64,000 nucleotides of DNA from Veronia nyctiphanis (GTDB lineage: Bacteria > Pseudomonadota > Gammaproteobacteria > Enterobacterales > Vibrionaceae): positions 1-64,000 of the forward strand of contig NZ_PEIB01000028.1 of the NCBI RefSeq assembly GCF_004116385.1, given 5' to 3'. Both the position numbers and the translations under genes were made by a program. The notes beneath the pieces are model-generated. The model was not told the DNA's origin and searched no databases. It saw only the letters and a list, made by a program, of their open reading frames with translations. Positions 1 to 64,000 of the stretch are shown here, piece after piece. The number at the start of each line of letters is the position of its first letter. The first letter of the stretch is position 1.

Positions 1-56
1 CCACTGACTTGATAGACACACTTGAGTTAGACATGATGACTAACAGAGAGGTGTTT

Positions 57-306
57 ATGAGCGGTAAGAGATTTCCAGAAGAATTCAAAATCGAAGCGGT
101 AAAACAGGTCACCGAAAAAGGCCACAGTGTTGCTGACGTTGCCAATCGTTTAGGGACAACAACACACAGCCTTTATGCTTGGATAAAACGCTATGGGCCT
201 GAGGCTTCTCATCAACAAGCCAAGTCAGATGAAAGCGACGAAATTCGGCGCCTCAAAAAAGAGCTAAAACGCGTCACAGAAGAGCGCGACATATTAAAAA
301 AAGCCT
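57..306 (+). pseudogene. IS3-family OrfA fragment, 3' end lost
   Basis: The reading frame starts at an ATG preceded by an AGAGAGG-like ribosome site and encodes an IS3-type OrfA: a helix-turn-helix (FPEEFKIEAVKQV, then VADVANRLG and LYAWIKRY) followed by a leucine-zipper-like segment ending ERDILKKA. At about position 306 the similarity stops abruptly and the rest of the open frame (to 449) is antisense to a different IS3 remnant. OrfA proteins bind the IS ends and work together with OrfB as transposase. This copy lacks OrfB and is certainly inactive. The junction shows that another mobile element recombined into it. Confidence 0.8.
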
Positions 307-490
307 CTTCAATGCATCCTGCATTGTATGCGCGGCCTTGCGCTTGTCATCGACGGTCAGTACTTTTGATTAAGAGCGACTTTGAGTGCTTCTGCATCCA
401 GCATCGACTCCGCCAACAACTTCTTCAGACGTGTATTTTCTTCTTCTAAAGCCTTTAATCGTCGGGCATCAGAGACAGAAGTGGCCCCCA
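301..490 (-). pseudogene. IS3-family (IS407-like) OrfA C-terminus and OrfB N-terminus remnant
   Basis: Read on the minus strand, 490 to 358 encodes SDARRLKALEEENTRLKKLL followed by ESMLDAEALKVALNQKY and a stop. This is the typical leucine-zipper end of an IS407/IS1400-type OrfA. Overlapping it in the -1 frame is the start of OrfB (TVDDKRKAAHTMQDALKR), the normal frameshift overlap of these elements. Both ends are missing: the fragment is cut by the neighbouring OrfA near 301 and by the next IS end near 482-490. It carries no complete gene. Confidence 0.65.
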
Positions 491-552
491 ATTTTCGGAC
501 ACGACTTTAGGTGATTGATCTGTTTTGATAGTCCCCAGAAAGACTGGAGCAG

Positions 553-837
553 ATGATGACAAGAAAACGTAGAAACCACTCACCCGAATTTAAAGCGAAA
601 GTGGCGCTCGCCGCCGCTAAAGGTGATAAGACGGTTGCCGAGTTAGCCCAACAATACAACCTGCACGCTAACCAAATCTCAACATGGAAGAAAGAGCTGC
701 TTGATAATGCGGCCATGATTTTTGCTTCTGAAAGTCAGTTAGGCAAGGATAGCTCCGAAGAGGTGGACAAACTCCACGCCAAGATCGGTCAGTTGACCAT
801 GGAAAATGATTTTTTGGCGAAAGTGCTCGGTCGTTAG
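553..837 (+). CDS. IS3-family transposase OrfA
   Basis: A complete 94-residue OrfA. The N-terminal half is a helix-turn-helix of the transposase_8 type (RNHSPEFKAKVALAAAKGD, then VAELAQQYNLHANQISTWKK). The C-terminal half is a heptad-rich coiled coil (VDKLHAKIGQLTMENDFLAKVL). It binds the element ends and forms the OrfAB fusion with the downstream frame through programmed -1 frameshifting. The stop overlaps the start of the OrfB frame, as expected. Two ATGs stand side by side (553 and 556). The partner OrfB is frame-broken, so the protein is probably useless for transposition of this copy. Confidence 0.9.
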   Translation: MMTRKRRNHSPEFKAKVALAAAKGDKTVAELAQQYNLHANQISTWKKELLDNAAMIFASESQLGKDSSEEVDKLHAKIGQLTMENDFLAKVLGR

Positions 838-1680
838 ACCGGGCCCAGCGGAAAAACTCGCTGGTTAAACAGACGCCATTGCCGATAAAACGCCAGTGTG
901 AGCTTCTCAATATTGCTCGCTCTACGGCTTACTATCATCCCATCGGACCCTCTGATGAGGAAATTGAATTGCGCCGTATGATTGATGAAATTCATCTGCA
1001 ATATCCGTTCATGGGCAGTCGGCGTATTCGAACTGAGCTGGCTAAAAAAGAGTGTCACGTTAATCGCAAGCGCATCGTTCGGATCATGCGAGAAATGGGC
1101 ATAGGGACGATTTATCCCAAACCCAAAACAACACTGGCGAACAAAGCACACAAGGTTTATCCCTACCTGCTGCGTGATATCGATGTCACTTATCCAAACC
1201 AAGCTTGGGCGATTGACATCACGTACATCCCCATGGCGAAGGGTTTCCTATATCTGGTGGCCATTATCGACTGGTATAGCCGCAAAGTACTGGCTTGGCG
1301 CTTGTCGAATACGATGGATACAAGCTTTTGCATTGAGGCTCTCGAAGACGCACTGCAACACTACGGGCCGCCCCGATATCTTCAATTCAGATCAAGGCAG
1401 CCAGTTTACTAGCGCTGAGTTTACTCAGAGATTAATTGACCATGATGTACGGATAAGCATGGATGGGAAAGGACGCTGGGTCGACAACGTGTTCATCGAG
1501 CGATTATGGCGTAGCTTAAAATATGAGGAGGTTTACTTAAAAGCCTATACCACGCCCCGAGAAGCTGAACTTGAAATCGGCCACTACATGGTGTTCTATA
1601 ACGAAGAGCGTAACCATCAGGGACTCAATGACCTTACTCCTGATGAAGCCTACTTCGGCAGGCAAAGATACGCAGCATGA
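837..1680 (+). pseudogene. IS3-family transposase OrfB (DDE integrase), frameshifted
   Basis: This is the catalytic rve-type integrase of the element, about 280 residues once one extra base is ignored. The first acidic residue is in WAIDITYIP, the second in NSDQGSQFTS and the glutamate in NVFIERLW. The spacing of 35 residues between the last two matches the DD(35)E signature. The frame breaks at about 1373, where the text runs GGGCCGCCCC: one surplus C moves translation from the frame ending at 1412 into the frame ending at 1680. Only a TTG (879) is available as an independent start, which fits synthesis as an OrfAB fusion. The C-terminus seems cut short at the junction with the following AraC remnant. 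Confidence 0.85.
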
Positions 1681-2053
1681 GCTGGATCAAACACTTAAGA
1701 AATTAGCTTGTGTGTCCAACCAATGGGGTCCACTTCTCTCAGACTATTTAGATGAGCACTATGCCAACCCTATTTCGGTACAAGCCATAGCGCAGCATTT
1801 CTTTGTAAGCCCGAGAACGCTTCAGAGACGTTTCTTAAAAGTAGTTAACTTGACTGTTATCCAGTATTTGCAAAAGCTGCGTCTTCATAATGCCTGTCAG
1901 CTTATAGAGTTAACCAGGAAAGGAATTGCAGAAATTTCTTATGAAGTGGGGTATCAAGATGTCAGTGCTTTCAGAAAGGTATTCTTGCGTGAATTTGGCC
2001 TGACTCCAACAGAGTTGAGAAAACGTTTCTGTGCCAATCCGCCAATGGAATGA
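1675..2053 (+). pseudogene. AraC/XylS-family regulator, C-terminal remnant
   Basis: The frame entering from the IS and ending at the TGA at 2051-2053 encodes about 125 residues of an AraC-type DNA-binding domain. The first helix-turn-helix is seen in PISVQAIAQHFFVSPRTLQR and the second in GIAEISYEVGYQDVSAFRKV, followed by the family's FGLTPTELRKRF ending. The N-terminal sensor half (possibly of the GlxA/DJ-1-like type, a guess) is absent, and the domain joins directly to the last codons of OrfB. It has no start of its own, so it is a remnant left by IS insertion and deletion. Confidence 0.8.
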
Positions 2054-2384
2054 CGATTATTTATATTTCTCGGGTTGTTTTCTAGTTCTTTGAGAAGTTA
2101 CAACTCCCACTCGTTAACAGCTATTACTAAAATTCGGTCTTTTAATCAGTAATGAAAGTGTCTGAGCTCTCTGTACGCTTCGGTCTGGCACGACAGCCAC
2201 TACACCGTCAGACGATGAGGAATAGAAACATTTTGGTCCAGTTGTGAGCAAGGCCAAAGTAGACAGCTTGAATAGATAATAAACGATAGGAATTCACGAA
2301 AAGTAACTAGTATATTCATCTAGCTGCTCGATAAAGTGGCTATACGTTGAAACTTTATAATTACCAAATTTTGTCGAGAGTAGA
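2054..2384. other. Gene-free stretch after the AraC remnant
   Basis: About 330 bases with stops in all frames and no convincing hairpin-plus-T-tract. The last 100 bases are AT-rich and presumably hold the promoter of the following prephenate dehydratase-like gene, but I cannot point to a clear -35/-10 pair. Confidence 0.4.
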
Positions 2385-2990
2385 ATGTCGAAAATGATTA
2401 TCGGTATACAAGGTGGAAAGGGAAGTTACAATGATGTTGCTATCCAAAAGTATCTAGAAGATAACAATATTCATGACCATAAAATTATATACCTCAATAA
2501 CACTGAGGATGTTTTAGAAAAATTAAGGCTAAAGCAGATCACACATGGACAATTTGCCACTAAAAATAGCATTGGGGGGCCAGTCGAGGAAACGGTTGAA
2601 GCATTAAAAAAACATACCAACTTGGGAGCTGGAATAATTATTCTTTCCGAGTATGAGATACCGATAGCTCATTGTCTCATGTGTCATCAATCAGCGAGCC
2701 TAGATACGATAACGGAAATCAGAAGTCATTCACAAACATTTTTGCAGTGCAAAGAAAATTTAGAAGCGTCTTTTTGTCATCTCAAGCAAGTCCCGGGTAA
2801 GGGCGCATATTTAGATCCCGCTCGGATTGCTCAAGGAATTTCCGAAGGAGAGTTTGGTGAAAATATCGCAACGCTAAGCAACCCCAAAATTGCAGATTTG
2901 TATGATGTAAAAATAATCAGCGGTGAGTTACAAGATAGAGAAGATAACATAACGACATTCCAACTCGTGTTACTGAATGATCAACCCTAA
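2385..2990 (+). CDS. Stand-alone prephenate dehydratase domain protein
   Basis: 201 residues covering only the catalytic prephenate dehydratase (PDT) domain, the enzyme that turns prephenate into phenylpyruvate on the route to phenylalanine. Visible family marks are the opening IGIQGGKGSYNDVAIQKYL, an N-S-x-G motif in ATKNSIGGPVEE, the substrate-loop region PGKGAYLDPARIAQ and the terminal NITTF, which corresponds to the TRF motif. The catalytic threonine is kept but the arginine is replaced. There is no chorismate mutase domain and no ACT regulatory domain, so it would lack phenylalanine feedback. The ribosome site is weak. It stands alone in an accessory region and may serve secondary metabolism. 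The family is clear; the substrate is less certain because the protein is divergent. Confidence 0.75.
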   Translation: MSKMIIGIQGGKGSYNDVAIQKYLEDNNIHDHKIIYLNNTEDVLEKLRLKQITHGQFATKNSIGGPVEETVEALKKHTNLGAGIIILSEYEIPIAHCLMCHQSASLDTITEIRSHSQTFLQCKENLEASFCHLKQVPGKGAYLDPARIAQGISEGEFGENIATLSNPKIADLYDVKIISGELQDREDNITTFQLVLLNDQP

Positions 2991-3109
2991 AAATAGGTGC
3001 AATAGGGCCTAGCAACCCACTACTGTTCTAAGGGCGTTAGTTGTAGAAGCCCAGTAATAGACACGTTTGCATTGTACATCCCCTTTAATCAAATTTATCA
3101 ATCAATTAA

Positions 3110-3523
3110 ATGACAATTCAATACTCAAATGACCTTTGTAAAGTGACACCTGAACAACTGAAAGATTTTTTTGTTGACTGGCCTAATCCCCCTACTGAAG
3201 CTAAACGGTTAGATGTACTCAAAGGCAGTTATGCTGTGTGGTTCGCCTTCCACGAAAATCGACTTATTGGCTTTATAAATGCAATCTCTGATGGTGTATT
3301 TTATGCTCACATTCCGCTACTCGAAGTTTTACCGGAGTATAAAGGAAAGGGAATCGGCTCAGAGCTTGTTCGATTGATGAAAGATTCACTTTCAGAAATG
3401 TATGCAGTAGATATTGTCTGCGATCCGCCTCTTAAAGTTTTTTATAAACAAAGGGGGTTTGTAGAGTGCTCTGCAATGGTAAGTCGATGCTACGAGAACC
3501 AATCTGCAGGAAGTAAGAGTTAA
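3110..3523 (+). CDS. GNAT-family N-acetyltransferase
   Basis: 137 residues with the GNAT fold. The acetyl-CoA pyrophosphate loop is seen in VLPEYKGKGIGSELVRLM (R/Q-x-x-G-x-G/A type) and is followed by the FYKQRGFVECSAM strand-helix typical of the C-terminus. The N-terminal part gives no substrate clue. No good Shine-Dalgarno sequence precedes the ATG. It lies between a prephenate dehydratase-like gene and a NUDIX pseudogene, all unrelated and on the same strand, which looks like accumulated accessory DNA. Confidence 0.85.
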   Translation: MTIQYSNDLCKVTPEQLKDFFVDWPNPPTEAKRLDVLKGSYAVWFAFHENRLIGFINAISDGVFYAHIPLLEVLPEYKGKGIGSELVRLMKDSLSEMYAVDIVCDPPLKVFYKQRGFVECSAMVSRCYENQSAGSKS

Positions 3524-3591
3524 CAAGAGCAAACACAGGAGAACACAACTTTCTCCGTCGTGCGGTAGTCAGGACTTACGAGGGAACACAG

Positions 3592-3983
3592 ATGAAAATA
3601 AATGAATGTATCTCTTTTATCTTACAAAAGGGGTCTGAGGTGTTACTGGAAAAACGCAGTGAGTAAAAGGAAACGGACCCCGGTTTGATTACGATACCTG
3701 GTGGCATATTGAATACGGAGAAACCCAAGTTCAGGCATTATTTCGTGAGTTAAGTGAAGAGCTCAATGTTATTCCGACTGAATAAAAATATTTATGTTCC
3801 CTTTACCACCCAACGAAAGAACTCCAGTTAATTCATTATTTCATTGTCAGCAGTTGGACTGGGAATATTAGTGCTCAGGAGGCTGATGAAGTTAAGTGGT
3901 ATTCATTGGATGAAAATCAAGTTGAAATTGCTACTGACAGTATTGCTTTGAAAGAAGTAGAGCGGGTGAGTCGTTATCTTTGA
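3592..3983 (+). pseudogene. NUDIX hydrolase pseudogene
   Basis: The conceptual product starts MKINECISFILQKGSEVLLE and contains a recognisable NUDIX box read across a frameshift: GHIEYGETQVQALFRELSEE, matching G(x5)E(x7)REUxEE. NUDIX enzymes hydrolyse nucleoside diphosphates linked to other groups. The gene has at least three lesions: an in-frame TAA after KRSE (about 3664), a one-base loss at GGTGGC-ATATTG (about 3708) and a second TAA just after the box (about 3782). The frame then runs on to a normal TGA at 3981-3983. Two nonsense codons plus a shift make true decay more likely here than sequencing error. Confidence 0.75.
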
Positions 3984-4156
3984 GAAAAGCTCTAACAAGA
4001 GACTCTGAATTGAATGCTTCAAGTCTGACTTATTGGGTCACAGCTGCAGTATTTAGAAGTAAAAAAATCATCTAACGAGTTATATTAAAACGGTGTTTTG
4101 ATATGTTTGTTGGGTATTAATATCCATCGCAAACTAAAACAAAGAAGGGTGCAAGA

Positions 4157-5160
4157 TTGAACAATAACAAAGTGCGTTGGGGCATTGCCGGGCTGGGTAA
4201 TATTGCGCATCGTTTCGTCAGCGACTTGATTGGGTATACCGACAATGCTGAACTTTATGCTGTTGCTGCTAGGAATAAACAACGTGCTGAGGAGTTCTCA
4301 GGCCAATATGGCTGTGCAATCAGCTATGGTTCTTACCAAGAGTTGGCAAACAACCCAAATGTTGATGCTGTTTACGTTGCGACGATTCATCCATTCCATA
4401 AACCGTTAGTTGAGTTATTTCTTCAGCAGGGTAAGCATGTGCTGGTGGAAAAACCTGCGTTTACTCATCTCGAAGACTGGGATGCGATGGCAGGCTTAGC
4501 TGAACAAAAAGGTCTGCTATTGGCTGAGGCGATGAAGACTGTTACCTTTCCGGCCTATCAATCGCTTAAGCGATTTATCGAACAGGAGAGCCTGACAATT
4601 AATGAGGTTGAGGCCTCATTCGGTAACTGGCATCAATTTGACCCTGACTGGCATTTGTTCGACCCGACTTTATCTGGTGGCGCAACGTTAGATACGGGTG
4701 TGTATGGCTTGTGGCTATATGCTGATCTTTGTCACTTGATGAAAAAGCCACTATCAAAGCCACATGTCGAGTTCTTTCGAGATAATCCCGAAAGTGAGGT
4801 CGACGAGAATGTGATGTTTACATTCGATGGTGAATTTAAGGGAAAGGTTGCTGCGTCTATTACCCGCAATCAAAAGCGCGAAGCATTATTCGTGGACCGG
4901 GTGTTGAGATCGTTATTCATGACAAATGGTGGAACCCGACGAATATTGATATTTGTGTTGAGGGTGTGAAGCGCAACATATCGATGCCCACTGCCGGTGG
5001 TGGGTTTGAATTCGAGATTGAACATGTGTCTTCGTTGATCCAGCAGGGCGTTTTTGAGTCTGATATATTGAGAAAAGAAACCAGCCGGGACGTCATTGGA
5101 CTCATGGAGCAAGCATTGGTTGATAATGGCTTTGGGCATCTGGTGAAAACAAAAAACTAG
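4157..5160 (+). pseudogene. Gfo/Idh/MocA-family oxidoreductase, frameshifted
   Basis: Starts at TTG after AAGGGT. The N-terminal Rossmann fold is seen in RWGIAGLGNIAHRF, followed by the family motif HVLVEKPAF (the EKP that positions substrate and cofactor). The C-terminal sheet domain includes SGGATLDTGVYGLW. These NAD(P)-dependent enzymes act on sugars, inositols or dihydrodiols. After NQKREA (about 4887) the first frame runs out, and the correct continuation, GPGVEIVIHDKWWNP up to HLVKTKN, is one base off. Restoring one base gives 334 residues, the usual family length. A single loss beside a TTATT run suggests a sequence error or a recent mutation. Confidence 0.8.
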
Positions 5161-5220
5161 AAGACCTTGGCTAAAGTATGTACTTACTTTAAACCTATAG
5201 CTCACACGCAATCATCAATC

Positions 5221-5245
5221 CGCCTCGTTGTTCAGGCGTCTTTTT
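5221..5245 (+). terminator. Rho-independent terminator
   Basis: CGCCT and AGGCG form a stem around an eight-base loop, followed by TCTTTTTG. It lies 60 bases after the oxidoreductase stop and would end that transcript. Confidence 0.7.
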
Positions 5246-5406
5246 GTATTTGAATCACGCTAACAAACAATGTTCACTGAAAGTGAACCTGCTGATGAAT
5301 CATGCTTTGGGATACACTGATTTTGGGAGGGGCTTGCGAAAGTGAAAAGTGACATGGAAAAAGATAAGTTCGATATTTCAGACCTAGTATCGTCAGGAAA
5401 TGGCAG

Positions 5407-5976
5407 ATGTTGATCATTGAAGCGTTACTCCTGCTTACCGTCTTTTTCTTCGTTGCTTCCATTGCGTGGAGCACAATAAGAGTCGGCATTTCGCCGATGC
5501 CGAGTTCTCAAAAAGCGATTAAGGAGATGCTTCAACTCACTGAGAGCACGGGGGATGGTCCTATCTACGACCTCGGTTCTGGCTGGGGAACCATAGTTGT
5601 GAGGCTGGCGAGAAAGTATCCGCAGCGTCAGATTGTCGGCTATGAAATTTCTTTGCTCCCCTATTTGGTCAGTCTTTTCCTGAAAAAACTTTTCCACATT
5701 GATAACCTGACGCTTTATCGGCAGGATTTTACGCATGCGAATCTGTCTGCCGCGTCGGTTGTGGTGTGTTATCTCTTCCCTGGGGGAATGGAAAAGTTAA
5801 CCGCGATTATTGATATTGCCCAAGATCGCGAAACGTCATCAGACAATGCGAAACTCAAGTGTCGACCCGATTTCATCATCAGCAATAGCTTTGCTTTTCC
5901 CTCACTACAACCAGAGCAGGAAATCTGTCTCGAAGACATGTATCGCCTGCCTGTTTATCGCTATCAATTGAAGTGA
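5407..5976 (+). CDS. Membrane-anchored class I SAM-dependent methyltransferase
   Basis: 189 residues. Residues 3-22 (IIEALLLLTVFFFVASIAW) form one N-terminal membrane helix. The rest is a Rossmann-like methyltransferase domain: motif I is YDLGSGWGTIVVRLARKYP, the acidic end of strand 2 is VGYEIS, and motif IV lies around VVVCYLFPGGMEKL. An AGGA ribosome site precedes the ATG by about eight bases. The substrate is unknown; the layout resembles small membrane-linked protein methyltransferases, such as those acting on lysines of membrane subunits, but this is only analogy. It stands alone, with a convergent gene downstream. Confidence 0.75.
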   Translation: MLIIEALLLLTVFFFVASIAWSTIRVGISPMPSSQKAIKEMLQLTESTGDGPIYDLGSGWGTIVVRLARKYPQRQIVGYEISLLPYLVSLFLKKLFHIDNLTLYRQDFTHANLSAASVVVCYLFPGGMEKLTAIIDIAQDRETSSDNAKLKCRPDFIISNSFAFPSLQPEQEICLEDMYRLPVYRYQLK

Positions 5977-6032
5977 GGTCGAAGAAGTGACGTCCACATT
6001 GAGCCATTGCTGACCTAATGTGGATTTTGAGC

Positions 6033-6890
6033 TTATTCTGAATCTTGAGGTGTTACTTCGCTAGGTTGCTCGGGTTCTTTGTACAAGAACTTAAAGCATA
6101 GTGAGAGAATACAAATCTCAAAAACGACCACAAATAGCCATACAACAAGCTCGATGAAATCGACGAAGAGGTTATTGGTTTCAGGAAAAAGACTAAAAAC
6201 AAAACTTGTCAGCATTGGGATGATACCGAGTAACAAAAGTAGCCTCACACCGTTGCCCTTAGAAATATCCCACGCCCAGACAATATTTGTCCCCTTCACG
6301 CCAAGTGCCATAGCAGGCAAAACCAAAGACCAGCGAGCGGCTAGGTACATTACGGGCAACCAGAGCACATTAGTTAAGATTCCAACAGTTATACTAATCG
6401 CATCGTGACTACTCATGCTGCCTATAGCAAATGAAATATCCGGAGATAAAAGTCCAACGGGAATCATGACAACCAGTGTGTAGGGGATTGAGATGATTGC
6501 TACGATAAGCCCCATGGCGATTGACCATCCGATATAGCCGAGTTCTTTCATCGAAAAATTAAATATTTTTAAGGGTGGTCTTTCATCAGCTGGATACACG
6601 AAAATTTGGTGGCAGCGAACAACCGCCATCACAGCAAATGCCAGACTCAATAGAACAGCAATTCCCACTGATGATGCCAATACTGCAGGGTCAAAGTCTG
6701 CTTGTTCGGTGTAACTTAACAGGTCTACATCAAACACATATGGCCCAATAATCGTCAAAGCAAACAGGAAGAAGAGGAAAGGAGAGCAAGCCTGTAACAA
6801 TACTTTAATGTTGTCTATAGGAAGCCTGAGAGCTTGTGCAATCGTCTCTTTAACGGGGAGTTCCCTGAACTCTGTTGAGTTATCTGACAT
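6033..6890 (-). CDS. Six-helix integral membrane protein of unknown function
   Basis: 285 residues. A short polar N-terminus is followed by about six hydrophobic segments, for example SPFLFFLFALTIIGPYVF, VGIAVLLSLAFAVMAVV, IGWSIAMGLIVAIISI, WLPVMYLAARWSLVLPAMAL, LLLLGIIPMLTSFVFSLF and LVVWLFVVVFEICILSL. The C-terminal tail is acidic and proline-containing. The helix following the ARWSLVLPAMAL segment resembles bacterial membrane proteins of the DUF975/YciC kind, but I do not recognise the family with confidence. It is convergent with the methyltransferase gene. Confidence 0.6.
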   Translation of the reverse strand: MSDNSTEFRELPVKETIAQALRLPIDNIKVLLQACSPFLFFLFALTIIGPYVFDVDLLSYTEQADFDPAVLASSVGIAVLLSLAFAVMAVVRCHQIFVYPADERPPLKIFNFSMKELGYIGWSIAMGLIVAIISIPYTLVVMIPVGLLSPDISFAIGSMSSHDAISITVGILTNVLWLPVMYLAARWSLVLPAMALGVKGTNIVWAWDISKGNGVRLLLLLGIIPMLTSFVFSLFPETNNLFVDFIELVVWLFVVVFEICILSLCFKFLYKEPEQPSEVTPQDSE

Positions 6891-7243
6891 AGTGATTTCC
6901 TTCTTTTTCTATGTGCGATTCTTTGTTTGAGTGACTGATTACTGTCAGCTTCAAAGGGGTGCGTGACTCCATCGTGAAAAACTTTCGGAGGTATACCAGA
7001 GCGTAATTCTATCGATAAGCTTCACAGTGCCTTTAACAAGGCTAAGAAGTGTGTCCCATGCTGTGTGTAACGCTGAATCAGCAAATATCTGGTCACAGAC
7101 GAGATAGAGAGAATAATTCTGTGATTGGGTTTGCGCTTTTTGGTGTCATTACACCGTTTTCAATCAGTTAGTATAAAAATGATTATGAATTGAACAACGA
7201 AACATGTTGTTTTTGTATAGGCTAGTGGTGTTTAAGGTCAGTG
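6891..7243. other. Intergenic region between divergent genes
   Basis: About 350 bases separating the minus-strand membrane protein from the RidA-like gene. It should hold both promoters. I see AT-rich stretches near 7170-7220 but no operator palindrome or coding frame. Confidence 0.4.
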
Positions 7244-7708
7244 ATGGAAGTACAGAGCAGATTGGATGCGCTTGGGTTAAAGCTCCCAGCAGCGACAAAC
7301 CCCAAAGGTAGTTACACGAATTGTGTACGAACGGGTAATTTACTTTATGTGTCCGGTAAGGGCCCAGATGGTGGGCGCTCTGATGCGCCACGAGGCAAGC
7401 TGGGGCAGGAATTTGATGTGCAGCAAGGATATGAATTTGCCCGCGCGACGGGGTTAGACATTCTGGCGGCTGTTGAAAAGGAATTAGGGACCTTGGAGAA
7501 GGTAACCCGCGTGGTTAAGCTTCAGGGCTTTGTAAACGCAACAGATGACTTTGAGCGTCACCCAGCGGTTTTGGATGGATGTTCCGATCTGATGGTTGAG
7601 GTGTTCGGTAGCAAAGGCGTGCATGCCCGTTCAGTATTCGGCGCAACGTCTGTCAGAGGTAATTTGCCAATTATCATTGATTCTATCTTCGAATGTGCCG
7701 AACTTTGA
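7244..7708 (+). CDS. RidA/YjgF-family protein (long form)
   Basis: About 154 residues. It belongs to the longer RidA-like subgroup that begins SRLDALGLKLP and contains PKGSYTNCVRTGNLLYVSG, instead of the short enamine/imine deaminase RidA. RidA proteins form trimers and hydrolyse reactive 2-aminoacrylate-type enamines. In this subgroup the catalytic arginine position is less certain, although HARSVFGATSVRGNLPI carries arginines at the usual C-terminal site. ATG 7244 is chosen over GTG 7241 because AAGG lies six bases upstream. It is followed after 30 bases by the half-MreB gene on the same strand, perhaps co-transcribed. Confidence 0.85.
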   Translation: MEVQSRLDALGLKLPAATNPKGSYTNCVRTGNLLYVSGKGPDGGRSDAPRGKLGQEFDVQQGYEFARATGLDILAAVEKELGTLEKVTRVVKLQGFVNATDDFERHPAVLDGCSDLMVEVFGSKGVHARSVFGATSVRGNLPIIIDSIFECAEL

Positions 7709-7738
7709 GGAAGTTAAATTGAGAGAAAAGGGAAGGGA

Positions 7739-8338
7739 ATGCAAGATTGGTTGAGGCGCCGTGTTAGTAAAGTCGTTTACGTGCAGCTTTGGGAAGAGCG
7801 ATTAAAAGTTATCCATTGTGGGAACGGAAAAACGTTTGATGAAAAGCCACTTCTTGCGCTCCGACATCAACCGAAAGGTGGACGGATCATTGCACAGATA
7901 GGCAACGAGGCTGCGGCGTTTTCAGGCGACGATATCGAGCTCCTTAATCCCTTTTCTCATCCCCGAACTCTTATCTCAGACATGTACAGTGCAGACCTGG
8001 TGATTCGTCATGGCTTCAGTAAATTACGGTCATTTCGCTATTTTGTTTCGCCTTATGTTGTTGTCGTGCATCCAATGGAAAAGCGGGAAGGCGGGGTAAC
8101 CAAAGTAGAAAAAGCAGCACTCGAAACCTTGTTCAAAGAGTCGGGAGCGAGAGAAGTGTTGGTGTATGAGGGCGAGGCGCTCGACCCTGAAAATATTGAC
8201 TATTCACATTTATATCAGGCATCGATTAAAGACCACCTTATGGACATCAAGCGCGGACGTAAAACGGCGGGGGTGCTTGCTGCCGTTCTTGGTGTTTATG
8301 CGCTGGCTCTGATTGCGTTCTTTTCAATCAATGGCTGA
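7739..8338 (+). CDS. MreB-like half-protein with C-terminal membrane anchor
   Basis: 199 residues. Residues 10 to about 155 line up with the first half of the bacterial actin MreB: DEKPLLALR matches the NEPSVVAIR region, LLNPFSHPRTLISDMYSADLV matches IRPMKDGVIADFFVTEKML, and VEKAALETLFKESGAREVLVYE matches [22 protein letters not shown]. The phosphate-1 loop (DLGTANT in MreB) reads QLWEERL, so nucleotide binding is doubtful. Domain II is missing; after a basic stretch (DIKRGRKTAG) comes one membrane helix, VLAAVLGVYALALIAFFSI. The likely topology is a cytoplasmic domain tethered by its C-terminus. A role in modulating the cytoskeleton or envelope growth is inference. The ribosome site GGGAAGGGA is strong. 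Confidence 0.7.
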   Translation: MQDWLRRRVSKVVYVQLWEERLKVIHCGNGKTFDEKPLLALRHQPKGGRIIAQIGNEAAAFSGDDIELLNPFSHPRTLISDMYSADLVIRHGFSKLRSFRYFVSPYVVVVHPMEKREGGVTKVEKAALETLFKESGAREVLVYEGEALDPENIDYSHLYQASIKDHLMDIKRGRKTAGVLAAVLGVYALALIAFFSING

Positions 8339-8625
8339 CAACCACTACACACGTTTTTGGTCGCCGTCCTCTTTGGCGATCACTTTTCAGTGATAGTTTC
8401 CGCGTTTACCCGCTAAATCATTAAAGATTGTTAACTGCTTTCCCATTTCAATGTCTGACTATGTACCTTGATTTGCAAAGATGAGAATCTTCTCCTGTCT
8501 ATCCATATCCCTCATCATCCAATGCTCTGCCTAAGTATTCCAATGCCGAGGTAGTGGTTGCTTTCCGTCTAAAAAACAGAGGGATTAACTGAAGGAGCTC
8601 TGCTATCCGTTTCCCTTTCGAACTT

Positions 8626-9809
8626 ATGCGTGGCGAGTCTGGCCTGTATCTCAGTGTCAATGTGCTGACCGCGATGGCTTACTCGGTGATCTTGCCAATT
8701 ATGAGCCTTTTTCTGGTTGAAGGTTTGGGTATCGAGCCGGGCTATATTGGTTTCTACACAGTCACCACAGCACTCGCCGCGATTGTCATTAGCCAATTCA
8801 ATGGCGGTCTGGCCGATAAAGGTGTATCGGAGAAAAAACTGATGATGGTGGCATTGTCAGCGTTGGCATTGGGCGGGCTGTCATTCTCAGTACTGACCGA
8901 GTTTTGGCAAGCTGTTTTGACTGGCGCATTGTTTATGTCGGTCGGCGCATCATCTATCTCTATGATCCTCACAATGATTCGTGGGTTTGCCGAGCGCTCG
9001 GGAAAAAATAGCACCCGGGTGATGGCGCAGATGCGCTCATCGGTCTCACTGCTGATGATTGTCTCGCCATCGCTGGCTTTCCTGTCGATTGACTATTTAG
9101 GGTTCAGCGCCAACTTCTTACTCTCGGCGACTTTGGCAGGGCTCGCCCTTCTTGTGACCTGGCGTTATCTGCCTGATATTTCAAAAGCTAACGTAGGAAG
9201 TGACTCTGAAAGTCATGCCTCGTCTAAAATGTCCCCTGTCGTGTTTTACCTTGGTGGCATCATGTTGTTGGCAAGCATGGCCCGGATGTCCTACATGCCT
9301 GCGATGCCGTTGTATCTGACGCAGGATTTGGGCTTACCCGTCTCGTTGCCCGGTATTCTTATTGGCGTCGGTGCTGCGTGCGAAGTGCCTCTGATGTTAT
9401 TGGCTGGCAAGCTTGCGGAGCGATACTGTAAAACCCGCGTGATCATGTTCAGCTTTACCTGCGGTCTGGCATTTTTTGTCGGGTTACAGTTTGCGTCAGA
9501 GGTCTGGCATTTCGTTGCCTTGCAGATTTTGAATGGCGCCTTTTTCGGTATGTATGTCAGCCTCGCGGTAACACTTTTGCAAGACTACGCCCCCAACAGC
9601 ATAGGTAAAGCATCAGCGATGTACTTCAACACCATGTCTGCGGGGTCGATGATTGGTAGCAGCCTCATGGGGATCATTGCGCAATACTATGGCTATAAAA
9701 ACAGTTTTTCATTGGGTTAACGGTACTTACCGTTGCTTTGGCGATGTTGACAGCATTTTATATCTGGAACCGGAAAAGACTCACGTTAGCTGAAGGGATT
9801 ATTAGCTAA
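8626..9809 (+). CDS. MFS efflux transporter (SetB-like), frameshift near C-terminus
   Basis: About 394 residues when one missing base near 9715 is restored. The printed frame stops at 9720 after NSFSLG, and the last helix (LTVLTVALAMLTAFYIWNRK) continues in the next frame to a TAA at 9807-9809. Twelve membrane segments are seen. The motif-A-like loop is GGLADKGVSEKKLM between helices 2 and 3, and an equivalent loop, GKLAERYCKTRVIM, follows helix 8, as in sugar-efflux SetA/B-like carriers. The start is uncertain: AAGGAG lies 27 bases before the ATG, better placed for an ATC or another upstream codon. The substrate is unknown; sugars or drugs are plausible. Confidence 0.75.
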
Positions 9810-9847
9810 ATTAGAGTAGTCAAAAGCACCGACAGGGGAAGCACTGC

Positions 9848-10393
9848 TTGAATATGGAAATACGTCGAATCACGGTCAGTGATATGGATGACTTTATCCT
9901 TCTTTGGAATAGCGTTTACGAGGAAGGCAAATACCTAGGCAGTGCCCCGCCACCCAAAGAGCGTCTCGTTAAAGCGCTGAGCCGAGTGGAAAGAGAGCAG
10001 ATACCTAATTTTGTGGTTCATGACCAAGAGCGCCTGATTGCAAGTGTTGAGGTCTTCCCCGGTTCGATGTGTGGCCTTAATACGGATGATGCCGATCTGA
10101 CAGGTATGCTCGGGATAATGGTTGATAAAGATCATCGCGGGAAAGGAATTGGTAGAAAGCTACTGGAAACAGCGATAGAAGATTGCCGCCGTTTTGGTTA
10201 CAAGGCGTTGTCTTTGATGGTGTATAAATCGAATACCAAGGCCATTGCGCTCTATGAGTCACTGGGGTTTGAGTACCTTGAAGACGGCGTTATCCATACC
10301 CTACCTTCGGGAGACATTGTCACCAGCCAAAAAATGGGATTACAACTGGAAGAAGGCTTGATGCGTCGTATTCAGGCTTTTTTCAAAGTATGA
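9848..10393 (+). CDS. GNAT-family N-acetyltransferase
   Basis: 181 residues. The acetyl-CoA loop is VDKDHRGKGIGRKLLETAIEDC and is followed by ALSLMVYKSNTKAIALYESLGF, the classic RimI-like strand-helix containing the N-x-x-A-x-x-L-Y-x-x-x-G-F pattern. TTG 9848 is preferred because AGGGG lies nine bases upstream; the alternative ATG at 9854 is six bases on. It follows the MFS gene by 38 bases on the same strand and may share its transcript. The substrate cannot be read from the sequence. Confidence 0.85.
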   Translation: MNMEIRRITVSDMDDFILLWNSVYEEGKYLGSAPPPKERLVKALSRVEREQIPNFVVHDQERLIASVEVFPGSMCGLNTDDADLTGMLGIMVDKDHRGKGIGRKLLETAIEDCRRFGYKALSLMVYKSNTKAIALYESLGFEYLEDGVIHTLPSGDIVTSQKMGLQLEEGLMRRIQAFFKV

Positions 10394-10522
10394 AATCCAT
10401 TTCACCGAGCCAACAGAGAAATTCATCACTAGTCATTTAATTGACATTGTTTGGTCATTAAAACAACACACTCTTTCGGAACAATCGCCGCCGAGCAAGC
10501 AGCAAACGAGGGAGTGAACCAC

Positions 10523-12749
10523 ATGGCTGTCAAACACAATCAAATTTTAAGACTGACATTACTGGCCACCGCATGCGCCTGGCAACTTACGGCATTACTG
10601 CGCAAGCGGCAGAAAAAACAGGCTTTGAGCGCATCAGTTCGTTCAGCACGGCAGGCAATATTCCAGCGAGCATGAGCAAGGAAAGCGAAAGTTCAGCGGA
10701 AATCATTGCAGCCACAAAAGATGGTAACACACTGGTATATTCAGATAGCCCACTTGGTGGTCTAGGTATCATCGATATCACTAATCCGAAAGCACCAAAA
10801 CCTGCAGGTTTCATCAAACTTCAAGGCGAGCCAACCTCAGTTGATGTCCTGAATAACACGATTATCTCTGCACTAAATACCTCAGAAAATTACACCCAGC
10901 CTTCCGGTATCATTGGTCAGTGGGACTTGAAAACACGCCAGCAATTGGTGGGCTGTGATCTTGGCGGTCAGCCGGATTCGGTTGCCGTTGCAAAAGATGC
11001 CAGCTTTGTCGCTGTCGCTATTGAAAATGAGCGCGATGAAGATCTGAATGACGGTGTTCTGCCTCAGTATCCAGCGGGTCATCTATCTCTTATCGGCCTG
11101 AAAAATGGTCAGTTGGACTGTAATGCGATTCGCAAAGTCGCATTGACGGGTCTTGCTGAAATTGCCCCAACAGACCCTGAACCAGAGTTCGTCGCGATTA
11201 ACGGCCTCAATGAAGTTGTCGTTACGCTTCAGGAAAACAACCACATTGCCATTGTTGATGGCAACACAGGCAAGGTGATCAATCACTTCCCGGCGGGTGG
11301 TGTTGAGCTGAATAACGTCGATGTTGAAGAAGAAGGTGCACTGACGTTTGATGGCAAGCAAGCTAATCGTAAACGTGAACCGGATGCGGTGAAGTGGCTT
11401 GACAACGACCGCTTCGTGACAGCGAATGAAGGCGACTACGAAGGCGGTTCGCGCGGCTTCACTATCTTCAACAAAAAGGGCGACGTGTTGTTTGAGTCAG
11501 GCTAGATTTTGAATACCGCGCAGCAATGGCGGGGCACTATCCAGAGAAGCGTTCTGGCAATAAAGGCATAGAGCCTGAAGGCCTCGAAATCGGTACTTTC
11601 AATGGTGAAACCTACATCTTTGTCCTTTCAGAGCGTGCTTCATTGGTTGGTGTTTACCGTGATACAGGTGCAGCGCCTGAGTTTGTTCAGCTGCTACCAT
11701 CCGGCATCTCACCAGAATCAGCTGCTGCGATTCCGGGACGCAACCTGCTGGCGACAGCCAACGAGAAAGATTTGATTGAAGACGGCGGTGCTCGTGCACA
11801 CGTCATGCTGTTTGAGCAGACGTCAATGACAAACCAATACCCGCAGATTGAATCTGTCATGGTGAATGGCAAGCCAATCGGTTGGGGAGCACTTTCTGGT
11901 TTGGTGGCCGATCAAGACAATGCGTCTCGCCTTTATGCAGTGAATGACAGCTTCTACAAAGGTCAGCCTTCTATTTTTGTTATCGACGCGAGCAGCAAGC
12001 CTGCAAAAATCACCAAGCAACTGGTGGTCAAGCGTGATGGCAAACCTGCGAAAAAGCTCGACCTTGAAGGGATCACCACAGATGGCAAAGGCGGTTTCTG
12101 GCTGGCGTCTGAAGGTCGTACCGATAAAGAAATCCCACATACTATTTATCGCACCGATGCTGAAGGCAACATCACTCAGACTGTGAAATTCCCACAAGAG
12201 CTGCTGGCGGTTGAGAAGCGTTATGGTGCTGAAGGCATTACCCGCGTTGGTGATGACCTGTGGATCGCAATTCAGCGTAGCTGGAAAGACGACTCGGAAA
12301 ATACCGTTAAGCTTGTTCGCTATAACACCAAAACCCGCGAGTGGAGTGCAGTGCGCTATCCAACTGAGCCAGCGGCGCAAGGTTGGGTTGGCTTGTCAGA
12401 AATCACAGCATATGGCGACTCGTTGTATCTGATTGAGCGTGATAACCAGATTGGTGACAAAGCTCGTGTGAAGCGACTGACCCGTGTCAGTCTGAACGAC
12501 CTGAAACCCGTGGCTTTGGGTGGCGACCTGCCCGTTGTCAGTAAGAAAACGGTTTATGATTTCCTGACTGACCTTAAAGCAACCAACGGTTATGTGACTG
12601 ACAAAATCGAAGGCTTTGCGATTACCAAAGATGGACGCGCTTTCGCCGTTACTGACAATGATGGTGTCGATGACAGTGCCGGTGAAACCCTGTTCTTCGA
12701 ACTTGGCAATAATGGCCAGTCGTTCAGCCTCGCTGACGCATCGAAGTAA
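10523..12749 (+). pseudogene. Secreted phytase-like/esterase-like beta-propeller protein, twice frameshifted
   Basis: Restoring two lost bases gives 742 residues. The signal peptide starts MAVKHNQILRLTLLATACA and would be cleaved near ITAQA-AE; the first break is at about 10578, within GCATGCGCCTGG. The N-terminal half (to about 11500) is a repeat-rich propeller of the choice-of-anchor I/alkaline-phosphatase-like type, with segments such as GLGIIDITNPKAPKPAGFI and NEGDYEGGSRGF. The second break is at about 11502 (GGCTAGATTTTG). The C-terminal half matches the esterase-like activity of phytase domain: KLDLEGITTDGKGGFWLASE, YGAEGITRVGDDLWIA and DKIEGFAITKDGRAFAVTDN. It is a likely periplasmic or secreted phosphoesterase-like protein. 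The substrate is unknown. Confidence 0.75.
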
Positions 12750-12765
12750 GTTTTACAGTGTAAAC

Positions 12766-12793
12766 AAAGGCACCCAAATGGGTGCCTTTTTAC
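12766..12793 (+). terminator. Rho-independent terminator
   Basis: AAAGGCACCC-AAAT-GGGTGCCTTTTT is a perfect ten-base stem with a T-tract, 16 bases after the phytase-like gene. It can act in both directions and also lies beyond the end of the minus-strand ABC permease. Confidence 0.9.
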
Positions 12794-12867
12794 AATCTAT
12801 AAGGTGCGGATGAACTAAATCCGGTTAGCCAAACTGAGCCATGTTACGAAGATTGAAAAATCGCATT

Positions 12868-14418
12868 TTATTTTATCCTCTTCATTCGCCATACACCTCC
12901 TGAGTTGCCCACCATGGTCAGCATCAGACTCGCCAACACGCTGAAACCAGCAATCATAAGTGTGTTTGTCATTGCTACTTCTGAGCCACTGACACCGACG
13001 AAATCAGCCATTGGCTCTTTGTTTAAGATGCCCGCGACCCAAAAGCTGATAAAGGTGAGTTCAAACAGCTTGTTTGAATGCGTCAGTGATGCCAAAAGGA
13101 AGGGCAGAAAAATGCTTATCGTCAGAAACGCCAGCCAGTGCAGCAATGCCGTTATCTCTCCTGCAATAGCAAAACGCAGTGTAATGCCTGCCAGCAGAAG
13201 GTTAACCAAGTAAAACATCGCCAAAGGCCGAAGCATACGTTGTAAGCCTGATTGTCCGGTTGTTTTGAGAAGCTCTTTGATATTGGATTGTGCATCGACT
13301 GTGTGTAGGCGCGCCAGCATAAGTACAGGGATCATCACCGCGACAGCGAGTAGGCCATTTTGAATTGCGGATATTGGTAACAACAGCGAAAGTGCGGACA
13401 CACCGAGCGCCGTGAGGAAGAGTCTTGAATTCAGCGTTTGCTCGACAAAGCGCACTTCAGCACGAAAGCGGCTTGAACCGACCAGTGCTAAAAGGTCTGA
13501 GGGGAAATGCCTGATTTTCGTTAACCCCTTTGTGAGCATAGTTTGCTTTGATAAGGCTTTAGCGGCATTCGCCTGCTTTGAAACCACACTCGGTGAAGAC
13601 AGAAAGACCTGCTTGGCTCTCATCAGGCTCATTACGACTAAAACACTGGTTGCCATCAGATGATAAAGAACAGGTAGCCAGCTTTCAAAAGAGAGTTTAA
13701 GCCCCTGCCAAGTGACGATTTCCTGCACGTCTTTCAGTGGCGTAAAGCCAATCGAAATAGAGCCAGAAGATGCCATGCCAAGATGAGCAAAGTCGTTTTC
13801 CATCCCTGTTGTTACCAATGTATGCGCTGAAAATCCGGTGAGCCCGAGCGCTGCTATAAGTGACCACAATAGAAAGTACAGCCAGTTCTTGGCCGTGGCA
13901 CCCGGTTTTTGCAGCGTATCCATCAGTAAAATGAAGGCGCTGGTCAAAAAGATTGACGGCAAGATCAGCAAGAGAAACGGCAAGACATAGTCTGACAGCA
14001 CCAAAGGGGATTCAGGGCTAAGAAAATACTGCAGTATGCTTGCTGCGATCAGAGAGGCTAAGGCCAGAAGTGTCAGATAGAACACATGACCTATCCATCT
14101 CACTAACAGGTATTGTTGAGGGGATTGCCCTGTGGTGCGGATGAGTTCGAGCATCCGGTCTTGGCGGTCTTTATCAATCGAACCGCTCAACCAGTAATAG
14201 CCAAAGAGGGAAAGTAAGTATGAGCCAACCAATGCCAGTGACGCACCAATCCAGGCTGAGTTATAGATCCCTCGGTAGCCGTTGATATCAATCACGCGAT
14301 ATCCTGCTTTCTCTCCAGGGAACAAAAAACAGGTGATGGTGACGGTGATGAGAATGGCGATCCAGACTGACTGCGCTCTAAGGCGTTGCTTTATATCCAG
14401 CAGTGTTAAGCGCCACAT
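12868..14418 (-). CDS. ABC transporter permease, multi-span
   Basis: 516 residues with about twelve hydrophobic segments in two halves separated by a polar linker (roughly residues 265-315, rich in Ser, Lys and Thr). This looks like an ABC-2-type permease in which two six-helix units are fused. It starts at an ATG inside the last codons of the upstream ATPase gene (13-base overlap), which implies translational coupling. The partner ATPase is next door, so the pair forms one transporter. The direction is probably export, judged from the ABC-2 character. The substrate is unknown; the context gives no peptide or immunity gene. Confidence 0.75.
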   Translation of the reverse strand: MWRLTLLDIKQRLRAQSVWIAILITVTITCFLFPGEKAGYRVIDINGYRGIYNSAWIGASLALVGSYLLSLFGYYWLSGSIDKDRQDRMLELIRTTGQSPQQYLLVRWIGHVFYLTLLALASLIAASILQYFLSPESPLVLSDYVLPFLLLILPSIFLTSAFILLMDTLQKPGATAKNWLYFLLWSLIAALGLTGFSAHTLVTTGMENDFAHLGMASSGSISIGFTPLKDVQEIVTWQGLKLSFESWLPVLYHLMATSVLVVMSLMRAKQVFLSSPSVVSKQANAAKALSKQTMLTKGLTKIRHFPSDLLALVGSSRFRAEVRFVEQTLNSRLFLTALGVSALSLLLPISAIQNGLLAVAVMIPVLMLARLHTVDAQSNIKELLKTTGQSGLQRMLRPLAMFYLVNLLLAGITLRFAIAGEITALLHWLAFLTISIFLPFLLASLTHSNKLFELTFISFWVAGILNKEPMADFVGVSGSEVAMTNTLMIAGFSVLASLMLTMVGNSGGVWRMKRIK

Positions 14419-15182
14419 TCGACTACCTCCTCACTCAGATTACTCCCTACTGATGACATGAAATACGTAATGACGTCACTGATGGAGAGATTGGTATCCG
14501 ATAATGCTTGGCTGGCTTGCTGACGAAGTGATTGAACATCTCCGATTTGGGTGACTTTTCCGCGCTCCAAAAAGACAAGATGATCGGCAAGCGCTTCAAT
14601 ATCGTCACTAAGATGACTGACGATAACCACTGTTGTCGATGTGCTTATATCTTTGATCAATGAATAAAAAGCGAGCCTTTCATTATGGTCGAGTGCGACC
14701 GTAGGTTCATCAAGAAGTAATACCTTTGGGTTTCCAAGCAAAGCCTGCACGATACCGACGCGTTGCTTCATCCCACCAGAACAATCAGACATCATTCGAT
14801 CTCTGAATGCGCTCATATTCACTTTGTCTAGCCAGTGGGTAATTTGGCTGTCTGCGATGTCTCTCGTTAGTCCTTTCATTGCGGCGATATAGTGAAGAAA
14901 TTCATTGACGGAGAGATGTCCATAACTGGGGCTATGTTGAAACACAAAACCAAGTTGTTGATACAGTGCTTGCGGGTTTTCAAGAATGCTCTTTCCATCG
15001 ATTAAAACGTCGCCCTCTGAAATCGGGTCAAGCAACGCAATCGCTCTTAATAAGCTGGATTTGCCCGCACCATTGGCACCGATAAGACCTGTAACGCCAT
15101 GATTAAACGCGATAGTCACAGACGATAGAATATCCGTGCCGTCTACTTTCCTTGAAACATTCTTTACAGTTAGTTGTGCCAC
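14406..15182 (-). CDS. ABC transporter ATP-binding protein
   Basis: 258 residues. Walker A is GANGAGKSS, the signature motif is CSGGMKQRVGIVQAL, Walker B is VLLLDEPTVALD and the switch histidine is in VIVSHLSDD. The Q-loop region is LGFVFQHSPSYG. It is a CcmA/NatA-like exporter ATPase that powers the adjacent permease. The stop overlaps the permease start. There is about 195 bases of non-coding DNA upstream, where the operon promoter should lie; I see no clear operator. Confidence 0.9.
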   Translation of the reverse strand: MAQLTVKNVSRKVDGTDILSSVTIAFNHGVTGLIGANGAGKSSLLRAIALLDPISEGDVLIDGKSILENPQALYQQLGFVFQHSPSYGHLSVNEFLHYIAAMKGLTRDIADSQITHWLDKVNMSAFRDRMMSDCSGGMKQRVGIVQALLGNPKVLLLDEPTVALDHNERLAFYSLIKDISTSTTVVIVSHLSDDIEALADHLVFLERGKVTQIGDVQSLRQQASQALSDTNLSISDVITYFMSSVGSNLSEEVVECGA

Positions 15183-15376
15183 CTAACGTTCCTCGTATAT
15201 ATCTGATTGAATTTATTTTTTTAAGATAGGAATAGGTGGAAGCTTTACGCGTTCATCATGTGTGGACAAGGAGGGTGGAGAGCAAATGCGGTTCAATTCG
15301 AGTTAATCAGATGAAAGTACTATCGCGATGTCCTACCGCTACGTGTGAGACGGCTAAAAGACTGGACTAAGAGGTG

Positions 15377-16609
15377 TTAACGCAACAGCTGTAAATAAGA
15401 CTGCGAAATAGATTTTGCTTGCGAGAGCATCGACATTCCCGCATTTTGCAGCATGGATGATTTAGTGAATCTCACCGTCTCTTTACCAAAATCAGTGTCT
15501 TGAATTCGGCTATTCGCAGCGGCAATACTCTCATTGTTTTTACCCAGATTATTGAGGCTGTGCTCCAGCTTGCTGTGCATTGCACCAATTTCGGCTCTCT
15601 GTTCGTTAAGACGTTTCGCAGCAATGTCGACAACTGATACCGCAGCCAGTGCACCACTGACTGTTGATATGTCCACATTGTCAATGGTGAGCGTTTTCCT
15701 GTTTTCCGGCGGATAAAGCACATCTCCAGAAAAGGAATTTTCTATCCCTAGCTCTACCGCAAGGTTTGAATGAATCCAAGTATCGTCATAGTCACCGGGG
15801 CCCTCTTCATCGAGAATCCAATAGTCGTCAACGAACATCTGTAAAGTATTGTTATCGCCTACAGAAAAACGGTAGCTGTCATTATCAAAAGGTTGAGAAC
15901 TCCAAGTAATGTTGTGGTGACCGCCATTAAAGTGGGTCGCCATCTCCTGTAAGTCATCACCCGGATTCGCCGTTAATTGGAAGGAAGAAGCATTTCCGTC
16001 ATAGTCAATGGTCAAGTCTACCAATAGTCGGTTGTTGCCTTCCTGGACTGTCCAATCGCTGGGCATGCCATGTTTAGCGATAAATAAAGTCCCCCCCAAG
16101 CGTTCCTGATCAGGACGAATGCTTTGCAAGGTAAGTTGAAAGGCTTCACCGGATTCAGCGCCTACTTGAATTGATCGAGTGCCAAACTCACCATTGAGAA
16201 GCTTTTGACCACCAAAAGAGGTGGTTTCAGCAATTCGTGAAAGCTCATCTTGTAGCGCTGACACCTCCTGTTGTAATGCATCACGCTCTTTGGTTTCGTT
16301 ACTGCCATTGGCTGCCTGCAAGGCAAGATCCCTCATACGATGAAGAATATCGAGAGACTCTTCGATTGCACCGTCAGCAGTTTGAAGCATGGAAATGCCG
16401 TCGTTGATATTACGCATAGACACATCGTAACCACGACTTTGTGAAATGAGGCGATTGGAGATAAGAAGCCCTGCTGCATCGTCTCCGGCACGGTTAATCC
16501 GACTGCCAGATACAAGCCTGTCTGAAGAAGAAGTATGACTTTCATTGGCATAATTGATGTGCCGATAAAACATCATTCCTTGGTAATCATTAACAATATG
16601 TCCACCCAT
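15377..16609 (-). CDS. Flagellin-like protein, copy 1
   Basis: 410 residues with flagellin D0/D1 ends. The N-terminal part contains GDDAAGLLISNRLISQSRGY and NINDGISMLQTADGAIEE. The C-terminal part contains KLEHSLNNLGKNNESIAAAN, TDFGKETVRFTKSSMLQNAG and ends QLLR. The extreme N-terminus, MGGHIVNDYQGMM, is unlike the usual M-A-x-x-I-N-T-N start. The middle (about 165-320) is a variable region with a segment resembling the flagellin IN repeat (GDDLQEMATHFN, then NTLQMFVDDYW). It is exported through the flagellar type III apparatus and polymerises in the filament. An AGGAGCC ribosome site precedes it. It is tandem with copy 2, 98 bases apart, and their C-terminal DNA is almost identical. No terminator was found after it. 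Confidence 0.9.
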   Translation of the reverse strand: MGGHIVNDYQGMMFYRHINYANESHTSSSDRLVSGSRINRAGDDAAGLLISNRLISQSRGYDVSMRNINDGISMLQTADGAIEESLDILHRMRDLALQAANGSNETKERDALQQEVSALQDELSRIAETTSFGGQKLLNGEFGTRSIQVGAESGEAFQLTLQSIRPDQERLGGTLFIAKHGMPSDWTVQEGNNRLLVDLTIDYDGNASSFQLTANPGDDLQEMATHFNGGHHNITWSSQPFDNDSYRFSVGDNNTLQMFVDDYWILDEEGPGDYDDTWIHSNLAVELGIENSFSGDVLYPPENRKTLTIDNVDISTVSGALAAVSVVDIAAKRLNEQRAEIGAMHSKLEHSLNNLGKNNESIAAANSRIQDTDFGKETVRFTKSSMLQNAGMSMLSQAKSISQSYLQLLR

Positions 16610-16707
16610 TACATTGGCTCCTATTATAGGACAGTATCGTTTTCCGCTTTTTACCGCTGTTAGTCAGTTCCCTTGTCTAATTATCTGGAAAATATAGATT
16701 TCTTTGT

Positions 16708-17946
16708 TCAACGCAGTAACTGCAAATAAGACTGAGAAATAGATTTTGCCTGCGAGAGCATCGACATTCCCGCATTTTGAAGCATGGATGATTTGGTGAA
16801 TCTCACCGTCTCTTTACCAAAGTCAGTGTCCTGAATTCGGCTATTCGCAGCGGCAATACTCTCATTGTTTTTACCCAGATTATTGAGGCTGTGCTCCAGC
16901 TTGCTGTGCATTGCACCAATTTCTGAGCGCTGCTCATTGAGTCTTCTCGCGGCGACGTCAATAACAGATACAGCGGCTTGCGCCCCACTGATAGTGGTGA
17001 GGTCTATGTCGTCGACTGTGACATTTTTTCTATTATTAGGCGGGTTCAATGTGTCCCCATCTGTGTGGTTTTTTATTCCGAGGATATCAACCAGCGTCTG
17101 CGAGCCATCGTCACCATCATAAATCCAAGTGTCATCATTGTGTCCTATAGGAACATTATTGTTTCGCCACTCTTCACTGACGAATAATTGAAGGGTATTG
17201 TCATCGCCGACAGAAAAGCGAAAGGCGTCCTCAGAAAGTGAACCAGTTCCTTGGCCATTAAAACTGTTTAATCGGGTCGCTAATTCTTGAAGATCATCGC
17301 CTTCCTTTCCGTATAGCTCAAAATGTTCTGAAAGTTGAGAATCGTTTTCCAACCACAATCTGATGTAATTATTGCCATCGGGGACAACCCAATTATCCGG
17401 CATGCTGTTTTTTGCCACGAAGAGCGTACCACCAAACTCGTCCTGATCTGGTCGAATACTCCCTAGTGATAATTGCATAGCCTCGCCAGATTCAGCACCT
17501 ATTTGAATGGACCGAGTGCCGAATTCGCCGTTCAGTAGCTTTTGTCCACCAAAAGAGGTGGTCTCAGCGATGCGTGTTAGTTCATCTTGCAGGGCCACGA
17601 CTTCCTGTTGTAAAGCTTCGCGCTCTTTTGTCTCATTACTACCGTTAGCGGCTTGTAGGGCGAGGTCTCTCATACGGTGGAGTATCTCAACCGATTCTTC
17701 GATAGCGCCATCAGCAGTTTGAAGAATAGAGATGCCGTCGTTAATGTTACGCATAGATACGTCGTATCCACGGCTTTGTGATATTAATCGGTTAGATATC
17801 ATCAGGCCCGCCGCATCGTCTCCGGCACTATTAATCCGAATGCCCGATGCAAGCTTATTTGATGAAGAGGTATTAGTTTCATTGGCATGATTAATATGCC
17901 GATGAAACATCATTCCTTGATAATCATTAACAATATGTCCACCCAT
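16708..17946 (-). CDS. Flagellin-like protein, copy 2
   Basis: 412 residues. It has the same architecture as copy 1: the start is MGGHIVNDYQGMMFHRHINH, the D1 core contains INSAGDDAAGLMISNRLISQ and the last 70 residues are identical to copy 1. The variable centre differs (LWLENDSQLSEHFELYGKEG, then DDGSQTLVDILGIKNHTDGD), so the two filaments subunits would expose different surfaces. AAGGAG stands 8 bases before the ATG. The upstream 250 bases are very AT-rich and should contain the promoter; I could not fit a sigma-28 or sigma-54 box convincingly. No other flagellar genes are nearby. Confidence 0.9.
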   Translation of the reverse strand: MGGHIVNDYQGMMFHRHINHANETNTSSSNKLASGIRINSAGDDAAGLMISNRLISQSRGYDVSMRNINDGISILQTADGAIEESVEILHRMRDLALQAANGSNETKEREALQQEVVALQDELTRIAETTSFGGQKLLNGEFGTRSIQIGAESGEAMQLSLGSIRPDQDEFGGTLFVAKNSMPDNWVVPDGNNYIRLWLENDSQLSEHFELYGKEGDDLQELATRLNSFNGQGTGSLSEDAFRFSVGDDNTLQLFVSEEWRNNNVPIGHNDDTWIYDGDDGSQTLVDILGIKNHTDGDTLNPPNNRKNVTVDDIDLTTISGAQAAVSVIDVAARRLNEQRSEIGAMHSKLEHSLNNLGKNNESIAAANSRIQDTDFGKETVRFTKSSMLQNAGMSMLSQAKSISQSYLQLLR

Positions 17947-18196
17947 ATTGAAAACTCCTTAACCAAGGTTATGTTTTATTTTTTCCATATATCTTTAACG
18001 TTCTAAAAAATGAACTCTTTAATCATTTTCAGTTTTTTATATCAACTATTTTCCTTATCTTATTTTGCTTATTAAATTCAATTATTTATATATAGAATGA
18101 TGGTGTGTAATATTGGGTTTTTTTACAGCATGTTGATCTTAATAGACAATTTATAAATATTATTGTACGTGAGTTTTAATTAAGAATTACAACTTC

Positions 18197-18228
18197 AAAG
18201 GCCAGTGAATATTTCATTACTGGCCTTT
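18197..18228. terminator. Bidirectional hairpin terminator
   Basis: AAAGGCCAGT and ACTGGCCTTT form a ten-base stem around a twelve-base loop, with T/A runs on both sides. It lies just beyond the end of the minus-strand AhpD-like gene at 18246 and should end the detoxification transcript. Confidence 0.8.
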
Positions 18229-18245
18229 TAACGAATACATTTCAG

Positions 18246-18548
18246 TTAGTCAAAAAGGTGTGTACCGTGTGTCAATGCACCACCGGCACGAAGTGCTGCA
18301 GCTACATGTATTGTTTCAGCAAATTCCTCTTCAGTTGCACCCGCTTTAATTGCAGCATTTTTGTGTGCTTCAATACAGTAGGCGCATTGTGTTGTCAGTG
18401 CGACAGCGATTGCCATCAGTTCTTTGTACTTTTTGGGAATCGCGCCATCTGCCAGCGCATGATTATCGTAATCCCAGAATCCCTTTGTAGTATCGGCGTT
18501 ATGTTCTTTTAGCTTCGCCAATTTTTTTAGGTTCGCCATGTCATGCAT
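18246..18548 (-). CDS. Carboxymuconolactone decarboxylase-family (AhpD-like) protein
   Basis: 100 residues, the length of small single-domain members. The redox motif CAYCIEAH (C-x-x-C with the following histidine) is present, preceded by KKYKELMAIAVALTTQ and followed by AALRAGGALTHG. Proteins of this group with this motif act as peroxidase-like thiol reductants. It is the last gene of a minus-strand series with GST, a CurA-type reductase, a YqhD-type dehydrogenase and a TetR regulator, which fits a role in oxidative or electrophile stress. A GGAGAGA ribosome site lies upstream of ATG 18548. A gap of nearly 200 bases to the GST may contain its own promoter. Confidence 0.9.
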   Translation of the reverse strand: MHDMANLKKLAKLKEHNADTTKGFWDYDNHALADGAIPKKYKELMAIAVALTTQCAYCIEAHKNAAIKAGATEEEFAETIHVAAALRAGGALTHGTHLFD

Positions 18549-18743
18549 ATTGCTCTCTCCGTATCAGTACTTTTTTGTTTTCTGTCTTGGTGGGTTTAAG
18601 TTAACGCTTCCACATGATGTTCGCGAAAGACAAAAGCTATGGCATGGAGAAAGATTAGGTTGTTCGCAGCGTTTAAGTGATTGGTTATGTGATTAGGTAG
18701 CAGATAAAAATAGGCGCTTATTATCGTAAGCGCCGGAAGGGGA

Positions 18744-19363
18744 TCAGTTGTTATTTTCTTGTTCTGTCTGCTCTGCGACCTTATACGCCGGACGAGATGA
18801 CAGGGTGTCGTGGTAGCGGGCAATGTTCGGGAAGTTTGCGATGGCACCTTGCTGTGCAAGTACATCTGCGATAAACGACATCATAATGTCCGCGCCGGAC
18901 AGTTTGTCGCCAACCAGATAGGTTGTGTTTTCAAGCGACTGGTTGATGTACCCCAGAATCTTCGCGGCTTCTGAGTTGGCATAGCTTCAAGAAACTCAGT
19001 TTTGGCAGGTTCACGCTTCAGGAAAGTCACCAGCAATAATGGCAACATTGCCGAGCTTTCCGCAAAGTGCATCCAATAGAGGTAATCAGCATACTCAGCG
19101 CTGCCACGCGCAGGAGAAAGTTCACCCTCGGCAAATTTGCTGATGAGGTATTCGGTGATCGCACCGGATTCGGCCAGCATCTTCCCATCTATTTCAATAA
19201 CCGGTGATTTACCCAATGGGTGAACGGCTTTCAGCGCTTCAGGTGCCAGAAAAGTCTGAGCATCACGTTGATACGAAACGACCTCATAAGGTTGTTTCAG
19301 TTCTTCCAATAGCCAGATGATGCGCTTTGAACGTGACTTATTCAGATGATGAAGTTTGATCAT
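18744..19363 (-). pseudogene. Glutathione S-transferase, frameshifted
   Basis: Restoring one base gives 206 residues. The N-terminal thioredoxin-like domain has MIKLHHLNKSRSKRIIWLLE (the serine/arginine-rich active-site start of bacterial GSTs) and GKSPVIEIDGKMLAESGAIT, the glutathione-binding cis-proline and E-S motif. After FLEAMP (about 18977, sequence ATGCCAACTC) the printed frame goes wrong; the true continuation has KILGYINQSLENTTYLVGDK and LSGADIMMSFIADVLAQQGA, the helical domain, ending at a TGA at 18744-18746. It conjugates glutathione to electrophiles. It sits 29 bases after the CurA-type gene, probably in one operon. Confidence 0.85.
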
Positions 19364-19392
19364 GTTTATATTCCTTATTAATTCACATTTAA

Positions 19393-20426
19393 TCAGTCGT
19401 TGGCGACTTGGATTACCACTTTGCCGAAGTTCTTGCCATCCAGAACATCAATCAACGCCTGCGATGATTGCTCCAATCCTTCTAAACGTTGCTCTTTATA
19501 AGTAATCTTGCCTTCTGCCATCCATTGGCCCATTTGTGCAGCAAACTCCGGATAGCGATGCCCGTAGTCATCCATGATGATAAATCCACGCATGGTAATG
19601 CGTTTCACCAGCAACAGACCTGCTAATTGAGAGAGGCGATCGACACCCTGTGGTAATTCAGTGTTGTTGTATTGCGAAATCAGACCGCAAAGAGGAATAC
19701 GCGCAGAGGTGTTGAGCAGTGGCATTACGGCATCAAACACTTTTCCGCCGACGTTTTCGAAATAGATATCGATACCTGTTGGGCAAGCTTCTGCCAATTG
19801 AGTAGCGAAATCGTCAGATTTGTGGTCGATACAAGCATCAAGCTTAAGGGTCTCAAGCGCATAGCGACATTTTTCTTCACCACCGGCGATACCGACAACG
19901 CGACAGCCTTGCAGTTTACCGATTTGGGCGACCATCGAACCGACTGCTCCAGTTGCGGCAGCTACCACTAGTGTTTCTCCGGCTTTCGGTTGACCGATAT
20001 CCATCAGGCCCATATACGCGGTAAAGCCCGGCATACCCATCACGCCGAGGGCATAAGAAGGCGGCATACGCGTCGGATCAAGCTTAATCAGGCCTGTTCC
20101 ATCTGATAAGGCATAATCTTGCCAACCCGCAAAGCTCAGTACCCAATCGCCCTCATTAAAGTCTTCATTGTGTGAGGTTTCGACTCGGCTGACAGTACCA
20201 CCAACCATGACACCGCCAAGTGCAACGGGGTCAGCGTATGACTCCACATCATTCATTCTGCCGCGCATGTAGGGGTCGATAGAAAGGTAAACGGTGCGAA
20301 GAAGCACCTGACCTGCCGAAGGCGTCGGAATTTCAGCGTCTTTCAGTGCGAAGTTTTCAAGGGTCGCGCGCCGAAAGGGCGAGCTGCGAGTGTCATTTGG
20401 CGGTTTATCGTTGTTGATTGTGTCAT
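19393..20426 (-). pseudogene. curA: NADP-dependent quinone/alkenal reductase (CurA-like), frameshift near N-terminus
   Basis: 344 residues when one base is restored near 20368, in the GCGCGCGACC run (the family usually has about 345). The start is MTQSTTINRQMTLAARPFG at ATG 20424-20426, and the longer frame begins again at LENFALKDAEIPTPSAGQVL. Zinc-free medium-chain reductase marks are SIDPYMRGRM, the dinucleotide fold AAATGAVGSMVAQIGKLQGC and YFENVGGKVFDAVMPLL. It is close to E. coli CurA (YncB) and leukotriene/prostaglandin reductases, which reduce activated double bonds with NADPH. It lies between the YqhD-type dehydrogenase and the GST. Confidence 0.85.
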
Positions 20427-20580
20427 GTTGATTTCCTTAAATTTGGCGTAAAGAGGCCCGCACCTGAAAGCAGGTGTTCAATTTGTGTTTTGTTTAAACG
20501 GGTAACCGACGGTTCGTCAGCTACCCGTCAGCCTGAATGAGAAAGGTGATCAGGCTTTTTTCAGACAATCAATGTCAGGA

Positions 20581-21741
20581 TCATAAGCTGCGATTTAAGA
20601 TCCGTCGGCTGCTATCAAGATCGATATCTTGATGTTCGCCCAAGTGGGTCATCTTGTGATCAGTCAAGTGTTGGACAAGCGGGTCAATGCAGGTTGCATC
20701 AAGCTGGTAGTCGCCAAGTCGGGTTTTCACGCCCACCGATTCGAAGAACTCGCGTGTTTTGATGATTGCTTGTGTGGCTTTTTCAGCGTCATCGCCTTCT
20801 GTCATTCCCCAGACGCGTTCCGCGAATTGCGCCAGTTTGGCCTGCTTCTGTTGCTGCTTTTCTTCAAGCAGAGAAGGGAGAATAACGGCCAGTGTTTGCG
20901 CGTGATCCAGACCGTATAAAGCTGTTAACTCATGACCAATCATATGGGTTGCCCAGTCTTGCGGGACGCCTGTCCCAATGAGGCCATTCAACGCCTGCGT
21001 TGCTGCCCACATCAGGTTTGAGCGAGCTTCATAGTCTTCTGGATTTGCCATTGCCTTGGGGCCATCTTCGACCAGAGTTTGTAAAATGCCTTCTGCAAAT
21101 CTGTCTTGTACTTTGGCGTTAACCGGATACGTCAGGTATTGCTCGGTAACATGAACGAATGCATCAACAATACCGTTTCCGACTTGTCTTGGTGGCAGCG
21201 TGAAGGTTTTGACCGGATCAAGAATCGAGAACTGAGGAAAGACAGTTTCGCTGATAAAGGCCATTTTTGCCTGAGCGGCATCATAGGTGATCACCGATAC
21301 CTTGTTCATTTCTGACCCTGTTGCAGACAATGTCAGTACAGCACCAAATGGCATCGCTTCTTTCAGTTTCGCACCGCCAGTTTTCAGGATATCCAAAGGT
21401 TCACCGTCATACAGGCTGGCCGCTGCAACAAACTTTGTGCCGTCAACCACTGAGCCGCCGCCAACGGCGAGAAGGTAATCAGTACCTTCGTTTTTAACTT
21501 GCTCAACCGCCTTGATCATCGTTTCGTATTTCGGGTTAGCTTCTATGCCTCCGAACAAGGAAACCTTGCGGTCACCCAGAGCTGCTTCTACTTCATCAAG
21601 GGTGCCAAATTTTCGAGCACTCTCTCCACCGTACAAGACCATGACGTTTGCATCCTCTGGGATCAGAGTGGAAAGACGCGAGATTTGTCCCTGACCAAAT
21701 ACGATACGGGTAGGATTGTAGAACTCGAAGTTATTCATCAT
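20581..21741 (-). CDS. yqhD: NADPH-dependent aldehyde reductase, YqhD-type iron-containing alcohol dehydrogenase
   Basis: 386 residues, as in E. coli YqhD (387). It opens NFEFYNPTRIVFGQGQISRL. The cofactor loop is YGGESARKFG then AVGGGSVVDGTKF. Metal ligands are seen as the D and H of DAFVHVTEQYL and the two histidines of HMIGHELTALYGLDHAQTLA. The enzyme reduces short-chain and reactive aldehydes, for example from lipid peroxidation, using NADPH. GAGGAAGC precedes a double ATG (21741 and 21738). It is the first structural gene after the TetR regulator, and an operator-like palindrome lies 31 bases upstream. This supports regulation by that repressor. Confidence 0.92.
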   Translation of the reverse strand: MMNNFEFYNPTRIVFGQGQISRLSTLIPEDANVMVLYGGESARKFGTLDEVEAALGDRKVSLFGGIEANPKYETMIKAVEQVKNEGTDYLLAVGGGSVVDGTKFVAAASLYDGEPLDILKTGGAKLKEAMPFGAVLTLSATGSEMNKVSVITYDAAQAKMAFISETVFPQFSILDPVKTFTLPPRQVGNGIVDAFVHVTEQYLTYPVNAKVQDRFAEGILQTLVEDGPKAMANPEDYEARSNLMWAATQALNGLIGTGVPQDWATHMIGHELTALYGLDHAQTLAVILPSLLEEKQQQKQAKLAQFAERVWGMTEGDDAEKATQAIIKTREFFESVGVKTRLGDYQLDATCIDPLVQHLTDHKMTHLGEHQDIDLDSSRRILNRSL

Positions 21742-21772
21742 GCTTCCTCAGTCAATCGTTTTAGAATTCAAT

Positions 21773-21787
21773 TAGACCAGTCGTCTA
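21773..21787. promoter_or_regulatory. Putative TetR operator upstream of yqhD-type gene
   Basis: TAGACCAGTCGTCTA is an inverted repeat (TAGAC/GTCTA arms). A nearly identical TAGACCGGTCGTCTA lies before the TetR gene at 22455. Its position just upstream of the dehydrogenase start fits repression of the detoxification operon. Confidence 0.75.
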
Positions 21788-21847
21788 GTTTTGTCCCCAA
21801 AAAATGCCCACTCCTATTGTGGGCACATTTAGCACAGGTTGGGGGTC

Positions 21848-22432
21848 TTATTTACAACCCAGTAGCGATCGGGTTGTCTCCATCGCCAGTTCAAGGTGCT
21901 TACCATCTCTATGAAGCTTGGTTAGCAATGAAGCGCCTAACCAGAGTTGATAAAGATGGGCTGAGAGCTTGTACGCATCACAGTCATGAAGCGATCCATC
22001 GTTGATCCCTTCTTCAATTACATCAGCAATTTTCTGCGTGATTTTTTCTGTACCATCACGTAACGTCAGGCGCATTGGCTCTGATAAATCAGCGACTTCG
22101 GCACTTAACTTTACCACCAGACATTTTTGGGTTTCAGGGTCGCAATGTACTTCTTGCCACGCCTGCCACAATGCCATGAGTTTCTGTTGCCCTGTTTTAC
22201 CGGGCTGTTGAAACAAGTCTGACAGCAAGTCTTGGTAATAAGCGAAGTAATCAATCAGTACGGCTTTGCCATAGTGTTCTTTCGATTCAAAGTAATGATA
22301 GAAAGAGCCTTTGGGTACTCCTGCCACTTTCAGAATCGTGCTTAGACCAACCGAACTGAACCCACCGTTAGAGAAAATATCTCTACCGACGTCGAGTAAA
22401 TGCTGCTGTGTATGTTGATGCTTAGATTTCAT
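21848..22432 (-). CDS. TetR/AcrR-family transcriptional repressor (NemR-like)
   Basis: 194 residues. The N-terminal helix-turn-helix is seen in LLDVGRDIFSNGGFSSVGLS and VAGVPKGSFYHYFESKEHYG. The C-terminal ligand domain has the helical pattern of the NemR/AcuR subgroup and ends TTRSLLGCK. It contains two cysteines in the middle (HCDPETQKCLVV), which could sense electrophiles as in NemR; this is inference. It lies upstream of, and in the same direction as, the yqhD-type, curA-like and GST genes, with operator-like repeats on both sides. It is probably autoregulated. Confidence 0.9.
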   Translation of the reverse strand: MKSKHQHTQQHLLDVGRDIFSNGGFSSVGLSTILKVAGVPKGSFYHYFESKEHYGKAVLIDYFAYYQDLLSDLFQQPGKTGQQKLMALWQAWQEVHCDPETQKCLVVKLSAEVADLSEPMRLTLRDGTEKITQKIADVIEEGINDGSLHDCDAYKLSAHLYQLWLGASLLTKLHRDGKHLELAMETTRSLLGCK

Positions 22433-22454
22433 AATTGAGGATACTAGAGAAAAC

Positions 22455-22469
22455 TAGACCGGTCGTCTA
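22455..22469. promoter_or_regulatory. Putative TetR operator upstream of the regulator gene
   Basis: TAGACCGGTCGTCTA, extended to CTAGACCGGTCGTCTAG, lies 22 bases before the TetR start codon. A related half site (GTCGGTCGTCC) occurs near 22520. The match with the 21773 site supports autoregulation. Confidence 0.78.
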
Positions 22470-22617
22470 GAGGTTTTTAACAGAAATTGCTATGCGTATT
22501 TTCGTCTATCAACATCAGTCGGTCGTCCATCAGCTGTTCGAACTCTTCAAAAAGATTGCTTTTCTAGATATATAACTGGTTTGTATTTATTGTTTCAGTG
22601 ATCAGATATACCCGCGC

Positions 22618-22782
22618 ATGAGAGAGGTAAAGGGTACTCTTTTGGCTGAATCACGCCAAAAATTCAGTGATATGTTAAATCAGCTTACGGCATCCAGTAT
22701 TGATTTTTATCGCTCAATCATGAGCGATGATGGACTCCTTCAACTGCAGCAGACCTTGAAAAAAATATTGAATGCGCTGTAG
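22618..22782 (+). CDS. Small hypothetical protein, 54 residues
   Basis: An ATG-started frame encodes MREVKGTLLAESRQKFSDML and ends LQQTLKKILNAL. It is amphipathic and probably helical, without signal peptide or membrane segment. GAGAGG lies inside the frame, and no good ribosome site precedes the ATG (only CCCGCGC). It may be a real small gene or the remnant of a longer one. Similarity to any family was not recognised. Confidence 0.35.
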   Translation: MREVKGTLLAESRQKFSDMLNQLTASSIDFYRSIMSDDGLLQLQQTLKKILNAL

Positions 22783-22886
22783 TTGCCGGTTTGTCGTGAT
22801 CTTTTGAGGGGTGACATAACCACAATAAATTTATGGTTTATTTTCTTTAGTTTACCACATATTGACTATACTTTTTGAAAAGTTAT

Positions 22887-22910
22887 AGCTGTGAATGGCT
22901 ACTCACAGCT
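22887..22910. promoter_or_regulatory. Perfect hairpin upstream of the cysteine-rich gene
   Basis: AGCTGTGA and TCACAGCT form an eight-base stem with an eight-base loop, extendable by one pair, 42 bases before the putative start at 22952. There is no T-tract, so an operator or an RNA structure in the leader is more likely than a terminator. Confidence 0.4.
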
Positions 22911-22951
22911 GTATTGATCATACAGTGGTGTTTTGTTGAAAATTTGGAGAA

Positions 22952-23563
22952 ATGATAGAGAAAAGCATGAAATATGCCGCGATCTGGCTGCTATTCGCTA
23001 TTTATTAAAACAACCCTATTTTTCTCACCAGCGGCCTTGCCCGGGTTGCGATTCTCCATGCAGTTGCAGCGGATCACCCACCTGTACCTGTGACTGCACC
23101 CCAAGTGTCCCTTCGTCCCCAAGGCTTTGTCGTCTGAGCCCGCACGGTTTCCTGTTGAGAGGCATATCGTTCCCATGGTTTTCTCACTCAACATGCTTCG
23201 CGTTTGCAAACCTTACTGGTCATGTGAGGGCCATAATGACAATCTCGGTAAGCCTTTCAGATTGCCGCAGGTTTGGTTTTACTCAAGTACATCGCTTTAC
23301 CCAAAGATAATCGCGGTTTATTTAACCTCGCTGAAAGGGACCAAAAGTATTCGATACTCATGGCAAATCACCTTGTCTTACACCGACAGCATTTTGATCG
23401 TGGGTACGCTATTCAGCCACACATTGATGCGGGAACAGTCCCGGACTTAGCTCACCTTCAGAATGATGTTCAGGTTATTGCGGACGGGCTTTGGGATGGC
23501 GTGATGTCGATTGCAGGAGAGTGGGAAGAAAAAGCCGAGCGTTTGTTAAATCACCCGGCGTAA
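22952..23563 (+). pseudogene. Cysteine-rich conserved-looking protein, frame broken three times
   Basis: Joining frames at about 22963, 23106 and 23393 (one base lost each time) gives a continuous 204-residue protein. It starts MIEK, then HEICRDLAAIRYLLKQPYFS. A dense cysteine cluster follows: CPGCDSPCSCSGSPTCTCDC, then a C-P-F-V-P-K step. Next come PARFPVERHIVPMVFSLNML, WSCEGHNDNLGKPFRLPQVW, SIRYSWQITLSYTDS and a C-terminal helical part, PDLAHLQNDVQVIADGLWDG. The cysteine spacing suggests a metal or Fe-S site. I do not recognise the family. Each break lies at an A, G or T run, so the gene may be intact in the organism. It is convergent with yegD. Confidence 0.55.
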
Positions 23564-23590
23564 TTTTCTGGTGCGGAAATTTAATTCTTA

Positions 23591-24943
23591 TCAGGAAAAC
23601 GTGCGTTGCGCGTGACGGGCAAGCCCTGCCGTTACAGAGCCAAAGTAGTCTCCAGCCACGATAGGCACACCGGGTAACTCTCTTTCCATTAATGCACGAA
23701 GAATCGGCGAGCGTGCGCTGCCGCCTGTCATGTAGATCACATCTGGCTTGTCCTGAGACTGGGTCAGTGCGCCTTGAACCAGCTCCACAATCTTGCTTGC
23801 CGGGGTTTCAATGGCTTCAGCGAGTTGACCACTGCTGATGTGGGTCTCGATCTGACTGGCGCTCAGTGGGATTGATGACAAAAATTCCGGTTGTTCAGAG
23901 AGTGAAATTTTCGCCTCTTCCGCATGGCGGACAATCTGATATCCCAGTGTTTGCTGGTGGACTTCAATCAATCTCTGCAGTAACTGTGGTGATTCGGCAT
24001 CGCGCCTCAACTGGTCTAGTACCTTGAGATTGCTGGTAGCATAAAAGTCCGTTTGCGCAGCGACATTGTTGATGGCGATCGGGTTCCAGAACTGCATGAC
24101 TGGCATTTCTATGCCCCGTTGGCTTTTACTGTTTTTACCAAAAGCGGGCATCAGATTTTCAAAGGCGAGAGCGATATCGAGATCGTTTCCGCCGACACGA
24201 CATCCACAATGGCTCAACAAACTATCTGGGCGATCGGTTTTATCACGATAACTTGGGCCCATTCTGATCATTGAGCAGTCTGTGGTACCACCACCAATAT
24301 CGACAACCAGCACGGTTTTGTCTTCCGTCAGCTGACTTTCGTAGTCGAGCCCCGCTGCAACGGGTTCAAACTGGAAGGCAATATCCTGAAAGCCTGCTCG
24401 CAAGGCCGCATTTTTCAGAATGGCTTCCGCCTGCATATTGGCTTTGTCTCCGCCAAGCCCCTGAAAGTTGATTGGTCGGCCTATAACGGTCTGCGTGATA
24501 TCTTGCTGGAGATGTGATTCAGCTTGCTGCTTGATATTCGACATCATGGCGCACACCAGATCTTCGAAAAAACGGATCTGGATGTCTCTCAGGCCAGTGG
24601 CACCTAAAAAGGACTTGGGTGATTTGACGTAATACACCTCTTCAGGGTCGTCGAGGTAGGTATCAAGTGCCGCTTGACCAAATACCAAGTCACCGTGCAT
24701 CAGCTCGATGCCTTCTTCTCTGTTATTCGCGATGGCGCTGCGAAGAATTTGCTCCCCCAGCTTATCTGACGGCGTGAGACCAAAAAAGCGATACAGGTAT
24801 TCACTCACGGACTCTCGGGTCGGGGCACAAAGGGTTGACGGAATAAAGCAGCTGTCGCCTTCAAGCGGGATAAGGCGAGGTGTATTTCCTTCCATTACAG
24901 CGACTGAACAGTTCGCCGTGCCATAGTCAAATCCGATAAACAT
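23591..24943 (-). CDS. yegD: YegD-type Hsp70-like chaperone homologue
   Basis: 450 residues, the length of E. coli YegD. The ATPase phosphate-1 loop is FIGFDYGTANCSVAVMEG, phosphate-2 is VVDIGGGTTDCSMIRMG and the adenosine motif is IYMTGGSARSPILRALMERE. It lacks the DnaK substrate-binding and lid domains, as family members do. It is probably a cytosolic actin-fold ATPase of unclear client range. AGGTGATTC precedes the ATG. It is transcribed alone and convergently with the cysteine-rich gene. Confidence 0.93.
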   Translation of the reverse strand: MFIGFDYGTANCSVAVMEGNTPRLIPLEGDSCFIPSTLCAPTRESVSEYLYRFFGLTPSDKLGEQILRSAIANNREEGIELMHGDLVFGQAALDTYLDDPEEVYYVKSPKSFLGATGLRDIQIRFFEDLVCAMMSNIKQQAESHLQQDITQTVIGRPINFQGLGGDKANMQAEAILKNAALRAGFQDIAFQFEPVAAGLDYESQLTEDKTVLVVDIGGGTTDCSMIRMGPSYRDKTDRPDSLLSHCGCRVGGNDLDIALAFENLMPAFGKNSKSQRGIEMPVMQFWNPIAINNVAAQTDFYATSNLKVLDQLRRDAESPQLLQRLIEVHQQTLGYQIVRHAEEAKISLSEQPEFLSSIPLSASQIETHISSGQLAEAIETPASKIVELVQGALTQSQDKPDVIYMTGGSARSPILRALMERELPGVPIVAGDYFGSVTAGLARHAQRTFS

Positions 24944-25069
24944 GAATCACCTACATTGTCGGGAAAAGGCGGGACAGTCTACGGAAAATCATAGTAAAGA
25001 CAAGAGCAATTAGCGTTGGTTTGGGAGAATTCACAGAATAGTGACAGGTTAAAAATGTATAAAAATAAG

Positions 25070-25099
25070 TAAGATAAAGGCCCACACCTGATGCGGGCC
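25070..25099 (-). terminator. Terminator of the TonB-dependent receptor gene
   Basis: Read on the minus strand, GGCCC(GCATCAGGTGT)GGGCC is followed by TTTATC, 32 bases after the receptor stop. The stem is short, and the T-tract modest. Confidence 0.55.
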
Positions 25100-25130
25100 A
25101 GAGAAATCGCTATTCAGTGATTGCGAGAAA

Positions 25131-27122
25131 TCAGAACTGGTAAGACGCAGACACTTTGATGTTGCGGCCCGGCTCGTAATCATCAGTGGTGAAACCTCGG
25201 GCAGCACCAGAGCGAGAAGCATGAGAGACGTAGGTCTCGTTTAGTACGTTGTCGATACCCAGCGTAACTGACAGACTCTCAATGTCTGACGGCATCCATT
25301 GCGCGTAAACGTTATGGACGTTGTAGCCCTCTTTGATCGGTTTACCTGCCAACACATTCTTTTCGTCAAGCACGAAGACAGAGGTCCAACCAAATAAGGT
25401 TTCAATGTTCTCTGCTTCGTAGTCGACGGTCAGGGCAATACTGTCACCAATATCAGTACTTCTCCCGTTAGCAGTAACGGCATCACCTGTCGCCAGATCC
25501 TTGTTGTCAGATTTCGAGTAGGATAATTTAGCGCTCACGTTTTCGTAACCGTAGCTTGCACTCAGCTCAGCGCCCTTGTATTCCACATCACCCGTATTTT
25601 TCAGCAGATAGCCGTTGCCGTTCCACTGTTCGGAGATATGGTCGTTAATTCGGGTATTAAATAACGTCAGGTTCGAGCTAAAGCTATGCTCACCGACTGT
25701 TTTCGCAAAACGAACGCCACCCTGTGTGTTTTGGCCTGTTTCCGCTTTAATATCGTCAGCGAGGTAGGTTTTATCCTGATACTTGATAAAGGTTTCCAGT
25801 AACTCCGGGCCTTTGAACAGGGTGCGGGTGTTGGCAAACACCGTCCATTCAGGTGTCACCGCGTACTCAGTACCCAAAGACCAGGTGGTATCAGAGAAAT
25901 CATGGCTGCCTGTCATGGCATTGCGTCGATAATCATCGAAGCGAAGGCCCGCAGTAAAATCCCACTTCTTGTTAATGTGCAGTGTATTTTCCACAAATGC
26001 TGCTGCTGATTTAGCAGACTCACTCATGAACTCAGTGTCACCAAATTCACTCTTACTGGTTTTGCTCAGGTAATCGACACCATAGGTTAACTGGTTCTTA
26101 AGCCCTGCGATGACGATGTCTGATTGCAGGGTGACGTTTCCGCCCGTGTTGCTATTGGTGGCTGTGTTTATCGATTCACGGCCAAATCGCGCCCAACCTG
26201 TTTGACTCTCATCACGTTCAATGAAGGTTTTGCTGTTGAAGAGTGTCGCTTTTCCTTTCAGGCTAGATGTCTTCAGCGTGTAGCCAAGTGTGACAGTGTC
26301 TCTGTCATATTGCGTCGGTAGCAGCAAGTCACCTGAAAGCCCAGCATTCGCTTCACCGTTCATATCCGGGCGAGGGCTGTAATCACCTTTGTCACGGTAG
26401 GCGTCATAAGCAAGTTCGATGCGATGGCCATCAGCAGGTTCAATACCGACTTTGGCTAACAGGTTGACCACATCGCCTGCGGTTCCGAAGGTTTCTTCAC
26501 CTTCTCCATCACGAAAATTATTGCGCTGAATTTGGTGGCCATAAACCATGGCGTCAACGTCATCGCTCAGTTGCCCGAACAGCGTCAGAGAGGTTTGTCG
26601 ACTGTTGTTATCAGCAAAGCCACCGAAGAGACGGCCACCGAACTCTTGATCATTTTCGAGAAGGTCTTTGGCATTTTTCGTTTCAAAATTTACCGCACCA
26701 CCCAGTCCGCCTTGCGTCACTGAGTTGTTTCCTACTTTGATGTCAGCGCTTTTTAGAATGTCGGGGTTCAGGGTCAGGTTACCGATATGGTGGAACATAT
26801 TGGCATGCTGTGACGCGCCATCCAGTCGGATATCGAGATCAGTTTCATTGAGGCCGCGAATATTGATTCGCTGATTTACTGAGTGTGTACCGCCCACATC
26901 GACACCCGGGATATCACGCAAGATATCAGACATATGGTCTGCCTGTTTCAGTGCCATATCGTCTGCGATAAGCGATTCAGAGTCACTGGAGACTTTGGTT
27001 CCCCAGACGACAACTTCCTCAAACTGGGAATCAGGCTCAGCCCATGCTGAGTGGCTAATTGCCAGACCAATAGCGAGACATAATGCAGATTTCTTTTGAA
27101 GATGGACGTTACTACTTTCCAT
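25131..27122 (-). CDS. TonB-dependent outer-membrane receptor (iron/siderophore or heme type)
   Basis: About 663 residues from ATG 27122, chosen because AAGG lies ten bases upstream; the frame is open from a TTG at 27131. The signal peptide contains SALCLAIGLAISHSAWA. The TonB-box-like segment is EEVVVWGT. The plug domain shows MSDILRDIPGVDVGGTHSVN, RINIRGLNETDLDIRLDGAS and GLGGAVNFETK. The beta-barrel ends with DYEPGRNIKVSASYQF, the terminal aromatic typical of outer-membrane proteins. It imports an iron chelate through TonB energy. A Fur-box palindrome lies between it and the divergent AraC regulator, the classic arrangement for a siderophore uptake system. No ABC importer genes are adjacent. 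Confidence 0.92.
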   Translation of the reverse strand: MESSNVHLQKKSALCLAIGLAISHSAWAEPDSQFEEVVVWGTKVSSDSESLIADDMALKQADHMSDILRDIPGVDVGGTHSVNQRINIRGLNETDLDIRLDGASQHANMFHHIGNLTLNPDILKSADIKVGNNSVTQGGLGGAVNFETKNAKDLLENDQEFGGRLFGGFADNNSRQTSLTLFGQLSDDVDAMVYGHQIQRNNFRDGEGEETFGTAGDVVNLLAKVGIEPADGHRIELAYDAYRDKGDYSPRPDMNGEANAGLSGDLLLPTQYDRDTVTLGYTLKTSSLKGKATLFNSKTFIERDESQTGWARFGRESINTATNSNTGGNVTLQSDIVIAGLKNQLTYGVDYLSKTSKSEFGDTEFMSESAKSAAAFVENTLHINKKWDFTAGLRFDDYRRNAMTGSHDFSDTTWSLGTEYAVTPEWTVFANTRTLFKGPELLETFIKYQDKTYLADDIKAETGQNTQGGVRFAKTVGEHSFSSNLTLFNTRINDHISEQWNGNGYLLKNTGDVEYKGAELSASYGYENVSAKLSYSKSDNKDLATGDAVTANGRSTDIGDSIALTVDYEAENIETLFGWTSVFVLDEKNVLAGKPIKEGYNVHNVYAQWMPSDIESLSVTLGIDNVLNETYVSHASRSGAARGFTTDDYEPGRNIKVSASYQF

Positions 27123-27152
27123 GCGATACAACCTTTTAACTCTAAATGAAAG

Positions 27153-27167
27153 TGATAATAATTATCA
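27153..27167. promoter_or_regulatory. Fur box
   Basis: TGATAATAATTATCA is a perfect palindrome, extended by AATGAAAG before and TTTATGATAA after. It agrees well with the Fur consensus built from GATAAT repeats. It lies 31 bases before the receptor start and upstream of the divergent AraC gene, so iron repletion should repress both. Confidence 0.85.
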
Positions 27168-27248
27168 TTTATGATAAATTGCGGCTTTTTTCAGGGAAAG
27201 GATATTCAGTTATGCGGGATTGCATATTTGTTATTAGGAAAATGCAGT

Positions 27249-28259
27249 ATGGGAAAAATACAATCCTTTCGCACACATGTGGTTCACCTGACGTCAGATA
27301 GTCAGCCTGCAAAAACAGAGGAACAGTTTTTAGAAAGAGGCTGTGGCAGCTTACAGCAGATACCCATGAAAGGGCGTGTTTTTAGTTATGAAAACTCTGA
27401 CGCATTTTCACTGCATGGCGGCAAAACCTATAACGAGGCCAATACCTTTCTTGCATCATCTGCTCCTGCGGGTTTGGTGCTAACGTTTCTTCTTTCGGGG
27501 AAAGTGAACGTCAACTACGACGGTCTGGCTTTTGATTTGGATGCTAGCGAGCAACCCAAATGCCTGTTGGTCAACCTTTCTAAAACCGTGCCTTTCTACA
27601 GGCGATTGCAAGCGGGTGAGGAGTCAGAAAAGCTCAACGTTGTTTTCCTTCCTCAGTGGGTCATCGAAAGATCACGTCCAGATTGTATGACCAGCCTATT
27701 TATGGAAAAACACCTGACGCATGCCTTGATAAATCCGAGTCAGCAACTGTGCGATATTGCTAAAGATATTCTTTGGATGCGGGAGCCGAATACATTTTCT
27801 GAACGAATCTTTGTTGACCGTCTGGTGTATCAATTAATGGGCGAGGTTTTTGATTCTCTGTCTGTTGCCGATTTCACACAAATAGAGAGTGGTCACGAGT
27901 ATGTTATCAAATCCAACAATGAGCGGCTTGATGATGGGTTGACTGGTTACATCGAGGCGCATCTCGATGATGATTTGAGCCTCGAAAGGCTGGCATCAAC
28001 ATTTCATACCAGCGTATCAAACTTACAGCGTAAGGCCAGGGAGCAGCTTGGGGAGCCACTCAACCGCTATGTAAGGCGTCGCCGTCTTGAGATCGCAAAA
28101 TTTCGGCTGACCGAAAGGTTGATGACGGTTAGTCAGGCTGCATACAGTGCCGGGTATCAACACCCTTCCAACTTTACCAATGCGTTCAAACGCGAATTTG
28201 GCTTTTCACCCAGCCAACTTACTGAAACACAGTTATTGTCGGCCAAAGAAGATAAATAA
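27249..28259 (+). CDS. AraC-family regulator, PchR-like
   Basis: 336 residues from ATG 27249, which has AGGAAA about ten bases upstream; the frame is open from 27171. The C-terminal 100 residues hold two helix-turn-helix units: DLSLERLASTFHTSVSNLQR and MTVSQAAYSAGYQHPSNFTN, with the closing FKREFGFSPSQL. The N-terminal 230 residues form a ligand domain like PchR-type siderophore sensors, with no cupin motif that I can name. It is divergent from the TonB-dependent receptor and shares its Fur-box region, so it probably activates the receptor when the cognate chelate is present. Its 3' end overlaps the convergent DUF4149-like gene by 41 bases. Confidence 0.88.
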   Translation: MGKIQSFRTHVVHLTSDSQPAKTEEQFLERGCGSLQQIPMKGRVFSYENSDAFSLHGGKTYNEANTFLASSAPAGLVLTFLLSGKVNVNYDGLAFDLDASEQPKCLLVNLSKTVPFYRRLQAGEESEKLNVVFLPQWVIERSRPDCMTSLFMEKHLTHALINPSQQLCDIAKDILWMREPNTFSERIFVDRLVYQLMGEVFDSLSVADFTQIESGHEYVIKSNNERLDDGLTGYIEAHLDDDLSLERLASTFHTSVSNLQRKAREQLGEPLNRYVRRRRLEIAKFRLTERLMTVSQAAYSAGYQHPSNFTNAFKREFGFSPSQLTETQLLSAKEDK

Positions 28260-28629
28260 AGACCGCCAGCTGTATGGTGTTGATCACGACAGTACTGCGG
28301 TGATAGATGGCAAAGCGTTTAAGGTCACCGTTATCTGATGCTTCATTTGCCTTGGGCATCAGGTACTGTCGGGACACCACAAATCCGACAAAGCACAACG
28401 AGCAGAGTGCCAGGTGTATCAAGTTGTTGTTATCTGCAAACCAGAAGGTAAAGACAAGAACACCATTTATCAGGCCAAAGAACAGGTAATACCAAGGGAA
28501 AAAGGCGCGAATGAACACCGAGAACTGTTCTTTACTGAGTTGGGTAAATAGTAGAGGTGCAAATAACACCTGGAAGGTCACCATACCGCCAACCAAAATC
28601 ACCAATCCAAACAAAGTTATAAGAGCCAT
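28219..28629 (-). CDS. Four-helix membrane protein, DUF4149/TMEM205-like
   Basis: 136 residues with four membrane segments: LITLFGLVILVGGMVTFQVL, FPWYYLFFGLINGVLVFTFW, LIHLALCSLCFVGFVVSRQY and STVVINTIQLAVFIYLLWP. The P-x-x-N/A-E and F-x-x-x-H-x-x-S-V-x-x-N pattern near the C-terminus (MPKANEASD, then FAIYHRSTVVINTIQ) fits the DUF4149/TMEM205-like group. Function is unknown. AAAGGAGGGGG is a strong ribosome site. Its 3' end overlaps the convergent AraC regulator gene by 41 bases. Confidence 0.7.
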   Translation of the reverse strand: MALITLFGLVILVGGMVTFQVLFAPLLFTQLSKEQFSVFIRAFFPWYYLFFGLINGVLVFTFWFADNNNLIHLALCSLCFVGFVVSRQYLMPKANEASDNGDLKRFAIYHRSTVVINTIQLAVFIYLLWPTITVFQ

Positions 28630-28851
28630 ATCCCCCTCCTTTACCTTTTGTTTACGAAAGCAGGTATTTCGGGATCAGCGAAGAAAGATGAAAAAATGAG
28701 AAACACGAATGACAAATTGTTCGGGGCCTTGTTTGGTCACTATGTCTGTTATTGCTGTTTTCATCGCGCCCTTTGATGTGGGTTGTTAGAACAAAAGGCG
28801 CGGTAACTTGTGATTAAAGTTAGAGGCAGAGCGACGTGTGTTGGCAGGAAG

Positions 28852-29844
28852 TTAGGTAATTATCTCATTGCCAGAGCATTTGCCTTTTTCGAACATTGCC
28901 AGGTTATTCAGCGTCGTTTCAGCGATGTTGCCTAACGCCTCTTCTGTCAGAAACGCCTGATGCCCGGTGAAAAGTACATTGTGGCAAGAAGATAAGCGAC
29001 GGAACACGTCATCTTTGATCACGTCATTGGATTTATCTTCGAAGAACAGCTCCTGCTCGTTTTCGTAAACATCGACGCCCAATGCACCAATTTTGCTGTC
29101 TTTCAGTGCTTCAATCGCATCTTGTGAATGGATGAGCCCGCCTCGACTGGTATTGATGATCATTACGCCATCACGCATTTTGTAGAATGCTTCTGCATCC
29201 AGCATATGGTAGTTTTCTGCACTCATGGGGCAGTGCAGGGTAATAACATCAGCGCGATGATATAGGTCATCGAGGTCGGTATATTCAGCGCCAAGTTCCA
29301 CCGCGAGCGGGTTTTCGAATGGGTCGTAAGCCAGAATGTGCATCCCGAACCCTTTGAGGATCCGTATGGTCGCGATACCAATTCGGCCTGTCCCAATCAC
29401 GCCCACCGTTTTGCCATGAAAGTTGAAACCTTTTAGTCCCTCGAGAGAGAAATTGGCCTCTCTGGTGCGCTGATACGCACGGTGTATGCGGCGGTTCAGG
29501 CTAAGCATCAAACCAATGGTGTGTTCCGCGATAGATTCTGGTGAGTAGGCTGGTACCCGAACAACTTGCAGCCCCAGTGATCTTGCACTGTCCAAATCCA
29601 CCTTATCGAATCCTGCGCAGCGCATGGCAATGATTTTAACGCCGTGCGAGGCAAGGATCTCCAGCACTTCAGCACTCAAATCATCATTGACGAAGGCGCA
29701 GACGGCGTCAAAACCTTCTAGAAGTTTCGCAGTCTGCTCGGTGAGTCTGAAATCAAAAAATTGCAGGTGGTGGTTGAAGTGCTCGTTGTATTTGGTCAAC
29801 GATTCTTGGTCGTAGCGCTTGGTACTGAATACAGCGACTTTCAT
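28852..29844 (-). CDS. ldhA: D-lactate dehydrogenase (2-hydroxyacid dehydrogenase)
   Basis: 330 residues, matching fermentative LdhA. The NAD-binding motif is GKTVGVIGTGRIGIATIRIL. Catalytic residues are the arginine in INTSRGGLIHSQ, the glutamate in DVYENEQELFFED and the histidine in LFTGHQAFLTEEAL. It reduces pyruvate to D-lactate during fermentation. It stands alone with about 220 bases before the DUF4149-like gene and 300 bases before the LysR gene. Confidence 0.93.
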   Translation of the reverse strand: MKVAVFSTKRYDQESLTKYNEHFNHHLQFFDFRLTEQTAKLLEGFDAVCAFVNDDLSAEVLEILASHGVKIIAMRCAGFDKVDLDSARSLGLQVVRVPAYSPESIAEHTIGLMLSLNRRIHRAYQRTREANFSLEGLKGFNFHGKTVGVIGTGRIGIATIRILKGFGMHILAYDPFENPLAVELGAEYTDLDDLYHRADVITLHCPMSAENYHMLDAEAFYKMRDGVMIINTSRGGLIHSQDAIEALKDSKIGALGVDVYENEQELFFEDKSNDVIKDDVFRRLSSCHNVLFTGHQAFLTEEALGNIAETTLNNLAMFEKGKCSGNEIIT

Positions 29845-30146
29845 AGTGTCTTACCTGAAAAGCATCTCGGTCAGCCAAGAATTATCCGTTCTTAATGGTC
29901 TGTCAATGGGATAGGCAGTAGATCCGGTCTGGTTGGGGAATATTGTAGCAAAAACACAGGCGGGAGCTATTGTGTGAAAGAAAGTGAATGGGCCGATGAC
30001 ATATAGGCCTGAAGAGATCCTGATATTCGCTTTTTCGTTACAAATATCAGGATTTTATCGCATGAAATGCTATCGGCTCTCTGTGAATACAAAATGTTAA
30101 CCAACCAATGGTTAATATCTAGCACAGTGATTATTCACTACAGCAA
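29845..30146. other. Intergenic region upstream of ldhA
   Basis: About 300 bases with no coding frame. GATATTCGC and CAAATATCAGG near 30020-30055 form a loose inverted pair (CTGATATT/AATATCAG), which could be the end of the LysR transcript or an ldhA control site. The 30027 and 30044 arms match over eight bases. Confidence 0.35.
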
Positions 30147-31028
30147 TCAGTGTGCTTTTAACATCGACACGCATAACTCTGAAAAGTTGCTGGCCTGTGC
30201 AGATGTGTAACGTCCCCTCAGGGTAAATACCCCTATCTGCCGTTCTACATACGGCGAGTCCAGTGGGAGCCAGCACAGGTTTTCGGTTTTATCGCTGAAC
30301 GCAAGGCGAGGCAGGGTTGTGATGCCCACACCATGTTCGAGAAGTGAGAACAACGACGTAATGTTCTCAACCGAGTAGAGTGCTTTTTCAGCCAACAGTG
30401 CAGCGGGTGTATTAGACAGTAACGAACAGGTTCCGTTTCTGATGAAAGGATATTCAGCAATATCCTCCCATCGAATGGCCCTGCGATTGTCTGCCAGTAT
30501 CGGGTGATCATTGGTACATACGACACCAACGGGGTCACTCAGAAGCGGCTCAAAAAGAAAGTCATCATCATTCATATGAAGACAATTACCGAGAGCTAGA
30601 TCGACCTCTCCCGCAAGAAGCTTGGCTTCCACACCTGCGGCGTTGTCATCAATCAATGAAACATGAACATTTGGAAAGCGATTGGTGAATTCAGCGAGGA
30701 CGCTGGGAATAAGTTTGGCCGCGACGGAAGGGACGCTGGCGATTCGGACAACACCGGTTTCGCCTGATGCTGCAGCCTTTAGGTCAGTATCGAAGTCATC
30801 ATAAATTTTTAGGATCACTTTCACCTTAGGTAAACAGTATTGACCGAATGGTGTCAGCTGAGCTTTGTGCCCGCTCTGAAAAAGTGATTGTCCTAAAATT
30901 CGTTCAAGCTCTTTCACCGATGTTGAAAGCGCTGCTTGTGTTCGATTGGCCCTAGAGGCAGCGGCTCTGAATCCTCCCATCTCCGCGACTAGTGAAAAAT
31001 GAACCAACTGTTGGATCTTGATGCTCAT
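30147..31028 (-). CDS. LysR-family transcriptional regulator
   Basis: 293 residues from ATG 31026-31028, which has AAAGGAGGAAGT directly upstream; the frame is open from 31055. The N-terminal winged helix is IQQLVHFSLVAEMGGFRAAA then RANRTQAALSTSVKELERIL. The remainder is a periplasmic-binding-like effector domain (VVRIASVPSVAAKLIPSVLA). It is divergent from the RidA-aldehyde dehydrogenase-M19-BCCT operon and very likely controls it, with its effector being the substrate or an intermediate. The 160-base gap between them contains AT-rich candidate LysR sites, including TTATCAATTG and TTTATCAATAAA. Confidence 0.9.
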   Translation of the reverse strand: MSIKIQQLVHFSLVAEMGGFRAAASRANRTQAALSTSVKELERILGQSLFQSGHKAQLTPFGQYCLPKVKVILKIYDDFDTDLKAAASGETGVVRIASVPSVAAKLIPSVLAEFTNRFPNVHVSLIDDNAAGVEAKLLAGEVDLALGNCLHMNDDDFLFEPLLSDPVGVVCTNDHPILADNRRAIRWEDIAEYPFIRNGTCSLLSNTPAALLAEKALYSVENITSLFSLLEHGVGITTLPRLAFSDKTENLCWLPLDSPYVERQIGVFTLRGRYTSAQASNFSELCVSMLKAH

Positions 31029-31186
31029 ACTTCCTCCTTTATGTTCGTCGAGCATTCTCTAATGTTTTTTAATAAGTTTTTTTTATCAATTGTCAGAAAT
31101 TTATCGTTAGATTTATCAATAAAGAGTACGCATAGTAACCCTGCATAACAAATATGGATTCGATTGATTGGCCAGGGAGTTTCATT

Positions 31187-31564
31187 TTGAAGACAAGTGT
31201 TCAAACAGATTTGTTCGCTTCCAAAGCACCACTAAGCTGGGCTATCGCAAGCGGTGGCGTTGTATATACCGCACAAATCCCTATCGATAATCGTGGACAG
31301 GTTGTTGAAGGGGGAATCGAAGCACAGTCCAAGCAGGTGATGGATAACCTGATGTCGACACTCCATTCAGCCGGTGTGGGTGCTGATGCGGTACTTCAGG
31401 TATTGATTTATGTCACTGACCGAGACTATCTGAAAACATTTAACGGGATATACAGCGAGTATTTTCAATCCCCGTACCCCAACCGTGCGGCAATGGTGGT
31501 AGCGGGATTGGCCCGTGAAGAAATGCTGGTTGAGCTGGTGGTTTATGCCGCCGCGCAGCAGTAA
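31187..31564 (+). CDS. RidA-family enamine/imine deaminase-like protein
   Basis: About 125 residues if started at TTG 31187, which has CAGGGAG seven bases upstream and gives the normal RidA length; ATG 31154 is a weaker alternative without a ribosome site. Family marks are LSWAIASGGVVYTAQIPID, the arginine in SPYPNRAAMVVAGLAREEML and the glutamate in LVELVVYA. RidA proteins hydrolyse unstable imines released by amine-oxidising enzymes. As first gene of the operon it suggests that an imine or enamine arises in the pathway. Confidence 0.88.
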   Translation: MKTSVQTDLFASKAPLSWAIASGGVVYTAQIPIDNRGQVVEGGIEAQSKQVMDNLMSTLHSAGVGADAVLQVLIYVTDRDYLKTFNGIYSEYFQSPYPNRAAMVVAGLAREEMLVELVVYAAAQQ

Positions 31565-31643
31565 TAAGGCAAAAAGTGGCACACGACAACGTCTAGAGTT
31601 AAAGCGGGTAAGAAATAGAATTAAATCATAACGGAGTACTCCA

Positions 31644-33092
31644 ATGTCAATGAACAGCGAAAATGCACTGTACATTAATGGCGAATGGCAACAGGGAAAG
31701 ACAACGCTGGCAAACATCAACCCCTCTGATATCAGCGAATCATTAGGTGAGTTTGCACAGGCTGAAAAAAAGCAGGTTGAAGAGGCCATCGCGGCTGCAA
31801 GAGCAGCACAGCCAGTTTGGGAAAAAGTGCCACTCGAGAAGAAACTGACCATACTCCGTGCGATTGGTGATGAGTTGATTGCACGAAGCGAAGAACTCGG
31901 CGCTTTGCTGTCCCGCGAAGAGGGAAAGCCGTTAGCAGAGGGCAAAGGTGAGATTTATCGCGCCGGGCAATTCTTTCAATATTACGCGGCGGAAGTACTC
32001 AGACAAATGGGCGATATTGCTGACTCCGTTCGTCCCGGTGTGCAGGTCGAGGTGACCCGAGAGGCGGTGGGGGTGGTGGCCATTATTTCACCATGGAATT
32101 TCCCGACCGCAACGGCATCTTGGAAAATCGCTCCTGCGTTGGCCTTTGGTAACAGTGTTATTTGGAAACCCGCCAATCTGACGCCTGCAAGCGCCGTGGC
32201 ATTGACGGAAATCATTGACCGTCAGGGTCTGCCACCGGGCACTTTCAATCTGTTAGTCGGGTCTGGCCGTGATGTCGGTGACAGTCTGATTCATAGCCCG
32301 GATATTGATGCCGTCAGTTTCACAGGCTCGGTGGACGTAGGCCGACAGGTCGCTGCTGCAACAGCGCCGAACTTCGTACGCTGCCAGCTTGAAATGGGCA
32401 GTAAGAATGCTCTCTATGTGGCAGAAGATGCTGACATTACGATTGCTGTAGAAGCTGCGCTTGCTGGGTCATATTCCGGTACAGGTCAAAAATGTACCGC
32501 GTCGTCTCGCTTGGTTGTTCACAAAAACGTTCACGATGCTTTTGTTGAAGCCATGATTGCGCGTCTTCAGTCTGTTGAAGTAGGCCCAGCGCTGAAAGAG
32601 GGCATCTTTATGGGACCCGTGGTCGATGAAAAGCAACTGAGCTCCAACCTTCGCTGGGTTGAGGCGGCGAAAGCACACGGAGCTGAACTGGTCCATGGCG
32701 GTGAAACCCTCACCCGTGAGACGGAAGGTTTTTACATGGCTCCCACTCTGTTCACAGGGACAGACAATAGCTGGGATGTGAATCAGGAAGAAATTTTCGC
32801 CCCCATGGCATGCGTCATCAAAGTCGATGATTTTGAGCAGGCGATGAACACCGTCAATGACACCCGCTTTGGCCTCACCGCAGGCATCATCACTCAGAGC
32901 CTGAAAAACAGCGCCCTATTCAAACAGCAGGCGCAAACGGGCTGTGTCATGGTCAATCTGCCCACTGCAGGTACGGATTATCACGTGCCATTTGGCGGCA
33001 GAAAGTCGTCAAGCTTTGGACCTCGCGAGCAAGGCCAATACGCGAAAGATTTTTATACCGTGGTTAAAACGGCGTATCAGCGTGCTTACTGA
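31644..33092 (+). CDS. NAD(P)-dependent aldehyde dehydrogenase
   Basis: 482 residues, the standard length. The catalytic cysteine is in GTGQKCTASSRLVV and the general-base glutamate in CQLEMGSKNALYV. The cofactor region is ISPWNFPTATASWKIAPAL and FTGSVDVGRQVAAA. The closing motif TDYHVPFGGRKSSSFGPREQ is like that of alpha-ketoglutarate semialdehyde and related semialdehyde dehydrogenases. It oxidises an aldehyde to an acid. In this operon the aldehyde is presumably produced from the substrate imported by the BCCT carrier. The ribosome site is CGGAGTACTCCA. Confidence 0.92.
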   Translation: MSMNSENALYINGEWQQGKTTLANINPSDISESLGEFAQAEKKQVEEAIAAARAAQPVWEKVPLEKKLTILRAIGDELIARSEELGALLSREEGKPLAEGKGEIYRAGQFFQYYAAEVLRQMGDIADSVRPGVQVEVTREAVGVVAIISPWNFPTATASWKIAPALAFGNSVIWKPANLTPASAVALTEIIDRQGLPPGTFNLLVGSGRDVGDSLIHSPDIDAVSFTGSVDVGRQVAAATAPNFVRCQLEMGSKNALYVAEDADITIAVEAALAGSYSGTGQKCTASSRLVVHKNVHDAFVEAMIARLQSVEVGPALKEGIFMGPVVDEKQLSSNLRWVEAAKAHGAELVHGGETLTRETEGFYMAPTLFTGTDNSWDVNQEEIFAPMACVIKVDDFEQAMNTVNDTRFGLTAGIITQSLKNSALFKQQAQTGCVMVNLPTAGTDYHVPFGGRKSSSFGPREQGQYAKDFYTVVKTAYQRAY

Positions 33093-33130
33093 GCACGCCA
33101 TTAAATATTGAATTGAAAGGAGATGCCGTC

Positions 33131-34117
33131 ATGTACAGTGATCAGATAAATATTGATGGTCTGCAGTATTGCCGTTGGGACAGAGCGTATTTCGAACAGC
33201 TGAGAAACAGCGGCCTTAATGGTGTGCATGTCACTTTGGTGTATCACGAGAATGCGCGGGAAACGTTGACGCGTTTTGCACAGTGGCAACGTCTGTTTGA
33301 GTTGAACAGTGATCTGATCATGCCTGTACTTGACGCTAACGATTTGCGAGAAGCAAAGCGCCAGGGGAGAGTGGGGATTTTCTTCGGCGCGCAAAATTGC
33401 TCACCCATTGATGATGAAATCGGTCTTATCTCTGTGATGCGTCAGCTTGGTCTGTTGATCATGCAGCTGACCTATAACAACCAAAGCCTTCTGGCGACGG
33501 GCTGTTATGAGCAAGATGACAGTGGAGTGACCCGTTTCGGTAAACAGGCAATAGAAGAAATGAACCGGGTTGGAATGATTATCGATATGTCACACAGTGC
33601 GGAACGTTCGACGCTGGATGCTATCGATTTGTCATCACGACCTATTTGTATCAGTCATGCTAACCCTTCGGTGCATCATCAGGCACTTCGCAATAAGTCT
33701 GATGCGGTGTTGAAGGCCATGACAGAACGAGGCGGCCTGTTGGGCTTCAGCCTCTATCCTTTCCATCTACCTGACGGCAGTCAGTGCACGCTGGATGCTT
33801 TTTGCTCAATGATTGCTGATTGTGCTGAGCGTTATGGCGTCGATCGTTTGGCGATTGGCAGCGATCTTTGTCAAAACCAGCCACAAAGTGTACTCGACTG
33901 GATGAGAAATGGACGATGGTCAAAAGCTATGGATTTCGGTGAGGGCTCGGCATCAAATGCGGGTTGGCCGGACGCTTTACCATGGTTTCCCGATAGCTCG
34001 GGCTTTAAAAATATCTACTCTGGTTTGATTGAAAAAGGATTTAGTGAATCGGAGACAGCCAAGATTCTCGGTGGAAACTGGCTGAGTTTCTTAGAATCCG
34101 GCACCCGGCCGGCCTAA
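33131..34117 (+). CDS. Membrane dipeptidase-like protein (peptidase M19 family), missing metal ligands
   Basis: 328 residues from ATG 33131 (AAAGGAG eight bases upstream). It belongs to the renal-dipeptidase/M19 family, a TIM-barrel with two zinc ions. The later ligands are visible: the histidines of IIDMSHSAERST and CISHANPSVHH, and the aspartate of LAIGSDL. The N-terminal H-x-D motif (DGHND in the family) is replaced by IDGLQYCRWD, and the bridging glutamate region reads FFGAQNCS. A binuclear zinc centre therefore seems unlikely, and another activity is possible. M19 homologues also occur beside dimethylglycine/betaine catabolic genes in pseudomonads (known), which agrees with the BCCT gene here. 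No signal peptide. Confidence 0.85.
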   Translation: MYSDQINIDGLQYCRWDRAYFEQLRNSGLNGVHVTLVYHENARETLTRFAQWQRLFELNSDLIMPVLDANDLREAKRQGRVGIFFGAQNCSPIDDEIGLISVMRQLGLLIMQLTYNNQSLLATGCYEQDDSGVTRFGKQAIEEMNRVGMIIDMSHSAERSTLDAIDLSSRPICISHANPSVHHQALRNKSDAVLKAMTERGGLLGFSLYPFHLPDGSQCTLDAFCSMIADCAERYGVDRLAIGSDLCQNQPQSVLDWMRNGRWSKAMDFGEGSASNAGWPDALPWFPDSSGFKNIYSGLIEKGFSESETAKILGGNWLSFLESGTRPA

Positions 34118-34193
34118 GCGCGAAGTCGTCGGTTTATAAGCTGCTGACGACAAGGAGCAGGATCAGGATTGATCCGATTAAAGGAGACAAATC

Positions 34194-35756
34194 ATGTCTA
34201 ACTCAATAAACCCGTCCAAAGCATCAGAGACGGGGAATTCAAACGTGGAAGCAAAAAAACTCGGCTTAGATAATCCCGCATTCTGGATCAGCGGTGGCTT
34301 TCTGGCTCTCTTCGCAACCATTGCGATGATAGACAGCAAGCTTCTGTCATCACTGGTTAATAGTGGTTTCGGATGGTCAGTGCAGGTCTTTGGTGCCTAT
34401 TGGCAAGCACTGTTACTTTTGACTTTTGTCATCGGTCTGATCTTGGCGTTTAGCGGTCTTGGGCGTGTCAGACTGGGCGCAATAGCCAAGCCAGAAATGG
34501 ACGGTTTCAAGTGGATGTCTATCATCCTCTGTACATTGCTTGCAGGTGGTGGTGTATTCTGGGCGGCAGGTGAGCCGATCGCTCACTATGTCAGTCCTCC
34601 GCCACTGTATGGCGCTGAAGAAAATACCACAATCCGTGCTTTTAACGCGCTTGCGCAGTCGTTTATGCACTGGGGTTTTCTTGCGTGGGCAATTCTTGGC
34701 ACGCTGACCTCGATTGTATTGATGCGTCTGCACTATGACAAAGGGCTGCCACTTCAACCTCGCACGTTGCTTTATCCCATTTTTGGTGAAAAAGTCCTCA
34801 CACCTGTCTTCGGCGGAATCATTGATGGGTGCTGCATTATTGCTGTAGCGGCAGGTACAATCGGACCCATTGGGTTTCTGGGCTTGCAAATCAGCTATGC
34901 GCTGAACGATCTCTTTTCTGTTCCCGATTCATTTGTCACCCAATTCATTATCATTTTGATGGCGATTGCCATTTACACCGTTTCAGCACTGAGTGGGCTT
35001 AATCGCGGCATTCAGATCCTGAGTCGTTTCAATGTGATTCTGGCGCTGGGATTGATGATTTACATCTTAATCTTTGGCTCGACCAATTTTGTGGTGAATG
35101 CGTATCTCCACGGCGTAGGGACCATGTTGGATAATTTCATCCCGATGGCAACGTTCAGAAGTGATGAAAACTGGCTTGGCTGGTGGACTGTTTTCTTCTG
35201 GGGTTGGTTCCTTGGTTATGGCCCGATGATGGCGATCTTCATTGCCAAGATCTCACGTGGCCGCACCATACGTGAGCTGATCATAGCCATCAGCATAGTA
35301 GCACCGCTATTGACCTGTTTTTGGTTCACCATCGTTGGTGGTACTGGCTTGTCATTTGAAATTGCCGATCCCGGTTCAGTCAGTAAAGCATTTGAAGGCT
35401 TTAATCTGCCTGCGGCGTTACTGGCTATTACGAAACAGTTACCCATGCCAACATTGATTTCGGTGCTGTTCCTGATTCTCACGACGATTTTTATCGTGAC
35501 CACGGGTGACTCAATGACTTACACCATCAGTGTGGTGATAAGCGGTGAAACTGAGCCAAACGCGGTTGTTCGTTCTTTCTGGGGCATCATGATGGGTATC
35601 TGTGCTTTAGTGCTGATTTCATTGGGCTCAGGCGGCGTTACTGCTTTGCAATCTTTCATCGTGATCACTGCAGTCCCTGTCTCGTTAATTTTACTTCCGT
35701 CGCTGTGGAATGGCCCCAGAATGGCTATGCAAATGGCTAAGGAACAAGGTTTATAG
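34194..35756 (+). CDS. BCCT-family betaine/carnitine/choline-type transporter
   Basis: 520 residues with about twelve membrane helices. The family signature is clear in WWTVFFWGWFLGYGPMMAIF followed by IAKISRGRTIRE. The aromatic helix typical of substrate binding is in FMHWGFLAWAILG, and the first-helix region contains FGAYWQALLLLTFVIG. BCCT carriers import quaternary ammonium compounds by sodium or proton symport, or by exchange. The cytoplasmic tails are short, without the long osmosensing C-terminus of BetP, which favours a nutritional role. AAAGGAGACAAATC precedes the ATG. It lies between the M19-like gene and two unknown genes in a tight operon. Confidence 0.93.
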   Translation: MSNSINPSKASETGNSNVEAKKLGLDNPAFWISGGFLALFATIAMIDSKLLSSLVNSGFGWSVQVFGAYWQALLLLTFVIGLILAFSGLGRVRLGAIAKPEMDGFKWMSIILCTLLAGGGVFWAAGEPIAHYVSPPPLYGAEENTTIRAFNALAQSFMHWGFLAWAILGTLTSIVLMRLHYDKGLPLQPRTLLYPIFGEKVLTPVFGGIIDGCCIIAVAAGTIGPIGFLGLQISYALNDLFSVPDSFVTQFIIILMAIAIYTVSALSGLNRGIQILSRFNVILALGLMIYILIFGSTNFVVNAYLHGVGTMLDNFIPMATFRSDENWLGWWTVFFWGWFLGYGPMMAIFIAKISRGRTIRELIIAISIVAPLLTCFWFTIVGGTGLSFEIADPGSVSKAFEGFNLPAALLAITKQLPMPTLISVLFLILTTIFIVTTGDSMTYTISVVISGETEPNAVVRSFWGIMMGICALVLISLGSGGVTALQSFIVITAVPVSLILLPSLWNGPRMAMQMAKEQGL

Positions 35757-35855
35757 GGATTCGTTTTATTGAGACAAGCTGGGTCTGGCGTTTGTCCAAA
35801 CCCAGTACTACATCTTAGGTATGGCCGCTATACCAGAACGGAAACAGGTAGTGCT

Positions 35856-37577
35856 ATGAGAGTAAATGAAAAAGGACAACAACGTCGTACTATGCGTAAC
35901 CCACGCGATGTCATGCAGCCTGAAAGACTGGGCGCAATGCACCAGACAAGAATTAGCTTTGTCCGAAGTCTTCTCCGAAAAATGATCAGAGAAAACTGGA
36001 CGGTAGCGGCGACCCTCTGGGACATGAACCCGCAAGGGTACGGGACCTCTGTATACACCCTCACAACACCTGAAAATGACTATCAGCTGATCGTTTTCTC
36101 TAACGCCATTGAAGATCATGAGCGTTGTGACCGTGTGATTGCTGAAAAGTGGGATGTCACATTTGCGCTGGTGCGTGGCAAGGTATCAGACGATGATCTT
36201 GAAAATCTTCGTCAAAATGTGCCGTTGCAAGAAGCAGGGCGCAACAGTACGCAGGTATTGGTTCTTGCCCGAGCCAATAAGAGTGTAAGGGTATTCGAAC
36301 ATCTTGTTGCCGCACTTTCGCAAGGCTCACAACCTGATGGTGATATTCTTGCCAGCGTCGGCTATATCTTGCGAACAACGGCGGTTTACGGTAACGGTAA
36401 ATTTGGTATTGCTGACTTTGAAACACTGGCAAATTCCGACTTTTCGTCTTCCTTTAGCGCCCAGATGTGCGCTGTTTTTATCCTCCGTCAATTCAGCCTC
36501 GACTGGGTACATTATCTAGCGGAAATCCACGGTGGTGATAATGCGGTGACACTTGCGCCCGAGTTTCAGCGTTATCTCGGTGTTGGCAATGCAACGGGGT
36601 TAGGTATGGCCCCCTATCTCCTCCGTCACCCTTGCGTTGTCGATCAATGGATGACTCAGCGTGAGCATGCGTTGTCTGATGTGCTCGAGCAACCTGTGGA
36701 AGATACCGTATGTAACACGCTGGTGACGTATCTCAACATGGCTTCTGTGCATCTGTCGCAAGTGATCACTATCGATGATGACCAGCGAGCCAGAAACCAC
36801 AAAGCTGCTGAGGAGTTGCCAGTCATTGCTGCGCAGGCTAACGCGCTATGTCGTCAGACTGGCTCGCACTGGCGTGCGTTGATGGAGTATGCCAGTCACT
36901 ATAGTTTTGATGCGCAGGAGGCGTTGGTCGCTTGCCTGCTTGAGCTTTACCCTGATTTGGTTGATCGTTTCGAACAACAGATGAACACGGTTGAGGAAAT
37001 GGCTATCCAACCCGGTGTGACTGTCGGTGAAATGGTCGATGTGCTTGAGCGTCGTTACCAATGGGCTTTAGACATCGATTTCTCTGAGCCGGAAAATCAG
37101 TATTGGTTTTGGTATCGCTCTCAGGATAAAGAAGAACCCAGGCTCGGTGTCAGAGGCGAAGAGCCGGGCGAGGAGCACGAGTTGCCTCTGGATGTAGGCC
37201 GTCAGGTAAATGCGTTTTATGCAGTACTGAAAGCCGAGGACAGAGAGACGTCGCTGGCCCGTTTTCTTCTTGAAAATCCCCGATTCCGACAGATAGCCCG
37301 TCGCAGCTTTACACTGGGCAATCGTGAAATGGGTGATATCCAGATCAATAGTATTGGTCAGCACAGTAAGCCGATGCATTTGCTGCGCTGCAAGCTATCA
37401 ATGTTTGGTGCAACTAAGTTTGATCCCCGCTCAGACCGCTGGGTACGTGTCACCTTGTTTCAAGGGGCGCCTTTGTTGGATGACCTGTCTGATAAACAGG
37501 TGAACGATCACTGGATTTTCCCCGTCTTGCCTGTTGTTTCTCCGGATAACAACAAGGAACGGGAGCAACACCAATGA
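35856..37577 (+). CDS. Unknown 573-residue operon protein
   Basis: About 573 residues from ATG 35856 (ACAGGTAGTGCT upstream); the frame is open from 35769. I do not recognise the family. It is a soluble, acidic, mostly helical protein without signal peptide or membrane segments. Noticeable segments are MNPQGYGTSVYTLTTPENDY, AVYGNGKFGIADFETLANSD, FSLDWVHYLAEIHGGDNAVT, NATGLGMAPYLLRHPCVVDQ and FSEPENQYWFWYRSQDKEEP. The last stop overlaps the next start (ATGA), so the two proteins are made together. Its place directly after the BCCT carrier suggests an enzymatic or accessory role in the same pathway. Confidence 0.75.
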   Translation: MRVNEKGQQRRTMRNPRDVMQPERLGAMHQTRISFVRSLLRKMIRENWTVAATLWDMNPQGYGTSVYTLTTPENDYQLIVFSNAIEDHERCDRVIAEKWDVTFALVRGKVSDDDLENLRQNVPLQEAGRNSTQVLVLARANKSVRVFEHLVAALSQGSQPDGDILASVGYILRTTAVYGNGKFGIADFETLANSDFSSSFSAQMCAVFILRQFSLDWVHYLAEIHGGDNAVTLAPEFQRYLGVGNATGLGMAPYLLRHPCVVDQWMTQREHALSDVLEQPVEDTVCNTLVTYLNMASVHLSQVITIDDDQRARNHKAAEELPVIAAQANALCRQTGSHWRALMEYASHYSFDAQEALVACLLELYPDLVDRFEQQMNTVEEMAIQPGVTVGEMVDVLERRYQWALDIDFSEPENQYWFWYRSQDKEEPRLGVRGEEPGEEHELPLDVGRQVNAFYAVLKAEDRETSLARFLLENPRFRQIARRSFTLGNREMGDIQINSIGQHSKPMHLLRCKLSMFGATKFDPRSDRWVRVTLFQGAPLLDDLSDKQVNDHWIFPVLPVVSPDNNKEREQHQ

Positions 37578-38290
37578 TCACAGTCACACGAAATGAACTT
37601 ATTGCGCTATGCACTAAAGCATTTGATGCTACCCATTGTGTCTGTGGTGAATCAGATGCGATCGCAACTATGGTCGTTGATTTGGAAATGGCAGGGCTTG
37701 ATGGATTAAGCCGCTTCATGTTGGCGCTTGAGCTTGCACGAGAAGACATGGATACGCCGCCAAATGTCAGCGATGCGGATGACAATAAAATCTTCATCGA
37801 CTGCCATGGGGCAAGTATCGTTTGCCATCTGCCCAGCCTTGTTGATTACGGTCTCGAAAAATTAGCAGGTCGCCCTAGTATCACACTGAATATTCAGCGC
37901 GCGCACAGCCGTTGGCTGGTCTTTAGCGAGCTGCGAAAATTGGCGGGTAAAGGGCTTTCCGTTTTTGCTCGCTGGAGCGGGGGTGATGAAGGCGTCGAAG
38001 TAGAGTGCTTCCTCAATGCTGGCCAGTTGTTCCCCGATATTTTTATCGACAATCAGGTCCGCTCATTTTCTCAGAATATGCAAATTGTGATCAGTAAACA
38101 TCCTACGGAAATAGGAGAGCATGTTGCTGCAATGCAGCACATCAGCTCTGCATCACTCGAAACGACATACCATGGCGCTTTCAACCAAGGTATTGAGGTC
38201 AACTCAGAATACTGGCAAAGGCTCAAAGAGATTGCTGCAACCAATCTCGTTGAAGACAGTGATATCTCCCGCCAACGTGCGGGGGAATAA
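37574..38290 (+). CDS. Unknown operon protein, DUF3726-like
   Basis: 238 residues. The N-terminus (VTRNELIALCTKAFDATHCV, GESDAIATMVVDLEMAGLDG) resembles the N-terminal helices of the LDH2/MDH2 oxidoreductase family, and the whole outline recalls DUF3726 proteins; this family call is from memory and tentative. No cofactor motif is visible, no membrane segment. It is translationally coupled to the 573-residue gene through the ATGA overlap and is the last gene of the operon, followed by a strong terminator. A paired function with the preceding protein is likely. Confidence 0.6.
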   Translation: MITVTRNELIALCTKAFDATHCVCGESDAIATMVVDLEMAGLDGLSRFMLALELAREDMDTPPNVSDADDNKIFIDCHGASIVCHLPSLVDYGLEKLAGRPSITLNIQRAHSRWLVFSELRKLAGKGLSVFARWSGGDEGVEVECFLNAGQLFPDIFIDNQVRSFSQNMQIVISKHPTEIGEHVAAMQHISSASLETTYHGAFNQGIEVNSEYWQRLKEIAATNLVEDSDISRQRAGE

Positions 38291-38367
38291 CCGCCAGTTT
38301 TATTTCTCTTTCCTCTAAGTGGGATAGTGTCCTTCTATCTCCATTGCACTACACCCTTGGGGTGTTT

Positions 38368-38416
38368 GCCCTCTCAGACATGAGGTTTCAGTTGTGTTCT
38401 GAGGGGGCGTTTTTTT
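38368..38416 (+). terminator. Rho-independent terminator of the BCCT operon
   Basis: GCCCTCTCAGA pairs with TCTGAGGGGGC across a 19-base loop and is followed by GTTTTTTT. It lies 78 bases after the last operon gene. Confidence 0.85.
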
Positions 38417-38627
38417 ATTTTCTGCGGTGGCCCACCAATGACTTAACTTTATTTTTGTCTACTAAATCAGTCAGTGAAAAGGAGGTCGTTCCGTGAACCT
38501 ATCTCTAACTTTACATTGAATGTCATGAAACAGTCGTAAGTCGCTCCCAGTTTCCACATTGTTGATTACGTGTCGTACGTTTTGTTAATAGAGTGGTGCG
38601 GCAATCAGCGACATAAAAGGGAGTGTT

Positions 38628-39388
38628 ATGCTGAAGGTTGAAAATATAAGCAAAACGTTTCGTCTGAATAAAAAAGAAGCCAAAAGGCAAGGTAAACAGA
38701 TAATTAATGCAGTAGACAATATCAGCTTTGACTGTCAGCCGGGCACGATTTGCGGCATGTTAGGTACCAATGGCGCGGGCAAATCCACAACGCTGAGGTT
38801 GCTTTCTACCGCCATGTTACCCACGTCTGGAGACATCAGCTGGAAACAAAAAAGCATCGATAAAAGGGTGAATGAATACCGTCGGAAAGTCGGTTTTTTG
38901 TCGGGTAACACCAAGTTATATCGACGTCTGACAGTGTCTGAAAATATGCGCTATTTTGGTCAGCTTTATGGCATGACGGAGCAGGAGATATTTGTCCGGA
39001 CAGAAAAGCTGGCGGCACAGTTGGAGCTGGGCAACTTTATCGATCGTAGGGCCGACGAGCTTTCTACCGGTATGTACCAACGAGCAACACTCGGGCGCGC
39101 ACTGATACACGATCCTGAACTTCTGATCCTCGATGAACCCACAACAGGGCTTGATGTAAAAGCGGCTGAAACCGTGCTTGAAGTGATGGAGAACGAGAAA
39201 TCAGCGGGCAAGACCGTGATCTTTTCAACCCATCACATGCATGAAGTTGAGCGCCTTTGCGATGAAATTGTTGTAATTAACAAAGGCAAATGTGTGTTTG
39301 CAGGGCCTCAATCCGGATTTTGGAAAAGCAAGAAACGAGTCGACTCGATCAAGCCTTGCTGACAGTTGTGAATGGGGGAAGTGAGTGA
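38628..39388 (+). CDS. natA: NatA-type ABC exporter ATP-binding protein, frameshift near C-terminus
   Basis: 253 residues when one base is restored near 39315. The printed frame ends at 39362 with a nonsense tail; the proper tail, ILEKQETSRLDQALLTVVNG, runs to the TGA at 39386-39388. Walker A is GTNGAGKSTTLRLLS, the signature LSTGMYQRATLGRAL, Walker B LLILDEPTTGLD and the switch histidine FSTHHMHEVERLCDEI. With NatB it exports sodium or another ion or drug. The corrected stop overlaps the natB start by one base, which supports the correction. AAAGGGAGTGTT precedes the ATG. Confidence 0.85.
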
Positions 39389-40560
39389 TGAAGCATATCC
39401 TTCTTAAAGAAATACTCGAGCTGATGCGCGATAAGAAAGCCTTGTTCGTAGCGATTATTCTGCCCATTATTCTGTTTCCGATCATTTTGGTTGCGATGTC
39501 ATTTTTCACTTCGCAGGCAATTGAAGAGGCCAATACTAACATCCAGTACAAAGTGCTTAATGCTGAATTGGCGCCGGAGTTTCTCGATGGATTAAAGACA
39601 CAACCTGACCTTGTTGAATCAGACATTGCATTGACAGACCTGCGCCAGCAGATTCTGGACGGTGATGTCGATATGGTGCTTGAATTTGCCACCCAAGGTG
39701 AATCTATTGCGCTGAACGTTTACTACGATAAAACGAATCGCTTCTCAGAAGGGACGAAGATTGTTAAAGATCAGGTTGCCGCGTTCAATGAGCGACAGAA
39801 TCTGATGGTGCTGGAGAGCTTGGGTCTATCATCAGACAAAGCAAAAGCCAGCATTGAGGCCATTGCTTATCAGAGCAAGACCATTTCATCGACACGCTCG
39901 TTTCTTGGCGAAATGATAGGTGGCTTTCTCTTTTTCATCATATTGATGAATATTATTTCCGCCGGGCTCGCATTGGCAGCAGATGTTGCTGCAGGTGAGA
40001 AAGAGCGCCAGACGCTGGAGTCATTATTGATTGCGCCGCAATCACGAGTCACCGTAGCGATGGGGAAATGGTTGGCGCTGTGTGCGTTTGGTATCGTTAA
40101 CAGTACTCTCACCCTTCTGAGTATCGCGCTACTGGGGATGTTTGCCGTTAATGTGCTTGATGTGCCTGAAGTGACCGCAATGCTGAACAGTATTCCGCTC
40201 TCAAGTTACGCATTGGCTCTGTTGTTGCTGTTGCCGCTCATCGGCTTTGTTAATGCTGCACTGTTGGCAGCAACCAGTTTTGCTTCCAGTTTCAAAGAGG
40301 CGCAAAGCAACGGTTCATTCGTTCTGATTGTCTTCATGATGATCGGCGTTATATCGATGCAGGGGTTGTTTGAACTCTCAGGGGTGTATGCGTGGATACC
40401 TGTTCTCAACATATCTCTATCGGTGATTGATGTTATCAAAGGCGAGTTTGCACTTTCTCACCTCTTACCTGTTCTGTTGAGCAACTTTGCCGTGCTTGTT
40501 TTAGTCTTGGCGGCGACAGTCGGTATTTATAAACGTGAGAGTGTCATGCTTGCTAGTTGA
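39388..40560 (+). CDS. natB: NatB-type ABC exporter permease
   Basis: 390 residues from ATG 39388; a GTG at 39385 is less likely because of the overlap with the natA stop. An N-terminal helix (ALFVAIILPIILFPIILVAM) is followed by a large extracytoplasmic domain of about 130 residues, then five helices typical of ABC-2 permeases, with the motif AAGEKERQTLESLLIAPQSR between helices 2 and 3. That motif is characteristic of NatB/CcmB-like sodium or drug exporters. A strong terminator follows. Confidence 0.88.
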   Translation: MKHILLKEILELMRDKKALFVAIILPIILFPIILVAMSFFTSQAIEEANTNIQYKVLNAELAPEFLDGLKTQPDLVESDIALTDLRQQILDGDVDMVLEFATQGESIALNVYYDKTNRFSEGTKIVKDQVAAFNERQNLMVLESLGLSSDKAKASIEAIAYQSKTISSTRSFLGEMIGGFLFFIILMNIISAGLALAADVAAGEKERQTLESLLIAPQSRVTVAMGKWLALCAFGIVNSTLTLLSIALLGMFAVNVLDVPEVTAMLNSIPLSSYALALLLLLPLIGFVNAALLAATSFASSFKEAQSNGSFVLIVFMMIGVISMQGLFELSGVYAWIPVLNISLSVIDVIKGEFALSHLLPVLLSNFAVLVLVLAATVGIYKRESVMLAS

Positions 40561-40594
40561 TATGTTGCCATTTCATTATTGAGAATAATACGAG

Positions 40595-40617
40595 GGAGGC
40601 GGTGCCTCCTTTTTTTA
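40595..40617 (+). terminator. Rho-independent terminator after natB
   Basis: GGAGGC-GGT-GCCTCC followed by TTTTTTTATTTT, 34 bases after natB. Confidence 0.92.
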
Positions 40618-40754
40618 TTTTTGTCATAACAGCTCTTTTTTTCTCACTAAAAAAACATACGGAATATCTGACTCACTAACACTTTAATTAGAACTAAATT
40701 AGTCAGTCCTGTCTGTTTAGTTATCTAAAACGACGAGTTAGTGAGGTTAGAGGA

Positions 40755-41855
40755 ATGCTAAAGCATGCAATGCAATTTGTATTTATCATATTGATAATGA
40801 CGCTTGGTGGATGCACGCAGGTGTGTGTCGAACAAGGTATTAAACCTATATTTTTACCCAACTTTTTATTCGGTGGGATAATAAGCGAGCCTTACGATAA
40901 ACGTTGGAGCGAGGAAGGTGGTCTGAAATATTTCATTGATAAGGCTGAAAGCTGGGACAGCGATGCATTGGGCTTCCCCGCAGGCTCAGAAAATCACTAC
41001 AAAGTATTTGACGATAATGGCCATCAGCAACTTCTTCATTACATAACAGTACCTCAAGAGACGTTATTGCACCCAAGCCCAAAAGGAACCGTCATTTATC
41101 TTGCTGGTTGGGGCGGGTATTGGTCTGATTTAACATTTGATGATATTGGGTATCGAGATCTGATAGACAACTTACGTCAAGATGGCTACGCACTTTTGCT
41201 GGTTGATTTGAGAGGACATGGCTTAAGTGAGGCAAGCATCCCCTATAAGGCAGCCAGTACGTATGGTGATAGAGACGTTTCAGATTTAACACTGTTACTG
41301 AATGATATTGGTGATGAGCTTGCCAGACCACTCCTGACGGTTGGGCATTCTTATGGAGCAAGTGCAGGTACACTGTTGGCGATAAAAAACCCCGATGTTG
41401 TTGCTTCTGTCAATCTTGCCGGGCTCTCTACAATAGATAATGTGATGCAGTCAGTAAGAGGGGCCGCCATGCAAATTAACCAAAGTCCTGATTTGAATTT
41501 GGTATCTGACAGCACACTGGCGCTTTTGGATTTCTGTGAAGCGCAGACAGGCTTTTTGGATGCGCTGCTTTCAAAAGCAGAAAGCGACTATAACTTCGAT
41601 AGGAATGGCTCAGATATTACTAAGTTGAGTAGCGACGCCCTCGATGTGCCTATGCTGCTGGTTGGTGCTACGAAAGATACCAATGTACCTATCGAAAACC
41701 TTTATCAAATCAAAGATTCCAGATCCGGGTCTGACGTCGTTAGGGTAATAGTTTATGAAGACTGCAATCACGTTAGTTTCCTTAATAAGGGTACATTATT
41801 AACGCAGGTTTCATTGTTTTTAAATGCTGTTGTATCAGGAAACACGCCCCCCTAA
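40755..41855 (+). CDS. Alpha/beta-hydrolase lipoprotein, copy A
   Basis: 366 residues. The lipobox is MTLGGC with cysteine about residue 20, so the mature protein is anchored to a membrane. The hydrolase core shows strand and oxyanion-loop residues GTVIYLAGWGG, LLVDLRGHGLSEASIPYKAA, the nucleophile elbow GHSYGASAGT (catalytic serine), the acid in LVGATKDTNVPIENL and the histidine in EDCNHVSFL. All triad members are present. It resembles lysophospholipase/monoglyceride-lipase-like enzymes of unknown substrate. It is the most divergent of three tandem copies and has its own promoter region after the natB terminator. Confidence 0.85.
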   Translation: MLKHAMQFVFIILIMTLGGCTQVCVEQGIKPIFLPNFLFGGIISEPYDKRWSEEGGLKYFIDKAESWDSDALGFPAGSENHYKVFDDNGHQQLLHYITVPQETLLHPSPKGTVIYLAGWGGYWSDLTFDDIGYRDLIDNLRQDGYALLLVDLRGHGLSEASIPYKAASTYGDRDVSDLTLLLNDIGDELARPLLTVGHSYGASAGTLLAIKNPDVVASVNLAGLSTIDNVMQSVRGAAMQINQSPDLNLVSDSTLALLDFCEAQTGFLDALLSKAESDYNFDRNGSDITKLSSDALDVPMLLVGATKDTNVPIENLYQIKDSRSGSDVVRVIVYEDCNHVSFLNKGTLLTQVSLFLNAVVSGNTPP

Positions 41856-41907
41856 TTCCTGAAATTGCTTATACGTGTAATGGTTAATTGAACTGAATGC
41901 TATTAGT

Positions 41908-41929
41908 CGAGTGGCCGTCAGGTCACTCG
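41908..41929 (+). repeat. Hairpin shared by the hydrolase repeat units (1)
   Basis: CGAGTGGCC and GGTCACTCG form an imperfect nine-base stem with a four-base loop, 52 bases after copy A. Related hairpins follow copies B and C, at 43334 and 44743. None has a T-tract. Confidence 0.6.
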
Positions 41930-41945
41930 CACCCTCTGTCACTTA

Positions 41946-42185
41946 GTGTCATGCACATGAAACCTACTTTTGTTGCGAATCTTTATATCAATTACTCATC
42001 AGAGAAAACGCGAAGCATTATTGATACACGAATCGATTTAATTATTTATGAGTTTTAGCTAATCGAGTATTTACTCAAATAGTCTTAATACTGACACAGC
42101 GGAACAGATTCCTTTCAAAAGACAATAAGTTTGCACTGACTGTTTAGAGTTATTGCACTTAAAATAATTATTAAAAGGTAGGGAT
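41946..42185 (+). repeat. Duplicated upstream region of hydrolase copy B
   Basis: This 240-base non-coding segment is clearly homologous along its full length to 43375-43614 in front of copy C: shared blocks include GTGTCATGCACATGAA, ATCAATTACTCATCAGA, ATCGATTTAATTATTTAT and GACTGTTTAGAGTTATT, ending in GGTAGGGATATGTTTAAA. It must contain the promoter and ribosome site (GGTAGGGAT) of the gene. Conservation of the whole spacer shows that gene and control region were duplicated together. Confidence 0.8.
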
Positions 42186-43310
42186 ATGTTTAAACGATCA
42201 ACAAAAATAATACTGGCTGCTTGGCTACTCATGCTTGGCGGCTGCACAGAACGTACAGAACTTAAAGATCTATGTGCCGATGAGGAAACTAAGCACATTT
42301 TCTTGCCCAATTACTACAACGCAGGCAAAGATGAAAAGGCTTATGAAGCGCTTTGGCAGTTTGATGATCCCATACAACCTTATATCAGACTCGACTTGTT
42401 ACCCTTTGTCCAAAGGGTACAGAAATTTGATCTTTCTGGCTTTCCTTCTGGTAGTAAGAGTGACTATAAAATCATAACTTACGATGAGTATGAGCAGCTT
42501 ATTCATTACATCAAAGTACCCAACAACCCACTTTTAGGAATATCCCCTAAAGGTACGGTAATTATGCTCCAGGGATGGTCGGGCAATTGGAATAAGTACC
42601 AAGGAAACTACCTAAATCCCATGGCAGAACACTTCAGACGCCTGGGTTATGAACTGCTGCTTGTTAATCTTCGAGGCCATGGTCTGAGTGAAGCAAGCAA
42701 GCCGTACACGGCCGCGAGTACTTATGGTGCTAATGATGTGTTAGATATTAATGCATTACTGGCTGATATTGGCGGTAGCCTTACAAAACCTCTTGTGGTC
42801 GCAGGCCATTCCTACGGCGCAAGTGCTGGTACGCTACTCGCAATCAAAAACCCAGATGTAAAAGCATCCATTAATTTCTCGGGTCTCTCCACTATTGATA
42901 ATGTTATACAGGCGGTGAGGGCAGTTGCACCAGATAAAGAAAAAGTAGACATGTGTACCAATCAATCCGGATTCCTTGACGCGCTGCTCTCAAGGGCTGA
43001 ATTGGATTACTTCTTTAAACGTGAGGATTCGAGCATTACTAACCTTGGCAGTGAAAGCCTTGATGTCCCCATTTTGCTCGTCGGTGGTACTAAAGATGAG
43101 AATGTTCCCATTGAAAACCTCCGTCAGATTGAAGATTCGAGACAGGGCTCTGATGTGGTGAGGACTGCTGTGTATGAGGATTGTGATCATTGGAGTTATT
43201 TTAATTTAAACAAGACCTATGAAATCGTCGCGTCCTTTATGTCAGCCGTGGTTGATGAGCAACCTATGCCTGAAAATGACGAAATCCTGTGTCCTGTTCT
43301 CATCCAATAA
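42186..43310 (+). CDS. Alpha/beta-hydrolase lipoprotein, copy B
   Basis: 374 residues. The lipobox is MLGGC near residue 19. The hydrolase core is VIMLQGWSGNWNKYQGNY, LLVNLRGHGLSEASKPYTAA, the serine elbow GHSYGASAGTLLAI, the acid in LVGGTKDENVPIENL and the histidine in YEDCDHWSYF. It is very similar to copy C over its whole length and less similar to copy A. It is probably a periplasm-facing lipolytic or esterase enzyme; the substrate is unknown. GGTAGGGAT is the ribosome site. Confidence 0.88.
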   Translation: MFKRSTKIILAAWLLMLGGCTERTELKDLCADEETKHIFLPNYYNAGKDEKAYEALWQFDDPIQPYIRLDLLPFVQRVQKFDLSGFPSGSKSDYKIITYDEYEQLIHYIKVPNNPLLGISPKGTVIMLQGWSGNWNKYQGNYLNPMAEHFRRLGYELLLVNLRGHGLSEASKPYTAASTYGANDVLDINALLADIGGSLTKPLVVAGHSYGASAGTLLAIKNPDVKASINFSGLSTIDNVIQAVRAVAPDKEKVDMCTNQSGFLDALLSRAELDYFFKREDSSITNLGSESLDVPILLVGGTKDENVPIENLRQIEDSRQGSDVVRTAVYEDCDHWSYFNLNKTYEIVASFMSAVVDEQPMPENDEILCPVLIQ

Positions 43311-43333
43311 TAGCGTAATGCGGGAGTAAAAAC

Positions 43334-43359
43334 TGCGGGTGATCGTTTCGGTCACTCGC
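43334..43359 (+). repeat. Hairpin shared by the hydrolase repeat units (2)
   Basis: TGCGGGTGA and TCACTCGCA pair with one mismatch. It follows copy B by 24 bases and matches the hairpins after copies A and C. Confidence 0.6.
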
Positions 43360-43374
43360 ATCCTCCGCAGTATA

Positions 43375-43614
43375 GTGTCATGCACATGAAGCCTATTTCC
43401 GTCACGAATCTATATATCAATTACTCATCAGATAAAATACGAAGCTTTTTTGAAACACAAATCGATTTAATTATTTATTACGATTTATCTAATTGAGTCC
43501 CCGCTTAAATATTCTTGATACTGACACAACGAACGCCCCCATATCTACCAACACTTAGTCTGTACTGACTGTTTAGAGTTATTACACTTTCATAATTATT
43601 AGAGAGGTAGGGAT
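43375..43614 (+). repeat. Duplicated upstream region of hydrolase copy C
   Basis: Homologous to 41946-42185. It holds the leader and ribosome site (GGTAGGGAT) of copy C. Differences are mostly substitutions and short indels, so the duplication is recent but not brand new. Confidence 0.8.
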
Positions 43615-44722
43615 ATGTTTAAAGGATCAAAAAAATATTAATGGCTGCTTTGCTATTAATGCTTGGCGGTTGTACACAACTATGTGTCGATGAGGGAATA
43701 AAACCCATTTTTTTACCCAATTACTTTAACACGGGAATGGATGACAAGGCTTATGAAGCGCTTTGGCAGAATGATGGTCCCGTTCAACCTTATATTAACT
43801 TAGGCTTGTTACCTTTTATCCAAAGGGCAGAAACATTCGAACTAGAGGGCTTTCCTTCAGGTAGTAAGAGTGGCTATAAAATCATAGGTCACGAGGGATA
43901 TGAGCAGCTCATTCATTACATCAAAGTACCCAACAACTCCCTTGCGCGAATCCTTCCTAAAGGAACAGTAATTATGCTCCAGGGGTGGTCGGGTAATTGG
44001 AATAAGTATCAAGGAAACTACCTAACTCCCATGGCAGAACACTTCAGACGCCTGGGTTATGAACTGCTGCTTATTAACCTTCGAGGCCATGGTCTGAGTG
44101 AAGCAAGTAGCCGTACACGGCCGCGAGTACATATGGTGCTAATGATGTGTTAGATATCAATTATTTACTCACTGATATTGGGGGTACCCTTATTAAACCT
44201 CTTGTGGTCGCAGGCCATTCCTACGGCGCAAGTGCTGGTTCGCTACTCGCAATCAAAAACCCGGATGTAAAAGCGTCCATCAATTTCTCGGGTCTCTCCT
44301 CTATTGATAATGTTATGCAGGCGGTGCGGGCTGTTGCGCCAGATAAAGACAGAGTAGATATGTGTACCAATCAACCCGGATTCCTTGATGCGCTGCTCTC
44401 AAGAGCTGAATCGGATTACTTCTTTAAACGCGAGGATTCGAGCATTACTAACCTTGGCAGTGAAGGCCTTGATGTTCCTATTTTGCTCGTCGGTGGCACT
44501 AAAGATGAGAATGTTCCCATTGAAAACCTCCGTCAGATTGAAGATTCAAGACAGGGCTCCGATGTTGTAAGAACCGCTGTGTATAAGGATTGTAATCATG
44601 GGAGTTACCTTCACTTAGACGAGACCTATAACATCGTCACATCCTTTATGTCAGCCGTGGTTGATGGGCAACCTATGCCTGAAAATGTCGAAACCCAGTG
44701 TCCTGCTCCCATCCTGTACTAA
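43615..44722 (+). pseudogene. Alpha/beta-hydrolase lipoprotein, copy C, frameshifted twice
   Basis: Restoring two bases gives 369 residues. The first loss is in the AAAAAAATATTAATG run at about 43632, between MFKGSKK and LMAALLLMLGGC; the second is at about 44108, where copy B reads GCAAGCAAGCCG and this copy GCAAGTAGCCG. The lipobox (MLGGC), LINLRGHGLSEAS, the serine elbow GHSYGASAGSLLAI, the acid TKDENVPIE and the histidine KDCNHGSYL are all intact. Because everything else is conserved, including a complete triad, the two one-base gaps may be sequence errors. If real, this copy is dead. Confidence 0.82.
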
Positions 44723-44742
44723 TGTCATGCGGGAGTGAAAAC

Positions 44743-44769
44743 TGCGAGTGATCGATTCGGTCACTCGCA
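44743..44769 (+). repeat. Hairpin shared by the hydrolase repeat units (3)
   Basis: TGCGAGTGA and TCACTCGCA form a perfect nine-base stem with a nine-base loop, 20 bases after copy C. It is the best member of the three hairpins and could stabilise the 3' end or act as a terminator without T-tract. Confidence 0.65.
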
Positions 44770-44817
44770 CCGTTACAAAGAATTGGCGAGTTTCGATTAC
44801 CCATCAGGAGAGAGCCA

Positions 44818-45123
44818 ATGACTATCAGTCTGAACCACCTCAACATGCAACTCAAAGTCGATAAACTGATTTTTCACTCACTTGACCTTTGCCTTTACCA
44901 AGCCTCTGCAGTTGTTGGCGGCAGCGAATTGATCGTAACAGATGATAAAGGAAAGCCACTTCGGGACCATAGCCTGCACGGCCTTCAGAAGCTGTTTAAA
45001 GCTGTTCGAACTGATTGCCACATGCTGCGTCAGCAGAGCGCTTACGATGAGATGGTTGGTCAGGCTCATGACTCATCAGATAACACGATGGAAATTCCTA
45101 TTTCGACTAACCCAATGGTTTGA
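44818..45123 (+). CDS. Small protein, DUF6482-like
   Basis: 101 residues after an AGGAGAG ribosome site. It contains DLCLYQASAVVGGSELIVTD and GKPLRDHSLHGLQKLFKAV, an arrangement that recalls DUF6482 proteins (short cytosolic proteins of unknown function common in vibrios and pseudomonads). There is no signal peptide. The family assignment is tentative. Confidence 0.6.
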   Translation: MTISLNHLNMQLKVDKLIFHSLDLCLYQASAVVGGSELIVTDDKGKPLRDHSLHGLQKLFKAVRTDCHMLRQQSAYDEMVGQAHDSSDNTMEIPISTNPMV

Positions 45124-45151
45124 CAGTGCCGAGTTATATAAGGTTTAGAAT

Positions 45152-45176
45152 AAAAAAGCAGCCCTAGAAGGGCTGC
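45152..45176 (-). terminator. Hairpin terminator facing the minus strand
   Basis: GCAGCCC-TAGAA-GGGCTGC with AAAAAA on its left side, so the T-tract exists only for minus-strand transcripts. No minus-strand gene lies close by, yet the position after the DUF6482-like gene suggests it may also stop plus-strand transcription. Confidence 0.6.
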
Positions 45177-45489
45177 AAAAGAAACTAGAGGTTAGGATTA
45201 TGAAATTTCTTATTTTCATAGTTAAGAATAGGTATCAAATTTAACACTTTCCACAATTTTTGTATGGGTATGATTTTTATCCCTTTTCATATTTCCTCAA
45301 TGCCAATCACGTAATCTGTAAGATCGCCATTTCTCTATCACACTTACAGAGCTAATTACCCTACAAAACTAAGCGTTTATTGAAGTGACTCTAAAGTTGT
45401 CGATACAGTCTCATCTTGTGCTAGTGCAGTTGAGTAAACTGTTCCACCTTTCTCGATAACGGTGATTAGGCCGACATATTGGTGAACCA
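45177..45489. other. Gene-free stretch before the HAD hydrolase
   Basis: About 310 bases, AT-rich, without coding frame, repeat or clear operator. It presumably holds the promoter of the HAD gene. Confidence 0.4.
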
Positions 45490-46161
45490 TTGAAAGCTGT
45501 TTTATTTGATCTCGATAACACGCTGACAGACAGGACAAAGTCGATTGCTAAGTATTCTGAAATCTTTCTTGAAGATTTTAGATGCCAACTGGTTGAGCCT
45601 GTTACATCCGCTTGGCTTGTCGACAAAATATTGACCGTTGATCAAGGTGGTTATGGCGGGCATGAGCACCGTTGCCATTTGCTGTCAGAATTACCTATCT
45701 GGAAAAAAACACCTACTCCCGAATCACTATTAGCGCATTGGTTTTCACACTTTCCTCATTGCCCTGTGGCAATGGAGGGGCTCTATGACATGCTTGAAGC
45801 GTTGAAACGAAAGGGTTTAAAGCTGGGTGTCATTACCAACGGTAAAGATCATGTGCAAAGGGCAAAAATCTCAGCACTGAATATTGAGTCATATTTTGAT
45901 TGTATTGTGACCTCTGGTGAAGTAGGAATTAAAAAACCTGCCGCTGAGATATTTCATCTAGCTGTCGGAAAACTGGGTTTAAACGCTGAAGAAGTTGTTT
46001 ACCTTGGCGACCACCCGATTAACGATTATTACGGTGCGTATCACGCTGGTTTGAAAGCGATCTGGTTAGAGGGTTATTTACCGTGGCCGAGCGGTGTTGT
46101 GCAAAGTTCGTCTACCATCAAAGGTCTATCTGAAATAGTTCCCTTAGTCTTTAAAAAATAA
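45490..46161 (+). CDS. HAD-superfamily hydrolase (phosphatase-like)
   Basis: 223 residues from a TTG start (weak ribosome site). Motif I is VLFDLDNTLTD, with the nucleophile and general acid aspartates. Motif II is VITNGKDH, motif III lysine is in GIKKPAAEIFHLAV and motif IV is YLGDHPINDYYGAYHAGLKA. The helical cap lies between motifs I and II. It belongs to the YjjG/2-haloacid-dehalogenase-like group that dephosphorylates small phosphometabolites. The substrate is unknown. Confidence 0.9.
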   Translation: MKAVLFDLDNTLTDRTKSIAKYSEIFLEDFRCQLVEPVTSAWLVDKILTVDQGGYGGHEHRCHLLSELPIWKKTPTPESLLAHWFSHFPHCPVAMEGLYDMLEALKRKGLKLGVITNGKDHVQRAKISALNIESYFDCIVTSGEVGIKKPAAEIFHLAVGKLGLNAEEVVYLGDHPINDYYGAYHAGLKAIWLEGYLPWPSGVVQSSSTIKGLSEIVPLVFKK

Positions 46162-46314
46162 ATATGAATCGTTACATTTTACGAGTCATTTCTGGTTTCT
46201 TAGGTTCGATTTTTCATTTTTTTTATATGTATCTGAGTTTAATTCCTATCTTTTCCCATCTAACGGAACTTTATGTAAAGTTGCCCACGAAAAATGTGTA
46301 TGGGTAGGTAAATA

Positions 46315-46866
46315 ATGAAAAAAGTCTTAATCTTAGCAGCAGTTGGTGGCGTTTTAGCTGGTTGTGCATCTCAATCCTTGGCTCCTGCGAGTGGAAAGGC
46401 GGCATTCGCCCTTCCTGTTGATATTAAAACAGTAAATGCTGACTTTGCATGCAGCAGAACATCGCTCTTTCTACAAAGTGTAAACTTTCCAGGTTTAGAC
46501 CCTATTGAAGTGAAGTTCCGTCCTAAAAAAGGCATGGAATATGCGCTGTTTGATAACATCAAACCAGGTAACTACGACATCGTAAAATCACGTTGTTACC
46601 CTGCAAGCGGCTGGAGTTTTACCACCCAAAATGGTGGTTCTAATTATCTAGATGCTGAGCAAGATATCCGCGTATCGCTTAAACCAAATAAGATCACAAT
46701 GGCTCGTACCGCATATGTCGGTTATACCAAAGCCAATGTTTATAGCACTGACGGCGGTACTGAATTTAACATTAAAATGATTGATGCTGAGCAAAGCTGG
46801 ACAGATAAAGCAATTGATGCGCTGAAGTCGGAGCAAGAACTCACGGGTTGGACCGTTGGGTACTAA
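46315..46866 (+). CDS. Lipoprotein of unknown function
   Basis: 183 residues. The signal peptide is MKKVLILAAVGGVLAGC, with a clear lipobox (LAGC). The mature part has two further cysteines (DFACSRTS and KSRCYPAS) that may pair, and a beta-rich pattern such as GNYDIVKSRCYPASGWSF and LKPNKITMARTAYVGYTKAN. I do not recognise the family. It stands alone, followed by a good terminator. Confidence 0.8.
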   Translation: MKKVLILAAVGGVLAGCASQSLAPASGKAAFALPVDIKTVNADFACSRTSLFLQSVNFPGLDPIEVKFRPKKGMEYALFDNIKPGNYDIVKSRCYPASGWSFTTQNGGSNYLDAEQDIRVSLKPNKITMARTAYVGYTKANVYSTDGGTEFNIKMIDAEQSWTDKAIDALKSEQELTGWTVGY

Positions 46867-46874
46867 AAACATTG

Positions 46875-46899
46875 ACGCCAACCTATAGGTTGGCGTTAT
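46875..46899 (+). terminator. Hairpin terminator after the lipoprotein gene
   Basis: ACGCCAACC-TATA-GGTTGGCGT is a perfect nine-base stem. Only TATT follows, so the T-tract is weak. Confidence 0.7.
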
Positions 46900-47029
46900 T
46901 CATTTCAAGTCTTACATCACCAATGCCTTATTCACCCTACCACTCTTCATCATTTAAACGTCCAGTTTCCTATTTCGTTGGGTTTAGTTCTTTCCTTTGT
47001 CATTAATTTGGATTAGTCAGAGCTGTTAT

Positions 47030-49307
47030 TTACTTCAACAATTGTAATGAATTCCATGGGATATTCTTCGCTTGCCCCAGCATAGACATCGTGGCATTTT
47101 GCAGCATCGCCATTTTGGTCATGCTCACCGTTTCTTTACCAATTTGGGTATCCAGTATTTTGCTGTTGGCACCCGCGATATTGAGTTTATTCATTTCCAA
47201 ACTGTTTAAGCTGTGGCCGATACGATTTTCCATCGCGGCGATGTCCGCCCGCTGTTCATCGAGCTGCTTAAAGGCTGAGTCAATAGCAGCAATGGCATTT
47301 TGCGCCCCGGTGCGGGTGGAGATATCAATGTCCTGCACCGTGGTTTCTTCGGCGGTCATTACAAGCCCCTGCTGGTCGTAATCGCCCATCAGGGTGGCAA
47401 GGTTACCGGCGACACGCAGGTCAGAGTAGGAGTCTTCGCCGCCTTTGGTTGTTTTGTCATAAGCCATAAAAGCTTGCAGGCGATAGTCATCAGTGACAGA
47501 CAGCTGCACGCCGCTGACATTGGGGGAGTCATAGTCACTGATAAGCTGGTTATTCATGCCTTCGACAACATCGTTGAGCGATGCGCCATGTGAAGCTTGG
47601 TAGGTTTCAGAATCGGTATTCAAGCGACTGAGTTTGATGTTATCAAGTACTGCACCACCTTCGTTGTCTGCGCTGGTATCGTCAAAGAGTACTCGGACTG
47701 AGGTCGTATTGGCATTTAATGAGATTTTTGTTGAGTAAGTGGTCCAATTTGACGAGTCGGTGTTTGGAAAAGACTGCCGAAAAAGATCGTTACCGTCCTG
47801 GTCTGTGATGATCGCGTCAAAATCAGAGTCGTACCCCTGACGCATGACATGGTCGAAGCTGAAATGGAGCTCTCTGTCTCCCTGAGCCATGAGATCACTG
47901 ACGTCAATATTTTGGGCAATGGTGTTGGCCTTAAAGGTTGCCAGCTCAACAGCGGTATTGGTTTGAGGGTTTGCGGGGCCAAAGTTAGATAATGCGCCTT
48001 GAAAGAGTTGTATTTGATCGCCTGATGTTTCAGCCCAACCGTCAACGTCTTGAGAGTTAACATAGGCATGAACATCTGAGCTGTCATCGCCCCACGCTTC
48101 AAAATCGCCATTCACCAGCAAGTTTTCGTCGTTGACGGGTACAAAGCGAAACTTGTCGACATTGATATCGCTTTGGAAGGTGAGTTTTACAGAGGGCTCA
48201 TCGGAAGAAATATCAAAGAGGCCGAGATCCTGAAGGTGAGTTTTACAGAGGGCTCATCGGAAGAAATATCAAAGAGGCCGATATCCTGATACTCATAATT
48301 GTGACGATTGCCTGTGTGCTGAAAGGTGGCGGTGGTCGTTGTTCCGTCAATATCGACGGTGACCTGTCCATCCCCCGTTCTCCCTCCTCTGAGTTCCAAC
48401 CGATATTGGCCTGCCGTTAAGCCTGTTTCAAACTCCAGCCATTCGCCATCATTAACCCAACCAACGACATGCTCACCGGCATTTGTCTCATTGGTATTGG
48501 TGTATTGAGGTGAGTAACTGTGAATATCAACACCGCTGTTTGGCCCGTCTCGGTAGCTATAGCCAAAATTTGAGCTTCCGTAATCTTCGGCCTCAGTATC
48601 AAAGTAATTATCATAATCTTCAGCTTCAATGGTCACAGCATAAGGCGTATTTACCGAATCATTCAGTGCAGAACCTGTCTCATTAGGTGCGTTGAATTTG
48701 GTGAGTACCAATTGGCTGTCATGAGTATTCGGGTAAGTATACGAAGGCACTGTCCACCCCGCCGACATCGCCTGCGTGGCGGTAAAGGTGGTGCCAGTTC
48801 TGACCGCATCGGCCCGCACGCTGCCAAGGTTGAGTTTCATTGCTTCACCGGAATCGGCTCCCATTTGAATGGGGGTACTGCCATTGAGCCATTTAACAGT
48901 TTCTTACCACCAAAACTGGTGGTATCAGCAATACGGTTCAGTTCATCTTTGAGGGCCGAGACTTCTTCTTGCAGCGCGGTGCGCTCTTGTTTGCCCATTG
49001 ATGCGTTGGCAGACTGCAACGCCATTTCGCGCATGCGGTGCAAAATGGTGTTGGTTTCTTCCATTGCCGCATCAGCGGTTTGCAGCAGTGACAGGCCGTC
49101 GTTGAGATTTCGAATAGAGGTGTCATAGCCACGGGCTTGCGAAGTCAGGCGAGTAGAAATATGCAGCCCAGCCGCATCGTCTTTGGCACTTTGAATGCGG
49201 GTGCCAGACGCGAGCCTGTCCATCGTCTCATTCTGAACACGGTTGGTCCGGTCCAGATGGCGATGCGCCATGCCCCCCTGAAAATCATTAACGATATGTC
49301 CGCCCAT
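47030..49307 (-). pseudogene. Large flagellin with CBM6-like and second jelly-roll-like insert, frame-broken
   Basis: Ignoring a 56-bp duplication and restoring one base gives 740 residues. The N-terminal flagellin part (1-150) has MGGHIVNDFQGGMAHRHLDR and AKDDAAGLHISTRLTSQARG; the C-terminal part (about 610-740) has GHSLNSLEMNKLNIAGANSK and ends QLLK. Between them lies a CBM6-type module (about 48150-48645; IEAEDYDNYFD, then VVGWVNDGEWLEFETGL) and a second domain (about 47625-48125; LLVNGDFEAWGDD, then SDFDAIITDQDGNDLFR) like CBM4/9 or DUF642 jelly rolls. A one-base loss is at the GGGGG run near 48871; the duplication is at 48177-48288. A filament displaying sugar-binding domains is inferred. 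Confidence 0.8.
48177..48288 (-). repeat. 56-bp tandem direct duplication inside the flagellin gene
   Basis: The unit starting AAGGTGAGTTTTACAGAGGG at 48177 recurs at 48233 with one difference near its end (GAGATCC versus GATATCC). 56 is not a multiple of three, so the second unit throws translation out of frame and gives the stop at 48187. Removing one unit joins EPSVKLTF directly to the frame with INVDKFRFVPVNDEN. Confidence 0.9.
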
Positions 49308-49580
49308 GATGCTCCCAGATGTATTAATTCCGTGAGCGCAACTGATATTAATATTCTTATTATTTTATTTTTAACGTGCTTATTTCCATTATCTTTTAGG
49401 GTTTTTTATTCCTTTTTATATGGGATGTAATTCTGTTATTTTGTGTTTAGCAATATTTATTTATCTAATTTATAATTATCCTTCTTTGGTTTTGTTACTG
49501 GATATGTTGTTAATTTTACGAGTAACGAAAGCCTGTACCCTTCATTGGATCTTTATTCCAGCCTATTTCTGAGAGCTATT

Positions 49581-50099
49581 ATGGTTGTAAATGATGACGC
49601 TCATCAGCGTATTAATATAAGAGAAGCAAGAGAATCTGATTTAAAGCCAATCAATCGCCTTTACCGACAAATTAATGTCCAGCACTATCAAGGCGCGCCA
49701 GAGGTTTTTGCTCAGTTACCTGACGAACAGCATCAGGAAATGGGTGAGTTGCATCGGCAGATTTGCGATGCGGAGTGCCACTTTGCTGTTGCTGAGTTTG
49801 GCGGCAATATTATTGGGTACGTTACGGCAAGAATAAAAGAGGCGCCCAAGGTATCTTTCTTACGTGATCACTTGATTTGCCGCGTAGATACGATTGTGGT
49901 TTCTGAATCAGCGCAAGGGCTGGGAGTTGGCTCTTCGCTCATGGCGAATGTCAAGGCATGGGCGCTTTACCAAGGAGCAACTGAACTTCGACTCGAAGTC
50001 ATGGAGTTTAATCAAGGTGCCATCGAGTTTTATCACGCTCAAGGGATGGAAACCCAATCGCGGATAATGTCGATGAGTTTGGATGACTCAGACATTTAG
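49581..50099 (+). CDS. GNAT-family N-acetyltransferase
   Basis: 172 residues from ATG 49581 (GAGAG upstream); the frame is open from 49545. GNAT marks are INIREARESDLKPINRLYRQ, the acetyl-CoA loop VVSESAQGLGVGSSLMANVK and the C-terminal LEVMEFNQGAIEFYHAQGM. The N-terminal portion has YQGAPEVFAQLPDE, as in many uncharacterised members. The substrate is unknown. It is convergent with lhgO, 12 bases apart, with no visible terminator between them. Confidence 0.85.
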   Translation: MVVNDDAHQRINIREARESDLKPINRLYRQINVQHYQGAPEVFAQLPDEQHQEMGELHRQICDAECHFAVAEFGGNIIGYVTARIKEAPKVSFLRDHLICRVDTIVVSESAQGLGVGSSLMANVKAWALYQGATELRLEVMEFNQGAIEFYHAQGMETQSRIMSMSLDDSDI

Positions 50100-50111
50100 A
50101 TCATTTCCAAC

Positions 50112-51302
50112 TTATATGCTGATTTTATCGACGATATATTCCGCAATTGGAAAACAGGATGTAGCCGCTGGTGACGGCGCATTACACACCATTAAGCATC
50201 GCTTGGTGGTATGAAAGTGAAAATCATCGATCAGTTTTCCGTCTTTTGATACCGCTTGTGCCCTTATCCCTGAGGGGTAGTTACCTAAATCTTTGATGGT
50301 TAATGATGGGCAGTATTTTTGAACGTGTTTGAGGTAACCGCGTTTCCAGAATGTATTTTTTAGCTCATGTGCTGCTGAGCTGCGATGGTGCCAAACCAGT
50401 TTTCTGAAGCCCGGATAGCCCAACATATCGAGGCTGTCTTTAGCGTTGAAATCTGTTTTTTCGTAGCCTTGTCTTGAAAAGCTTACCACTGCATTCGGGC
50501 CAACAGTTACTGAGCCGTCGATCATCCGTGTCAGATGTATGCCAAGAAACGGCAGATTGGGATCGGGGATCGGGTAGATAAGATGTTTAATGATCTGGTT
50601 ATGCTCAGAGGGGAGTTGGTAATAATCGCCCCTAAAGGGAATGATACGGAAGTCTGGCTCCTGACCTAATAGCTTCACAAGCCTGTCAGACATAACGCCC
50701 CCACAGGCAATCAACTGATGAGCATGGAAGGTGTTTTCATGAGTGATGGCCGTTACGCCAGATTCTGTCTCATTGAGGTAGCTAACGTCTTCCTCATAGA
50801 GAACGTCCCCGCCCTGTTGTTGAATGATTTCAGCTAAACGCTGACAAATCTGTCGATAGTTGACGATGCCTGTAGAAGGGACAAAAATCGCGCCTTCACC
50901 TGAAATATTGGGTTCCCTTTTCGATAAAGCTAATTTATCGAGCACATCGATTTCAATACCATTTTCGTTTGCGCGCTTAATCAGCCCTTGCATTCGCTCC
51001 AACTCAGCGTCATTTGTCGCAACCAGCAACTTGCCACATTCTTCAAACGGAATGTCATGCTCTCTACAAAATGCCTTAATTGCTCTGTTGCCTCGTTTGC
51101 AGAACTTTGCTTTCAAGCTTCCTGGTGTGTAGTAAACACCAGCATGAATGACACCACTGTTTCGGCCAGTTTGATGCAGAGCAGGAGAGGCTTCTTTCTC
51201 TAAAACGATAACTTTCGAGTCAGGGTACTTTTTCTGCAATTCATACGCAGTACTCAGTCCGATAATGCCTGCACCAATTACTAAAAAGTCACATTGTCTC
51301 AT
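50112..51302 (-). CDS. lhgO: L-2-hydroxyglutarate oxidase
   Basis: 396 residues from ATG 51300-51302 (GGAAC upstream). The FAD-binding motif is FLVIGAGIIGLSTAYELQKK. Family marks are HQTGRNSGVIHAGVYY and PFRGDYYQLP, and the C-terminal NYPSGIRAQAVSKDGKLIDD. The enzyme oxidises L-2-hydroxyglutarate to 2-oxoglutarate and passes electrons to the membrane quinone pool. No csiD or gabDTP genes are adjacent, so it is not in the usual glutarate operon. It is divergent from psuG, with a shared promoter region of about 107 bases. Confidence 0.92.
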   Translation of the reverse strand: MRQCDFLVIGAGIIGLSTAYELQKKYPDSKVIVLEKEASPALHQTGRNSGVIHAGVYYTPGSLKAKFCKRGNRAIKAFCREHDIPFEECGKLLVATNDAELERMQGLIKRANENGIEIDVLDKLALSKREPNISGEGAIFVPSTGIVNYRQICQRLAEIIQQQGGDVLYEEDVSYLNETESGVTAITHENTFHAHQLIACGGVMSDRLVKLLGQEPDFRIIPFRGDYYQLPSEHNQIIKHLIYPIPDPNLPFLGIHLTRMIDGSVTVGPNAVVSFSRQGYEKTDFNAKDSLDMLGYPGFRKLVWHHRSSAAHELKNTFWKRGYLKHVQKYCPSLTIKDLGNYPSGIRAQAVSKDGKLIDDFHFHTTKRCLMVCNAPSPAATSCFPIAEYIVDKISI

Positions 51303-51409
51303 TGGGGTTCCGTTCTGTTGTATTGCGTAAAAGCTTGAACCAGCGCTGGAAAAAGGGAGCGATCTTGATGCTACCATGCACAGAGGCGCTTACCAAGGAG
51401 GCGACGTCT

Positions 51410-52318
51410 ATGGCTCATACCATGCTCGATATTAGTGATGAAGTATCAAAAGCCCTTGCTCAAAATAAACCTGTGGTGGCGTTGGAGTCGACCATAATTT
51501 CCCACGGAATGCCGTATCCCAAAAATGTCGAAACAGCACTGAGTGTTGAAAAAGTGGTGAGAGAAAATGGCGCAACACCTGCCACTATCGCGATTATTGA
51601 TGGGCGGTTGAAAGCAGGGCTTTCAAAACAAGACATTGAGGTATTAGGTAAAGCGGGCAGGTCGGTGACTAAAGTCAGTCGTCGTGACATGCCTTTCGTA
51701 GTGGCAGCAGGGCAACATGGGGCTACGACTGTCGCTGCGACGATGATTATCGCTCAAATGGCGGGTATAAAGATATTCGCCACAGGTGGAATTGGCGGTG
51801 TTCACCGAGGTGCGGATAAGACATTTGATATATCAGCTGATCTCCAAGAGTTAGCGAAAACCAATGTTGCAGTGGTATGTGCAGGGATTAAATCTATTCT
51901 TGACCTAGGCCTGACCCTCGAATATCTGGAAACGCATGGCGTGCCTGTTATCGGCTATCAGAGTAAAACTTTGCCCGGTTTCTATGCGCGGACAAGTGCG
52001 TTTTCACTCGAGTACAGCTTTGAGTCGGCAGACGATATTGCAAAGGCTTTGGTAACGAAATGGCAACTCGGTTTACAAGGTGGTGCAGTGATAGCGAACC
52101 CAATACCTGACGAGTTTGCTATGGATAGTCAGGTTATTGAAGGCGTGATTTCAGAGGCGCTAAAAGATGCCGAACAAAAAGGGATTACAGGAAAAGCATC
52201 GACGCCCTTTCTCCTACAGAGAATATGTGAACTTACGGGTGGGGAAAGCTTGGATTCGAATATTGAACTGGTGCTCAACAATGCGCGGTTAGCGGCTCAA
52301 ATAGCAGTGCGTATGTGA
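51410..52318 (+). CDS. psuG: Pseudouridine-5'-phosphate glycosidase
   Basis: 302 residues from ATG 51410, which has AAGGAGG eight bases upstream; the frame is open from 51302. Characteristic stretches are VALESTIISHGMPYPKNVET, VSRRDMPFVVAAGQHGATTV (including conserved lysine and aspartate positions), FATGGIGGVHRGADKTFDIS and AVVCAGIKSILDLGLTLEYL (catalytic lysine). It splits pseudouridine-5'-phosphate into uracil and ribose-5-phosphate. The usual partner kinase psuK is not next to it. A terminator follows. Confidence 0.93.
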   Translation: MAHTMLDISDEVSKALAQNKPVVALESTIISHGMPYPKNVETALSVEKVVRENGATPATIAIIDGRLKAGLSKQDIEVLGKAGRSVTKVSRRDMPFVVAAGQHGATTVAATMIIAQMAGIKIFATGGIGGVHRGADKTFDISADLQELAKTNVAVVCAGIKSILDLGLTLEYLETHGVPVIGYQSKTLPGFYARTSAFSLEYSFESADDIAKALVTKWQLGLQGGAVIANPIPDEFAMDSQVIEGVISEALKDAEQKGITGKASTPFLLQRICELTGGESLDSNIELVLNNARLAAQIAVRM

Positions 52319-52336
52319 TGAACAAAGCGGGGATCA

Positions 52337-52363
52337 AAAAAGCAGCCACTGCTGGCTGCTTTA
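52337..52363. terminator. Bidirectional terminator between psuG and the peptide ABC operon
   Basis: GCAGCCA-CTGC-TGGCTGC with AAAAAA on the left and TTTAT on the right. It ends psuG on the plus strand and the peptide transporter operon on the minus strand. Confidence 0.8.
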
Positions 52364-52383
52364 TGAATATCAATGCGTGCTTT

Positions 52384-53256
52384 CTATTGTGTAACAGCAG
52401 GCTGAGGAGCCTCAGCGCCTACCTTTTTTGTTTCAAGCTCCGCCTTACGCTTTTTCTTACGATCTTTTGGATGAGTGATCGGAATTGCTGACAATAAGGT
52501 TTTGGTGTAATCGGCTTTTGGAGATTGATAAACCTCCTTCGCGGAGCCGTACTCCACCATCTCACCAAAGTACATCACCGCAACATTATCAGAGACCTGA
52601 CGAACGACGGAAAGGTCGTGCGAGATAAAGATAATCGCCAGATTCATCTCTTGTTGCAGTTTCAAAAGTAAGTTGATGATTTGCGCCTGAACAGAAACAT
52701 CCAGAGCTGATACCGATTCATCACAAATCAGCAGTTTTGGCTTCAAAGCAATAGCGCGCGCGATACCAATACGCTGGCGCTGACCACCTGAAAACTCGTG
52801 CGGATATCGGTCAATAGCTTCTTTGGGTAAGCCAACTTTTTCTAATAGTTCTTCTGCCCGCTTGCGACGCTCAGATGGCGAGCCGACACTGTGTATAACA
52901 AAGGGCTCTTCGATAATCATACCAATGGTGTGACGTTGGTTGAGTGACTCTAGCGGATCCTGAAAAACGATCTGCATATCTTTACGAAGGCGGCGCATCT
53001 GTTTGACGCTGTAATCAGTTATATCCTCCCCTTCGAAATAAATTTTGCCGTCGGTCGGCTCATAAAGCTTTAAAATGGTACGACCTAGGGTACTTTTACC
53101 ACAGCCTGATTCACCAACCAGCCCTAATGTTTCGCCGCGTTTCACACTAAAAGAAACACCATCAACCGCTTTAACGGTATAGCCCTTGGCGAAGATGCCT
53201 TTGCCAGAAGTAAAGTGCTGTTTGAGGTTTTCGATTCTTAAAATTTCTTGAGACAT
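52384..53256 (-). CDS. Peptide ABC importer ATP-binding protein (OppF/DppF-like)
   Basis: 290 residues. Walker A is [18 protein letters not shown], the signature [15 protein letters not shown], Walker [13 protein letters not shown] (Ser in place of the usual Pro) and the switch histidine [11 protein letters not shown]. The oligopeptide-transporter C-terminal extension ends with a basic and acidic tail ([14 protein letters not shown]). It is the last gene of the five-gene minus-strand importer, two bases after the OppD-like gene. An AGAGG ribosome site precedes it. In Yej systems the two ATPases are usually fused as YejF; here they are separate. Confidence 0.93.
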
Positions 53257-53258
53257 AC

Positions 53259-54125
53259 TTAACCTCTGAACTCTGGGAACTCTGAGACATCAACAGGCTT
53301 TATGTCGATCAATTGCTTGGGTTCGCAATCTAAATCGGGGATAAAGCCAAGTAGTCTCTTTGTGTATGGGTGTTGTGGCTTGTCGAAAATATCAAACACG
53401 TTGGCTTTCTCAACAATTCTGCCGCCATACATAACGGCTACATCATCACAAACTTCTGCTACGACACCGAGGTCATGGGTGATGAAAATCATCGACATAC
53501 CCGTCTCTTCTTGAAGGTCATTCATGAGTTCAAGAATAGAAGCCTGAACGGTTACATCAAGCGCTGTTGTCGGTTCATCACAGATAAGAACATCTGGTTT
53601 GCACGCTAAAGCCATCGCAATCATTACGCGCTGGCGCATACCGCCGGAGAGATTGTGCGGATATTCGTTTAAGCGTTTTTCTGGCATTGGGATTCGAACT
53701 TTTGTTAGCATCTCAACGCAATAAGCTTGTTTTTCTTTTTTGGACATTTCTGGACGGTGAAGGTCCAGAACTTCCATCAGTTGTTTGCCTATCGTATGGA
53801 CAGGATTTAACGCTGTCATGGGATCCTGGAAGATAATAGAGATGCGGTTACCCCGCATCTCTGACATCTTCTCGGAGGATAAACCAACGAGGTCGGTTCC
53901 TCGATAGACGATTTGGCCTCCTGTCACCTGACCATAAGGCTTAGGTAAAAGCCCCATTATCGACATAGACGTTACACTTTTACCGCAACCGGATTCACCG
54001 ACTAAGCCCAGTGTTTTGCCTGCTTGTACGTCAAAGCTGACGCCATGCAGAACTTCAACAGAGCCATTTTCAGTGGTGAACTCAGTTTTAAGGTCACGAA
54101 CACTTAGAATTAGATCAGATGACAT
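53259..54125 (-). CDS. Peptide ABC importer ATP-binding protein (OppD/DppD-like)
   Basis: 288 residues from ATG 54123-54125 (AGAGG upstream). Walker A is [18 protein letters not shown], the signature LSGGMRQRVMIAMALA, Walker B VLICDEPTTALD and the switch histidine FITHDLGVVAEV. The C-terminal segment PQHPYTKRLLGFIPDLDCEP is the Opp/Dpp extension that in related proteins carries an Fe-S-binding cysteine motif; here only one cysteine is seen. It lies in operon with the binding protein and permeases. Confidence 0.93.
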   Translation of the reverse strand: MSSDLILSVRDLKTEFTTENGSVEVLHGVSFDVQAGKTLGLVGESGCGKSVTSMSIMGLLPKPYGQVTGGQIVYRGTDLVGLSSEKMSEMRGNRISIIFQDPMTALNPVHTIGKQLMEVLDLHRPEMSKKEKQAYCVEMLTKVRIPMPEKRLNEYPHNLSGGMRQRVMIAMALACKPDVLICDEPTTALDVTVQASILELMNDLQEETGMSMIFITHDLGVVAEVCDDVAVMYGGRIVEKANVFDIFDKPQHPYTKRLLGFIPDLDCEPKQLIDIKPVDVSEFPEFRG

Positions 54126-54143
54126 AAGACCTCTCGTCATTAA

Positions 54144-55958
54144 TTACGATTTAAACTGCTCGTCGATTACAACGATTGGTTCTAGTGTTTTACCTTGTTT
54201 CATCATTTTTTCTGTTTCTTTCTTAACATCGGTATCAATCCAGAAGTTAGAGATTTCGACAGGGTCAAATGCACTTATAGTTTGCTTGGTCATTGGGTTT
54301 GACGGGAACTTGACCCAGCGCCAGTGACCGCCGCGCGAAAACGGAGCCATGTAACCCGGAACCAAAACAGAGGCTTCTTGAACAATCTTTTGGATATCAC
54401 GGCTAAGTTGTTTCTTTTTATCAATATCAAATTCAGCTCGGAATTGTTCAATTAGTACATCTAGCTCAGGCGTGCTGAAGTTGGTAAAGCTATTTGTCTG
54501 TGGTTTACCTGCATTATCTGAATGGAAATATCCACGGTATTGAGGTACTGGACCAGTGCCCATATCAAAGAATGCAAGCTCGTGTTTTTTCTCACGAACA
54601 TACTTAAACCCGGAAGCACCATCAACCAGTTTTAGGCGAAGTTCCAAGCCTGCTAGTTTAGCTTGCTCTTGAATATAAGCCATTCGTTGCTCGTTCACTT
54701 TAGCTAGGTAAGTAAGTTCAAAAGACAGCCTTTCACCGTCTGCATTTACACGGATACCATCAGTACCAATTTTATCGAAACCAGCTTTAGAAAAGTACTC
54801 AACAGCTTTGTCTAAATCAAATGGGGCTGCCTTTGAGCCTTTCAGGTCATAATCACCATGGCCAAAGCCCATAGCATGGGGCTTACGAGAGTAGTCGCCA
54901 CGAATTAGCTTCTCGATAAGGCCTTCAAAGTCAGAGGCATACTCGATACCTTTACGAATATTAATGTCAGCCAATTTACCATGTTGCGTGTTGATCCATA
55001 TACCGCCTGCACCTTGTGGGCGTGCGTTAAATCCCCAGAACTTTTGAATGTAACCGTTTTGATATGCTTCTCCATTTGACTTATCGTGCCAAAGTGTTGG
55101 TCGAACAAGAGCAAATGTGTCCAACTCGCCTTTTTCGAATTTCTGACGAGCAAGATCTACATCACGAATAACAGTGAAGCGCACTTTGTCGACGTTGAAG
55201 CGGTTTTGGTAATATTTATTTTCATAGCCCCACCAGTCCTCACCCACATGTTTCAGCGTGACTGACTTTCCTTTTTTCTCACTGGCTAGATAATACGGAC
55301 CTGGTAGAGGTGCTGCTTTGTAATTGAATCTCTTGACAAAATTATCGTCGACACCGTCACCATTCTCATCCTTAGAAGGCTTGTAAAAGTGTTTAGGCAC
55401 AGGTGTCAGAGATGTTGCTTCCATCAAGCTGCGTTTGTTTTTTGGTTCGGTCGAAACTATCGCAATAGTGTGATCATCAAATTTGATGACTGACTCAATT
55501 TGTTTTGTGTAATAGTTGTTGTACCAAGGAGCTACGATGTCTTTAGAGCGCATCAACGTCAGTTTATAGACAAAGTCATCTGCTGTAATTGGCTCACCGT
55601 CCGTCCATTTAGCTTTTGGATTTAGCTTGAAGTAGACGGTTTTATTGTCGTCGCCATAGGCCCATTCGTTGGCAATTTGTGGGATCCAATTGTCTGTGTT
55701 TGGATGCAGGTCTACCAACCCGGGCGTGTAGTCAAGAAGATATCTTCGAAACGCACCATTAGAATCTGGGCCGACAGTTCTATAAGTCAGTGGAAATGAG
55801 GTCAGGAATGATCTGAAAGTTCCACCTCGTTTCGCTTCATCTGATGCAAAGACAGGATCAGACGTATTTGTTTCCCATTTAAGATTCGTTGGTAATTCTG
55901 CTGCACCAGCACCAAAAGACATGGCGATGGCTGTAGCAAGGATGTTGACTTTTTTCAT
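54144..55958 (-). CDS. Extracellular/periplasmic peptide-binding protein (YejA/OppA-like, SBP family 5)
   Basis: 604 residues from ATG 55956-55958 (AAGGAAGTTATA upstream). The signal peptide is MKKVNILATAIAMSFGAGAA. SBP_bac_5 marks are PGLVDLHPNTDNWIPQIANE and KLNPKAKWTDGEPITADDFV. Its length and the opening ELPTNLKWETN are like YejA, the binding protein for microcin C and oligopeptides. It delivers peptides to the YejBE-like permease. It lies between the permease and ATPase genes of the operon. Its exact ligand is unknown. Confidence 0.92.
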   Translation of the reverse strand: MKKVNILATAIAMSFGAGAAELPTNLKWETNTSDPVFASDEAKRGGTFRSFLTSFPLTYRTVGPDSNGAFRRYLLDYTPGLVDLHPNTDNWIPQIANEWAYGDDNKTVYFKLNPKAKWTDGEPITADDFVYKLTLMRSKDIVAPWYNNYYTKQIESVIKFDDHTIAIVSTEPKNKRSLMEATSLTPVPKHFYKPSKDENGDGVDDNFVKRFNYKAAPLPGPYYLASEKKGKSVTLKHVGEDWWGYENKYYQNRFNVDKVRFTVIRDVDLARQKFEKGELDTFALVRPTLWHDKSNGEAYQNGYIQKFWGFNARPQGAGGIWINTQHGKLADINIRKGIEYASDFEGLIEKLIRGDYSRKPHAMGFGHGDYDLKGSKAAPFDLDKAVEYFSKAGFDKIGTDGIRVNADGERLSFELTYLAKVNEQRMAYIQEQAKLAGLELRLKLVDGASGFKYVREKKHELAFFDMGTGPVPQYRGYFHSDNAGKPQTNSFTNFSTPELDVLIEQFRAEFDIDKKKQLSRDIQKIVQEASVLVPGYMAPFSRGGHWRWVKFPSNPMTKQTISAFDPVEISNFWIDTDVKKETEKMMKQGKTLEPIVVIDEQFKS

Positions 55959-55977
55959 TATAACTTCCTTGTTGTGT

Positions 55978-57023
55978 TTACTCGTAACGAGTGTATTTTT
56001 TAGGGTCAAATGCTGCTCGAATTCCTTCACCAATGAAGGTAATGAGTGTTAAGACCACTGTGGTAGCTATGGTGACCGAGAATACTATCCAAGGGCTGTC
56101 TAAGTTCGACTTACCCTGGCTTATCAGGTCGCCCCAACTTGGTGTAGGTGCTTGTAGGCCAAAGCCAAGAAAATCCAGTGCAGTGAGAGCCGTAATATTT
56201 CCGGTAATTAAAAACGGAGCAGCAGTGATTATGACGACCATAATGTTCGGTAGGATGTGCTTTGTGATAACTCTCCTGGTTGAAGCACCCAACGCTTTTG
56301 CCGCCAAAACGTACTCGCGGGCATTCTCGCGGTAAGTCATTGTTCGGGTCGTCCAAGTCATTCCCATCCAACCAAAAAGTACATTGATCAGTACGAAAAG
56401 GCCGAGTGTTGGGGTAGTTATCGATACAACTATCATGATCACATAGAGGAAAGGGATATTTGACCAAATCTCTATCACTCGTTGCAATAGTAGGTCATAG
56501 GTTCCTCCGAAAAAGCCCATGGAACACCCAACTATCGTCCCTATTACAGCAGTAATAAGTGTTACTGAGAAAGAAAAAATAATGGCGATTTGGAATCCGT
56601 AAACCAGACGAGCAACCATATCTCGCCTAGTGAATCAGTGCCAAGGTAATGCTTAGATTCGATACTTGGCGCATGCGGAGGGTACTTGCCATCTGGTAAG
56701 TCTTGCTCGTAAGGATTCCATGGAATAACAGGCATGACCACGAAATTGTCGCCTTTTTCTTTCTCAAATTTAGCCTGCAATTCACGGTAATTGGTTTCAC
56801 TTTGATAGTCTAAACCGAATGTTTTTCCGATATATACATCACTGACAACCGGGAAGTACCATTGTTCATCGTATTTGACAATTAATGCCTTGCTATTAAT
56901 CAAGAACTTCGCAAATACAGCAATAAACAGGAGTACGGCGAAAACAATAAAGGACCAATAGGCAACGCGGTTTTCCCTGAATCGTTTGATTTTTGTTGCA
57001 GTTAGAGGGGATACATTAAACAT
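55978..57023 (-). pseudogene. yejE: Peptide ABC importer permease (YejE/OppC-like), frameshifted
   Basis: Restoring one base gives 348 residues. The N-terminal half (MFNVSPLTATKIKRFRENRV, a first helix and a periplasmic loop like that of YejE) ends after LGTDSLG near 56626 (CTAGGCGAGATATGG). The second half continues with RDMVARLVYGFQIAIIFSFS and has the transporter motif EYVLAAKALGASTRRVITKH (EAA loop) and four more helices. The ATG shares one base with the yejB stop. It is one of two permeases of the importer. The single break in an otherwise intact gene suggests a sequence error. Confidence 0.85.
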
Positions 57024-58072
57024 TAGCTACCAAACCTTACTCGTGGGTCGACCAGAGCTACACAAATATCTGAAAGAATATTTCCGACCATCATCATTGC
57101 GGCATTGATTGCGAGAATGGCCATTACGACAGGGTAGTCTCTCTCAACTACTGCTTCGTAACCCAAAAGCCCCAAGCCATCAATATTGAAGACGACTTCT
57201 ATTAAGTAGGAACCACCTAAGAAGAAAATCAGTGAGTTACCAAAGCTACTTGCTAAAGGTATTAGACTGTTTTGCACCGCATGCTTTCTAATAGCTTTCT
57301 TAAACGGCAGACCTTTTGCCACTGCGGTCCTGATGTAGTCGGCTGAAATATTTTCGAGTAAGTTGTTCTTTACTATGACAGTGAGTACCGCAAAATCACC
57401 AATGATGTAACAAAAAAGAGGGAGCACTGAGTGCCATAGAACGTCTTTTGTCATTTCCCAGACTGATTCCATGTCTTCAAAGTCATCAGAAACGAACCCG
57501 CCCATTGGGAACCATTCGAGTTGAAAAGCGAAGATGCTCATGAGGAAAATGCCGACTACATATCCTGGGATAGCGTAACCTGCGAACACAACTAGTGATG
57601 AGGCATTATCAAAACCAGAATTGTTTTTTACTGCTTTATAATAACCGAGCGGGATAGAAACCAGATAAGCGATGATGAATGTCATAAAACCGTAGTAGGC
57701 AGATACTGGCAGTCGTTCAACGACCATATCTAGTACAGGTTCGTAGTAGCGTGTAGACTCGCCGAAATCTAATGTCAGTGTCTTTTGTAGCCATTCCCAG
57801 TAGGCGATGTGAACTGGTTTATCTAAACCATAGAATGCGTTGAGTTCAGCTAACTGACTTTCATCCAGTGAAGAACCTTGTCCCGCAAAATTTTGCATTT
57901 GGCCTGCTTCACTATCGATCATTTGCATTTCTGCAATCATACGTTCAACAGGACCGCCCGGAACCATTCTGGTGATCCCAAAGATAATGACTGTGACACC
58001 AATAAAGGTAGGTATCGTGAGGCTAAACGCCTGAGTAGATAAGCTAACACCTGCTGACTGTCTCCATGTCAA
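57023..58072 (-). CDS. yejB: Peptide ABC importer permease (YejB/OppB-like)
   Basis: 349 residues from a TTG; the true start is uncertain, since the upstream ATG in the next frame (at about 58089) could be correct if one base is missing. Six membrane helices are visible, beginning FSLTIPTFIGVTVIIFGITR. The motif ADYIRTAVAKGLPFKKAIRK is the EAA loop contacting the ATPases. A long periplasmic loop after helix 1 (PVERMIAEMQMIDSEAGQMQ) is typical of YejB. It is the first gene of the operon, after nearly 1 kb of non-coding DNA. Confidence 0.9.
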   Translation of the reverse strand: MTWRQSAGVSLSTQAFSLTIPTFIGVTVIIFGITRMVPGGPVERMIAEMQMIDSEAGQMQNFAGQGSSLDESQLAELNAFYGLDKPVHIAYWEWLQKTLTLDFGESTRYYEPVLDMVVERLPVSAYYGFMTFIIAYLVSIPLGYYKAVKNNSGFDNASSLVVFAGYAIPGYVVGIFLMSIFAFQLEWFPMGGFVSDDFEDMESVWEMTKDVLWHSVLPLFCYIIGDFAVLTVIVKNNLLENISADYIRTAVAKGLPFKKAIRKHAVQNSLIPLASSFGNSLIFFLGGSYLIEVVFNIDGLGLLGYEAVVERDYPVVMAILAINAAMMMVGNILSDICVALVDPRVRFGS

Positions 58073-59057
58073 TGCGTACCCGTCATAGCCTGGATACTGC
58101 TTTGAGGCTTCTTAAAATAAAAAAGTATGGGTGACAGCGAGATTTGAAATTTTTCTGTAAAGAGTTTGCTCTACTCTTTGTCACCTCTTCCTAACTGAGT
58201 TTTCGCTCAGCCTCTCGGAATTCTGCCTGAAACAGATTTGTAATCTTTCTCAGACAGACAACATTAGAGCCTAATCCGTACCTAGACTTCAAACCCACAC
58301 ATTTTATGATACTGCTCACGAAAACTGATTAATAATGAATTTATATTCACGAAAGTGAATTCTTTGTTCGGGGCTAAAAATTATGACCTGGGGCCTGTAT
58401 GGTTTTAAATGTCTTATTTACAATGATTTACGTTGGTTTTTTTTCTTATTACTCTTTGTTTTTAATTATGAAATTTTTTTTAATGAATATCCCTCCCTTT
58501 ATTCTTTCTAAGTGAAAACGAGTGCTATTTCGACGGGGTTCACACTTCCTGTTTTGATCGATTATTTTGTAAGCTGAAAATTCTTCACAAGCCGTATCCG
58601 CTGGTGAATAACTCTTGAGCAAATTACTGCTGTCTGGCCTCTAAATTGTGGTGAGTCTTATGTGAAAAACTGATTTATGGCCTGTGTACTTGACGAGTAC
58701 AGCAAATCTTTAATGTGTCTCGAGGTTTTTTGCAATCAAAGTTGCCAAGCGTAAACCTGCCACAAGCCAATTTATCAACCAACAAGCGACTAAACATTTT
58801 TGGTTAATTTGCATTCTTCTGTAATTTGCCATCAATGTGGTGAATGATCGCAATGTTTGAGCATTCATATTTGACTTATGAGTAGGCAGTTTGACCAAGA
58901 AATGTTTGTTGCTGTAAATCGTGTATAAACATGGCGTGAGTATCTCTTCAACACCTGATTTTGATACTTAGGGAGAGACGTGGAAGGTTTTGCTGGGGCT
59001 TTACAAACGTATGTTGTCTGTTAACGTTTTCTGAGACTTTGCTTCAAAGGACTACAA
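58073..59057. other. Long gene-poor region upstream of the peptide importer
   Basis: Almost 1 kb without a convincing gene. The first part is the leader and promoter side of the importer operon, AT-rich with T-runs near 58430-58500. GTACT-TGACG-AGTAC at about 58685 and GAATG-CATTC arms near 58842-58866 are small inverted repeats. A minus-strand open frame, 58710-58898 (62 codons, with LVACWLINWLVAGLRLATLI), lacks a ribosome site and is more likely non-coding or part of a dispersed repeat. The end of the region holds the promoter of the NRDE gene. Confidence 0.4.
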
Positions 59058-59786
59058 ATGTGCACGGCTAGTTGGTTTTTGACCGATTCAGGCTATCAGC
59101 TTTTCTTTAACCGTGATGAACTTCGTTCACGGGCTAAGGCGCGGCTGCCAGCTTGTTTTATGGATGATGGAAGTAAGTACCTTATGCCCGTTGACCCGCA
59201 GGGCGGGGGGTCGTGGATTGTGACTAATGAATACGGCGTGACAGTCTGCCTGCTCAATTACTACCAAGGTTACTTTGCCTTGTTTTCTGGCACTAGCCGA
59301 GGCGGGCTGGTTAAGATGTTGGCGAGTTCACGTAGCCTTGATGAGGCTAAAGAGAAACTCGCACAACACGACGTGTCTTCTTACTCGCCGTTTTCACTAT
59401 TTTTATTTGGCCACGCTCTCGATACAGAAAAGCCACTAGTGGAGGGAGTTCGTTGGACTGGACGTGAAATGGAGGCGTTGGATTCGACATACCCAATGGT
59501 GACGTCATCGATTGCTTACAATGAAGTGTATCCCCTTAGGCGTGAAGCATATGAAAATATTGTTCGGGGAGATGCCTCAATCGACAAAAACATTCGTTTT
59601 CACAAGAGTCACTCGCCCAGCAAAAGCTATCGTTCCGTATGTATGCATCGACCAGAAGCAAAAACGATGAGTTTTACACATGTTGAGGTTGATAAAAATG
59701 GCGTCACAATGAACTACATTGATGGTTCACCATGTGAAGTGGAAGAGAGTCATCGTCTCTTTTTAGCGAGAACAGGTGCTGAATAG
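59058..59786 (+). CDS. NRDE/TANGO2-like protein
   Basis: 242 residues. It begins MCTASWF, with cysteine at position 2 as in the family, and the name-giving motif FNRDELRSR. Further family features are GGGSWIVTNEYGVTVCLLNY and the C-terminal half of an Ntn-hydrolase-like outline. The role in bacteria is unknown; in eukaryotes TANGO2 affects lipid and heme handling. The ribosome site is AAAGGAC. It is transcribed alone, convergent with the DUF445 gene. Confidence 0.85.
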   Translation: MCTASWFLTDSGYQLFFNRDELRSRAKARLPACFMDDGSKYLMPVDPQGGGSWIVTNEYGVTVCLLNYYQGYFALFSGTSRGGLVKMLASSRSLDEAKEKLAQHDVSSYSPFSLFLFGHALDTEKPLVEGVRWTGREMEALDSTYPMVTSSIAYNEVYPLRREAYENIVRGDASIDKNIRFHKSHSPSKSYRSVCMHRPEAKTMSFTHVEVDKNGVTMNYIDGSPCEVEESHRLFLARTGAE

Positions 59787-59826
59787 GCATTGAGTGTTTG
59801 TCCAGTCTACAAACACTCTGAATTAC

Positions 59827-60537
59827 TTATAAAAAGAAAGCAGAGACAATACCAACTAGGCCGCCAAATATGCCTCCCCAAACAACTAACCATCCCAAAT
59901 GTTCATGAATGATGCTATGTGTGAGGTCTTTTACGATTTCGGGGGTAAGCTCACTCAGTCTTTTGTCTATAAGTTCTTCTATCTGGTTGACGATACCTGC
60001 GCCTACCTCAGGCTCCGTTAATCCTTTTATGAGCGAAGCCTGAAAGTTCGGCTCATAACAGAACTCTTCTAAAGATTCCCTAATGTTCTTTATAACGGGT
60101 TCTCTAAAGGCATCCATGTTAGGTGTTGTTCCTGACAGCCCCAAAAGTACACCTAGTGGTCCCTCGTTCACCCTCCTTATAAACGCATCAAAAAGAGGAT
60201 TAAAATCAAACTTATTGACCATGTTGGCGAGATAGGTGCCAATTCCAGCGCTATCATGAGATTTCTTTTCGATATATTTGACCACATTGTCACTTGAGAA
60301 AAATTCATCAAGAATCATGGTCTTGGCATTTTGTCTGATCTCAACAAACTTATTTTGGATCACACCAGATCCATACAGCCCAGGCACTTTTTCAAAAAGC
60401 ATATGTACGGCAAGAAGGTTTGTCAGCGCGCCAGACAGCGCGAAAATACCACAGAAGGTAGCGATTTTGTTGTCGAAAAAGAGACCAGATGCAAAAACGA
60501 TGAGCGCTACAGCATTGGTGATTGAACTTTTATTCAT
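59827..60537 (-). CDS. DUF445 membrane protein
   Basis: 236 residues. N-terminal helices (AVALIVFASGLFFDNKIATF and CGIFALSGALTNLLAVHMLF) are followed by a helical soluble region with the DUF445 pattern (PGLYGSGVIQNKFVEIRQNA and KTMILDEFFSSDNVVKYIEK), and a C-terminal helix LGWLVVWGGIFGGLVGIVSA closes the protein. Function is unknown; family members are inner-membrane proteins. The ribosome site is weak. Confidence 0.85.
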   Translation of the reverse strand: MNKSSITNAVALIVFASGLFFDNKIATFCGIFALSGALTNLLAVHMLFEKVPGLYGSGVIQNKFVEIRQNAKTMILDEFFSSDNVVKYIEKKSHDSAGIGTYLANMVNKFDFNPLFDAFIRRVNEGPLGVLLGLSGTTPNMDAFREPVIKNIRESLEEFCYEPNFQASLIKGLTEPEVGAGIVNQIEELIDKRLSELTPEIVKDLTHSIIHEHLGWLVVWGGIFGGLVGIVSAFFL

Positions 60538-60736
60538 ATTGAAATTTAAATTATGTTGATAGCAAATAAAAAAGTGTAGGCAAGTATTGAGATGACCAAC
60601 AACTTAAGCTCGGTAACGTGAGCAAAATTAACTGCGAGATAGACAGTTACATTGAAGTCTTAAATCTAAATCAGAGCTACAGTGGTTGACCCTATAACAT
60701 GTAACCCGCTTATTTTGACAAAGGACTGAATGAATA

Positions 60737-61417
60737 ATGCGTGCCTTTTTAATGACGCTTTGCCTCGTAACTACCCTGACTGCGTGTTCTGGTCAGAAAG
60801 GGTTTCACGTTAAAAATCTTGCAAAAACGGACATGGACATGGTTTCAGATATCCATGTGACTCGAGTAAGAGAGCTTGCTGAAGTATTGACGGTGAAGCT
60901 TTATAAGCGAAACCCAAGGGAATTATTGAAATCTCCAGATATGACAGTAGAAAATCGACTCAGTGCGCTGATGAATATCGATCGCAAAGTCGGATTTGAA
61001 GAGCTTGGTGGGGCAGACGGCAGTGATGCGCTGATACTTGCCTTCACGGATGGATTCCAGGGCGACCGCGTGTTTGCGTTGATGGCCGGGATTACCGGAA
61101 TGCTGAACAAGACCTATCAAAACAGAGATGAATTCTTCATTCCTGATTCTATCGATGAGCAGAAGCTTTATGACAGTGCGAGAAACCTAGAGATTGTAGC
61201 TTGGATGCTGAACACAAAGAAAAATAAGCGTGGTCAGCCTATGATTATGTCTAACGGCTACACGGAAGATGGCACTCCTAACCTGAGTTACGAACGGGTT
61301 TTGAGTCAGATGATCGTGATTCAGGACATGATGGCGACAATGGTATCTGATAGCACCAACCGCTCAATCAACAAGGTTGTTCACAGCGTTGCGTCGTTGA
61401 CGTTTTTCCCTATCTGA
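60737..61417 (+). CDS. Conserved-looking lipoprotein
   Basis: 226 residues. The signal peptide MRAFLMTLCLVTTLTAC has a lipobox (LTAC). The mature protein is helical, with VTRVRELAEVLTVKLYKRNP, ADGSDALILAFTDGFQGDRV, FALMAGITGMLNKTYQN and SARNLEIVAWMLNTKK. The sequence style is of a conserved gammaproteobacterial lipoprotein of unknown role. AAGGAC lies 11 bases before the ATG. It is followed after 31 bases by the DUF2750 gene. Confidence 0.8.
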   Translation: MRAFLMTLCLVTTLTACSGQKGFHVKNLAKTDMDMVSDIHVTRVRELAEVLTVKLYKRNPRELLKSPDMTVENRLSALMNIDRKVGFEELGGADGSDALILAFTDGFQGDRVFALMAGITGMLNKTYQNRDEFFIPDSIDEQKLYDSARNLEIVAWMLNTKKNKRGQPMIMSNGYTEDGTPNLSYERVLSQMIVIQDMMATMVSDSTNRSINKVVHSVASLTFFPI

Positions 61418-61448
61418 TGCTGCTACCAATAAGCAGGGGCGATAAATA

Positions 61449-61814
61449 TTGAGATATGATGTCAGTCAAACTATGGCCGAGCAATTTGTTAAGGCTTCAA
61501 TCCAGCAGAAACGTGTCTGGGGACTGAGTTCGAAAAATGGCTGGGTCCTCTGTGACTCAGCATTCTTCGAAGATTCTGAAGTCATTCCATTTTGGACCGA
61601 TGAAGATGAGGCTTCTCAGCACTGCAGCGGTGAATGGCAAGGGTTTGAGCCGGAAGAAATCAGCCTCGATGATTTTGTGTCTGTCTGGCTATCTGATTTG
61701 GCCGAAGACGATGTCTTGCTAGGACTCGAGTGGGATGATGTACTGAGCGGCATTGAAATTGAAGCACAAGAGCTGGCTGACTTGTACGCTAAACATTTAT
61801 CAACGCGTCACTGA
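61449..61814 (+). CDS. DUF2750 protein
   Basis: 121 residues from TTG 61449, which has GGGGCG about nine bases upstream; ATG 61473 is the alternative. The family outline is visible in MAEQFVKASIQQKRVWGL, GWVLCDSAFFEDSEVIPFWT and FEPEEISLDDFVSVWLSDLA. It is a small acidic cytosolic protein of unknown function. It may share a transcript with the upstream lipoprotein gene. Confidence 0.85.
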   Translation: MRYDVSQTMAEQFVKASIQQKRVWGLSSKNGWVLCDSAFFEDSEVIPFWTDEDEASQHCSGEWQGFEPEEISLDDFVSVWLSDLAEDDVLLGLEWDDVLSGIEIEAQELADLYAKHLSTRH

Positions 61815-61998
61815 TTTCCTTTAGGAGTTAAAAAGGTTCATCACTAAGCAAAAGCGGTTCTGACTCCTCACTCTTCTAATCATCATGTAAATATATGATT
61901 ACAGTCTTCTTCTGGCCTTTTTCTATGTTCTATTCCACTTAACGATGAAAAGTTACTGAGTCGTTGCTATGTCTTTCCAAGGAAGAAGGAGAAAAGTG

Positions 61999-63075
61999 AT
62001 GGCTGAAAAAATCGATAACCCACTAGGAACTGATGGATTTGAGTTCGTAGAATTTACTGCACCGAATATGGCGGGTATTCATTCTCTTAAACAGCTATTT
62101 GAACTGCTGGGTTTTGCTGAGATAGCAAAACATAGACATAAATCGGTTTGGTTATATCGTCAGGGAGACATTAACTTTATCGTTAATGGAGAGATAGGCT
62201 CCCGTGCCAATAACTTCGCTTCTGTGCACGGAGCGAGCGTTAATGCGATGGCATTTCGCGTGGCGGAGGCAAAAGAAGCGCTGAATTATGCAACGACAAA
62301 AGGGGCAACGGAGACCTCGTCTGAATCTGGGCCGATGGAACTTAATATTCCTGCGATAAGAGGGATAGGGGATTCACTCATCTATTTCGTTGACCGCTAC
62401 GGTGAGAAAGAAATCTATGACATTGATTTCGACTATTACCCCGATTGGCGAACCAGGCTTAAAGAGTTCGACGCTGGGCTATGCGTTATCGATCACCTGA
62501 CTCATAATGTGGAGAAGGGGCACATGGATGTTTGGTCTGACTTCTACAGTAATATTGCCAACTTCCGTGAAATTCGTTTCTTTAATATTGAAGGAAAACG
62601 CACAGGGCTTAAGTCAAGAGCATTGACCGCGCCCTGCGGTAAAATACGCATCCCAATCAATGAATCAAGCGACGAAAAATCTCAGATCGCGGAGTATTTG
62701 AAGGAATACAACGGTGAGGGTATTCAGCACATCGCACTTTCAACCCAGAATATTTACTCAAGCGTCGAAAAGTTAAGAGCAAATGGCATGTCATTTATGA
62801 CCTCGCCTAACACCTACTATGAACATATAGATAAAAGGGTTGAGGGGCATGATGAAGACATTGAAAGGTTGAGAAAGAACCGAATTCTTATTGATGGCGA
62901 TAAAAAACAGGGTGTGTTGCTGCAGATTTTTACTGACACAGTTATCGGGCCCGTATTTTTTGAGATTATCCAAAGAAAGGGCAACGTTGGCTTTGGAGAA
63001 GGTAACTTTCAGGCCCTGTTCGAATCTATTGAGCTCGATCAAATCAGGCGAGGTGTGATTGACGATGTCGGATAG
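61999..63075 (+). CDS. hpd: 4-Hydroxyphenylpyruvate dioxygenase
   Basis: 358 residues from ATG 61999, with AAGGAGAAAAGTG upstream; the frame is open from 61969. Two vicinal-oxygen-chelate halves are seen. Iron ligands are the histidines of LCVIDHLTHNV and GIQHIALST and the glutamate of VFFEIIQRKG. Fe(II)-dependent, it turns 4-hydroxyphenylpyruvate into homogentisate in tyrosine breakdown or pyomelanin formation. No hmgA, fahA or maiA lies next to it within the window, so homogentisate could accumulate as pigment unless those genes are elsewhere. Confidence 0.95.
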   Translation: MAEKIDNPLGTDGFEFVEFTAPNMAGIHSLKQLFELLGFAEIAKHRHKSVWLYRQGDINFIVNGEIGSRANNFASVHGASVNAMAFRVAEAKEALNYATTKGATETSSESGPMELNIPAIRGIGDSLIYFVDRYGEKEIYDIDFDYYPDWRTRLKEFDAGLCVIDHLTHNVEKGHMDVWSDFYSNIANFREIRFFNIEGKRTGLKSRALTAPCGKIRIPINESSDEKSQIAEYLKEYNGEGIQHIALSTQNIYSSVEKLRANGMSFMTSPNTYYEHIDKRVEGHDEDIERLRKNRILIDGDKKQGVLLQIFTDTVIGPVFFEIIQRKGNVGFGEGNFQALFESIELDQIRRGVIDDVG

Positions 63076-63078
63076 TGA

Positions 63079-63804
63079 CTAATAGCGATATCGATTAATA
63101 ATTGTTTCTAAGCGCCCGTCGAGGCGCATCTCGGCAAGTTTGATGTCAAAAAAGCTCTTGATTTCATCATCGATGCCCGGCGAATAAGCCAAATATATTT
63201 TGTAGTCGGGTATCACGTCGGAAAGGCTGAAGAACTTGAAATTGCTGGTGTCTCGTCCTGATTTATTTAGGTTGTATTTTATCCTTAGGTTCATCTCTAC
63301 AAACCCAGCCAGATTTTTCCTCTGAGTTTCAGAGAGGTCAAAAGCCGCATCGTAGCTTTTTACATTGATAGACTTTACAGCACCTTGCTGAATCATGCGG
63401 GTTAGTCCCGGGTAATCAAATCCAAAAAGTAAAATGACATGCTTTTTTTGCAGGTCATGCTCAGACGCATAATGAAAGTCACTTTTCGCCGACGTCATAA
63501 GCGTGTGTTGAACGTCGATAATCGGCGTTGTAGACAGATTCGAAGATTGCATGTCACCCCACAATGGGCTGCCGAAGGTGACCCAGTTTTTCATCTGCTC
63601 TTTTTCAAGCTGGGCATACATTCTTTTGAACGGGAGTATTTGAGGGTTAAACGAGTGTTCACTGTCTTCCAAAGCTGTCGAGATAATATCAGAGATAATT
63701 CCGTGGTGTTTGCCCGGTGTCGAGTGGATTTGAAATGGCTCAGCCTGATCTTTGACGACATAGTAGTCAATTTCCCAAGCAAGAGCAGGTACACTCTTTG
63801 TCAA
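63079..63804 (-). CDS. Periplasmic substrate-binding-like protein (SBP family 3 type), start uncertain
   Basis: 241 residues as printed. The outline is that of an SBP_bac_3-like protein: AEPFQIHSTPGKHHGIISDI, FKRMYAQLEKEQMKNWVTFG and the ending LAEMRLDGRLETIINRYRY. Solitary proteins of this type often sense or bind amino-acid-like ligands without an ABC partner. The N-terminus seems incomplete: TKSVPALA looks like the end of a signal peptide, and just upstream in the next frame lies ITIF after a run of nine A/T at 63806-63814. A one-base slip in that run would join them. It is convergent with hpd, 3 bases apart. Confidence 0.7.
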   Translation of the reverse strand: MTKSVPALAWEIDYYVVKDQAEPFQIHSTPGKHHGIISDIISTALEDSEHSFNPQILPFKRMYAQLEKEQMKNWVTFGSPLWGDMQSSNLSTTPIIDVQHTLMTSAKSDFHYASEHDLQKKHVILLFGFDYPGLTRMIQQGAVKSINVKSYDAAFDLSETQRKNLAGFVEMNLRIKYNLNKSGRDTSNFKFFSLSDVIPDYKIYLAYSPGIDDEIKSFFDIKLAEMRLDGRLETIINRYRY

Positions 63805-64000
63805 AAAAAAAGATGGTTATCAATACTGTGCGCGGACTGTAATTAATGAACTGGCTTAACATTTATCTATCTTTTTGACTGTGTAGTAACCTGATCTGTA
63901 CAAGATTATGTATATTAAACCTACAACGTATCACTGTTAAAAGTAAAAAATGTCACAAAAAAGTAAAAAAATAAGAACCTCATCAAGCATCGCTACGCGT
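63805..64000. other. Window end, no complete gene
   Basis: AT-rich sequence upstream of the binding-protein gene. It may hold the missing start of its signal peptide and its promoter. Nothing else can be supported. Confidence 0.4.

Follow-up and report, generated by a model that had tools for sequence, protein, structure and literature searches.

A broken flagellin gene of Veronia nyctiphanis with two carbohydrate-binding-type modules in its D2 region

The DNA analyzed here, referred to as the window, is a stretch of 64,000 nucleotides from Veronia nyctiphanis (contig NZ_PEIB01000028.1, positions 1 to 64,000). In a Pfam search of its open reading frames, a flagellin gene was identified on the minus strand at 49307-47030, with Flagellin_N and Flagellin_C ends and two modules between them. 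The gene is split over three different reading frames: P0001 (48837-49307, minus strand) contains Flagellin_N (PF00669, 2.4e-37, 128.5 bits, cut-off 26.6), P0002 (48187-48864, minus strand) contains a match to CBM_35_2 and CBM_6, and P0003 (47030-48121, minus strand) contains the NGDFE module and Flagellin_C (PF00700, 1.2e-12, 48.4 bits, cut-off 23). Both end matches are well beyond chance and confirm the flagellin ends that an earlier sequence-only reading had placed here. The protein of 740 residues assumed in the same reading does not exist as an open reading frame in the window. A single open frame is found in the V. pacifica orthologue and not in the window, where the locus is a broken flagellin gene.

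The N-terminal D0/D1 region (48882-49307, minus strand; PF00669) starts with MGGHIVNDFQG, a subgroup start common to this gene and two other flagellins of the window. The first part of D2 lies in the second reading frame (48637-48864, minus strand), as seen from the alignment with V. pacifica, and residues ~1-41 of P0002 match Vibrionaceae flagellins. Next come the CBM6/CBM35-type module (48140-48636, minus strand; PF18099), whose last strand is located beyond the second frame break, and the NGDFE module (47621-48127, minus strand), which is similar to DUF642, choice-of-anchor C and CBM4_9; the boundaries of both modules were set by reading. The third frame is completed by the second part of D2 and the C-terminal D1/D0 region (47033-47605, minus strand), again from the V. 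pacifica alignment, with PF00700 at ~47036-47293.

The first frame shift is located within 48864-48903 (minus strand), where the Flagellin_N region ends. A visual comparison with the V. pacifica orthologue suggests a shift of one base. An 8-bp duplication was also considered for this break and dropped, because the comparison with V. pacifica fits a single-base shift better. The second break is a 56-bp tandem duplication at 48176-48289 (period 56, 57 of 58 positions equal), which shifts the frame close to the end of the CBM module. It was the sole tandem duplication detected when the 64-kb window was scanned for periods of 6-300, and it is unlike the single shifts that are common to both draft assemblies.

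In V. pacifica CAIM 1920 (NZ_LYBM01000001), a flagellin gene is found at the same place, intact and in one frame of 585 aa, and its surroundings show the same gene order as the window (the neighbors psuG, LhgO, HAD and lipase were named by reading). Over 45490-49307 of the window, the HAD-like gene and the flagellin diverge from V. pacifica more than LhgO does, with dS of 2.7 for the HAD-like gene, not estimable for the flagellin, and 0.83 for LhgO. Two lipoprotein-like alpha/beta hydrolase genes in tandem, recognized by reading, can also be observed at 42186-44722, the second being split in two frames.

The N-terminal D0/D1 region is 82% identical between the two orthologues. Residues 1-190 of the V. 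pacifica protein align with residues 1-192 of a sibling flagellin in the window (16711-17946), and the alignment resumes from ~405 with residues 215-412 of the same sibling; with the second sibling (15377-16609), the left flank fits too, and the right-hand match begins only at residue 272. Since sibling flanks align on either side of it, the insert occupies one D2 loop. The earlier reading had proposed a check for orthologues with the same insert, and V. pacifica provides one in part: the insert is at the same place, but the NGDFE module is absent and the first module is degenerate. The GW.NDGEWLEF motif has been changed there by substitutions and an insertion, and a Pfam search of the V. pacifica flagellin up to E 1 detected no CBM family. 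A full-length model of this protein was poor (mean pLDDT 46.1, pTM 0.28); its PDB matches, flagellins first and then CBM35, CBM6 and CBM61 chains, are only suggestive.

P0002 matches CBM_35_2 (PF18099) at 3.6e-6 and 27.5 bits, above the cut-off of 23 and well beyond chance, and CBM_6 (PF03422) at 6.3e-5 and 23.7 bits, under the cut-off of 28.9. Because the CBM_6 score is under its cut-off, the module is filed under CBM_35_2 and regarded as a relative of CBM_6. Against the PDB, P0002 alone detected the CBM6-bearing chain 5la2_A at 3.7e-4. A profile of five CBM sequences reached PDB CBM6 chains at 3.4e-22, a value partly owed to its non-flagellin rows, since three of the five are such (an adhesin encoded on contig C62 of the same genome and two proteins of other genera). 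The CBM6 pattern recognized in the sequence-only reading is upheld by the CBM_35_2 match and the solved CBM6 chain, and of the Pfam profiles that the two modules match, CBM_35_2 passes its cut-off while CBM_6 and DUF642 do not. The window module retains the core GWVNDGEWLEF. When it is aligned with CmCBM6 (1uxz), whose ligand-cleft aromatics we take to be Tyr33 and Trp92, an aromatic residue (Trp) is retained at the presumed Tyr33 position and an Arg is found at the presumed Trp92 position.

The second module matches choice_anch_C at 2.6e-5, under cut-off, and, searched alone, DUF642 weakly at 2.8e-4 and 21.1 bits; as the DUF642 cut-off is 27, it is related to this family without being a member. 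In an alignment of ten NGDFE sequences, DUF642 was matched by nine, CBM_6 by five and CBM_4_9 by three, the best DUF642 match being 1.2e-10. The proposed kinship of the NGDFE...W domain with DUF642 and CBM4/9 is supported by its relatives, although the module itself misses the DUF642 cut-off. The ten-member profile found nothing better than E 0.48 among solved structures. A model from the single sequence is almost wholly beta (pLDDT 58.1, residues 1-70 unreliable), and the module is probably a beta sandwich. The closest structural neighbor of the model is the porphyran-binding module 8xmz_A (VIA Z 10.4, rmsd 1.9, 101 aligned). The neighbors of model residues 60-174 also include CBM16 and CBM22, and GOLD domains and jelly rolls of toxins score within ~1 Z unit of the best.

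Relatives of both modules were found elsewhere in the V. nyctiphanis genome, at C62:26548-26958 for the CBM (41-42% identity) and C62:12613-13125 for the NGDFE module (37% identity). Both are located among minus-strand adhesin-like frames extending from ~34.4 to 7.2 kb (C62 about 7242-34439), two of which contain LapA, CBM_35_2, cadherin-like and Big domains. At 1e-3, Pfam detected no family in the frame holding the NGDFE relative. These frames are read as one giant LapA-like adhesin gene that is broken into many frames in the assembly. Its V. pacifica counterpart, on C78, has an open frame of 2,883 residues with an NGDFE relative, for which Pfam gave BNR only, under cut-off. In a further genus of Vibrionaceae, four genomes have NGDFE relatives in long frames, so this module is not confined to the C62 adhesin. 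Relatives of both modules within one LapA-like locus suggest that the flagellin took up adhesin-type modules, and transfer would presumably have run from adhesin to flagellin. The two gene products share these modules but differ in kind, the adhesin being a very long repeat protein and the window gene encoding a filament subunit.

The N-terminal part of the gene has matches in 304 of 329 genomes of the family at 1e-30, and the CBM part in five, with flagellin matches of the latter confined to the two Veronia genomes. Among the N-terminal matches listed, Veronia alone aligns from residue 1 (MGGHI or MGGNI), and among the matches listed, open frames outside Veronia reach at most 446 aa, compared with 619 for the frame of the V. 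pacifica orthologue. In drawn samples, P0002 matched 7 of 394 genomes of the order (E 1e-8) and 4 of 369 genomes of the class (E 1e-6), its own genome included in each count; the matches outside its own genome cover the CBM part only, and this search would miss a remote flagellin bearing another kind of CBM. A home-made flagellin profile, which recovered both controls (each the V. pacifica gene), detected no flagellin at the 17 CBM-matching loci of the family, order and class searches. Window positions 44000-52000 had no match among plasmids, and no relatives were found in viral contigs. The two tandem flagellins of the MGGHI subgroup at 15377-17946 have no CBM match in Pfam; among the matches listed, they are the closest to the N-terminal part of the CBM flagellin after that of V. 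pacifica.

Each Veronia genome contains a single FlhA above the NCBIfam cut-off, so the subunit probably belongs to the polar filament. Unsheathed lateral flagella were considered as the carrier and rejected, because the second FHIPEP locus of both genomes encodes the type III secretion protein SctV, above the NCBIfam cut-off; the V. nyctiphanis neighbors SctR and SctJ likewise pass theirs. This secretion cluster, with SctV, SctR and SctJ, occupies about 51190-71937 of contig C45, and SctV is also present in V. pacifica. Vibrio species sheathe their polar filaments. For the polar filament of V. alginolyticus, a sheath is described, with D2 turned to the inner leaflet (PMC13106801). The best sigma-28 and sigma-54 sites upstream of the gene did not outscore shuffled sequences (p 0.845 and 0.95), and those of V. 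pacifica gave p 0.205 and 0.955. An element TAAAG-N14-CACGTTAA is located upstream in V. pacifica and recurs in nearly identical form in the window; by itself it does not reach significance. The idea that a filament would display thousands of modules is not supported here, as the gene is broken in the assembly and the hypothetical subunit would be one among several flagellins of this genome.

The reading we favor, at a probability of roughly 0.45, is that the gene encodes an accessory flagellin, belonging to a Veronia subgroup, with adhesin-type modules in a D2 loop, putatively a minor component of the polar filament that tethers to sugar. One outer D2 loop would have gained a CBM6/CBM35-type module and, in V. 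nyctiphanis, the NGDFE jelly-roll module as well, giant LapA-like adhesins being the likely source. If expressed, the subunit would enter the polar filament by way of its usual D0/D1 ends, make up a minor share of it and expose two modules of glycan-binding type on the outside, where they may tether the cell to polysaccharide. Judging from family kinship, the modules may bind sugar. In that case, the flagellum would serve both for swimming and as a lectin array whose modules are shared with a giant adhesin, and swimming and attachment would be directly linked. D2 may be regarded as a natural insertion site that tolerates foreign folded domains.

Modules from sugar-binding families may also have become a structural, D3-like extension that thickens or cloaks the filament, with effects on mechanics, phage or antigen variation and no binding at all. 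We consider this somewhat unlikely. It would explain the V. pacifica protein, which has neither the CBM motif nor a Pfam CBM match, and the replacement of the presumed key Trp in the window module. Giant flagellins with inserts of no assigned function are reported to thicken filaments (PMC6248924). The window module nevertheless keeps GWVNDGEWLEF and passes the CBM_35_2 cut-off, and its stretch shows a dN/dS of 0.24 against V. pacifica, a rough value at dS 2.6 (0.05 for the sibling flagellin); for the other three gene parts the dS estimate failed and was taken as saturated, giving no ratio. Two different modules of binding type placed side by side also speak against a purely structural role.

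An unlikely explanation in our view is that the locus is a pseudogene, dead in this strain, with its modules idle there. Two frame shifts, the second being the only tandem duplication found in the window, are consistent with inactivation, and breaks also affect other flagellin genes of this genome, one on C34 and one on C51. Frame shifts are common in both draft assemblies: among V. pacifica ORFs with a match, 5 of 33 are broken in the window, the CBM flagellin included, and the reverse comparison gives 4 of 39, including one paralogue artefact. Single shifts may therefore well be draft errors. Moreover, the frames are open apart from the two breaks, and the N-terminal part, with dS taken as saturated, has a dN of 0.12 against V. 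pacifica. Slightly less likely still, finally, is an elaboration of the accessory-subunit reading into a flagellar lectin, in which the minority flagellin, with its two glycan-binding modules, and the cell's own adhesin would recognize the same surface and the 56-bp duplication might switch the gene off reversibly.

In glycoside hydrolases, CBM6 and CBM35 modules are part of an enzyme. The first module of the window is kin to them by the CBM_35_2 match above cut-off and the profile match to CBM6 chains, but here it is carried by a flagellin and has lost one presumed cleft residue. With the polar flagellins of Vibrionaceae (NF006466, NF006468), the window gene shares D0/D1 and the D2 flanks, its N-terminal part scoring up to 188.8 bits, under the whole-protein cut-offs. 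The variable regions of flagellins are known to hold 61 domain types (Eckhard 2017, PMC5595980). The "possibly undescribed class" suggested for this gene was therefore too strong a term: flagellins with inserted functional domains are already known, and a CBM-type insert is a further variant. Sialidase and vWFA are included in the ten most frequent inserted types given in that paper's available text, and CBM is absent from these ten (PMC5595980). The flagellin papers listed, mostly as represented by their titles and the beginnings of their abstracts, name no natural CBM-bearing flagellin.

In flagellinolysin, too, the variable region between the flagellin ends houses a functional domain of foreign origin (PMC5595980, PMC7643111), but this insert is a catalytic metallopeptidase, whereas the Veronia inserts are of binding type. 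The NCBIfam flagellinolysin model covers only residues 112-169 of the V. pacifica protein (35.1 bits, cut-off 205), and the Pfam tables contain no peptidase family for the window parts or for this protein. Engineered mini-flagellin chimeras with a lectin have been made (PMC11339370). A polysaccharide-binding flagellin is represented by the alginate-binding p5 of Sphingomonas sp. A1, for which the available text of PMC8286568 mentions no inserted CBM. According to the same source, FliC of E. coli also binds alginate in vitro (PMC8286568).
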